This document shows positions 1-43,377 of a stretch of 43,377 nt of DNA, in pieces. The notes beneath the pieces were generated by a model. The model had not been told where the DNA came from. It saw only the letters and a program-made list of their open reading frames with translations, and did not search any database. Origin of the DNA: Nocardioides sp. (GTDB lineage: Bacteria; Actinomycetota; Actinomycetes; Propionibacteriales; Nocardioidaceae). The stretch spans positions 1 to 43,377 of the forward strand of contig JAJAYJ010000172.1 in assembly GCA_026786275.1 (NCBI GenBank), written 5' to 3'. How positions within the stretch are numbered: position 1 is the first letter of the stretch; each line of letters opens with the position of its first letter. The position numbers were made by a program, and so were the translations under genes.

Positions 1-110
1 CCCCCCCCCCCACGCGCGCCGCCCCGCCCCCCGGGCCGGAGCCCCCCCCCGCGGGGCGGGACTGCCCTGGGGCCCCCCCCCCCGCCCCCGCGCACCCCCG
101 GGGCCGGGTG
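1..110. other. GC-only low-complexity sequence, probable contig-edge artefact
   Basis: Long C and G homopolymers with almost no A/T, no coding structure, at the window edge. Confidence 0.6.
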
Positions 111-160
111 TCGTCGTGCCCTGGCGCGCGGGGCGACAGGTGCCGCCGTCGTGCACTGAG

Positions 161-233
161 CACCCCCAACGGGATTCGAACCCGTGCTACCGCCGTGAAA
201 GGGCGACGTCCTAGGCCACTAGACGATGGGGGC
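161..233 (-). tRNA. tRNA-Glu (UUC)
   Basis: Reverse complement GCCCCCATCGTCTAGTGGCCTAGGACGTCGCCCTTTCACGGCGGTAGCACGGGTTCGAATCCCGTTGGGGGT; anticodon loop CTTTCAC, acceptor stem pairs. Confidence 0.93.
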
Positions 234-360
234 TGGAACCGCGGGCCCAGCATAGGGTCGGCCCGCGGAGGCCTCCAAACGACGCGACCGCTCCGGCGGG
301 CGGCAGTGCTGTCCCGGGTGCGGACGTGGGTGCGGGCTGCTGTTATCGTTTCCGCTGCTC

Positions 361-434
361 GGGCAGGTAGCTCAGTTGGTACGAGCGTCCGCCTGAAAAG
401 TGGAAGGTCGGCGGTTCGACCCCGCCCCTGCCCA
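361..434 (+). tRNA. tRNA-Phe (GAA)
   Basis: GGGCAGG...CTGAAAA...GGTTCGACCCC...CCTGCCCA cloverleaf; anticodon GAA; acceptor GGGCAGG/CCTGCCC. Confidence 0.93.
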
Positions 435-439
435 CGAGC
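398..439. repeat. att-like direct repeat, left copy (42 bp, within the tRNA-Phe 3' half)
   Basis: aagtggaaggtcggcggttcgaccccgcccctgcccacgagc, identical to 6615-6656. Confidence 0.92.
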
Positions 440-461
440 AAACCAGGTCTCTGACCTGCGA

Positions 462-493
462 GAACGCCCCCGCCGAACTCGGCGGGGGCGTTC
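462..493. terminator. Hairpin terminator between tRNA-Phe and the integrase remnant
   Basis: Perfect 13-bp arms gaacgcccccgcc / ggcgggggcgttc with 6-nt loop. Confidence 0.6.
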
Positions 494-505
494 CTGTTGA
501 TGGGC

Positions 506-757
506 CTAGTCCCATTTCCAGTCTCGTTCGTCCCCCGCGAGGCTCTGGGACCCGTTGGGGCCGACGCTGTCGTCGGTGTTGCTCAGCTGTGATGCTTCGG
601 TCGGATCGCCGGAGAGAAGGGCGCCCATCCGGTCGGCGGCGTCGCGTCTCAGGCTGTCGATGACGTGCTGGTACCGCTTGAGCATCGCCACCGCCGACCA
701 GCCCATCAGGTCCATCACCACCCGTCGAGCAGCGAGAGAGGAGGTGAATTTCGACAC
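506..757 (-). pseudogene. Truncated tyrosine recombinase/integrase, C-terminal end only
   Basis: Protein RRVVMDLMGWSAVAMLKRYQHVIDSLRRDAADRMGALL resembles the integrase C-terminus with the catalytic Tyr in KRYQHV; the upstream catalytic region is absent and a stop lies just before the GTG; adjacent to the tRNA att site. Confidence 0.8.
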
Positions 758-820
758 TCAGAATGGTGACGGTCGGGGTCTACGGCTTCGACGGTGAGTC
801 CTTCCTGCCACGACTACGAC

Positions 821-1051
821 ATGCTCACGTCCCAGCTGCTGATCGACATAGGCCAGCGCCGTGGTGTCCGCGGACCGGACTACGCCTAGGCCAGGTTGCT
901 GCGGCTCTGGGCAGCCCTGACTCGTACTCGGATCGCCTACGAGCACCACCTTGACGTCTACCCCACCACCGAGGTGCGCCAACTCCACTACGCCGAGGAT
1001 GATCGCCAACGGGTAGGCAAGCCCTCGCGCCACGAACTCGCTGCCGAGTAA
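821..1051 (+). pseudogene. Possible decayed ORF of unknown function, one in-frame TAG
   Basis: Continuous frame MLTSQLLIDIGQRRGVRGPDYA*ARLLRLWAALTRTRIAYEHHLDVYPTTEVRQLHYAEDDRQRVGKPSRHELAAE; protein-like composition, no family recognised. Confidence 0.3.
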
Positions 1052-1242
1052 ACCTGCCGGTACACCGCAGAGGTCCTTGACCGTCAGGGTTTCAACGAAG
1101 GGCCGGGTCAGTTTGAAGCGGATGGGTTGTTGAGAAGCGCCGTGAAGGGCCTTCGGCGCAGCATTCATTGTTTCCTAGTGCTGGGCTTTGAGGCCTCGGC
1201 GCGGGGAGCTGATTCTCGGTGCTGAGGTGCGTTGGGTGGTCT

Positions 1243-2331
1243 CTATGGTTCGGTGGTGAAGACCGCGGAAATGACGTGTTGGCGTCGTGCGGCGACGTCG
1301 AGAAGAAGTTGGGGTGCCCCGGTGAGGGGGAGCACATGGGTGACGACATGGGTTCGGATGTCTAGGCTTCTCGAGATCAGAAGTCGGATGGTTTCGGCAG
1401 AGAGGCGTTGTCGGTCCCAGGTCGGGGCTGTGCCGCGCGGAGTACGTCCGATCTGTGCTGAACGCAGCGTGAGCCCGTTGTGGTGATACTCGCGGCCGAG
1501 GTTCAGCGCTTGCGACGTTTCGGTGTAGAAGGCCATGTCGATGACTGTCCCTTGGGGCCGTACGATGCGCATGGCCTCTGCTAGGGCGCGGACCCGGCCG
1601 CGGCACTGGAACACGACGTCCGCGCCGTGATCTCGGGCGCCGTGACGCCATCTGGTCTTGAGGACGAGCCCGGAATCGTCTGCGTCGAGTGCCTCGAACC
1701 CGATGGCCTGTGCTGTTTCCCGACGGCGGGGGTCTTCATCGATGATGACGACCTCGTCGGCGCCGTGCTCTTGGGCCAACATGGCGGTGAGGAGGCCGAT
1801 AAGGCCTGCGCCGCTCACGACGACGCGACGACCTTCAACGCCGTCGGCCAGTCGGGTGGTGGAGGGTCCTGCGGCATCGGCAGCGGCGTGCAAAATTCCG
1901 TTGGCACAGATGGGTCCGAGGTGCGCTACGTAGACCCCCAATAGGGGGTTGAGGTCGGCGGGCAACCGGACGACGTGTTCGTGGATGGGGTCGCTCACGT
2001 GCCAGGTGGCGTGTCCGTAGGTGGTGGCGACGACCTCGCCGGCGGTGAAGGCGTCGGTTCGTGACTCCGCAATGCGCGCCACCTCCATGTAGCCGAGGCG
2101 GGTGACCGGGTACGCGCTGGGTGGGCTTGCGGGGAGGAACAGACCGAGTTCCGGGTCGTGGGTCTCGCTCAGAGCGGGGTTGTCGCCTTTGAGGAAGGTG
2201 AGCTCGGTGCCTGCCGAAAGGCCCGTGGCGAGGGTGCGCAGGAGGAGCCCTCCCGCGGGCAGTGGGGGGACTTCCTCGTCTTGGAACTCGATCCTGCCGG
2301 GTGCAGGGATGACAAGGTTCTGGCGGATCAT
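1243..2331 (-). CDS. Medium-chain dehydrogenase/reductase (zinc-type alcohol dehydrogenase-like)
   Basis: 362 aa; GroES-like N-terminus and Rossmann motif VVVSGAGLIGLLTAMLAQEHGADEVVIIDED; ATGA overlap with upstream gene. Confidence 0.85.
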   Translation of the reverse strand: MIRQNLVIPAPGRIEFQDEEVPPLPAGGLLLRTLATGLSAGTELTFLKGDNPALSETHDPELGLFLPASPPSAYPVTRLGYMEVARIAESRTDAFTAGEVVATTYGHATWHVSDPIHEHVVRLPADLNPLLGVYVAHLGPICANGILHAAADAAGPSTTRLADGVEGRRVVVSGAGLIGLLTAMLAQEHGADEVVIIDEDPRRRETAQAIGFEALDADDSGLVLKTRWRHGARDHGADVVFQCRGRVRALAEAMRIVRPQGTVIDMAFYTETSQALNLGREYHHNGLTLRSAQIGRTPRGTAPTWDRQRLSAETIRLLISRSLDIRTHVVTHVLPLTGAPQLLLDVAARRQHVISAVFTTEP

Positions 2332-3335
2332 GTACGAGTGCCCGGGTCGGGGTGGCCGATTCTGACGGGTTGCCCGACGAGGGCGGACTCGGCGAGGGCG
2401 GCGCCCAGCTGCTGGGTCCTCGCGGCCTCCTCGTACGGCGTCCGGGTGGTGGCGCGAAGCCCGGTCACCGCTTCGATGAACTCCCGATCGACGGTGACGC
2501 GGGGATCCTCGAGCACCGTGACGTCGTCGTGGTCTCGTCCTCGGTCGATGGCGAGCCCTGTTTCGGTGAGCTCGAGGGCCAGAGCGTCGCTGAAGGTCTG
2601 CAGGCTCGAGCGGTGTTTGCTCACCAGCAGGGAGGTGGCGCTGAAGGTGGCTACCGCCCCGGAAGCGAACCGGACGGTGGCGGCTGTCGCGTCGTCGATG
2701 TCGCCTCCGCGTTCGATGTCCGAGACGCTGTGGGTGAGCCGGGCCCCTGCGGCGTAGACCTCTTCAGCTTCGCCGAGCAGCAGTCGCGCGAGGTCGAGGA
2801 GGTGGGTCAGCTGTTCGACGACCTGGCCCCCGGACTTGTCGCGTTGGCCCCACCACGCGACGGGTGGTCGCTTGTCGAGCCAGTGCCCGGCTGCCATCAT
2901 CGGCGGGTTGGTGGCGAGCAGCTTCTGGGCCTGCTCGACCACGTCGAGGCAGCGCCAGTGGTACCCGGTGCCGGTGACGATCCCGGCCTGTTGGATGCGT
3001 GCTGCGATGTTCTCGACGAGGGTGGGGTCGAGTCCGACGGGCTTCTCCACGAACAGGGGCAGAGCCCGTTCGATTGCTGCGTACTCGGCTTCGCCGTGAG
3101 CGAAGGGGGGGACGCACACGTAGACGGCGTCAGGTTCGCTGGAGTCCAGTGCCTGCTCGATGACGCGGTAGTCGGGGCAGCCATGTGCCGAGGCGAGGAT
3201 CTGAGCGGCCGTTTGGTCGGGGTCCACGACCCCGACGATCGCGGCTCCGCCCTCAGGTCCTTCGAGGGCGCTCAGCACGGCTGCGTGACGTTGGGCGACA
3301 CCGCCTGCCCCGACCATCAGTACGCGTGTGGTCAC
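2328..3335 (-). CDS. Gfo/Idh/MocA family oxidoreductase
   Basis: RVLMVGAGGVAQRHAAVLSAL...VYVCVPPFAHGEAEYAAIERALPLFVEKPVGLD; GTG start overlapping the GT4 stop. Confidence 0.88.
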   Translation of the reverse strand: MTTRVLMVGAGGVAQRHAAVLSALEGPEGGAAIVGVVDPDQTAAQILASAHGCPDYRVIEQALDSSEPDAVYVCVPPFAHGEAEYAAIERALPLFVEKPVGLDPTLVENIAARIQQAGIVTGTGYHWRCLDVVEQAQKLLATNPPMMAAGHWLDKRPPVAWWGQRDKSGGQVVEQLTHLLDLARLLLGEAEEVYAAGARLTHSVSDIERGGDIDDATAATVRFASGAVATFSATSLLVSKHRSSLQTFSDALALELTETGLAIDRGRDHDDVTVLEDPRVTVDREFIEAVTGLRATTRTPYEEAARTQQLGAALAESALVGQPVRIGHPDPGTRT

Positions 3336-4480
3336 GATGATGTCCCTTCGAGGAGCTTGCGATAGAGATCCACGTAGCTGGTGGCCATGGCACGTGGGGT
3401 CCACCGTGCGGCCGAGCTGCGGCAGGTCTCGGCTTCGATGGCGTCGAGCTTGCCCAGCCACAGCGCCATCTCGGTCTCGTCCTGGGCGAGGTAGCCGTTC
3501 TTGCCGTGGGTGACGAGGCTGGGCAGCACCCCCAGCGGTGTGGCAACGACGGGTACGCCACGGGTGAGGGCCTCGACAACCGCGGTGGCCCCGGGTTCTG
3601 CCCAGCGAAGCGGGCTGAGCAGCACCCGGGCGGACTGCAGCAGGCGCTCCTTGGCCGCGCCGCTGATTGCGCCGACCCACCGCACGTCGGTGTCGTTGAG
3701 CAAAGGCTGCACGTGGTCCAGGAAGTAGCGGACGTCCGGATGGCCGGCTAGCTGCGCATCCCCCTCGGCAAGTCGTCGCTCGAGCTCGTGGGGGTCGTCG
3801 ATGCCCGCTACCGGACCTGCCAGGACCAGGGGGACTCCGGCTGCGTGGCACGCACGGGCCGCGATGTCCTGGCCTTTGTCGGAGGTGATGCGGGCCAGCA
3901 CCAGCGCATGCTCCCCCTGCTCGATGAGCGCCTCGTCGCCGACCGGGGTCGGTGCGGCGGCGGCGAGCGGAACCACGCCCAGGGTCTGGTCCTGCAGGTT
4001 CTGGGGGGCCCGGGCGAGTTGTGACTGGGAGACGGCGGCGAAGCACACCCTGCCCCGACCCTGGAACCGGGTGTAGAACTCGGGGTGCTTGGCCAGGTCC
4101 CAGTGCAGCGTCTGCAGGGTGGGGGGTGCCTGGTCGCCCATCGCGGCCAGCACGGCGGGGCCGACGACCTCAAGATGATCATGGACCAGGTCGACCTGGA
4201 GGCCGTTGTCGAGGGCGGTGGTGACCGTGTGCATGTGGGCGTGGGCGATCCCAGAGACCAGGTTGTAGGGCTGTGCCACGCGAGGCAGCTGGGGCCCATC
4301 GAGGGTTCGGATGTAGTCGTCGGCCTCCAGGGTGCTGGTGCCAACGGTGGCAAGCACCACACGAAAACCCTGTTGGCGCAGTTCGGGCACCAAGGTGGCG
4401 ACCACGGTCTCGATGCCGCCGTAGCCCTGCGGGGGGACCGGGAGCCACGGTCCGGCGTTCATCAGGATGGTAGGGCTCAT
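3332..4480 (-). CDS. Glycosyltransferase family 4 protein
   Basis: 382 aa; PPQGYGGIETVVATLVPEL N-terminus; C-terminal AEPGATAVVEALTRGVPVVATPLGVLPSLV. Confidence 0.88.
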   Translation of the reverse strand: MSPTILMNAGPWLPVPPQGYGGIETVVATLVPELRQQGFRVVLATVGTSTLEADDYIRTLDGPQLPRVAQPYNLVSGIAHAHMHTVTTALDNGLQVDLVHDHLEVVGPAVLAAMGDQAPPTLQTLHWDLAKHPEFYTRFQGRGRVCFAAVSQSQLARAPQNLQDQTLGVVPLAAAAPTPVGDEALIEQGEHALVLARITSDKGQDIAARACHAAGVPLVLAGPVAGIDDPHELERRLAEGDAQLAGHPDVRYFLDHVQPLLNDTDVRWVGAISGAAKERLLQSARVLLSPLRWAEPGATAVVEALTRGVPVVATPLGVLPSLVTHGKNGYLAQDETEMALWLGKLDAIEAETCRSSAARWTPRAMATSYVDLYRKLLEGTSS

Positions 4481-5454
4481 CGCTGACGCTCCAGCGCGCG
4501 GTTCTGGTACTCCATGACATCGGCCATCGGCGGCCGCTCAATGATGGCGACGTCGCTGGTGTGCGGGATGAAGGCGTCACCGTCGCGGGTGAACTGGGTG
4601 AGCTCGGTCACCGGGTCGATGGTGAGCACACCGTACCCGTGCCGCTCCACCCGTGAGAGCAAGGCGAGGTAGACCTGGGCGGCCATGCGTCCCAGTGCCT
4701 CGTCCGAGCTGTTGCGGTGGCGCCGACTGCCCAGGTCTACCTGCACCATGGAGTCCAGGCCGGCTGTCTCGAGGACGTCGATGAGCATGGCGATCTCAAC
4801 GCCGTACCCCGACACAAACGGGAGCCTCTCCAGCAACGAGCGTCGCGCAGCGTACTCGCCGGCCAGGGGCTGGACGACACCTGCCAGCAGCGGCCAGTGC
4901 AGGTTGAGCAGGGGACGGGCGAGGATCTCAGTGACCCGCCCACCGCCGGCCGGCAACAGGATCTGCCCACTCTTCAGAGGCCGGTCGTAAAAGGCCTTGA
5001 CGAACTCGACGCTCGAATCGGCCAAAAGAGGGCCCACGAGACCGACGGCGAACTGGGGGTCGAAGTCCTCCAAGTCGGCATCGATGAACGCCACCACGTC
5101 GCCGTGGGTGACCTGCAACGACTTCCATAGCGCCTCACCCTTCCCGGGACGATTCACCCAGCCCGGTAGAACCTCGTCTTGCTGCACCACCCGGGCACCA
5201 GCGGCTCGGGCCACCGCGGCCGTGCGATCCCACGAGTCGGAGTCGATGACGATCAGCTCATCAATGAGGGGCACCCGCTCCATCAGCTCGACCCGGAGCG
5301 CCTCGACGATGTGCCCGACCGTCGCTTCCTCGTTCCTGGCCGGCAGGACGACGGAGACGCTCTGCGCGGCCTTGGTCTCGGTCAGCGACAAGCGATCCCA
5401 CTGCTCGCCGGTGGTCGTGCGACGGTCGAACCAGTCCTGGGCCTTGGGGTACAT
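4477..5454 (-). CDS. gpgS: Glucosyl-3-phosphoglycerate synthase-like glycosyltransferase (GT81/GpgS-like)
   Basis: 325 aa; SVVLPARNEEATVGHIV, PGKGEALWKSL, DADLEDFDPQF, VKAFYDRPL, GGGRVTEILARPLLNLHWPLLAGVVQPLAGEYAARRSLLERLPF as in GpgS. Confidence 0.85.
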   Translation of the reverse strand: MYPKAQDWFDRRTTTGEQWDRLSLTETKAAQSVSVVLPARNEEATVGHIVEALRVELMERVPLIDELIVIDSDSWDRTAAVARAAGARVVQQDEVLPGWVNRPGKGEALWKSLQVTHGDVVAFIDADLEDFDPQFAVGLVGPLLADSSVEFVKAFYDRPLKSGQILLPAGGGRVTEILARPLLNLHWPLLAGVVQPLAGEYAARRSLLERLPFVSGYGVEIAMLIDVLETAGLDSMVQVDLGSRRHRNSSDEALGRMAAQVYLALLSRVERHGYGVLTIDPVTELTQFTRDGDAFIPHTSDVAIIERPPMADVMEYQNRALERQR

Positions 5455-5455
5455 C

Positions 5456-6130
5456 TCAGGACGACCCCGTCTGTGCGCCGCTCGAGGGGAGCCCCGCCAG
5501 GGGGATCACGTCAAGGCGGGTCCACTCATAGTGCCGTGCGCGTCGAGTGACAGCGGCCAGCACCACTGCCTCCACCCTGAGCGAAACCGGGAGCGCTTCA
5601 CTGGTGAGGTGTCCCATCACGTCTTCTCGTTCACAGTGGGTGTTGATGTAGGCGACGCTGAGGTGAGGCTCCACCTCCTCAGGTCCGGGCCAGGGCACCG
5701 CGCTGGGGACGCTGCCGGGACTGCGCCGCGGGAGGTGACGGCGCAGCTGCTCCACGCCCGTGCCCGAGTGGGCTTGCAGGACGACCGCTCCGGGCAGCGT
5801 CGCGACCGGACCCACCCGCAAGATGAAGGACCCAACGGACCACAACGCAGCCCGCGCCTGATCAATGACTCCACCTAGTTCCCCGGACGGCAGCTCGTCA
5901 GCAAACCCGACCTCCCCCAGACTGAGATGAAGCCACTCGCTCGGCACAAGGTCGACGTTGACAGAACCGCTGATCTGCTCCCCGACAGCTCCTGCCAGCG
6001 CAGCAACCACGGGATGGTCCTCGAACGTGAGGTACCACCACACGCACACACGCCCGGGTGTCCACTCGGGGCGCCATCGCCAGTGCTCGACCAAGTGCTC
6101 CGGCGCGGGGCAGTCTGTGGTGCTCAACAC
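5456..6130 (-). CDS. 2'-5' RNA ligase / 2H phosphoesterase family protein
   Basis: Two HxS motifs (EWLHLSLGEVGF and EPHLSVAYINTH); GTG start (VLSTTDCPAPEHLVEHW). Confidence 0.75.
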   Translation of the reverse strand: MLSTTDCPAPEHLVEHWRWRPEWTPGRVCVWWYLTFEDHPVVAALAGAVGEQISGSVNVDLVPSEWLHLSLGEVGFADELPSGELGGVIDQARAALWSVGSFILRVGPVATLPGAVVLQAHSGTGVEQLRRHLPRRSPGSVPSAVPWPGPEEVEPHLSVAYINTHCEREDVMGHLTSEALPVSLRVEAVVLAAVTRRARHYEWTRLDVIPLAGLPSSGAQTGSS

Positions 6131-6614
6131 GGGGGTGCTCCTCGGGGTCTCGAGTGGGCGGCCACCCGGGTAGTACCCGCGCGACCAAAGGGGCCTACTC
6201 ACCTCTGGGGGTGTGTATACCGTGCAAGCCGTGGGTGGCGGGCGGCAAGTCCTGGGTGACACCCCTTGACAGGTCCCCGGACTCAGCCGAGGTCGGACTG
6301 TTCCGTTCGCGGGCCCCGATGCGACGCTGGCTCGAGCCTGCGCCGCGATCGCTCGCGACCCGCTTGCTCGGGGTCGCTCGGTCCGAGTCGGGCGAGGCGT
6401 CTGCATGTTCCTGAAGACTTGGTCGATGCGAAGGTTGCGGGTCTTCCTGTCGCCCGTCATCAGCCGCACATCGAGGCCAACGGCCCCGATTCTTGGTCTG
6501 ATTTCTAGTCTCCGTTCACCCCGGTCCTGCTTAAGACGCCCGAGTGCAGAAGCCTGTGGTTGACAGGGATTCGACCTTTTGCGGACCTCCTCAAACCCCC
6601 AACGTGCGTCGAAG

Positions 6615-6656
6615 AAGTGGAAGGTCGGCGGTTCGACCCCGCCCCTGCCCACGAGC
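6615..6656. repeat. att-like direct repeat, right copy (displaced tRNA-Phe 3' fragment)
   Basis: 42-bp perfect match to 398-439, without a tRNA 5' half upstream. Confidence 0.92.
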
Positions 6657-6787
6657 CAGCGACGAGGGCCGCGTCCCTCGGGGTGCGGTCCTTGTCCGTC
6701 GGTCGCGCCGCAAGGGACTACGGTCAGGCAGAGCCACCTGGGCGTGAGCGTGCTCACGTCCGCCCCGTTCGTGTCTCGGAGGTCCCC

Positions 6788-8995
6788 ATGTCCACGTCCA
6801 CCACCACCCGACCACCCGACGGCCCGTCGTCCCACGGCCCGGAAGACCGCGGTCGCGGGATGACCCCCCGCTCGATGGCGGTGTGGGTGGGTGTCGCGGT
6901 CATCGGGGCCGTCTGCTGGTCGGTCCTGGCGCTCAGCCGGGGTGAGTCGGTCTCGGCGCTGTGGATCCTGTTCGCGGCGCTCTCGTCGTACCTCATCGCC
7001 TACCGGTTCTACTCCCGCTTCATCGCCCGGCGGGTGCTGCAGCTCGACGACACCCGGGCCACGCCGGCGGAGCGGATGCAGAACGGCAACGACTACGAGG
7101 TGACCGACCGGCGGGTGCTCTTCGGGCACCACTTCGCCGCCATCGCGGGCGCCGGTCCGCTGGTGGGTCCGGTGCTGGCCGCTCAGATGGGCTACCTGCC
7201 CGGCACGGTCTGGATCATCGTCGGCGTGATCTTCGCGGGCGCGGTGCAGGACATGGTCGTGCTCTTCCTCTCGATGCGCCGTGACGGCAAGAGCCTCGGC
7301 CAGATGGTCCGTGAGGAGATCGGCGTGGTCGGCGGGACCGCCGCCCTGATCGCGGTGTTCGCGATCATGATCATCATCCTGGCCGTCCTCGCCCTGGTCG
7401 TGGTCAACGCCCTCGCCGAGTCGCCCTGGGGTGTCTTCTCGATCGCGCTGACCATCCCGATCGCCCTGTTCATGGGCGTCTACCTGCGCTTCCTGCGGCC
7501 CGGGCAGGTGCTGGAGGTGACCGCGATCGGGTTCGTGCTCCTGATGCTCGCCATCATTGGCGGCGGGTACGTCGAGGGCTCGGCCCTCGGGGACAGCCTG
7601 ACCCTGTCGAAGGAGACCCTGACCGTCGCCCTGGTCGTCTACGGCTTCGTCGCCTCCATCCTCCCGGTCTGGATGCTGCTGACCCCCCGCGACTACCTGT
7701 CGACGTTCATGAAGATCGGCGTGATCCTGCTGCTCGCCGTCGGCATGGTGGTGGCTCGGCCGGTGCTGCAGAACGAGGCGGTCACGTCCTTCGCGACCGC
7801 CGGTGACGGGCCGGTGTTCGCGGGTTCCCTGTTCCCGTTCCTGTTCATCACCATCGCCTGCGGCGCGCTGTCGGGCTTCCACGCCCTGATCGCCTCGGGC
7901 ACGACCCCGAAGATGATCGCCAAGGAGAGCCACGTCCGGATGATCGGTTACGGCGGCATGCTGATGGAGTCCTTCGTGGCCATCTCGGCCCTGATCGCGG
8001 CCTCGGTCATCGACCAGGGCCTGTACTTCGCCATCAACGCGCCGGCCGGGGTGACCGGCGGCACGATCGACGGCGCGGTCTCCTTCGTAAACGGCCTCGG
8101 CTTCACGCTGACCCCCGACCAGCTACAGGCCGCAACGGCGTCGGTCGAGGAGGACCTCGTCTCGCGCACCGGCGGCGCCCCGACCCTCGCGTTCGGCATC
8201 TCGAGCATCTTCAGCTCTGCGTTTGGCGGTGGCCTGGCGGCGTTCTGGTACCACTTCGCGATCATGTTCGAGGCGCTGTTCATCCTCACCGCCGTCGACG
8301 CCGGCACCCGGGTCGGCCGCTTCATGCTGCAGGACACCGTCGGCAACGTCTGGACGCGGTTCGGCGACACTTCCTGGAAGCCGGCCGCCTGGATCTCCTC
8401 GGCCGTCGTGGTCGCGTGCTGGGGTTACATGCTCTACGTCGGCGTCACCGACCCGCTGGGCGGGATCAACCAGCTCTTCCCGCTGTTCGGCATCGCCAAC
8501 CAGCTGCTCGCGGCCATCGCGCTCACCCTGTGCGTCACGGTGTTCCTCAAGCGGGGCATGGTCCGCTGGGTGTGGGTGCCGGCCGTGCCCCTGGCCTGGG
8601 ACCTGGTCACGACGATGACCGCCAGCTACCAGAAGGTCTTCTCCGACAACCCCGCCCTGGGCTACTTCGCCCAGGCCGACCGCTACCGCACTGCCCGGGA
8701 CGCCGGCGAGATCCTCGCCCCGGCGACCGACGTGTCCCAGATGGAGACCGTGATCACCAACTCGACCGTGAACGGAATCCTGCAGGCGAGCTTCGCCCTC
8801 CTGGTCATCGTGATCGTGGCCAACGCGGCGCTCATCTGGGTCAAGGCGCTGCGGGCCGGTTCGCTGCCCACCACCGAGGTGCCGGCGGTGGCCTCCCAGC
8901 TGGTGGCGCCCGCTGACTTCTTCGCCACGAGCCAGGAGAAGGCGGCCGTCGGGGCCTGGGAGGCCGAGCACGGCCACTCGGGGAGCCGGCGATGA
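6788..8995 (+). CDS. cstA: Carbon starvation protein CstA family peptide/pyruvate transporter
   Basis: Multi-TM; RFYSRFIARRVLQLDD, GHHFAAIAGAGPLVGPVLAAQMGYLPG, LFGIANQLLAAIAL typical of CstA. Confidence 0.93.
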   Translation: MSTSTTTRPPDGPSSHGPEDRGRGMTPRSMAVWVGVAVIGAVCWSVLALSRGESVSALWILFAALSSYLIAYRFYSRFIARRVLQLDDTRATPAERMQNGNDYEVTDRRVLFGHHFAAIAGAGPLVGPVLAAQMGYLPGTVWIIVGVIFAGAVQDMVVLFLSMRRDGKSLGQMVREEIGVVGGTAALIAVFAIMIIILAVLALVVVNALAESPWGVFSIALTIPIALFMGVYLRFLRPGQVLEVTAIGFVLLMLAIIGGGYVEGSALGDSLTLSKETLTVALVVYGFVASILPVWMLLTPRDYLSTFMKIGVILLLAVGMVVARPVLQNEAVTSFATAGDGPVFAGSLFPFLFITIACGALSGFHALIASGTTPKMIAKESHVRMIGYGGMLMESFVAISALIAASVIDQGLYFAINAPAGVTGGTIDGAVSFVNGLGFTLTPDQLQAATASVEEDLVSRTGGAPTLAFGISSIFSSAFGGGLAAFWYHFAIMFEALFILTAVDAGTRVGRFMLQDTVGNVWTRFGDTSWKPAAWISSAVVVACWGYMLYVGVTDPLGGINQLFPLFGIANQLLAAIALTLCVTVFLKRGMVRWVWVPAVPLAWDLVTTMTASYQKVFSDNPALGYFAQADRYRTARDAGEILAPATDVSQMETVITNSTVNGILQASFALLVIVIVANAALIWVKALRAGSLPTTEVPAVASQLVAPADFFATSQEKAAVGAWEAEHGHSGSRR

Positions 8996-9186
8996 GGGTG
9001 GTGGACCCCGTACGACGCGCGTTGGCCGGGGTGCGCTGGTACGCGAAAGAGCTCAGCGGGGAGGGCCGGTGGGACACCTACCTGCAGCAGTGCGAGCGTG
9101 ACGGGGTCACGCCGATGGGTCGCCGCGAGTTCGAGCGTCACCTCGACGACCACCGGGAGACGTCCACCCAGGGACGCTGCTGCTGA
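8992..9186 (+). CDS. YbdD/YjiX family small protein
   Basis: 64 aa (VRWYAKELSGEGRWDTYLQQCERDG...RREFERHLDDHR); overlaps the cstA stop by 4 nt. Confidence 0.88.
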   Translation: MRVVDPVRRALAGVRWYAKELSGEGRWDTYLQQCERDGVTPMGRREFERHLDDHRETSTQGRCC

Positions 9187-9293
9187 CCTGCGGCGATATT
9201 GCCGTCCGCCCCGAAGGGCCCGCTGCCGGCGGCGGTCACGGACACCCCACTAACCTGGGGTGACCCACCCGCTTTCGAACGACAGGCTGCTCC

Positions 9294-10520
9294 ATGGACG
9301 TCCCCAGCTGGGTCTGGGCCCTCACCGTCGTCGGCATCGTCGCGATGCTGGCCTTCGACTTCGTCTTCCACGTACGCAAGGCCCACGTGCCCACCCTCCG
9401 CGAGGCGGCCGTGTGGTCCGCGACCTACGTCGGCATCGCGCTGCTGTTCGGCGTGGGCGTGTTCGTCTTCGGCGGCAGCACTGCCGGTGGTGAGTACTTC
9501 GCCGGCTACGTGACAGAGAAGGCGCTCAGCGTCGACAACCTCTTCGTGTTCCTGATCATCATGGGCAGCTTCGCGGTGCCCCGCGAGGACCAGCAGAAGG
9601 TGCTGCTCTTCGGCATCGTCTTCTCGCTGCTGGCCCGGACCGGGTTCATCCTCATCGGCGCCGCGCTGATCAACCAGTTCGCCTGGGTGTTCTACCTCTT
9701 CGGCCTGATCCTGGTCCTGACCGCCGGCAACATGCTCAAGAAGCAGACCGGGGGCGACTCCCACGACGAGGGTGACAATCTGGTCGTCAAGCTGGCTCGC
9801 AAGTTCCTGCGCACCTCCGAGCACTTCGACGGCGACAAGCTCTTCACGGTGGAGAACGGCAAGCGGGTGCTGACCCCGATGCTGCTGGTGATGGTGGCGA
9901 TCGGCGGCACCGACATCCTGTTCGCGCTCGACTCGATCCCGGCGATCTTCGGGCTGACCGAGAGTACCTTCATCGTCTTCACGGCCACGGCGTTCTCCCT
10001 GCTGGGCCTGCGTCAGCTGTTCTTCCTCATCGACGGCCTCCTCGACCGCTTGATCTACCTCTCCTACGGCCTGGCCGCCATCCTCGGCTTCATCGGCGTC
10101 AAGCTGATCCTGCACGCCCTGCACGAGAACAACCTGGGCTTCATCAACGGCGGCGAGCCCGTCGAGGTCACCGAGATCAGCACCGGGGTCTCGCTCGGCG
10201 TGATCCTGGTCGTGCTGGTGGTGACGGTGGTGGCCTCCCTGGTCAGCAAGAAGGGCAAGGCCCAGACCGCGGTCGCCAACGCCCGGCGCCACGCCACGGC
10301 GTACCTCGACCTGGGCTACACCGCCGACCTCGCCGAGCGGGAGCGGGTCTTCTCCCGCCTGGTGGCGGAGGGTGAGCAGATCAAGTCCCTCGGGCCGAAG
10401 TACCGCGCGGCGATCAAGGACGAGCCCGAGCTGCTGGCGCTGATCGAGGAGGCCCGTCGTCGCCACGACGAGGCCACCCCGGACTCCCAGAGCGTCGCCG
10501 TGCCCGGGCCGCTGCGCTGA
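9294..10520 (+). CDS. TerC family integral membrane protein
   Basis: EYFAGYVTEKALSVDNLFVFLIIMGSFAVP and LVMVAIGGTDILFALDSIPAIFGLT. Confidence 0.93.
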   Translation: MDVPSWVWALTVVGIVAMLAFDFVFHVRKAHVPTLREAAVWSATYVGIALLFGVGVFVFGGSTAGGEYFAGYVTEKALSVDNLFVFLIIMGSFAVPREDQQKVLLFGIVFSLLARTGFILIGAALINQFAWVFYLFGLILVLTAGNMLKKQTGGDSHDEGDNLVVKLARKFLRTSEHFDGDKLFTVENGKRVLTPMLLVMVAIGGTDILFALDSIPAIFGLTESTFIVFTATAFSLLGLRQLFFLIDGLLDRLIYLSYGLAAILGFIGVKLILHALHENNLGFINGGEPVEVTEISTGVSLGVILVVLVVTVVASLVSKKGKAQTAVANARRHATAYLDLGYTADLAERERVFSRLVAEGEQIKSLGPKYRAAIKDEPELLALIEEARRRHDEATPDSQSVAVPGPLR

Positions 10521-10525
10521 GCAGC

Positions 10526-11134
10526 GTGGCGTCGCCCGTGCGCCTGGCCGTCCTGGGCGACTCGATCGCCTGGGGCCAGGGCGCCACCAGCCCGGGCGAC
10601 CGTCTGGCGGCGCGACTGGCCGCCGGCCTGGCGGGCCACGAGATCGAGGTCGAGACCCGGGTGCTGGCGGTGCCCGGGGCACGCAGCGCCGATCTCGGGC
10701 CGCAGGTCCGTCACGCGGTGACCTGGCCGCCGCAGGTGGTGGTGATGGTGATCGGGGCCAACGACCTGACCCACCTGGTCCCGCTGGACGTCGCGGTGCA
10801 CGCCCTGGCCGACGCGGTACGCCGGCTGCGCGCGGTGGGCGCCCAGGTCGTGGTCGCGCCGGCCCCCGACCTCAGCGCGGTGCCGCACGTGCCGGTGATG
10901 CTGCGCCCGGTCGTGCAGGCCGCCAGCGCGCAACTGAGGGCCCGGCAGGCCGAGGTCGTGCTGCGTCACGGTGGCCGGGTGGCCGACCGCGACCAGGTGG
11001 CCTCGCGTGCCTTCGCCTCCGATGCCTCCCTCTTCTCCGCAGACCGTTTCCACCCCTCGAGCAGCGGGTACGCCGTGATCGCCTCGTCCTTGCTTCCCGA
11101 GGTCCGTGCTGCCGTCGCTGCGCTCGGCTCCTGA
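10526..11134 (+). CDS. SGNH/GDSL hydrolase family protein
   Basis: LAVLGDSIAWGQGA (block I), MVIGANDLTH, DRFHPSSSGYAVIA (DxxH block V). Confidence 0.9.
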   Translation: MASPVRLAVLGDSIAWGQGATSPGDRLAARLAAGLAGHEIEVETRVLAVPGARSADLGPQVRHAVTWPPQVVVMVIGANDLTHLVPLDVAVHALADAVRRLRAVGAQVVVAPAPDLSAVPHVPVMLRPVVQAASAQLRARQAEVVLRHGGRVADRDQVASRAFASDASLFSADRFHPSSSGYAVIASSLLPEVRAAVAALGS

Positions 11135-11183
11135 CCGAGACGTGCTCCCGGTCCTCGCCCGCAGCGCGCGGCTCGCGGTCTGA

Positions 11184-12020
11184 CTACCGCTGGTCGCGAG
11201 GGGGCTGCGGCTGCTGGAAGCCGGCCTCCCCGCCGATCCGTCCGCCGTGCGGGCGGCCGTGGTCGGCGTACTCCTCACGGGTGAAGACGAGCTGGTGCTC
11301 GCCGAGCTCGAGGCGGGCGCCGGTGCGCAGGACCGACCGGTCGACCGGGGCGCCGTGCACGCGGACCACGCCCTGGACGGCGGCGACCACGAACTCGTCG
11401 TCGGCGTCGTGGGTGACCACGGCGTGTCGGGGCGCCAGCCGGGGCAGCACCACGTCGCAGCCCGGGTCGGAACCGATGACCACCTGGTCGACGAGCCAGA
11501 AGACCGGCTGCCGCTCACCGGGCCACACGGCGCTACGGACCAGCACCAGGCGGGGGCCGCCGCCCCGGGCCGGGTCGTGGGTGGTGGTGATCCGTCGGCG
11601 GACCCGGCGCAGGAACGTCGGGGCAGGCGGCCACAGGGTCGGCGGCGGCACCAGCTCGAGGTCGGGCAGCACCGGGGGCGTCGCGCGGGCCCGGGAACGA
11701 GCCGACGTCAGGGCACCCCGCAGGCTGCCGAGCCGGATCCGGCGCGAACCCGTGAGACGACGTTGCCACCACGGCGCCACCACGGCGCCGAGCGAGACCA
11801 GGTGCTCACCTCCGCTGACCACGCGGACCACGAGCCCGCGCGAGGCCAGGCCCTCGGCGACGGCCGCGATGGCGGGTGCGTCCCCGGAGCCCGCGAAGGC
11901 GCCCGGATCGTCCACCTCGAGCACCAGCGAGCGTCCGGCACCCCGCAGCCGGCCGTGGACGGTCTCCCGGCCCTCGACCTGGAGCTCGAAGGTGAGGTCG
12001 GCCGACAGGTGCACCGGCAC
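11184..12020 (-). CDS. FHA domain-containing protein
   Basis: C-terminal FHA-like core WLVDQVVIGSDPGCDVVLPRLAPRHAVVTHDADDEFVVAAVQGVVRVHGAPVDRSVLRTGARLELGEHQLVF. Confidence 0.72.
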   Translation of the reverse strand: MPVHLSADLTFELQVEGRETVHGRLRGAGRSLVLEVDDPGAFAGSGDAPAIAAVAEGLASRGLVVRVVSGGEHLVSLGAVVAPWWQRRLTGSRRIRLGSLRGALTSARSRARATPPVLPDLELVPPPTLWPPAPTFLRRVRRRITTTHDPARGGGPRLVLVRSAVWPGERQPVFWLVDQVVIGSDPGCDVVLPRLAPRHAVVTHDADDEFVVAAVQGVVRVHGAPVDRSVLRTGARLELGEHQLVFTREEYADHGRPHGGRIGGEAGFQQPQPPRDQR

Positions 12021-12026
12021 GGCCGG

Positions 12027-12293
12027 TCAGCCCCGGCCGGGGCCAGTGGGTCCACCCACGTCGCTGGTGGTGATGGTGAGGGTGCCGTTGAGCTTCCAGG
12101 TGGCTCGGGGCGCCTTGGACCCGGTGTCGCGGGGCACCTCGACGGCCATGTCCTCGAACCGGTAGTGGATCGCGGCCTCACGTCCGGTCAGGAAGGTCCA
12201 CATCCGCGCAGCCAGGTCGCTCCAGTCCACGACCTCCTCCGAGAGGGACCCGTCGACGGACTGACTGCTGACGGGGGTTCCGGGGTCTGACAT
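12027..12293 (-). CDS. Hypothetical protein
   Basis: ATG with GGAGG upstream (GTGGAGGCAGCGATG); 88 aa, 6 nt upstream of the FHA gene. Confidence 0.65.
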   Translation of the reverse strand: MSDPGTPVSSQSVDGSLSEEVVDWSDLAARMWTFLTGREAAIHYRFEDMAVEVPRDTGSKAPRATWKLNGTLTITTSDVGGPTGPGRG

Positions 12294-13141
12294 CGCTGCC
12301 TCCACAAGAGTCGAACCTCAACATGATGTTGAATGATTTCGCTGCCAGTGTGGACGCGTTGTTCACGTACGCACAAGACCCCCGGGTGGGTGAGCGGCGA
12401 GAGCATCGAGGTCCCAGCACCGGTGCCCCGGCACCAGCGTGGCCAGGTCGTCGCCAGCCAGCACCACCACGCCGCGCTGTGCGGCGATCACGGCCGACAT
12501 CACCCGGCGTCCGCCGGGGTCGAGCTGACCATCGAGGTGGTCCAGCACGACGAGGGGAGGACTTCCGTGCACGGCGCGGGCCAGCAGCACGCGGCCGCGC
12601 TGGGACAGCGAGAGCGGTTCGCCTCCGCGCCGCAGCCGGGTCCGGGCACCCTCGGGCAGGTCGCTGAGGACGACGTCGAGACCGACGTGGCGCAGCGTCT
12701 CCTCGACGGGCGTGGTGCTGGCGGGGTCGCGGTAGCGTACGGACCGCTCCACGGTGCCGCGCTCCAGCGCCCAGCCGCGGGCCGCGCTGCCGACCAGGGT
12801 GCGCCGGACGGCGGACGGCACGTCGCTCGTGAGGCGGCCGGCGAGCATGACGGTCCCGGTGTGCTCGCGGGTCCCGCACAGGGCGGCCAGGACGGCCTCG
12901 ACGCGATGCGGGTCGCGGCTGCTCACCGCCACCCGCTCACCAGGTGCCGCAACCAGGTCGGGATAGGGCACCCCGTCCACCACGAGGCCCTCGACCCGCA
13001 GTCCGGTGTCGTCGGTGTCCTGCTCGGCCCGGTCGCGGGCAGCGAGCACCCGCTCGTGGGCCTCGGCGTCGTCACCGGCCACCAGGGCCGGGCCGAGGAT
13101 CCGGGCGGCGGCGCGGAAGGACTGGCGGTACTCCACGATCC

Positions 13142-13170
13142 GGGCGAGATCGGCGATCGGCGATCGGCGT
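13142..13170. repeat. Heptanucleotide tandem repeat (gatcggc)x3
   Basis: gagatcggcgatcggcgatcggcgtgg; removing one unit restores the ORF (ILATPIADLARIVEYRQ). Confidence 0.85.
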
Positions 13171-13749
13171 GGCCAGGATGCCGACCACGGTGAGCGCGGC
13201 GGCCACCGTCCCGATCGGGAGGGCCGCGATGCTGCCGACACCCGTCACGCAGACGACGGCGAGGCCCGCCGCCACGGCGGCCGCGCCGCGCAGCGCACCA
13301 TTGATGCGAGCCCGGGCGACCGCAGCGTCGCGCACCTGGCGGCTCCGGTCCTGCACGTTGCGCAGCTCGCGCCGGGTGCCTCCGGACGCCCGGATGGCGG
13401 CCGCGGCCCCGACCGTGTCGGTGAGGTGTGCGGCGAGTCGGCCGCGCTGGCCGCGCAGTCCTGGGCCCGTCGGAAGAGCCCCCCGCGGGAGCAGTGCAAC
13501 GGCGGCGCCAAGGCCAGCAGGGGCAGGCCGACAACCATCGCGAGAGCCGGGTGCAGGAGTCCGAGCGCGACCCAGTTGCGCACCGCGGTCAGGTCGTTGG
13601 TGGTCCGGGCGACGGTGATGCCCAGGGACGGTCCGCCACCGGCCAGGCTGGAGGCGACCAGGCCTCGACGCAGCACCTGCACGTAGTGCTGGCCCAGCTC
13701 CTCGCGAGCACCCGCTTGCGTGAGCGCATCACCCCGAGGACCAGGGCAC

Positions 13750-13800
13750 CCACGCTGAGCCCACCCACGCTGAGCCCACCCACGCTGAGCCCACCCAGGC
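13750..13800. repeat. 15-bp tandem repeat (cacgctgagcccacc), about 3 copies
   Basis: Encodes SVGGL-SVGGL-SVGA in the TMD of the ABC-like protein. Confidence 0.9.
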
Positions 13801-13953
13801 TGATCGCGCGCTGCGCCGTGGAGGTGGCCTCGAGCGCCATCGGCATCAGGGCGATCGTGGACATCGCCAGCCAGGCCTGCGCCAGTCCGTTGCCCACGAG
13901 CCTGGCCAGGATGCCGCGACGCGCACCCTGGACCAGGGGCGGCAGCCGTCCGT

Positions 13954-15064
13954 TCACGCCAGCAGCCCTCGGGCCACGTCGGCCTCGGCCAAGGAGAAGG
14001 TGTCCACCACGGGCACGTCCAGGGCCTGTCCGGCTTCGGCCGCCGCCAGCGGGGACGCCGTGAACCGGCCGCTCACCGCGAGGACGGGCAGGCCGGACCC
14101 GGCGAGGACCTGCACCCCGGCCACCGCTCCGAGGGCGTCGGCCGCGGCGAAGACGACGTGGTCGACGGTCGAGGCGAAGAGCGGGTCGGTGAGCAACCGC
14201 GCGGTCTCCTGCTGGTAGTCGCCGCCGGCGATCTCGACCACCACGACGTCAGGGTCGGCGGCGGACAGCTCGGAGACGAGCGAGGCCAGCAGGGCGCGCA
14301 CCCGGTCGTGGGCGAGCCGGTACGTCGAGGCGAACCCGAAGTCGGTGAAGTCCAGCACCTGCGAGGCGCCGGCGTCGGTGAACATCCGGGGGTCGCCACC
14401 GGCCCCGGTCCCGGTGGCCTTGCCGGCCGCCACGACCTGACCCGAGGCCGCGAGGCCGTGCACGAGCGAGGCCAGGGTCGTGGACTGCGGAGTTCATGGA
14501 CGTTCCGAGGACGGCGACGACGAGGGGCCTGGGTCGGGTCGCACCGGCAGGTCGCTGCGCCACGGGTCCCAGCTGGTAGGGCGCGGCGTCGGTCAAGGTC
14601 ACCGCCGTGCCCGACCGGGCGAGGACACCCAGGGGCTGCAGGCGGGTGGCGGTGCTGATCGCGGCGTGCTGAGCGGTGACCACCCCGGCGATGCCGCCGG
14701 CCGCGATCAGGTCCGCGGCACCGAGGTCCCCGGGCACGGTCGCCTCGAACTGGTCGGGGGCGTAGCGGTGACCGTAGGCGACCAGCACCTCGTCCCCGAC
14801 GTACAAGGTCTGACGCCGGCTCGCGGGGCTCTCGAGCTTGGTGTGCGTGCCGATCTCCTCGACGCGGGCCAGGACCACGTCACCGGGACGTGGCACCACC
14901 CGGTCGCCGACGAGAAGCTCGTAGCCGTGAGCGGAGGCCTCGATGCGTTCGCGCACGAACCGGGTGGTGTACGCCGCCTTGGCGGCGAGCAGACGGGCGG
15001 CCGGGAGCGGGAGAGTGCTGATGGGGTCGCCGTGGGTGGACAGCGGGGCGGAGGAGATCGTCAT
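13954..15064 (-). pseudogene. P-loop NTPase family protein of unknown function, frameshifted inside Walker A
   Basis: Frame 1 MTISSAPLSTHGDPISTLPLPAARLLAAKAAYTTRFVRERI...VVAVLGTSMNS; frame 2 STTLASLVHGLAASGQVVAAGKATGTGAGGDPRMFTDAG; GTSMNSGKSTT is rebuilt by restoring 2 nt near 14487. Confidence 0.7.
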
Positions 15065-15164
15065 GACCGCGACGCCACGAGCGGTGGATGAGGTGTCTCT
15101 GAGACGCGGATGAGGGCTGTCTCATCGCTCGTCAGCCGGCGTTCACCTGCGTGACGGCACCAGG

Positions 15165-15926
15165 TCAGACGTGGCCGCTGAGCTGCGCCATCCGGCGCTC
15201 GAGCGCGGCCAGGTAGGCGTCGCGACGCGCGGCCGAGAGCGCGGACAGGCTCTCGAGGTGGCTGCAGGCGGGCAGCACGTCGATCGACAGCTTCGCCGCA
15301 CCGGCCAGGGCCCGCAGCTCGTCGAGGCGGTCCCCGAACGGCGTACCGCTGCCGGGGGAGTAGGACCGCACCACCTCGTCCACGTCGTCGGCGTACAGGT
15401 CGACCTTGGTGACCACGACGACCAGCCACGTGGGGTGCGCGCGACGCACCGCCATCGAGGCGATCCGGTGCGCGGTGACGGTCCAGTCGTCCAGCTCGCG
15501 GGCCAGCTGCTCCTCGCGGGAGACCGGGGCCGCTCCGGTCGTCCCGGCGGCCCGGCGACCGGTGGCGTGGCCGTTGGCGACCACGTGGAGCACGCCGTCG
15601 ACCGGGTCGTCGTGGAAGACCTGGTCGAGCGCCCCCAGCCGGGTGGCGGCGTTCTCACCGGGCACGACCCGGAAGCGGAACCCGGTCAGCCGGCGGCCGC
15701 GGCGCACGCGCCGCTCCAGCACCGCCGAGCCGGACGGGTCGGCGGGTCGCGGTGCGTCGTCGGGGGTCGGCCGACCGCAGAGGTGGTCGACAAGCTCGGA
15801 CTTGCCGGCGCCGGTCATCCCGGTCACCGCGACTGTGGGGTAGCGGCGCTGGAGGGCGCCGGTGACCCGGTCACGACCCCGGCTCAGGGCCTGGGGTAGG
15901 TCGCGGGCACGGAAGGTCGAGGGCAC
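15165..15926 (-). CDS. P-loop GTPase-like protein
   Basis: YPTVAVTGMTGAGKSELVDHLCG (Walker A/G1), WLVVVVTKVDLYADD (G4-like TKVD). Confidence 0.75.
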   Translation of the reverse strand: MPSTFRARDLPQALSRGRDRVTGALQRRYPTVAVTGMTGAGKSELVDHLCGRPTPDDAPRPADPSGSAVLERRVRRGRRLTGFRFRVVPGENAATRLGALDQVFHDDPVDGVLHVVANGHATGRRAAGTTGAAPVSREEQLARELDDWTVTAHRIASMAVRRAHPTWLVVVVTKVDLYADDVDEVVRSYSPGSGTPFGDRLDELRALAGAAKLSIDVLPACSHLESLSALSAARRDAYLAALERRMAQLSGHV

Positions 15927-15981
15927 GGGGGTCAGCCTAGGGGTGTGACGACGAGGGTCGGGCGACCACCAGACTGCCCTG

Positions 15982-16821
15982 GTGCCTGAGCTGCCCGAGG
16001 TCGAGTCCGCACGCGCCGTGATCGAGCGCTCCGCGCTGGAGCGGGTGATCGCGGGGGTCGACGACGCGGACACCTACGAGTGCCGGCCGCATGCCCCGGG
16101 GGAGATCCGCGACGCGCTCCTCGGCCGTCGGCTGACCGCGGCACGCCGACGCGGCAAGCTGATGTGGTGCGAGACCTCGGGCACCGCCGGCTCGCGGGAA
16201 CCGGGACCGCTGCTGGGCCTGCACCTGGGCATGAGCGGGCGGATCCTGGTGACCGACCCCACCGAGAGCGCCGAGGACGAGGGCGGTGACTACGTGGGCG
16301 GCGGGCCGGGCGGCGGGCCGGGCCGGGGGGCTCGCAAGCCGGAGTGGTACCGGTTCACGATCGACTTCGAGGACGGCGGCTCGCTGCGGCTCTTCGACAA
16401 GCGTCGCCTGGGTCGGGTCCGGCTCGATCCCGACGTGGACGCCCTGGGCCCCGACGCCGGCGAGATCGGGCGCGACGACTTCCGGGCCCGCGTGGGTCGA
16501 GGCACCGCCCCGCTCAAGGCCCGGCTGCTCGACCAGGCCACCCTGGCCGGGGTCGGCAACCTGCTGGCCGACGAGGTGCTCTGGCAGAGCCGTCTCAGCC
16601 CGCAGCGTCCCGCCGGTGAGCTGTCGACCGCGGAGCTGGACGCGCTGCGCCGCGAGCTGCGCCAGGGCATCCGACACGCCATCCGGCACGGTGGGGTGCA
16701 CACCGGAGAGGTGATGCCCTACCGCCGCTCCGGCGCCCGGTGCCCCCGGTGTGACGCCGAGATGCGGCGCGCCACGGTGGGTGGCCGGACCACCTGGTGG
16801 TGCCCGCAGGAGCAGACCTGA
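15982..16821 (+). CDS. Formamidopyrimidine-DNA glycosylase / endonuclease VIII family protein
   Basis: MPELPEVESAR N-terminus, AGVGNLLADEVLWQ, C-terminal zinc finger CPRCDAEMRRATVGGRTTWWCPQ. Confidence 0.93.
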   Translation: MPELPEVESARAVIERSALERVIAGVDDADTYECRPHAPGEIRDALLGRRLTAARRRGKLMWCETSGTAGSREPGPLLGLHLGMSGRILVTDPTESAEDEGGDYVGGGPGGGPGRGARKPEWYRFTIDFEDGGSLRLFDKRRLGRVRLDPDVDALGPDAGEIGRDDFRARVGRGTAPLKARLLDQATLAGVGNLLADEVLWQSRLSPQRPAGELSTAELDALRRELRQGIRHAIRHGGVHTGEVMPYRRSGARCPRCDAEMRRATVGGRTTWWCPQEQT

Positions 16822-16907
16822 CGTGGCGCGGGTGGCGATTGGTGCACCGTCGCGCGGATGGGCTAACGTATGCATCGCTCCCAGAGTGTGTGTCACGAGT
16901 GAGCGAT

Positions 16908-16984
16908 GGCCCCGTAGCGCAGTTGGTTAGCGCGCCGCCCTGTCACGGCGGAGGCCGCGGGTTCGAGTCCCGTCGGGGTCGCCA
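16908..16984 (+). tRNA. tRNA-Asp (GUC), CCA encoded
   Basis: GGCCCCGTAGCGCAGTTGGTTAGCGCGCCGCCCTGTCACGGCGG...GGTTCGAGTCCCGTCGGGGTCGCCA; anticodon GTC. Confidence 0.95.
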
Positions 16985-16990
16985 CCGACA

Positions 16991-17020
16991 CAGGCCGGTT
17001 CCTTCCGAGGAGCCGGCCTG
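16991..17020. terminator. Hairpin terminator downstream of tRNA-Asp
   Basis: caggccggttcc-ttccga-ggagccggcctg, 12-bp stem with one G-T. Confidence 0.55.
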
Positions 17021-17040
17021 CGGCCATCTCCGGGGCCCAC

Positions 17041-17688
17041 TCAGGCGCGCGGCTCGACGTCGACCGGGGTGCCGAACGCGATGCTGCGGTCGTCGGTGCG
17101 GAACAGCTCCGGGCACGTCGTCAGGGTGATCAGGTGCGGCTGCGAGCCCAGCGCCGGCGTCACACCGCCGGCCGCCGGGTTGACCGGCCGGTCGGTGAGC
17201 ATCCAGGTCTGGGTGAACGGCACGGTCAGGTCGGTGCCGCCGGTGGTCTGGGCGTAGGTGTCCTTCGCCTCCCGCGTCTGCACCACGATCTCGTCGCCGA
17301 CCTGGAGCGAGGGCAGGTCCTGGAGCGGTTCACCGTGGGTGGCCCGGTGCGCCGCCAGCGCGTCGTTGCCGGGCTGGCCCGGCCCGGCGGTGCCCTCGAA
17401 GTGGCCGTAGCCTGCGGCGAGCGCGTCGTCGGAGACGCCCTCCAGCACCGGCACCTCGTACGCCGCGCCGAACGCCGGGATGCGCACGACCGCCCTGGTC
17501 ACGCCGTGCTCGGTGCGGGCCTGCTCCGCGCCGGACTGCCACTGCTGCTCGAGCTCGGAGACGACCTGGTCCTGCTGGCGGTGGCTGACCCAGGTGGTGC
17601 CCCCGGTGGTGCCCCAGTACTGCCAGCCCACCCAGCCCAGCACGGCGGTCCCGACCGCGACCAGCAGCAGGCCGAGCATCACCGACAC
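17041..17688 (-). CDS. Class E sortase
   Basis: N-terminal TM; NDALAAHRATHG (His), LITLTTCPE (Cys), TDDRSIAFG (Arg). Confidence 0.85.
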   Translation of the reverse strand: MSVMLGLLLVAVGTAVLGWVGWQYWGTTGGTTWVSHRQQDQVVSELEQQWQSGAEQARTEHGVTRAVVRIPAFGAAYEVPVLEGVSDDALAAGYGHFEGTAGPGQPGNDALAAHRATHGEPLQDLPSLQVGDEIVVQTREAKDTYAQTTGGTDLTVPFTQTWMLTDRPVNPAAGGVTPALGSQPHLITLTTCPELFRTDDRSIAFGTPVDVEPRA

Positions 17689-17827
17689 CCGGCCGCCGCG
17701 CGTGCGCGCGGGTCGCCGGGCAGGCGCCCCCAGCGAGACGTCGCCCAGGGTGGTCGCGCTGCGTCGTCACGCGTCCACGGTAGATGCCCGACCTCGCACC
17801 GACAGGTCCTTCGGGGAGACTGGGGGT

Positions 17828-18184
17828 GTGCCGATCGAGATGGACGACGAACGCTTCGACGCCCTGGTGGACCGCGCCCTCGACGAGATCCCTGAGGAGC
17901 TGGCGTCCCTGGTGCGCAACGTCGTGGTGCTGGTGCAGGCCGAGCCGCCGCCCGAGGAGCCCGACGACCTGCTCGGGCTCTACGACGGGGTGGCGCTGAC
18001 CGAGCGCGACAGCACGATGCTGCCCGGGCTGCCCGACCGGATCCTCGTCTTCCGGGGCCCGCTGCTCGACTTCTGCGACACCGAGGAGCAGCTCACCGAC
18101 GAGGTCCGGATCACCGTGGTGCACGAGATTGCCCACCACTTCGGCATCGACGACGACCGGCTGCACCAGCTCGGCTACGCCTGA
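17828..18184 (+). CDS. Metallopeptidase (zincin-like) family protein
   Basis: HEIAHHFGIDDDRLHQLGY zinc motif; GTG (or ATG 17840) start. Confidence 0.88.
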   Translation: MPIEMDDERFDALVDRALDEIPEELASLVRNVVVLVQAEPPPEEPDDLLGLYDGVALTERDSTMLPGLPDRILVFRGPLLDFCDTEEQLTDEVRITVVHEIAHHFGIDDDRLHQLGYA

Positions 18185-18190
18185 GCGACC

Positions 18191-18529
18191 TCAGACCAGG
18201 ACGGCGCCGAGCGCGAACCCTGCGGCACAGGCGGCCAGGGCGCAGACCAGGGTCGCCACGACGTACGACGACCCCAGGAGCGGTCCGTGCTCGTGGGCCT
18301 GCACCGCGAACGACGAGTACGTCGTGAAGCCGCCGCAGAACCCGACCCCCAGCAGGAGCAGGGCGTCCGGGCCGACGGCCAGGCCCGAGAGCAGGCCGAG
18401 GACGAACGAGCCGGACACGTTAGCGAGCCAGGTGCCGAGTGGGACGTCGGGCCGGTCGACGTACGTCGCCAGCGCGAAGCGGAGCATCGCACCGATCCCG
18501 GCGCCCAGGCCCACCAGCAGGGGGCTCAC
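18191..18529 (-). CDS. crcB: Fluoride efflux channel CrcB/Fluc
   Basis: GAGIGAMLRF, GTWLANVSGSFVLG, GFCGGFTTYSSFA. Confidence 0.92.
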   Translation of the reverse strand: MSPLLVGLGAGIGAMLRFALATYVDRPDVPLGTWLANVSGSFVLGLLSGLAVGPDALLLLGVGFCGGFTTYSSFAVQAHEHGPLLGSSYVVATLVCALAACAAGFALGAVLV

Positions 18530-18939
18530 CGGTCCCCGGCCCCGGTGCCGGCCTGGGCCTGCTGGGCCGCGGCGCAGAGCCGTGAGGCCACCGCGACCGC
18601 GACCAGGCTGGCGGCCAGGGTGCCCAGGAGGCAGAGCGCCGCGGTCGCGGTGTCGCCTGCGTCCAGCAGTGACCGGGTCTGCTCCGAGACGGCCGAGAGG
18701 GTCGTGAACCCGCCCAGGACACCCGGGCCCAGGCCCACCGCGAGCGTCCGGCTACGGCGTACGGCGGGCGCGGCGGGCAGCAGCGCGAGCAGGAACGAGC
18801 CGACGACGTTGATCGAGAACGTGGTGGCCGCGAAGCCCGCACCATCGGCGACCAGCTCGCTGCAGGCCCACCGCAGCACCCCGCCGACGGCTCCGCCAAC
18901 GGCCACCGCGGCGAACAACCGCGGCGTGATCGCACTCAC
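18526..18939 (-). CDS. crcB: Fluoride efflux channel CrcB/Fluc (second paralogue)
   Basis: GGAVGGVLRW, TFSINVVGSFLLA, GVLGGFTTLSAVS; overlaps the downstream crcB by 4 nt. Confidence 0.9.
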   Translation of the reverse strand: MSAITPRLFAAVAVGGAVGGVLRWACSELVADGAGFAATTFSINVVGSFLLALLPAAPAVRRSRTLAVGLGPGVLGGFTTLSAVSEQTRSLLDAGDTATAALCLLGTLAASLVAVAVASRLCAAAQQAQAGTGAGDR

Positions 18940-19931
18940 GAGACGACGCTACGCCGCCCGGTGTGGACCTCGGTCCAGGGGATCGGCTGCCCACCCGCGC
19001 CCTGGCGGACGAACTCGCCGAGCAACCACCGTTGGAACCGGCGTTGCTCGGGGGACCGGGCCAGCGACAGCAGGCGCTCCTCGCGGCAGAACTCGTCGGC
19101 CAGGTCGAGCAGTTCGATGAAGCGGGACAGGGACTGGGTGGCCGCGCGCCCCATCGAGACCTCCAGGTCCATGTCCGAGCGGCCCTCGGCCGTGGCCTGC
19201 TCGACCTGCTCGGTGCCGATCACCTCGCGCAGGTGGCGCTCCAGCGAGCCGAACAGGTCGGAGAGGTCTGCGGCCAGGGGGTAGGCGGACTCGTGCGCGA
19301 GGGCCAGCAGCCGGACCTCGCGGCGCAGCTCGCGCAGGTGCCAGTGGAAGGTCGAGTAGGCCTTGATCGGGACGCCGAGCACGTGCACCGTGATCGGGTC
19401 CGCGACCGGGGCGACGCGGCGCGAGGCCGGGTCCGGCTCACCGGTGACCGCGCCCTCGACCCCGATGTCTTCGGCGAACGAGGAGGCCGGGACGAACCAG
19501 ACGACCTTGCCGTCGGGCTCGAGGTCGGCGCCCCAGGCGGTCGACGCCCGGGCCACGATGCTCAACCCGCGCCCGAAGGTGAGCAGCGTCTCGTCGAGGT
19601 CGTCCTGGAGCCCGTCGAGATCGGGATGCGCCACCACCGACAGCACCGGGGCGTCGGGTGAGGAGTCGCGGACCTCGATGCGCGGGTGCTCCTGGGTGCC
19701 GCGCAGCCGCAGCTCGATCGGCGCGGCGCCGTGCAGGAGCGCGTTGGTGACCAGCTCGGAGACGCCGAGCTGGGCGCACTCCAGGATCTCGACCCGACCG
19801 ATCCCACGGCAGACGTCGCCGACCCAGCGGCGGGCGTCCTGCACACCGCGGGGACCTGGCCCCAGGGCCAGGACGGGCCGGTCGAACGGCACAGCGGCTA
19901 CTCCTGGGGCGGTCGGGTGGGTGCGAGACAT
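18936..19931 (-). CDS. HATPase (RsbW-like anti-sigma/sensor) domain protein with C-terminal helical region
   Basis: ECAQLGVSELVTNALLHGAAPIELRL (N-box), FGRGLSIVARAS (G-box). Confidence 0.78.
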   Translation of the reverse strand: MSRTHPTAPGVAAVPFDRPVLALGPGPRGVQDARRWVGDVCRGIGRVEILECAQLGVSELVTNALLHGAAPIELRLRGTQEHPRIEVRDSSPDAPVLSVVAHPDLDGLQDDLDETLLTFGRGLSIVARASTAWGADLEPDGKVVWFVPASSFAEDIGVEGAVTGEPDPASRRVAPVADPITVHVLGVPIKAYSTFHWHLRELRREVRLLALAHESAYPLAADLSDLFGSLERHLREVIGTEQVEQATAEGRSDMDLEVSMGRAATQSLSRFIELLDLADEFCREERLLSLARSPEQRRFQRWLLGEFVRQGAGGQPIPWTEVHTGRRSVVS

Positions 19932-20124
19932 TGTTCCGCACGTTCCTACCCACGGTCGCGGACGAACAAACGTGGCCCGATCAACCTCGAGTGTGGCAGC
20001 GATGCCGGGGTGTGACGCACCAGACGTGGTACCGGGTGGTGGACGGTGACCACGGGCGCGGAACAATGCAGGAGTGGGCCCGCGTCTTGCGGTTCCCGGC
20101 GAGCGAGGTCGGAAGGACGGCACC

Positions 20125-21651
20125 ATGACCGACGACAACACCGAGGGCACCATGCAGGCTCCCCGTCACCGGGTGGTGGTCATCGGGTCGGGCTTCGGCG
20201 GGCTGTTCGGCACCAAGGCGCTGCGCCGCGCCGACGTGGACGTGACGATGGTGGCCAAGACCACCCACCACCTCTTCCAGCCGCTGCTCTACCAGGTCGC
20301 GACCGGGATCCTCTCCGAGGGCGAGATCGCGCCCCCGACCCGCGAGATCCTGCGCTCGCAGAAGAACGCACAGGTCCTGCTGGGCAACGTCACCGACATC
20401 GACCTGGGCCGCCGCACGGTCACCTCGCAGGTGCTCGGCCGGGAGTCGGTCGTGCCCTACGACTCGCTGATCGTGGCCGCGGGCGCCGGCCAGTCCTACT
20501 TCGGCAACGACCACTTCTCCGAGTTCGCCCCCGGCATGAAGAGCATCGACGACGCGCTGGAGCTGCGGGGCCGGATCTTCGGGGCCTTCGAGATGGCCGA
20601 GCTCGGCGCCCGGCGGGGTGAGAACGTCGACCACCTGCTGGCCTTCGTGGTCGTCGGAGCCGGGCCGACGGGGGTGGAGATGGCCGGCCAGATCGCCGAG
20701 CTCGCCCAGCGCACCCTGCGCCGGGACTTCCGGGCCATCAACACCCGCAGCGCCCGGGTGGTCCTCGTCGACGCCGCAGCGCAGGTGCTGCCGCCGTTCG
20801 GGGCCAAGCTGGGGGCCAGCACCAAGAAGGAGCTCGAGAAGCTCGGGGTGGAGGTCATCCTCGGCGCGATGGTCACCGACGTCGACGAGCGCGGTCTCAC
20901 CATGCAGCACAAGGACGGCCGCAGCGAGCGGCTGGAGGCCGTCACCAAGATCTGGGCCGCCGGTGTGCAGGCCAGCAGCCTGACCCAGACCCTGGCCGCG
21001 CAGTCCGGCGCCCCGCTCGACCGAGCCGGTCGGATCGGCGTCAATCCCGACCTCACGCTGCCGGGCCACCCCGACGTCTTCGTGGTCGGCGACATGATCG
21101 CGCTGGACAACCTGCCCGGCGTCGCCCAGGTCGCGATCCAGAGCTCGCGCTACGCCGCCAAGGAGATCCGCGGCCGGATCGAGGGCAAGCCCGCCCAGGA
21201 GCCCTTCCACTACTTCGACAAGGGCTCGATGGCCACCATCAGCCGTTTCCGGGCGGTCGCCATGGTCGGCAAGCTCCGGCTCACCGGCATCATCGCCTGG
21301 CTGATGTGGCTGGCCGTGCACCTCTTCTACATCACCGGCTTCAAGAACCGCATCACCGCGGTGCTGCACTGGTTCGTCTCGTTCCTGGGTCGCGGGCGCT
21401 CCGAGCGCACCTCGACCGAGCAGCAGATCTTCGCCCGCTCCGCGCTGGCCCGGCTGCGCGGCGGCACCAACGACCTGGTCTCCGCCCCCGGCCTCTACGA
21501 CGCCGCGCACGACCTGGCGCGCCGGGCCGAGCTCGAGGAGCAGGCGCACCACGACCTGGCGCGCCGGGCCGAGCTCGAGAAGCAGGCGCTCGAGGAGGCC
21601 CGGCTGACCGACGAGGGCGCCCGTGGGGTCAAGGAGACCAGCAGGGCCTGA
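20125..21651 (+). CDS. ndh: Type II NADH dehydrogenase / NAD(P)/FAD-dependent oxidoreductase
   Basis: VVVIGSGFGGLFGTKALRRADVDVTMVAKTTHHLFQPLLYQVATG; FVVVGAGPTGVEMAGQIAEL. Confidence 0.92.
   Translation: MTDDNTEGTMQAPRHRVVVIGSGFGGLFGTKALRRADVDVTMVAKTTHHLFQPLLYQVATGILSEGEIAPPTREILRSQKNAQVLLGNVTDIDLGRRTVTSQVLGRESVVPYDSLIVAAGAGQSYFGNDHFSEFAPGMKSIDDALELRGRIFGAFEMAELGARRGENVDHLLAFVVVGAGPTGVEMAGQIAELAQRTLRRDFRAINTRSARVVLVDAAAQVLPPFGAKLGASTKKELEKLGVEVILGAMVTDVDERGLTMQHKDGRSERLEAVTKIWAAGVQASSLTQTLAAQSGAPLDRAGRIGVNPDLTLPGHPDVFVVGDMIALDNLPGVAQVAIQSSRYAAKEIRGRIEGKPAQEPFHYFDKGSMATISRFRAVAMVGKLRLTGIIAWLMWLAVHLFYITGFKNRITAVLHWFVSFLGRGRSERTSTEQQIFARSALARLRGGTNDLVSAPGLYDAAHDLARRAELEEQAHHDLARRAELEKQALEEARLTDEGARGVKETSRA
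21508..21588. repeat. Imperfect tandem duplication (42-bp period) in the ndh 3' end
   Basis: cacgacctggcgcgccgggccgagctcgaggagcaggcg repeated with one mismatch; encodes HDLARRAELE(E/K)QA twice. Confidence 0.92.
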
Positions 21652-21694
21652 ATCCCGGTGGTGGGCGGCCCGCCGTCCTGCTTGGCTGGTCCGC

Positions 21695-22219
21695 ATGACT
21701 GCGCTGACCCCGCCCGATCCGGCCCGGCACGACGAGCTGGCCGCGATGCTGACGGAGTACGCCGACGACTTCCCGCACGGTTCAGGCCTGTGGAACGTGC
21801 CCCAGCGGCTGCGGGCCGACCGGGATGCCCAGGCGATGCGGTCCTTCGCGCGGCTGCTGCAGCACCTGGCGGACCCCGCGACGACCTACCTGGACGACAC
21901 CGTGCCGTCCTGGTACTTCTGGCTGGTCGACGAGGCCGGGGAGCTGGTCGGGTTCCTGGCCTTCCGGCACCGGCTGAACCCGTGGCTGTGGGAGCAGGGT
22001 GGTCACGTCGGCTACTCGGTGCGCCCGGCACGGCGACGCGAGGGGCACGCCCGCCGGGCGCTGGGGCTTGCGGTACGCCGGGCCCCGGAGCTCGGGATCG
22101 ACCGGGTCCTGGTGACCTGCGACGACGACAACCTGGCCTCCGCGGGCACCATCGAGGCGAACGCCGGGGTGCTGCAGGACGTCCGGGCGGGCATGCGGCG
22201 CTACTGGATCACGCCGTGA
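21695..22219 (+). CDS. GNAT family N-acetyltransferase
   Basis: HVGYSVRPARRREGHARRALGLAV acetyl-CoA motif. Confidence 0.88.
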   Translation: MTALTPPDPARHDELAAMLTEYADDFPHGSGLWNVPQRLRADRDAQAMRSFARLLQHLADPATTYLDDTVPSWYFWLVDEAGELVGFLAFRHRLNPWLWEQGGHVGYSVRPARRREGHARRALGLAVRRAPELGIDRVLVTCDDDNLASAGTIEANAGVLQDVRAGMRRYWITP

Positions 22220-22234
22220 CGCGGGTGGCGTGGC

Positions 22235-23530
22235 TCAGGTCGGGTCACCGGAGCGGCAGGACCGCAGCACCCGGGTGAACTCGACCGGGTCGACGATCGC
22301 CGAGGTGACCTCGAACGGCGCCATCCCGCGCCGGGCGAGCAGCGCCTTCCAGTCTCGCTGACCAGGGGTGCCGAGGAGTTCCGGCGGCGACTCCTGGCTG
22401 GTGAGGTCGTAGGTGGAGCGAGCGCGGGCGCGCACGATCTCGAGCTGGCCGTCCTTGACCGTGAGGCGGGTGAGCGGGGTGGTGGCCAGCAGCGCCCACA
22501 CCAGTGCCGTGCCGAACCCGGCGGCGGCCATCATCGCGATGCTGGACCCGCCCGAGGCCCGGTAGGCCTGCAGGACGAGAAAAGCCGTGGTCGCGACGCC
22601 GGCGAGCACCACGGCCTGGACCAGGGTGCGGGCGCCCCGGCGGGGACGGAACCGGTGCGCGACGACTGTCGACCGGTGGGCCTTGGTGGTGGCGCGTCGG
22701 CCCGCCTTGCCCCGCGGCCGCTTGGAGCGATCGGAGCGCCCGGAGCGGGTCGGTGCGTCCGGGGTGCTGGATCCGCCGTCGGAGGGCTCCCGGCGTAGAT
22801 CATCGGTCGTCTCCTGGTCGGCGACCGCGAGCGGGTCCCGGTGCGTCGGCGGTGACGCCGGTGAGGCCTGGGCGACGACGTGCGCGAACGGCCGCGACGG
22901 CGCCGGCTCGGCAAGGGCCTCTGGTGCCCCGGTGCTGGGTGCCCCGGCGCTGTGGCGCCCTGGAGAGCCCCGCAGTCGACCCAGCGGAGCGGCAGCCCGG
23001 GTGGGCGCGGCGCCCGCGACGAGCGGCTCGGGAGCCACCGGTTCCTCCGCGGCGGGCGGTGGCAGCGCCGGGAGCCCCGCCTCGTGGTGCCGGTCCTCGT
23101 CGTGCAGGGTCCTGATCCAGGCGGGAAGGTCGTCGTCGGCTGGGGCCTGGATCGACAGCGGCGTGAAGCCCTCGGCCCACACGGGCTCGGCGGGCTCCGG
23201 CAGCACCGGTCCCGGCTCGGGCTCCGCCGCGACGGACGCGGTCGGTGGGATGGAGGGCTCGCGCAACTGCGTGAGCCAGTCCGGCGCGCCGCCGGCGGTG
23301 GAGCGGGTGGGGCGCCGGGGGTGGGCCTCCTGCTCCAGCTTGCGACGCACCGACGGCATGATCACGGGCTCACAGTCGCCGGCGTGCGGCTCGCTCGTGG
23401 TGCCGACGGGGGCGTGCGTCGACGGGGCGGCGGCATCGGCCGCGGCGGCCTGCTGCGTGCGGTGCGTGAGCCATCGGCCGAACAGGTCGGTGGCCTGCTC
23501 GGGCTCGTCTCGTTCGGCCACCTCGGTCAT
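22235..23530 (-). CDS. Hypothetical membrane protein with long Pro/Ala-rich N-terminus
   Basis: Start MTEVAERDEPEQATDLFGRWLTHR; two C-terminal TM segments (TLVQAVVLAGVATTAFLVLQAY; MMAAAGFGTALVWALLATTPL). Confidence 0.7.
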   Translation of the reverse strand: MTEVAERDEPEQATDLFGRWLTHRTQQAAAADAAAPSTHAPVGTTSEPHAGDCEPVIMPSVRRKLEQEAHPRRPTRSTAGGAPDWLTQLREPSIPPTASVAAEPEPGPVLPEPAEPVWAEGFTPLSIQAPADDDLPAWIRTLHDEDRHHEAGLPALPPPAAEEPVAPEPLVAGAAPTRAAAPLGRLRGSPGRHSAGAPSTGAPEALAEPAPSRPFAHVVAQASPASPPTHRDPLAVADQETTDDLRREPSDGGSSTPDAPTRSGRSDRSKRPRGKAGRRATTKAHRSTVVAHRFRPRRGARTLVQAVVLAGVATTAFLVLQAYRASGGSSIAMMAAAGFGTALVWALLATTPLTRLTVKDGQLEIVRARARSTYDLTSQESPPELLGTPGQRDWKALLARRGMAPFEVTSAIVDPVEFTRVLRSCRSGDPT

Positions 23531-23630
23531 GGCTTGCAAAGTACGCCGTCGCGGCGGCCTGTGCCTGACATCGGGAGAACTGGGGGACGAGACGTGTCCC
23601 CGGCGGGCCGGCCGGGCCATCACCGGGGGA

Positions 23631-23834
23631 TCAGGCGTCGGGGTCCTCGGGGTGCTTGCGGCGGCGGTCGAGGTCGCGCAGGAAGTCGTCGTCGTCGTCG
23701 GGGCCCTGCACCCGCTCGGGCGGGCGTGTGCGCGGGCGGCGCTTCGGCGTCGGGGCGCCATCCTGCTGCAGTGCGCGGATGGTGAAGTACACCGCGACGG
23801 CGATCACCAGCACGAGGATCAGCAGCTTGAGCAC
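23631..23834 (-). CDS. Small single-TM hypothetical protein
   Basis: MLKLLILVLVIAVAVYFTIRALQQ + charged tail. Confidence 0.65.
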   Translation of the reverse strand: MLKLLILVLVIAVAVYFTIRALQQDGAPTPKRRPRTRPPERVQGPDDDDDFLRDLDRRRKHPEDPDA

Positions 23835-23933
23835 GCGGCCAGCCTACGTCGGGGGTCCATGCCGGTCCGGCCCTCGTGGCGGGGCCGGTCACGACCGTCC
23901 GGTCGGTGCCCCCCGTCGGCCTAGGATGGAGAC

Positions 23934-24296
23934 GTGAAGGAGTTCGTGGTCTACACCCTGATGCGGCTGGCCCTGCTGGCCGGCACCCTCGGCATCGTCA
24001 TCGGCATCTGGTCGCTGGTGGCCGACGACGTGTGGATCCCCGGCGCGCTCGTCGTCGCCTTCGTGGTGAGCGGCGTCGGCTCGCTGGTCCTGCTCAATCG
24101 GCAGCGGGAGGCGTTCGCGCAGCGGGTGCAGGTCCGCGCCGAACGGGCCACGAAGGCGTTCGAGGAACTGCGGGCCCGTGAGGACGCTTCCACCGACACG
24201 TCCAGCGACACGTCCAGCGGCACGTCCCCCGACGCCGGGGCCGCTCCTGGCGTGGAGCCGGCCCGGGACCGGCCGCAGCCGCGCCGCGAGGCCTAG
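23934..24296 (+). CDS. DUF4229 domain-containing membrane protein
   Basis: 120 aa; two TMs then LLNRQREAFAQRV; Asp/Thr/Ser-rich tail. Confidence 0.75.
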   Translation: MKEFVVYTLMRLALLAGTLGIVIGIWSLVADDVWIPGALVVAFVVSGVGSLVLLNRQREAFAQRVQVRAERATKAFEELRAREDASTDTSSDTSSGTSPDAGAAPGVEPARDRPQPRREA

Positions 24297-24427
24297 TCCC
24301 GGCGCTTGTTGATCGACCGGTTGACCCGGCTCTGCGACTGGCCCAGCACCTTGGCCATCAGCGGCACCCGGAACTTCCAGGCTGCGACGGCGAGCACGAC
24401 CACGAGGATGAAGATCAGGAAGCCCAT
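24293..24427 (-). CDS. Small (44 aa) single-TM hypothetical protein
   Basis: MGFLIFILVVVLAVAAWKFRVPLMAKVLGQSQSRVNRSINKRRD; not in the ORF track because of size. Confidence 0.55.
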   Translation of the reverse strand: MGFLIFILVVVLAVAAWKFRVPLMAKVLGQSQSRVNRSINKRRD

Positions 24428-24466
24428 GTGCCCGAGCCTACGGCCCGAGCGGGCACGGCCGCCCGC

Positions 24467-25354
24467 TCAACCGACGAGCAGGCCCGTGGTCACCAGCACC
24501 GCCCACACCAGCTCGGCCAGCCCGGTCTGCTGCAGCACCGGCACCAGTCCCAAGCCGGTGGCACCGCCGGCAACGGTCCGCAGCCCGCGCGCGGCCACCA
24601 CCAGGAAGCCCAGCCCCAGCAGCGCCCACCACGTCGTCGAGACCGCGACGGCCACCACGGCAACGGCGGCGGCCAGTACGAGGAGGCCGTAGAGGCCACG
24701 GGTCCTGGTGTCACCGAGGCGCACGGCGAGGGTCTGCTTGCCGGCGACCGTGTCGGTCGGGATGTCACGCAGGTTGTTGACCACCAGGATCGCGCAGGCC
24801 AGCGACCCGATGCCCACGGCGGCGTATCCCGCCGGCCACAGCCAGGTCTCGGTCTGGACGTAGGTCGTGCCGGTCACGGCGACCAGGCCGAAGAAGACGA
24901 ACACCATCACCTCGCCCAGGCCGAGGTAGCCGTAGGGCTTGGTGCCGCCGGTGTAGAACCACGCCGCGACCACGCACAGCGCCCCGACCGTGACCAGCCA
25001 CCAGGCGGTGGTCGCGGCGAGCACCAGCCCGGCGAGGGCCGCGACCCCGAAGGCCAGGAACGCGGCGGCCTTGACCGCGCCGGCGCTGGCGGCCCCGGAG
25101 CCGACGAGCCGCATCGGGCCGACCCGGTCGTCGTCGGTGCCGCGGATGCCGTCGGAGTAGTCGTTGGCGTAGTTGACGCCGACCTGCAGTGCGAGGCTGA
25201 CCACCAGGGCGAGCAGTGCCTTCCACCACACGCCCGACCAGTCGTCCCAGGCGCCGGCGTACGCCGCGACGCCGGTCCCGGCCAGCACGGGGGCCACGGC
25301 GGCGGGCAGGGTGCGGGGCCGGGCGCCGGTGAGCCAGTCAGCGGGAGCGGTCAT
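24467..25354 (-). CDS. menA: 1,4-dihydroxy-2-naphthoate polyprenyltransferase
   Basis: UbiA-type QVGVNYANDYSDGIRGTDDDRVGP and NNLRDIPTDTVAGKQTLAVRLGD. Confidence 0.93.
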   Translation of the reverse strand: MTAPADWLTGARPRTLPAAVAPVLAGTGVAAYAGAWDDWSGVWWKALLALVVSLALQVGVNYANDYSDGIRGTDDDRVGPMRLVGSGAASAGAVKAAAFLAFGVAALAGLVLAATTAWWLVTVGALCVVAAWFYTGGTKPYGYLGLGEVMVFVFFGLVAVTGTTYVQTETWLWPAGYAAVGIGSLACAILVVNNLRDIPTDTVAGKQTLAVRLGDTRTRGLYGLLVLAAAVAVVAVAVSTTWWALLGLGFLVVAARGLRTVAGGATGLGLVPVLQQTGLAELVWAVLVTTGLLVG

Positions 25355-25386
25355 GATCGGCGATTCAACCCCCAGGCGCGAGCCGG

Positions 25387-26670
25387 TCAGCGGCTGGGGT
25401 CGAGCTCGTGGCGCTCCAGGAAGCGCTGGGCGGCCCGGGACGAGGGGTGGATCCCGACGGTGGCGACCACGACGATGGCGGCGATCACCAGCCACCCGGC
25501 GGCGCCCCAGCTGATGGCGAGGAACGTGTAGAGGGCCGGGGCCCAGACGTAGCCCAACGTGCCGCCGAGGTTGGCGGCGCCCTGGTACTCCCCGCGCCGG
25601 TCGGGGTCGGAGAGCTCGGACTCGAAGGCCCAGGTGGCCGCCGACAGGTACAGCTCGGCCCCGGTCACCGTGATGTGGCCGAGCCAGATCAGGGCGATCG
25701 TGAGCCAGCCCACGGTCTCGTGGGTCACCAGCGTGACCACGCAGGACGCCACGAAGAAGACACTGCTGATCCGGGCCGACCTGAGCGCGGTGCTCACGTC
25801 GCGGACACCCCGGGCGGCGGCCATCGGCAGGAAGATGCACATCACCGTGTTGGTGCCGAAGAGCAGCGCGAGCAGCACCCGGGGCGCGTCGGTCTCCTCG
25901 ACCAGCCACAGCGGGATCACGATCTGCAGCAGCACCTGGTTGGTGCTCAGCACGCCGCCGAAGAACGACGTGGCCAAGAAGCCCCGGTTGCGCAGCGCGC
26001 CGGGGACACCGTCGTCTGCGGGTCCCTGCGTGGCCCCGTCGACCGCCTGCTCCAAGACATCGGGCCGCTCGCGGTGGCCGACCTGCGGCAGCCGGGTGAT
26101 CCAGAACGCGTTGGCGGCCACCAGGACGGCGGTGAACACCGGCAGGGCGCGGATCACGTCGTTGTCGTCGAAGGCGAGCGCGAAGCCTCCGAGGGCGGCG
26201 CCGAGGGTGAAGCCGAGGTTGAGCGCCGAGTACATGTAGGCCTGGGAGCGCACCCGGTCCGCGCGCGGCAGCAGGTCGAGGACGTACGCCCCGCGTCCGG
26301 CGTTCCCGGCACTGTTGACGACCTCCAGCACGATGCTCATCGCCAGGAACGCGGCGAACCCGTCGATGAACGGCCACAGCACGTACATCGCCGCGGTGCC
26401 CGACGCGCCCAGGACCCAGGTCCGTTGCGGGCCGATCCGGTCCGCGAGCTTGCCGGCCGGGACGGCGACCACGAACGACGCGACGCCGGCCAGGGTGATC
26501 CCGAGCCCGACCTGAGCGGCCGACAGGCCGACGATCTGGGTGAAGAACACCGCACTGGCGGTCATGAATGTGCCGTCGCCGACGGCGTACAGCACCGACT
26601 GCAGCGAGAGCCTGCCGGCCAGCGGGGTGGGCGGCTTCAGGGTTCCGAGGGCCGAGGGCACGCTCGTCAT
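25387..26670 (-). CDS. MFS transporter
   Basis: 12-TM; GKLADRIGPQRTW motif. Confidence 0.88.
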   Translation of the reverse strand: MTSVPSALGTLKPPTPLAGRLSLQSVLYAVGDGTFMTASAVFFTQIVGLSAAQVGLGITLAGVASFVVAVPAGKLADRIGPQRTWVLGASGTAAMYVLWPFIDGFAAFLAMSIVLEVVNSAGNAGRGAYVLDLLPRADRVRSQAYMYSALNLGFTLGAALGGFALAFDDNDVIRALPVFTAVLVAANAFWITRLPQVGHRERPDVLEQAVDGATQGPADDGVPGALRNRGFLATSFFGGVLSTNQVLLQIVIPLWLVEETDAPRVLLALLFGTNTVMCIFLPMAAARGVRDVSTALRSARISSVFFVASCVVTLVTHETVGWLTIALIWLGHITVTGAELYLSAATWAFESELSDPDRRGEYQGAANLGGTLGYVWAPALYTFLAISWGAAGWLVIAAIVVVATVGIHPSSRAAQRFLERHELDPSR

Positions 26671-26698
26671 GCAACCACGCCGGACTACCGTTCCTCTC

Positions 26699-27694
26699 AT
26701 GGTTATCGGCGAGGACCCCGTGGCCTCGCTGGGCCGGTGGCTGGGCTCGCCCGGGGAGCCCGAGCCGCTGGTGGTCGAGACCTCCGGCTCGACGGGGCGG
26801 CCCAAGCGGGTCGTGTTGTCGCGCCGTGCGGTGCTGGCCTCGGTCGCGGCTACCGAGCGTCGTCTCGGCGGGTCCGGGCCCTGGGTGCTGCGATTGCCGG
26901 CGGCGTACGTCGCGGGCATCCAGGTCGTCTGCCGCTCGCTGCTGGCGGGGCACGCCCCGGTCCAGGAGTGGCCGACCGGAGAGGGCTGGTTCACCTCGCT
27001 GGTGCCGACCCAGCTGCACCGGATGCTGGCGGAGCCTGACGACCTCGACGCCCTGCGCCGGGCCCACACCGTGCTGCTGGGCGGTGGCCCGGTCGACCCC
27101 GCGCTGCGGGCCCGGGCCGGGGCCGCCGGCGTGCGGGTGGTCGCGACGTACGGTGCGGCCGAGACCGCCGGTGGCTGCGTCTACGACGGCGTGCCCCTGG
27201 ACGGGGTGGGCCTCGCGCTGGAGACCGACGGCCGGATCCGGGTCGGCGGCCCCACCCTCTTCGAGGGCTACGACGGCGACCCGGCCCTCAGCGCCGAGGT
27301 GCTGGTGGACGGCTGGTTCCGGACCGCCGACGCGGGTCGCCTCGACGACCACGGCCGGCTGCAGGTGCTGGGCCGTCTCGACGACGTGGTGCTCTCCGGC
27401 GGGGTCAACGTGCCGGCGCCGGCGGTGGCCGCCCGGCTGCGGGCGATGCCGGGGGTGGAGCAGGTCGAGGTGCTCGGGGTGCCCGACGAGGAGTGGGGCC
27501 AGCGGCTGGTGGCGTTCGTGGTGGGGGCCCCGGGCCTCGACGAGGTCCGGGACTGGGTGTCGCAGTCCCAGCCCCGCTCCTGGGCGCCCCGCCAGTTGGT
27601 CCGGCTCGACGACGTACCCCTGCTGGCCAACGGCAAGCCCGACCGGCTGCGGCTGCGTGCGCTGGCCACCTCCGAGAGGGCGCAGCGGGCATGA
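26699..27694 (+). CDS. menE: o-succinylbenzoate-CoA ligase (AMP-binding)
   Basis: ETSGSTGRPKRVVLS AMP-binding motif; ATYGAAETAGG; PLLANGKPDRLRLR; next to menC. Confidence 0.9.
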   Translation: MVIGEDPVASLGRWLGSPGEPEPLVVETSGSTGRPKRVVLSRRAVLASVAATERRLGGSGPWVLRLPAAYVAGIQVVCRSLLAGHAPVQEWPTGEGWFTSLVPTQLHRMLAEPDDLDALRRAHTVLLGGGPVDPALRARAGAAGVRVVATYGAAETAGGCVYDGVPLDGVGLALETDGRIRVGGPTLFEGYDGDPALSAEVLVDGWFRTADAGRLDDHGRLQVLGRLDDVVLSGGVNVPAPAVAARLRAMPGVEQVEVLGVPDEEWGQRLVAFVVGAPGLDEVRDWVSQSQPRSWAPRQLVRLDDVPLLANGKPDRLRLRALATSERAQRA

Positions 27695-28653
27695 GGGTCT
27701 GGTCGGTGGGTCTGCGCACCCGCTTCCGCGGCATCACGGTGCGCGAGGGCGTGCTGGTCGAGGGCCCGGCGGGCTGGGGCGAGTTCAGCCCGTTCCTGGA
27801 GTACCCGCCCGAGGTCGCGCTGCCCTGGCTGCGCTGCGCGGAGGAGGCGGCCGCCGGTGACTGGCCCGCGCCGCTGCGCGACCGGGTGCCGGTCAACGTG
27901 ACCGTGCCCGCCGTCGACCCGGCGCAGGCCCACGCGATCGTCAGCGCCGGTGGTTGTGCGACCGCCAAGGTCAAGGTGGCCGAGGCCGGGCAGAGCCTGG
28001 CCGAGGACGAGGCCCGTCTGGAGGCGGTGCGCGACGCGATCGGGCCCGGCGGCCGGATCAGGGTGGACGCCAACGGAGGCTGGTCGGTCGACGACGCGGT
28101 CCGCGCGGTCGGCGTGCTGGAGCGGGCGGCGGGCGGCCTGGAGTACGTCGAGCAGCCGTGCCCGAGCGTCGAGGACCTGGCGGCCGTGCGCCGCGCAGTC
28201 GCGGTGCCGATCGCGGCCGACGAGTCGATCCGCCGCGCTGAGGACCCCTACCGGGTCCGGGACCTGGAGGCCGCCGACATCGCGGTGCTGAAGGTGCAGC
28301 CGCTCGGCGGGGTCCGTGCCTGCCTGCGGATCGCCGAGGACATCGCGATGCCGGTCGTGGTGTCCTCGGCGCTGGAGAGCTCGGTGGGGATCGCGGCCGG
28401 GGTCGCCCTGGCGGCAGCGCTGCCCGAGCTGCCGTACGCGTGCGGCCTGGCCACGGTGCAGCTGTTCACCGACGACCTGGTGCTGGAGCCGTTGCTGCCG
28501 GTCGACGGCTGGCTGCGGGTCGGCACCCCGGTGGTCTCCTCAGCGGCTCTGGAGCGGCTGGCCGCCCCGGACGACCGGGTCGCGCACTGGCGGGCCCGCC
28601 TCGCCGAGGTGCGTGCCCGTGGACACGACCTGCGGCAGGATCATCCCTCGTGA
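27691..28653 (+). CDS. menC: o-succinylbenzoate synthase
   Basis: Enolase-superfamily TAKVKVAE, RVDANGGW, YVEQPCPS, AADESIRR; ATGA overlap with menE. Confidence 0.92.
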   Translation: MRVWSVGLRTRFRGITVREGVLVEGPAGWGEFSPFLEYPPEVALPWLRCAEEAAAGDWPAPLRDRVPVNVTVPAVDPAQAHAIVSAGGCATAKVKVAEAGQSLAEDEARLEAVRDAIGPGGRIRVDANGGWSVDDAVRAVGVLERAAGGLEYVEQPCPSVEDLAAVRRAVAVPIAADESIRRAEDPYRVRDLEAADIAVLKVQPLGGVRACLRIAEDIAMPVVVSSALESSVGIAAGVALAAALPELPYACGLATVQLFTDDLVLEPLLPVDGWLRVGTPVVSSAALERLAAPDDRVAHWRARLAEVRARGHDLRQDHPS

Positions 28654-30233
28654 GCGATGCGACCAGCCTGGCCCGAGCCGTCGTCACCCGCTTGGTGCAC
28701 GCCGGCGTGAGCGAGGTCGTGCTCGCGCCCGGATCCCGCAACGCGCCCCTCTCCTTCGCGGCGTACGACGCCGCGGCCGCCGGCCTGCTGCGGCTGCACA
28801 CCCGCATCGACGAGCGCTCCGCCGGGTTCCTGGCCCTCGGCCTGACCCGCAACCACGCCCGGGCCGCGGTCATCTGCACGTCCGGCACCGCGGTCGCCAA
28901 CCTGCACCCCGCGGTGCTGGAGGCCGCGCACGCCGAGTTGCCGCTGGTCGTCCTCACCGCCGACCGGCCGGCCCGGCTGCGGGGCACCAACGCCAATCAG
29001 ACCACTGACCAGGTCGGCGTCTTCGGCCGGCTGGTCGCGCCCCACGACCTGTCCTCGGTCGACGGGCTGGACGGGCTCGTCCTCGACGCGCTCGTGCACC
29101 TCAACGTGCAACTCGACGACCCGCTGCTGCCCGAGGACACCTGGACCCCGCCGGGTCGTGCGGTCCAGGGTGCGCCCCGGCGCACGTTCGGCCACACGGC
29201 CCGCGTCGACCTCGGGCCGCGCACCGTGGTGGTGGCCGGGGACGACGCCGGACCGAAGGCCCGGATGCTGGCCGAACGGGCCGGCTGGCCGCTGCTGGCC
29301 GAGCCCTCCAGCGGCGCCCGCACCGGCACCCACGCGCTGCGCTGCTACCGGCTGCTGCTCGACACCGACCTGGGCCAGCAGGTTGAGCGGGTGGTCGTCT
29401 TCGGCCACCCCACCCTGTCCCGCCCGGTTGCGCGGCTGCTGGGCCGCCAGGACGTGCAGGTGCTGGCCGCCCCGGCCCGCGGGGTGTGGGCGCGACGACC
29501 GTTCCCGGTGCACGCCACGATCGGGGTCGGGGAGCCCGCCGAGGACCAGGAGCGCGACGACCCCGCCTGGCTGGAGGCCTGGCAGGCCGCGGACGCCGGG
29601 ATCAGTCGTGAGGTCGACCGCACCCTGGCCGCGGCGCCCGGCCTCACGCCGTACGCCGTCGCGGGCGCGGTCAGCCAGGCGGTCCCGGTCGACGGTCTGC
29701 TGGTGGTCGGTGCCTCCAGCCCGATCCGCGACCTGGACCTGATGGCCCGGCCCTACCCCGTCGGCCAGCACCGCAAGGTGATCGCGAACCGGGGGCTGGC
29801 CGGCATCGACGGCACCGTCTCGACCGCGATCGGCGCCGCCCTGGCCCGGTCGTGGGGCAGCCGCAACCTGGCGCTGATGGGCGACGTGACCTTCCTGCAC
29901 GACAGCAACGGGTTGGTGATGGGGCCCGAGGAGCCACGCCCCGACCTGACGATCGTGGTGGTCAACGACGACGGCGGGTCGATCTTCTCGATGCTGGAGC
30001 AGGGAGCGCCCGAGCACGCGGGCCGCTTCGAGCGGCTCTTCGGCACCCCGCACGGCGTCGACCTGGCCAGCCTGTGCGCGGCGACCCGGACCCCGCACTG
30101 GAAGGTCGACTCGGTGGCCGAGCTCGAGCACGCCCTGCTGGCGCCGAACGGCGGCGTGGAGGTCGTGGAGGCCGTCGTGGGCCGTCAGGACCGCCGGGCC
30201 CTGGACGAGCAGCTCAGGGCGCTGCGCGCGTGA
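28650..30233 (+). CDS. menD: SEPHCHC synthase (menaquinone biosynthesis)
   Basis: VVLAPGSRNAPLSFA, RIDERSAGFLALGL, CTSGTAVANLHPAVLEA, DVTFLHDSNGLV. Confidence 0.94.
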   Translation: MSDATSLARAVVTRLVHAGVSEVVLAPGSRNAPLSFAAYDAAAAGLLRLHTRIDERSAGFLALGLTRNHARAAVICTSGTAVANLHPAVLEAAHAELPLVVLTADRPARLRGTNANQTTDQVGVFGRLVAPHDLSSVDGLDGLVLDALVHLNVQLDDPLLPEDTWTPPGRAVQGAPRRTFGHTARVDLGPRTVVVAGDDAGPKARMLAERAGWPLLAEPSSGARTGTHALRCYRLLLDTDLGQQVERVVVFGHPTLSRPVARLLGRQDVQVLAAPARGVWARRPFPVHATIGVGEPAEDQERDDPAWLEAWQAADAGISREVDRTLAAAPGLTPYAVAGAVSQAVPVDGLLVVGASSPIRDLDLMARPYPVGQHRKVIANRGLAGIDGTVSTAIGAALARSWGSRNLALMGDVTFLHDSNGLVMGPEEPRPDLTIVVVNDDGGSIFSMLEQGAPEHAGRFERLFGTPHGVDLASLCAATRTPHWKVDSVAELEHALLAPNGGVEVVEAVVGRQDRRALDEQLRALRA

Positions 30234-30522
30234 GTACCGGCGCGTCCACCACCGGGAACGGGTCGTGGAACGGGGGCAGCAGCCCGTGCCACCCGTCGTG
30301 CTCCGATGATGTCCGCAAGCCCTGCGTGTGGTGCCCGAGCCTCTCCCGCTCGACGACGATCAGGTAGCTGCTCGGGTACTCGATGCCGCGCGTCGCGCGG
30401 AGCCCGCGGAAGCCGGGCGGGAGAGGTGATCGCCGTATTCCCGGCTCGACGGCGTTGTGCTGGCAGCGCAATCGGGTCGCGTGGGGTGCGGCGCGGGTGC
30501 TCGGGCTGGGAGGATCACGCTC

Positions 30523-32536
30523 GTGGAGTACGCCCTGCTGCTCAGTGGACTCGCGGTCGCGGTGCTCGCCTCGACCGCGGTGGCCCGACGCTTCGACGTA
30601 CCCGAGCCGTTCCTGCTGTTCCTCGTCGGCATCGCGGCCTCGTACATCCCGCAGGTGCCGCAGGTCTACCTCTCCGAGCAGGTGGTGCTCTTCGGCCTGC
30701 TGCCGCCGCTGCTGTACGCCGCCGCGCAGCAGACGTCCCTGGTCGACTTCAACGCCAACCGCCGCCCGATCCTGCTGCTCTCGGTCGGGTTGGTGGTCTT
30801 CACGACCGCTGGTGTCGGGCTGGTCGCCCACCTGCTGCTGCCCGGCATCGGGTGGGCGCTCGCGTTGGCCATCGGCGCGGTCGTCGCGCCCCCCCCCCCC
30901 CGGGGCCGCCACCCGCGCGGGGCGCCGGGGGGGCGGGCGCGGCGCGGTGGGGCGCGACAGCCCGGGGCGGGGCGCCCACCTGCGGCGGCCGGGCAGGGGG
31001 GGGGCGGGGGCGTGGGCCTGCGGGGCGGTCGGCGCGCCGCCCGACGCGGTGGCCGCCACCGCGATCGGGCGCCGGATCGGGCTGCCTCGGCGGATCGTGA
31101 CGATCCTCGAGGGCGAGTCGCTGCTCAACGACGCGACCGCGCTGGTCGCGCTGCGCACGGCGCTCGCCATCGCCGCGGGCAGCGGGCTGGACTACTGGGG
31201 TGTCTCGCTGGACTTCGTGCGGGCGGCCGGTGGCGGCGCGCTGATCGGGATCGGGTTCTTCGTCGTAGTGGCCAAGGTACGTCGGAACCTGGCTGACCCC
31301 GTCCTGGACAGCGCCCTGTCGCTGCTGGTGCCGTTCGCGGCGTACGTCGTGGCCGAGGAGGCGCACGCCTCCGGCGTGATCTCGGTCGTGGTCGCCGGGC
31401 TGCTGCTCGGCCACCAGGCGCCGGTGCTGCAGTCCGCACAGTCCCGGATCGCCGAACGTCTCAACTGGCGCACCATCTCCTTCGTCCTCGAGAACGCGGT
31501 GTTCCTGCTGATCGGGCTGCAGGCCTGGTGGATCGTGCGCGGTGCCGCCGACAGCGACCTCAGCACCGGTCGGATCGTCGCCGTCTGCGCGGCCACCCTC
31601 GGTGCCGTCGTGGTGCTACGGCTGCTGTGGGTCTTCCCGGCCCGGTACGCGATCGTCCGTCCCGGCGCCGACCCCGACGCCGGTGGAGTCCCACCCTGGA
31701 CCTACACCTTCCTGCTGGGCTGGGCCGGCATGCGCGGCGTGGTCACCCTGGCCGCGGCGTTCGTGATCCCGGAGGGCACGCAGTACCGCGAGGTGCTGCT
31801 GCTGATGGCCTTCACCGTGGTGGCCGGCACGCTGCTCATCCAGGGCATGTCGCTGCCGTGGATCGCGCGGCGCCTGCGGGTGCCCTCGCCCGACCCGGCC
31901 GAGGACGCGCTGGCCCGGGCCACCCTGCTGCAGCAGGCCTCCAAGGCGGCGCTGCACCGGCTCGACGACATGCAGTACGACGACGCGCACGGCGTCATCG
32001 ACCTGATCCGTCAGCGCCTCGACCAGCGCAACTTCGCGGCCTGGGAGCGGCTGGCCACCGTCAGCGACGAGGAGTCGCCCAGCGACCTCTACGCACGGGT
32101 CCGGCTGGCGATGATCGAGGCCGAGCGGAAGCGGGTGCTGGAGATCCGCAGCGAGGGCATCGTGCCCTCCGACGTGGTCGCCGACGTGCTGGCGATGCTG
32201 GACGTCGAGGAGTCGATGCTCGACCTGGCCACCGAGGAGCGCCGGGAGATCCGGCTGACCTCGGGCGCTCGGCGTACCGGGGCGAGCTGCGAGGACCTGG
32301 AGACGCACCCCGCCGTCGCGACGGCCGACGAAGCGTGCTGCGCCCGGTGCCTCGAGGAGGACCTACGCTGGGTCGCTCTGCGGCAGTGCCTGGTCTGCGG
32401 CAACCTGGCCTGCTGCGACTCCTCGGTCGGCCAGCACGCCGCCGGGCACTTCCATGAGACCGCCCACTCGGTGATGGAGTCGGCCGAGCCCGATGAGGAC
32501 TGGCGCTGGTGCTATGTGCACCACACCACCGGGTGA
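30523..32536 (+). CDS. Na+/H+ antiporter (CPA1/NhaP-like) with C-terminal UBP-type zinc finger; reading frame interrupted at ~30889-31035
   Basis: Frame 1 MEYALLLSGLAVAVL...AIGAVVAPP; frame 2 GAPPDAVAATAIGRRIGLPRRIVTILEGESLLNDATALV...WRWCYVHHTTG; C-terminal Cys/His cluster. Confidence 0.82.
30889..31035. other. GC-only low-complexity stretch disrupting the antiporter ORF; probable assembly artefact
   Basis: cccccccccccc...; contains noisy near-copies of both flanking coding sequences. Confidence 0.7.
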
Positions 32537-32635
32537 GGGACGTCCGGACGGCGGGGACCTCCCGCAGACCGCCCGCCTCTGACGTCGCCTGCTGACGTCG
32601 CCCGAGCGCGAGCACGAGGCAGGTGGGTCGTGGCC

Positions 32636-33910
32636 TCAGGAGCCGCCGAGGGAGTCGCGGACCGGCACGAACTTGGCCTGCGCCTCGGCCAGCTCGGAGT
32701 CCGGGTCGGAGTCGGCGACGATGCCGCAGCCCGCGAAGAGCCGGACGCTGTCGCCCTCGACCACGCCGGAGCGCAGCGCGATGCCCCACTCGCCGTCACC
32801 GCGGTCGTCCATCCAGCCGACCGGTCCGGCGTAGCGGCCCCGGTCGAGGTGCTCGATCTCCTCGATCAGGTGCACGGCCTCCAGCGTCGGGGTGCCGCCC
32901 ACGGCCGCGGAGGGGTGCAGCGCCTCGGCCAGCTGCAGCGACGACACGGTGGCGGCGTCGTGCACCACCCCCGCCACGTCGGTGGCCAGGTGCATCACGT
33001 TGGGCAAGTGCAGCACGAATGGCGACTCCGGCACGTTCATCGACGAGCAGTGTGGCTCGAGGGAGTCGGCGACCGAGCGGACGGCGTACTCGTGCTCCTC
33101 GAGGTCCTTCGACGACCGGGCCAGCGCAGCGGCCAGAGCCAGGTCGCGGCCGTCGTCACCGGTCCGCCGGATGGTGCCGGCCAGCACCCGGGAGGTGACC
33201 AGGCCGCGCTCTCGGCGCACGAGCATCTCGGGGGTGGCGCCGAACATGCCGTCCACGTGGAAGGTCCAGCACATGGGGTAGCCCTCGGCCAGGCGCTGCA
33301 GCGGCCATCGCACGTCCACAGGCTCGGCGGCGGTGGCGACCAGGTCGCGGGCGAGCACGACCTTCTCGAGGTCACCCCGCCCGATCCGTTGCACCGCGTC
33401 GGCGACGACACCCATCCAGCGCTCGCTGTCGAGGGACCCGTCGGAGAAGGCGATGCCCGCCGGCGGCCGGGGTGCGGGTGCCGCGCACAGACGGGCGTCG
33501 ACCCGGGCAGCGTCGACCGACACCGTGGTCATCCAGGCCCGGTCACCGCGCAGCCCGACCACGACCTCGGGCACCACGAGCGCCGAGTCACCGGGCTCGT
33601 CGGAGAAGGCGAAGGTGCCGAAGCCGACCAGGCCGGTGCCGGGCTCGGCCACCGTGTCGGTGATCTCGGCGCGCGCTGTCAGCTCGCTCCACCACTTCGC
33701 GGCGTCCGCGAAGCGAGTCGGGCCGTCGGTGCGCAACAGGGCGGCCACGCCCCAGCCGACCAGTCCCTCGCCGCGCCGGATCCAGGAGACCGGGTGGTCG
33801 TCGGGCACCAGGTCCAGCAGGCCCAGGCCGGGCGGCAGGGAGACGGCGACGGTGGTGACCACGAGGCGGTCGGGCAGCGGAGCCCCTCCGGCGCGGTCGA
33901 TGCTCACCAT
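32636..33910 (-). CDS. menF: Isochorismate synthase
   Basis: GDLEKVVLARDL, GATPEMLVRRE, HLPNVMHLATDVAG, HPSAAVGGTP, YAGPVGWMD, LFAGCGIVADSDPDSELAEAQAKF. Confidence 0.93.
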   Translation of the reverse strand: MVSIDRAGGAPLPDRLVVTTVAVSLPPGLGLLDLVPDDHPVSWIRRGEGLVGWGVAALLRTDGPTRFADAAKWWSELTARAEITDTVAEPGTGLVGFGTFAFSDEPGDSALVVPEVVVGLRGDRAWMTTVSVDAARVDARLCAAPAPRPPAGIAFSDGSLDSERWMGVVADAVQRIGRGDLEKVVLARDLVATAAEPVDVRWPLQRLAEGYPMCWTFHVDGMFGATPEMLVRRERGLVTSRVLAGTIRRTGDDGRDLALAAALARSSKDLEEHEYAVRSVADSLEPHCSSMNVPESPFVLHLPNVMHLATDVAGVVHDAATVSSLQLAEALHPSAAVGGTPTLEAVHLIEEIEHLDRGRYAGPVGWMDDRGDGEWGIALRSGVVEGDSVRLFAGCGIVADSDPDSELAEAQAKFVPVRDSLGGS

Positions 33911-34036
33911 GCGAGCCTACCCACGGGTTCGCGCTGTCCTGGGTCCGAACGGGTGAGGACGGTGGGGTGTGTGACGCATCCATCACGCCGGGGGACCGGG
34001 CGGCGGCCGCGCGATCTCTCGGTAGCCTTCGCCGAC

Positions 34037-34666
34037 GTGACCCCCTCGTCCTCCCGCCGTCCGTCCGCCCGTGTGTCCGCGATCGTGCTGGGGGTGCTGC
34101 TGCTCGTCGCGATGGCCGGCTTCGCGATCGGGCTGCCACGACTCGCGCAGGACGAGGCCTCCTCCGGGGTCTCGCTGCCCGACACGCTGCCGGGTGGTTG
34201 GACCGCTATCGAGCGGGCGGGCGGGCCGGACGGCGCCGACGACGCGGAGTTCACCGCGCAGCAGGCGCAGGCCGTCACCTACGTCAACGAGGTCCTCGGC
34301 GGGGTGTACGACGAGCCGACGGGGTTCCAGGCCTACGTCAACGACGCCCGCGACAGCCTCGTCACGGTGACCGTCTTCGACGCCGCGGGGGGAGCCTTCG
34401 CACCGGCCAACGGCGTGGCCGACCCGGCCCTGTTCGGCCTCGACCGGGCGCCGGTCGAGCTGACCCGTGAGGGTGACGCCGTCTGCATCGCCAACTACCA
34501 GAGCGCTGCGCAGTCGGGCCAGGCCCCGCAGGGCGACCCCGACCAGCCGCTGTCGGTCAGCTGCCAGACGACCCAAGGCGCGCAGACCGTGCAGCTGGGC
34601 TCGCAGGGCATGTCGGTCGGCGACACGGTCGAGCTGCTCGACCGGGTCGGTGCCGGTGCGGCCTGA
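34037..34666 (+). CDS. Hypothetical secreted/membrane-anchored protein
   Basis: GTG start; N-terminal TM AIVLGVLLLVAMAGFAIGL; 209 aa. Confidence 0.7.
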   Translation: MTPSSSRRPSARVSAIVLGVLLLVAMAGFAIGLPRLAQDEASSGVSLPDTLPGGWTAIERAGGPDGADDAEFTAQQAQAVTYVNEVLGGVYDEPTGFQAYVNDARDSLVTVTVFDAAGGAFAPANGVADPALFGLDRAPVELTREGDAVCIANYQSAAQSGQAPQGDPDQPLSVSCQTTQGAQTVQLGSQGMSVGDTVELLDRVGAGAA

Positions 34667-34672
34667 GGGGGG

Positions 34673-35512
34673 TCACGACCAGTAGACGACGACCCGATCG
34701 CCCACGGCCACCTGGTCGAACAGGTCGGTGATCGCGTCGAGGTCACGCACGTTGACGCAGCCGTGGGAGGCCCCGGCGTACCCCCGGGCGGCGAAGTCCG
34801 AGGAGTAGTGGACGGCCTGGCCGCCGGAGAAGAACATCGCGAACGGCATCGCCGAGTCGTAGAGGCTCGACACGTGGTCGCGGCTCTTGCTCTCCACCGA
34901 GAACGCGCCCTCACGGGTCGGCGTCACGCTCGAGCCGAACCGTACGTCGACAAGCGCGCGGACCTCCCCGCCGACGACCCAGCGCAGCGTCTGGGTGCTC
35001 TTGTCGACGCACAACGCCCGCCCGGTCGCACACCGGGCGTCGAGCGGGCCGGGCGGGTTGCCCCCGCCGCTGCTCACGATGTTGTCGAGCTCGTCTTGCG
35101 TCGGCACGGTCGTCATCGCGGTCAACCGGTCCAGGGTGCGCTGGTCGACCTGTCCGGTGACCGGGATCTCGCGCTTGGCCTGGAAGCCCCGCACGGCCTG
35201 CACGGTGAGGTCGTCGTACCCGCCGGTGACGTCATGGTCGAACCAGTCGATCTGGCGCAGTCGCGCCTGCAGGTCCTCGACGTCGTCGCCTGACGCACCG
35301 GGCACGAGCAACGCCGGTCCGGCCACCAGGGTGGGGGTCGGTGCCAGGGTCGGGGCAGCGGGCGGCAGCCCGCGCGACGACACCGCTGCGGCGGCGGAGG
35401 CGGGGCCGGCCGCCAGCTGCTGCTGGCGGTGGGCGTAGACGGCCGCGACGACGGCCGAGGCGAGCAGGACGATCGTCAGGACGCCGAGCAGCAGACGACG
35501 CAGGTGCGACAC
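34673..35512 (-). CDS. L,D-transpeptidase with peptidoglycan-binding domain
   Basis: PG-binding-like DDVEDLQARLRQIDWFDHDVTGGYDDLTVQAVRGFQ; YkuD motif HYSSDFAARGYAGASHGCVNVRDLDA. Confidence 0.9.
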   Translation of the reverse strand: MSHLRRLLLGVLTIVLLASAVVAAVYAHRQQQLAAGPASAAAAVSSRGLPPAAPTLAPTPTLVAGPALLVPGASGDDVEDLQARLRQIDWFDHDVTGGYDDLTVQAVRGFQAKREIPVTGQVDQRTLDRLTAMTTVPTQDELDNIVSSGGGNPPGPLDARCATGRALCVDKSTQTLRWVVGGEVRALVDVRFGSSVTPTREGAFSVESKSRDHVSSLYDSAMPFAMFFSGGQAVHYSSDFAARGYAGASHGCVNVRDLDAITDLFDQVAVGDRVVVYWS

Positions 35513-35674
35513 AGGAGCTCCTGGGGGAAGGTCGGAGTTCGGGGGGCCGGCTGTCGCGCGGCGGGCCTTGGAGAACAGTGACCCCTCGAGGACCGGTCTG
35601 GTCGGCGCCACTCCGAGGCGGCGGGCCGAGGGGTGAGGAGGAGGGGTGGCCGGTCGGCCCCGTAATCTTTGCTC

Positions 35675-36367
35675 GTGGCCCGCGCAGAGCTCGACAAGCA
35701 ACCCACCGACGTGCGTCGGATGTTCGACGCCGTGGCGCGTCGCTACGACGTCACCAACGACGTGCTGTCCCTGGGCCAGGATCGCCGGTGGCGACGCGAC
35801 ACCGTCGACGCGGTCGCGCCGAGGCCGGGGGAGCGGGTCTTGGACCTCGCCGCCGGCACCGGCACCTCGAGCCAGCCCTTCGCGGACCTGGGTGCGGTCG
35901 TGGTGCCATGCGACTTCTCGCTGGGGATGCTGGAGGTGGGCAAGCGGGCGCGCCCCGCGCTCGCCTTCACGGCCGGCGACGGCACCCGGCTGCCGTTCGC
36001 CGGCGACACCTTCGACGCGGTCACCATCTCCTTCGGGCTGCGCAACATCGTGGACCCGCTGCAGGGTCTCCGCGAGATGCTCCGGGTCACCAAGCCGGGC
36101 GGTCGGCTCGTGGTCTGCGAGTTCAGCCACCCGACCTGGACGCCGTTGCGCACCGTCTACCTCGAGTACCTCATGAAGGCTCTGCCCCCCGTGGCCCGGG
36201 CCGTGTCGTCCTCCCCGGACGCCTACGTCTACCTGGCCGAGTCGATCCGGGCCTGGCCCGACCAGCGGGGCCTGGCCGACCTGGTCCTGGAAGCCGGCTG
36301 GGTCGGTGCGGAGTGGCGCGACCTCTCGGGCGGCATCGTGGCCCTGCACCGCGCCACGTCGGGGTAG
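35675..36367 (+). CDS. menG: Demethylmenaquinone methyltransferase
   Basis: [68 protein letters not shown]; UbiE/MenG family. Confidence 0.94.
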
Positions 36368-36432
36368 TCCCCGCTGAGATTGGCCCCTGGCGGGTGGCCG
36401 ACGGGGCGATCCAAGCGGGGACTACCCCGACG
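36357..36432. repeat. Inverted repeat with 19-bp perfect arms overlapping the menG stop
   Basis: cgtcggggtagtccccgct (36357-36375) / agcggggactaccccgacg (36414-36432), 38-nt loop. Confidence 0.9.
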
Positions 36433-36640
36433 GTCGACCCAGGCCCCGTTCGCACACCCCCCCGGGCAGGCAATTAGCCAAGGCGGCCATGCCCAAAATC
36501 TGCAGGGGGGTCCTCTCCAGGTGGGGCCACCCCCGCGTGACGGGCCGGTCGAGCAGTGGCAGACTGAGGGCCGCGGCACTTCGTGATTTGGTTCACAAGA
36601 TCACAACCGGCGCGTCGACAGATGAAGGGAGGGCGCCGTC

Positions 36641-37000
36641 GTGGAGCTCTACACCCCGGTGCTGGCACTCGGAATCCTGGCCGCGCTGTTCGCCGTCGGA
36701 TCGGTGGGCATCAGCACGCTGACCGGTCCCGCCCGCTACAACCGGGCCAAGCTGGACTCCTACGAGTGCGGCATCGAGCCGACCCCGCAGCCCGTCGGCG
36801 GCGGTCGCTTCCCGGTGAAGTACTACATCACCGCGATGCTCTTCATCGTCTTCGACATCGAGATCATCTTCCTCTACCCGTGGGCCGTCCACTTCGACGC
36901 CATGGGGGTGTTCGGGCTGGTCGAGATGGTCATCTTCATCGCCACCGTGTTCGTCGCCTATGCCTACGTGTGGCGACGCGGCGGCCTCGAGTGGGACTGA
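36641..37000 (+). CDS. nuoA: NADH-quinone oxidoreductase subunit A
   Basis: [45 protein letters not shown]. Confidence 0.96.
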
Positions 37001-37074
37001 GCGACGCGACGCAGGCACGCCGCAAGCGTCCTCGTACCTCCCGACGCGCACCGGACGAACGAAAGGGCAACTAG

Positions 37075-37629
37075 ATGGGTATCGAAGAGAAGCTTCCGAG
37101 CGGCGTCCTGCTCACCACGGTCGAGGGCGTGGCCGGCTACATGCGCAAGGCGTCGTTCTGGCCGGCCACCTTCGGCCTGGCCTGCTGCGCCATCGAGATG
37201 ATGACGTCGGGCGGTCCGAAGTACGACCTGGCCCGCTTCGGCATGGAGGTCTTCCGGGCCAGCCCGCGCCAGGCCGACCTGATGATCGTGGCCGGCCGGG
37301 TCAGCCAGAAGATGGCGCCCGTACTGCGCCAGATCTACGACCAGATGGCCGAGCCGAAGTGGGTGCTCGCGATGGGCGTCTGTGCCAGCAGCGGCGGCAT
37401 GTTCAACAACTACGCGATCGTTCAGGGTGTCGACCACGTCGTGCCCGTGGACATGTACCTGCCCGGCTGCCCGCCGCGCCCCGAGATGCTGATCGACGCC
37501 ATCCTCAAGCTGCACGACCAGGTCCAGGCAGGCAAGCTCGGGGCCAACCGGCTGGCCCAGATCGAGCAGCGCGAGAACGACGCGCTCAAGGCCGTGCCGA
37601 CCTCCGAGATGAAGGGTCTGCTCAGGTGA
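37075..37629 (+). CDS. nuoB: NADH-quinone oxidoreductase subunit B
   Basis: [45 protein letters not shown]. Confidence 0.97.
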
Positions 37630-38360
37630 GCGACCAGGGTCCCGACCAGGCGGCCGTCGACCAGTCGCCCGAGAACACCGCGCACCTCCCGGCCGAGGCC
37701 GGGCAGGTGCAGGCCGTCGGCGCCCGCAGCGGGATGTTCGGCGTCAAGGGCACCGGCGACACCAGCGGGTACGGCGGGCTGGCCGCGCCGATCGTGTTCC
37801 CCGGCGCCACCTCACGACCTCTCGAGGGCTGGCGCGAGGACGTCGCCGCTGCCCTCGACACGGCGCTGGCCGGCGGCGGGCTGCACACCGCGCTGCAGCA
37901 GGTCGTCGTGCACCGCGGCGAGGTCACCTTCCACGTGCGCCGCGAGGACCTGCTGGCCGTGGCCACCCTGCTGCGCGACGACCCGGCCCTGCGCTTCGAG
38001 CTCTGCTCGGGGGTCAGCGGGGTGCACTACCCGGCCGACACCGGCCGCGAGCTGCACGCGGTCTACCACCTGCTCTCGATGACCTTCAACCGCCGGATCC
38101 GGCTCGAGGTCACGGCTCCCGACGCCGATCCGCGCCTCCCGTCCACGGTCCCGGTCTACCCGACCAACGACTGGCACGAGCGCGAGACCTTCGACATGTT
38201 CGGCATCGTGTTCGACGGCCATCCCGCCCTGACGAGGATCCTGATGCCCGACGACTGGCCGGGCCACCCCCAGCGCAAGGACTACCCGCTCGGAGGAATC
38301 CCGGTGGAGTACAAGGGTGGGACGGTTCCGCCGCCCGACCAGCGGAGGTCGTACAACTGA
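37626..38360 (+). CDS. nuoC: NADH-quinone oxidoreductase subunit C
   Basis: [43 protein letters not shown] start overlapping nuoB. Confidence 0.95.
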
Positions 38361-39697
38361 TGAGTCAAGACATCTACGCAGGCGCCAACGACACCAGCGA
38401 GGGGCGGGTCTTCACCGTCTCCGGGCAGGACTGGGACTCCATCTCCCAGGGCCTCGCCGACGAGGGCATGGAGGAACGTGTCGTCGTCAACATGGGTCCC
38501 CAACACCCCTCCACCCACGGCGTGCTGCGCCTGATCCTGGAGCTCGAGGGCGAGACGGTGACCGAGGCCCGCTGCGGCATCGGCTACCTGCACACCGGCA
38601 TCGAGAAGAACATGGAGTACCGCTCCTGGGTCCAGGGCGTCACCTTCTGCACCCGGATGGACTACCTCAGCCCGTTCTACAACGAGACGACCTACTCGCT
38701 GGGCGTCGAGCGGCTGCTCGACATCGAGGACGAGATCCCCGAGAAGGCCTCGGTGATGCGGGTCCTGTTGATGGAGCTCAACCGGCTGAGCTCGCACCTC
38801 GTCTGCATCGCGACCGGGGGCATGGAGATCGGTGCCCTGACCGTGATGACGATCGGCTTCCGTGAGCGGGAGCTGGTCCTCGACCTGTTCGAGCTGATCA
38901 CCGGCCTGCGGATGAACCACGCGTTCATCCGCCCCGGCGGTGTCGCCCAGGACCTCCCGCCCGGCGCCCTCGACGAGATCGCCGGCTTCGTGGCGCTGAT
39001 GAAGAAGCGCCTGCCCGAGTACGCCGCCCTCTGCAACGCCAACCCGATCTTCAAGGCCCGCCTCGAGAACGTCGGCCACCTCGACCTCGAGGGCTGCCTG
39101 GCCCTCGGCATGACCGGGCCCGTGCTCCGCAGCACCGGCTACCCGTGGGACCTGCGCAAGTCCGAGCCCTACTGCGGCTACGAGGACTACGACTTCGAGG
39201 TCCAGACCTGGGACACGATGGACGCCTACGGCCGGTTCCGGATCCGGCTGGCCGAGATGTGGGAGTCGCTCAAGATCGTCGAGCAGGCCGCCGCCCGGCT
39301 GGCCAAGCTCGAGGGCGCACCCGTGATGGTCTCGGACAAGAAGGTCGCCTGGCCCAGCCAGCTGTCCATCGGCCGCGACGGCTTGGGCAACAGCCTCGAC
39401 CACATCCGCCACATCATGGGCGAGTCGATGGAGGGCCTGATCCACCACTTCAAGCTCGTCACCGAGGGCTTCCGGGTCCCAGCGGGCCAGGCCTACGTGC
39501 CGGTCGAGTCGCCCCGCGGCGAGCTCGGCGCCCACGTCGTCTCCGACGGCGGCACCCGACCGTTCCGCGCACACTTCCGGGACCCGTCGTTCACCAACCT
39601 GCAGGCCACCAGCGTGATGAGCGAGGGTGGCATGATCGCCGACGTCATCGTCGCGGTCGCCAGCATTGACCCGGTGATGGGAGGAGTCGACCGATGA
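38360..39697 (+). CDS. nuoD: NADH-quinone oxidoreductase subunit D
   Basis: [48 protein letters not shown]. Confidence 0.97.
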
Positions 39698-40554
39698 CGC
39701 AGACCACGAGCTCGGGCGAGGGCCTCGGCGAGACGACGTACGCCGAGCTGCGCGAGATCGCGGCCCGCTACCCCGAGGCCCGCAGCGGCCTGCTGCCGAT
39801 GCTGCACCTCGTGCAGTCGGTGGAGGGCCGGATCACGCCCGAGGGCATCGAGGCCTGCGCCGACATCCTCGACATCTCGGCCGCCGACGTCAGCGGGGTC
39901 GCCACGTTCTACACGATGTACAAGCGCAAGCCGGTCGGCGACTACCACGTCGGGGTCTGCACCAACACCCTGTGCGCGGTGATGGGTGGTGACGAGATCT
40001 TCTCGCGTCTCAAGGACCACCTCGACGTCGGCAACGACGAGACCACCGACCGCCGCCCGGGAGACCGGGCCAGCGTGACCCTCGAGCACCTGGAGTGCAA
40101 CGCGGCCTGCGACTACGCGCCGGTGATGATGGTCAACTGGGAGTTCATGGACAACATGACCCCGTCCTCGGCCACCCAGCTCGTCGACGACCTACGGGCC
40201 GGCGCCGAGGTGCACTCCACCCGCGGCCCGCGGGTGGTCACCTGGCGCGAGGCCGCGCGGGGGCTGGCCGGTTTCCCCGACGGCCTGGCCGACGAGGGCC
40301 CCAGCGCGGGCCCTCCGTCGCTGGTCGGCCTCGGCATCGCCCGCGAGCGCGGCTGGACGGCGCCGGTCGCCCCGCGCGAGCACCACCAGGACCCTGGTCT
40401 CGACCGTGCGGACCCGGCACGGGCTGTGCCGCAGGGCCGTGGTCAGGAGATGGCCGCCGCGCAGGAGTCCGACGACAGCGTCGTCGAGTCGGCGATGGTC
40501 GAGGAGAAGAGCGGCACCACCACGACCGCAGCCGAGAAGGGCGACGCGTCGTGA
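39694..40554 (+). CDS. nuoE: NADH-quinone oxidoreductase subunit E
   Basis: [47 protein letters not shown]. Confidence 0.95.
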
Positions 40555-40600
40555 CCCGGTCCCGAGACGTCCACCGCGCCACCACCGAACGGAGCACTTC

Positions 40601-41926
40601 GTGACCGACACACTCACGCCGGTTCTCACCGACGACTGGGACGCCGAGCGCTCCTGGACCCTCGCCACCTACGAGGGCCGGGGCGGCTACGACGCCCTGA
40701 GGAAGGCGCTCGCGATGGCGCCCGACGACATCATCGCCGCGGTCAAGGACTCCGGTCTGCGCGGTCGGGGCGGGGCCGGGTTCCCCACCGGGATGAAGTG
40801 GGGCTTCATCCCGCAGGACGCGGCCACCGAGGCCGGAGCCAAGCCGAAGTACCTCGTGGTCAACGCCGACGAGTCGGAGCCGGGCACCTGCAAGGACACC
40901 CCGCTGCTGATGGCCACGCCGCACACGCTGGTCGAGGGCGTGATCATCTCGAGCTTCGCGATCCGGGCCCACACCGCCTTCATCTACATCCGCGGCGAGG
41001 TCCTGCACGTGATCCGCCGGGTCCAGGCCGCGGTCGCCGAGGCGTACGCCGCCGGCCACCTCGGCACCGACATCCACGGGTCCGGCTACGACCTCGACGT
41101 GGTGGTGCACGCCGGGGCCGGGGCCTACATCTGTGGCGAGGAGACCGCGCTGCTCGAGGGCCTCGAGGGTCGCCGTGGCCAGCCGCGCCTGCGGCCGCCG
41201 TTCCCGGCGGTGGCCGGGCTGTACGCCAGCCCGACCGTGATCAACAACGTGGAGTCGATCGCCTCGGTGCCCAGCATCATCGGCAACGGCGCCGCGTGGT
41301 TCGCCTCGATGGGCACCGAGAAGTCCAAGGGTTTCGGCATCTTCTCGTTGTCGGGTCACGTCACCCGCCCGGGCCAGTACGAAGCGCCGCTCGGCATCAC
41401 CCTGCGCGAGCTGATCGACCTGGCCGGCGGCATGCGGGCCGGCCACGAGCTCAAGTTCTGGACCCCCGGCGGCTCCAGCACCCCGCTCTTGACCCACGAG
41501 CACCTCGACGTGCCGCTCGACTTCGAGGGGGTGGCCGGTGTCGGCTCGATGCTCGGCACCCGGGCGCTGCAGCTCTTCGACGAGACGACCTGCGTGGTCC
41601 GGGCGGTGCTGCGCTGGACCGAGTTCTACAAGCACGAGTCCTGCGGCAAGTGCACGCCGTGTCGCGAGGGCACCTGGTGGCTCGTGCAGACGCTGGCCCG
41701 CCTCGAGAACGGCGAGGGCCAGGAGTCCGACCTGGAGATGCTGCTCGACCAGTGCGAGAACATCCTGGGTCGTTCCTTCTGTGCCCTGGCCGACGGTGCG
41801 ACCAGCCCGATCTCCAGCTCGATCGCGTTCTTCCGCGACGAGTACCTCGCGCACCTCTCCCACGGTGGCTGCCCGTTCGACCCGGCCGCCTCCACCCTGT
41901 TCGAGACCGCGGGGGCGAGTGCATGA
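40601..41926 (+). CDS. nuoF: NADH-quinone oxidoreductase subunit F
   Basis: [69 protein letters not shown]. Confidence 0.96.
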
Positions 41927-43377
41927 CGCAGACCCCGCAGCGCTCCGGCCAGGCCGAGGTGGCCCCGGTCGAGACCGTCAGCCTCACCATCGACGGCATC
42001 CAGCTCAGCGTCGCCAAGGACACCTTGGTGATCCGGGCCGCCGAGCAGGTCGGGGTCCAGATCCCGCGCTTCTGCGACCACCCGCTCCTGGAGCCGGTCG
42101 GTGCGTGTCGCCAGTGCCTGGTCGAAATCCCCGACGCGGGCAACGGTCGAGGCTTCCCCAAGCCACAGGCCTCCTGCACGCTGCCGGTCGCCGAGGGCAT
42201 GGTCGTCAACACCCAGGTCTCCAGCCCGGTGGCCGACAAGGCGCAGCAGGGCGTGATGGAGTTCCTGCTCATCAACCACCCGCTCGACTGCCCGGTCTGC
42301 GACAAGGGCGGCGAGTGCCCTCTGCAGAACCAGGCCATGTCCAACGGACGCGGTGAGACCCGCTTCACCGGCGTCAAGCGGACCTACCCCAAGCCGATCA
42401 ACATCTCCGCGCAGGTCCTGCTCGACCGCGAGCGCTGCGTGCTGTGCGCACGGTGTACCCGGTTCTCCGAGCAGATCGCCGGTGACCCGTTCATCGCGCT
42501 GCTCGAGCGTGGCGCGCTGCAGCAGGTCGGCATCTACGAGAAGGAGCCGCTGCAGAGCTACTTCTCGGGCAACACCATCCAGATCTGCCCGGTCGGTGCG
42601 CTCACCAGCACCGAGTACCGCTTCCGCTCGCGACCCTTCGACCTGGTCTCCACCCCTTCGGTGGGCGAGCACGACGCCTGCGGGGCCGCCCTGCGCGTCG
42701 ACCACCGCCGCGGCAAGGTGATGCGCCGGATGGCCGGCAACGACCCCGAGGTCAACGAGGAGTGGATCAGCGACAAGGACCGCTTCGGCTTCACCTACGC
42801 CACCGCGGCCGACCGGCTGACCTACCCCCAGGTGCGCGACCGCGTGCAGGACGGGGGAGACGGCGAGCTGCGGGCGGCGTCGTGGCCCGAGGCCTTCGCC
42901 GTGGCTGCCCGGGGCCTGAGCGCCGCCGGCGCGACCGGGGTGCTGCCCGGGGGCCGGATCACCGCCGAGGACGCCTACGCCTACAGCGCCTTCGCCCGGG
43001 TCGCGCTCGGCACCAACGACGTCGACTTCCGGGCCCGGCCGCACTCGGCCGAGGAGGCCGACTTCCTGGCCGCCCACGTGGTCGGGGTGACGCCGTCCAG
43101 CGGGGGCGTGACGTACGCCGACCTCGAGACCGCGAGCACCGTGGTGCTGGTCGGCCTCGAGCCCGAGGACGAGGCTGGCACCGTCTTCCTGAGGCTGCGC
43201 AAGGCCCACCAGCAGCACGGCACCCGGATCGTGTCCGTGGCACCCTTCTCCTCGCGCGGCCTGCGCAAGATGGGCGGCGTGCTGGCCCCGGCCGGTCCCG
43301 GCGACGAGGCCGACGCCCTGGACTCGATCCAGGGCCTGGACGCGCACGCCGTCGTGCTGGTCGGCGAGCGCCTGGCC
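41923..43377 (+). CDS. nuoG: NADH-quinone oxidoreductase subunit G (truncated by window end)
   Basis: Read directly: [30 protein letters not shown]..., [62 protein letters not shown] overlap with nuoF. Confidence 0.95.

Follow-up and report, generated by a model that had tools for sequence, protein, structure and literature searches.

An acquired GpgS–GT4–dehydrogenase cassette on a decayed tRNA-Phe island of Nocardioides, a candidate route to edited glycosyl-glycerates

Organisation of the cassette and its island

The window analysed here, a whole stretch of 43,377 nt from Nocardioides sp. (contig JAJAYJ010000172.1), carries a cassette of metabolic genes together with traces of an integrative element. 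The features are as follows.

361..435, (+), tRNA-Phe (gaa), at which the island presumably attached (ARAGORN)
398..439, (+), att copy 1, 42 nt, the tRNA-Phe 3' end plus 4 nt (exact direct repeat)
506..757, (-), remnant of a tyrosine integrase, C-terminal tail (phrog_1 integrase, E 9.3e-6)
1243..2331, (-), MDR-superfamily dehydrogenase, distant YcjQ relative (Pfam ADH_zinc_N above cut-off)
2328..3335, (-), Gfo/Idh/MocA oxidoreductase, GTG start (Pfam GFO_IDH_MocA above cut-off; EKP motif)
3332..4480, (-), GT4 glycosyltransferase of a cassette-specific clade (Pfam Glycos_transf_1 above cut-off)
4477..5454, (-), GpgS (GT81, glucosyl-3-phosphoglycerate synthase), cassette type (NCBIfam NF010496)
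5456..6130, (-), 2H phosphoesterase, GTG start, optional first gene (Pfam 2_5_RNA_ligase2 above cut-off)
6615..6656, (+), att copy 2, 42 nt matching the tRNA-Phe 3' end perfectly, marking the island's right border (exact direct repeat)

The five minus-strand ORFs at 1243-6130, reported as tightly packed in a preliminary description, are all intact, and their junctions are as given there, with a 1-nt gap at 5456/5454 and 4-nt overlaps at 4480/4477, 3335/3332 and 2331/2328. The domain calls (2H, GpgS, GT4, Gfo/Idh/MocA and MDR) were likewise correct, with Pfam and NCBIfam scores above the cut-offs. The arrangement exceeds chance, because all five genes stand in identical order in the genome G238, with gaps of 0, -4, -4 and -4. 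GC3 of the cassette genes is 0.76-0.86, compared with 0.85-0.97 in the other long genes of the window.

The 42-nt att repeat has just two copies across the window (398-439 and 6615-6656). The integrase remnant matches annotated tyrosine integrases of the Arthrobacter phages PeggyLeg03 and Karkharias (62% over 34 aa), a viral contig (70% over 33 aa) and the end of the Pfam Phage_integrase profile (E 0.074, positions 148-168 of 172); no match of weight to it came from the integrases that adjoin tRNA-Phe in other genera. Lying between tRNA-Phe and the 42-nt repeat, and accompanied by this remnant, the cassette segment is identified from its sequence as a decayed integrative element, which, with its integrase reduced to a fragment, probably has no self-mobility. 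The element resembles tRNA-integrated islands and prophages with tyrosine integrases in its tRNA-Phe, its perfect 42-nt att repeat and the integrase trace beside the tRNA, but differs from them in keeping an integrase fragment only. The tRNA-Phe genes of relatives have no adjoining cassette, but the window is arranged differently in these genomes, with cstA located away from tRNA-Phe. Relatives have the Asp, Glu and Phe tRNAs together, whereas in the window 16 kb separate Glu and Phe (160-435) from Asp (16908), and the two groups have opposite orientations. The framing by tRNA-Phe, att and integrase and the lowered cassette GC3 are missing from the preliminary description. The segment 748-1130 (+), considered as a DUF488 remnant, was dropped, as it gave no Pfam match.

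GpgS and phosphatases

The window GpgS scores 426.8 bits against NCBIfam NF010496 (cut-off 262), and its conserved residues are K105, D125, D127, V174, T175, L197, Y217, E220, R244, H246, N248 and M257. The site of the Mtb enzyme, comprising Asp-X-Asp, the Lys114/Glu232 network, His258, Arg256, Asn260 and the Val186/Thr187 acceptor contacts (PMC2581804), is found in the window protein as D125-A-D127, K105/E220, H246, R244, N248 and V174/T175. At the position of Ser210 of the Mtb enzyme the window protein has Ala198, and the solved GpgS 7p5l has Gly. Judged by the curated model and by these active-site residues (PMC2581804), the protein formerly described as GpgS-like appears to be a true GpgS. 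The cassette-type lineage is separate from the housekeeping clade of the genus (tree support 100/99), and the genome's own housekeeping GpgS (G000:C81) is distinct from the cassette enzyme.

The preliminary description had recognised no GpgP phosphatase, which holds for the window but not beyond it. A divergently oriented gene for a GpgP-like histidine phosphatase adjoins the cassette GpgS in G045 and G333, a HAD phosphatase (HAD-IIB) adjoins GT4 in G872, and a GpgP-like gene (G000:C98) is present in the window's own genome, away from the cassette. The G045 and G333 phosphatases are 64% alike, compared with 38-45% for other copies, and their best PDB match is GpgP.

The Gfo/Idh/MocA and MDR dehydrogenases

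The Gfo protein matches Pfam GFO_IDH_MocA with an E of 4.5e-20, and its EKP motif (E97-K98-P99) is invariant in 10 relatives. The usual catalytic Asp-x3-His of the second domain is not found; an invariant His178 is kept, and the Asp is replaced by a likewise invariant Glu174 where YcjS has Asp. The MDR lacks the catalytic zinc Cys (Cys-Gly-Thr/Ser) and Gly-His-Glu, with S-A-G-T-E and G-Y-M-E standing in their place, and E. coli YcjQ, a glycoside 3-dehydrogenase, departs similarly from the zinc-MDR motifs (G-T-E and G-N-M-V).

Comparison of the window MDR with YcjQ, a lead that came from ycj clusters found as Enterobacter plasmid matches at 25%, gave an E of 1e-15 over 348 columns with motifs in common, and a profile match of 1.4e-28 that covers both domains; actinobacterial catabolic MDRs bridge the two. 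With a full-length relationship and subfamily motifs of the YcjQ type, the MDR is identified as a distant YcjQ relative, the identity of YcjQ and YcjS to the window proteins being only about 25%. This kinship lends support to the redox editing of the sugar that had been suggested for the cassette. For the Gfo model (pLDDT 88.5), Foldseek gave sugar and inositol dehydrogenases as neighbours, and for the MDR model (pLDDT 79.5) a structure search gave general MDRs, so that the substrate is not set by the fold alone.

Linkage and co-inheritance in other genomes

Three further genomes of the genus (G238, G214 and G045) carry genes for GpgS, GT4, Gfo and MDR in the same order, at chromosomal sites that are unrelated; of these genomes, G238 alone also has the 2H gene, placed as in the window. 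The same order is found in G333, from another family of the order, and a rearranged (divergent) set in the more distant genome G696 and in Nonomuraea gerenzanensis, while a Nocardioidaceae MAG has GpgS-GT4-Gfo. The cassette is present in about 1-2% of genomes in the genus. A neighbourhood conservation search had been proposed, with unlinked genes as the outcome that would speak against the cassette; the genes are linked in these further genomes. Of the proposed five-gene set, the GpgS-GT4-Gfo-MDR core stands, but the 2H gene is not a fixed member, accompanying the cassette in the window and G238 only.

G045 and G333, which belong to different families, form a sister pair in all four gene trees, with support of 97/96 for GpgS, 99/98 for GT4, 100/99 for Gfo and 95/97 for MDR. 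Because every tree pairs the same two genomes, the cassette is seen to travel as a unit. The single pathway that had been proposed is borne out by the linkage in other genomes, by fused domains and by the concordant trees.

The fusions are single GT4-Gfo-MDR proteins of 1,078 and 1,080 aa in Agrobacterium and Rhizobium (Rhizobiaceae; WP_027674882.1 and WP_131718348.1), which combine the cassette's three activities, in matching order, on one chain, but have a GT4 of another type and no GpgS. After the fused gene, both loci have a further GT4-containing gene, and before it, one of the two has a gene with the annotation UDP-galactopyranose mutase. The Gfo/MDR pair accompanies other GT4s without GpgS in G057, G243, G192, G246 and G122 as well as in the rhizobial fusions, and therefore its substrate may be something other than a glycosyl-glycerate. 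At three loci checked among the distant GT4 matches (E about 1e-50), no GpgS, Gfo or MDR gene lies nearby.

Comparison with known pathways

Glucosylglycerate-type solutes are already known. With the GpgS/GpgP glucosylglycerate pathway of mycobacteria and other actinobacteria, the cassette shares GpgS as the first enzyme, with identical donor- and acceptor-site residues, and, in two relatives, a GpgP-like phosphatase beside the cassette GpgS; it differs in the added GT4, Gfo and MDR and in its second GpgS lineage. The mannosylglucosylglycerate (MGG) pathway of Petrotoga consists of GpgS, MggA (a GT4) and MggB (a HAD phosphatase). Here the likeness lies in GpgS with GT4, and in the HAD-IIB phosphatase adjoining GT4 in G872, whereas the two dehydrogenases set the cassette apart.

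The E. coli ycj cluster encodes alpha-glucosyl-2-glycerate phosphorylase, kojibiose phosphorylase and 3-keto-glucoside enzymes (PMC11543891). The cassette resembles ycjQRS/ycjM-W in its pair of a Gfo/Idh/MocA protein and a YcjQ-family MDR and in the glucosylglycerate context, but the E. coli system is catabolic, with an importer, phosphorylases and the epimerase YcjR, whereas the cassette has glycosyltransferases and neither importer nor epimerase, at an identity of only about 25%. It is not a catabolic set of the ycjQRS type, in which a YcjR-like epimerase and an importer accompany the dehydrogenases. A YcjR-type C4 epimerase was found neither in the cassette nor in the window's own genome (E<=1e-25; genome 78% complete), and among the other cassette genomes, searched at E<=1e-25, only in Nonomuraea and in G534, which has a looser gene set.

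In Nonomuraea gerenzanensis, the cassette adjoins a catabolic operon with a YcjQ-like MDR, a YcjR-like epimerase (39% to YcjR), a sugar importer and a hydrolase of the glucosyl/mannosylglycerate type (best PDB matches 2z07/4wva and 5ohc). Cassette and operon were found together in this one genome only; G103 has the operon alone. Genes for putative synthesis and for breakdown are adjacent in Nonomuraea. The literature searched contained no description of a pathway in which GpgS is joined by two dehydrogenases acting at the level of the glycoside, no paper joining mannosylglucosyl-3-phosphoglycerate with glucosylglycerate, and none on bi-domain oxidoreductases with glycosyltransferases.

Proposed pathway and alternatives

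We propose, with moderate confidence, that the horizontally acquired cassette on its decayed island is biosynthetic and leads to a hexosyl(-glucosyl)-glycerate in which C3 of the hexose is edited. GpgS would attach glucose to 3-phosphoglycerate, with a nucleotide sugar as donor, followed by addition of a second hexose by GT4, probably onto the GpgS product, as by MggA in mannosylglucosylglycerate synthesis. In some genomes the phosphate would be removed by a GpgP-like or HAD enzyme of the cassette, and here probably by the chromosomal GpgP-like protein. Oxidation of a ring hydroxyl by the Gfo/Idh/MocA enzyme, most likely at C3 of the hexose, and reduction of the ketone by the YcjQ-like MDR, probably on the opposite face, would amount to a redox-neutral C3 epimerisation, for example of galactosyl to gulosyl or of glucosyl to allosyl. 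The end product, an edited hexosyl-glucosyl-glycerate, may serve as a compatible solute or small glycoside. If true, this would be a new way to rare-sugar glycosides, with the sugar edited after attachment by enzymes that are fused to glycosyltransferases in some bacteria, a candidate origin of substrates for the E. coli ycj pathway, and, in about 1-2% of genus genomes, a metabolic trait that is mobile.

It is unlikely that the product is an ordinary compatible solute, glucosylglycerate or of the MGG kind, made by GpgS, GT4 and a phosphatase while the dehydrogenases provide or recycle some unrelated precursor and leave the glycoside unedited. MGG solutes do exist (PMC3694870), the GpgS active site is intact, and a GpgP-like or HAD phosphatase adjoins the cassette in G045, G333 and G872; however, Gfo and MDR accompany GT4 even where GpgS is lacking, to the point of fusion in rhizobia, and the MDR is related to YcjQ, an enzyme that acts at the glycoside level. 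Similarly doubtful is a role of the GpgS product as a mere primer, from which a specialised metabolite or a larger glycan of the cytoplasm or cell surface is built, with GT4, Gfo and MDR adding and editing one sugar of it. GpgS initiates the synthesis of methylglucose lipopolysaccharide (MGLP) in mycobacteria (PMC2581804, PMC4555173), and the second GT4-containing gene at the rhizobial loci, with the mutase gene at one of them, is consistent with such a role, but the conserved set of the cassette loci includes no further glycosyltransferase, methyltransferase, acyltransferase, exporter or polymerase. We consider it very improbable that this decayed element is a mere passenger with cargo that has ceased to be expressed or of use; the reduction of the integrase to its C-terminal tail and a cassette GC3 below that of the rest of the window agree with this, but all five ORFs are intact and the active-site residues are conserved.

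Within the biosynthetic reading, a specific route to a hexosyl-glucosyl-glycerate that contains D-gulosyl (or D-allosyl), formed when a GT4-coupled pair of dehydrogenases epimerises C3 of the already transferred sugar (galactosyl to 3-keto to gulosyl), is a tentative suggestion to which we give a low probability. As the cassette has no YcjR-type C4 epimerase, a D-guloside would need a galactosyl donor. Were this route true, the gulosides degraded by ycjQRS-type pathways would have a natural origin in the cassette.

The 2H protein is, to our knowledge, not among the known phosphomonoesterase types, and perhaps removes a cyclic-phosphate by-product. A defence or anti-CBASS function of the cassette, suggested by the 2H gene, was rejected, since PADLOC gave no weighty match and the 2H proteins have no PHROG. 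The window protein has the 2H motifs H68-L-S and H156-L-S, that of G238 has H-V-T and H-L-S, and HxT/HxS motifs are also present in the aligned homologues of the genus.

Conservation and linkage of the cassette

ORF calls and the sequence itself confirmed the five minus-strand genes of the preliminary description, with each junction as described: 2H phosphoesterase (5456-6130), GpgS (4477-5454), GT4 (3332-4480), Gfo/Idh/MocA (Gfo, 2328-3335) and MDR (1243-2331). Domain and family profile searches upheld the family assignments. The window is the entire contig C172 of a 2.7 Mb draft genome (189 contigs, 78% complete); its first 100 nt are a G-rich low-complexity run, likely an assembly-end artefact.

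An MDR 63-65% identical to that of the window was found in three of 220 genomes of the genus, the window's own aside. All three (G045, G214, G238) carry GpgS-GT4-Gfo-MDR in the window's order; the Gfo frame of G045, omitted by the simple gene caller, was recovered by tblastn. The 2H gene is also present in G238, with gaps of 0, -4, -4 and -4. GpgS-GT4-Gfo-MDR recurs in G333, a genome of another family, and GpgS-GT4-Gfo in a Nocardioidaceae MAG. Other arrangements were seen in G696 and Nonomuraea gerenzanensis (GT4-GpgS divergent from Gfo-MDR), in G872 (GpgS, Gfo-MDR and GT4, along with a HAD phosphatase, all within 5 kb), and in G504 and G534 (GT4 close to Gfo-MDR, GpgS elsewhere). The flanking genes differ from site to site. 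All four gene trees place G045 and G333 as a strongly supported sister pair, indicating that the cassette was transferred as a unit. There is good support for a mobile, conserved cassette.

The GT4-Gfo-MDR core

Searching plasmids with MDR retrieved rhizobial proteins annotated just as "glycosyltransferase", in which GT4 (residues 1-361), Gfo (372-690, 42% identity with its window counterpart) and MDR (718-1074, 49%) domains are fused in operon order.

L077:4850-8086 and L078:4838-8080, Rhizobiaceae plasmid loci, GT4-Gfo-MDR fusion of ~1,080 aa

Downstream of both fusions lies a protein of ~760 aa that contains a GT4 domain and has no Pfam match in its C-terminal half. Five genomes of the genus contain a second operon type with another GT4, Gfo and MDR, without GpgS (loci L026, L041, L042, L043, L044). 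The fusions and GpgS-free operons therefore identify the trio as the core module, to which GpgS is the putative supplier of one kind of acceptor.

Enzyme features and phosphatase candidates

The cassette GpgS falls outside the genus's housekeeping GpgS clade (support 100/99), and is the sole GpgS found in G045, G333 and G696. It keeps every donor, metal and acceptor residue named for M. tuberculosis GpgS (PMC2581804) except Ser210, which is Ala in the window and Gly in solved 7p5l. Gfo retains EKP and His, with the usual Asp replaced by an invariant Glu; the fold neighbours of its model are YjhC, RgNanOx, and scyllo-inositol, levoglucosan and GenD2 dehydrogenases. MDR has neither the Cys nor the His that usually serve the catalytic zinc. 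Its alignment with E. coli YcjQ spans the full length (E 1e-15; profile 1.4e-28), with the motifs GTE and LG-x-E-x-H-x-N shared, and its PDB matches cover mainly the nucleotide-binding half. The 2H protein has two HxS motifs.

In G045 and G333, a histidine phosphatase adjoins the cassette GpgS divergently. These two share 64% identity, compared with 38-45% for the other copies in the genomes, and for both of them GpgP, the phosphatase partner of GpgS, is the best match among solved structures. A HAD-IIB phosphatase adjoins GT4 in G872. The first position in the window and G238 is occupied by the 2H gene instead of a phosphatase; a GpgP-like gene lies on contig C98 of the window's genome.

Catabolic counterpart and proposed pathway

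In Nonomuraea, the convergent neighbour of the cassette is an operon encoding a YcjQ-like MDR, an epimerase resembling YcjR (39% identity) and a hydrolase, followed by another TIM-barrel protein and the genes of an importer. The closest solved relatives of the hydrolase are 2z07/4wva (Thermus) and 5ohc (mycobacterial), known as mannosyl- and glucosylglycerate hydrolases. This MDR-epimerase-hydrolase operon also occurs, with an importer, in G103, without the cassette.

L045 3869-14437, G103 catabolic cluster: sugar ABC importer, ROK regulator, Gfo, YcjQ-like MDR, YcjR-like epimerase, glycosylglycerate-hydrolase-like enzyme

In E. coli, 3-keto-glucosides are substrates of YcjQ, YcjR and YcjS, and the ycj neighbours include glucosylglycerate and kojibiose phosphorylases (PMC11543891); the YcjR paper cited there names D-gulosides and D-glucosides in its title.

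We infer a pathway in which GpgS would form glucosyl-3-phosphoglycerate, GT4 would add a hexose, and a phosphatase would remove the phosphate. Gfo would then oxidise the hexose at C3 and MDR reduce it, giving the net C3 epimer: a guloside from a galactosyl donor, with no need for a C4 epimerase, or an alloside from a glucosyl donor. If the two sugars were joined by a kojibiose-like 1,2 linkage, the presence of both phosphorylases in the ycj cluster would be explained. An edited glycosyl-glycerate is the most likely reading of the product, with roughly an even chance of being correct; the specific C3-epimer or guloside version is unlikely.

Presumed integration at tRNA-Phe

361-435, tRNA-Phe
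398-439, 42-nt perfect repeat, copy 1, covering the 3' end of tRNA-Phe
506-757 (-), 83-aa ORF adjoining the tRNA, integrase C-terminus match
6615-6656, 42-nt perfect repeat, copy 2, the sole recurrence of copy 1

The repeats enclose the five cassette genes and the 83-aa ORF. This ORF matches the C-terminal end of tyrosine integrases annotated in Arthrobacter phages (62% over 34 aa), as well as a viral contig and the integrase PHROG (E 9.3e-6). GC3 is 0.76-0.86 in the cassette genes versus 0.85-0.97 in the window's other long genes. The island is a decayed integrative element of about 6.2 kb. At 748-1130 (+), in the stretch separating the cassette from the integrase remnant, short frames resemble by eye a broken DUF488-like gene, which Pfam did not confirm.

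Because this neighbourhood is rearranged, no relative with matching flanks and an empty site could be demonstrated. The tRNA-Asp, tRNA-Glu and tRNA-Phe genes of relatives are adjacent, beside a metallopeptidase-like gene; in the window, the Glu and Phe tRNAs (160-435) lie 16 kb from tRNA-Asp and the metallopeptidase homologue (16908-18181), in opposite orientation, which points to an inversion or some other kind of rearrangement. Elsewhere in the order, extra copies of the tRNA-Phe 3' end occur in genomes of other genera (G066, G072, G077, G080), and integrase genes immediately adjoin tRNA-Phe in G066, G069 and G074, which suggests that tRNA-Phe is often used for integration.
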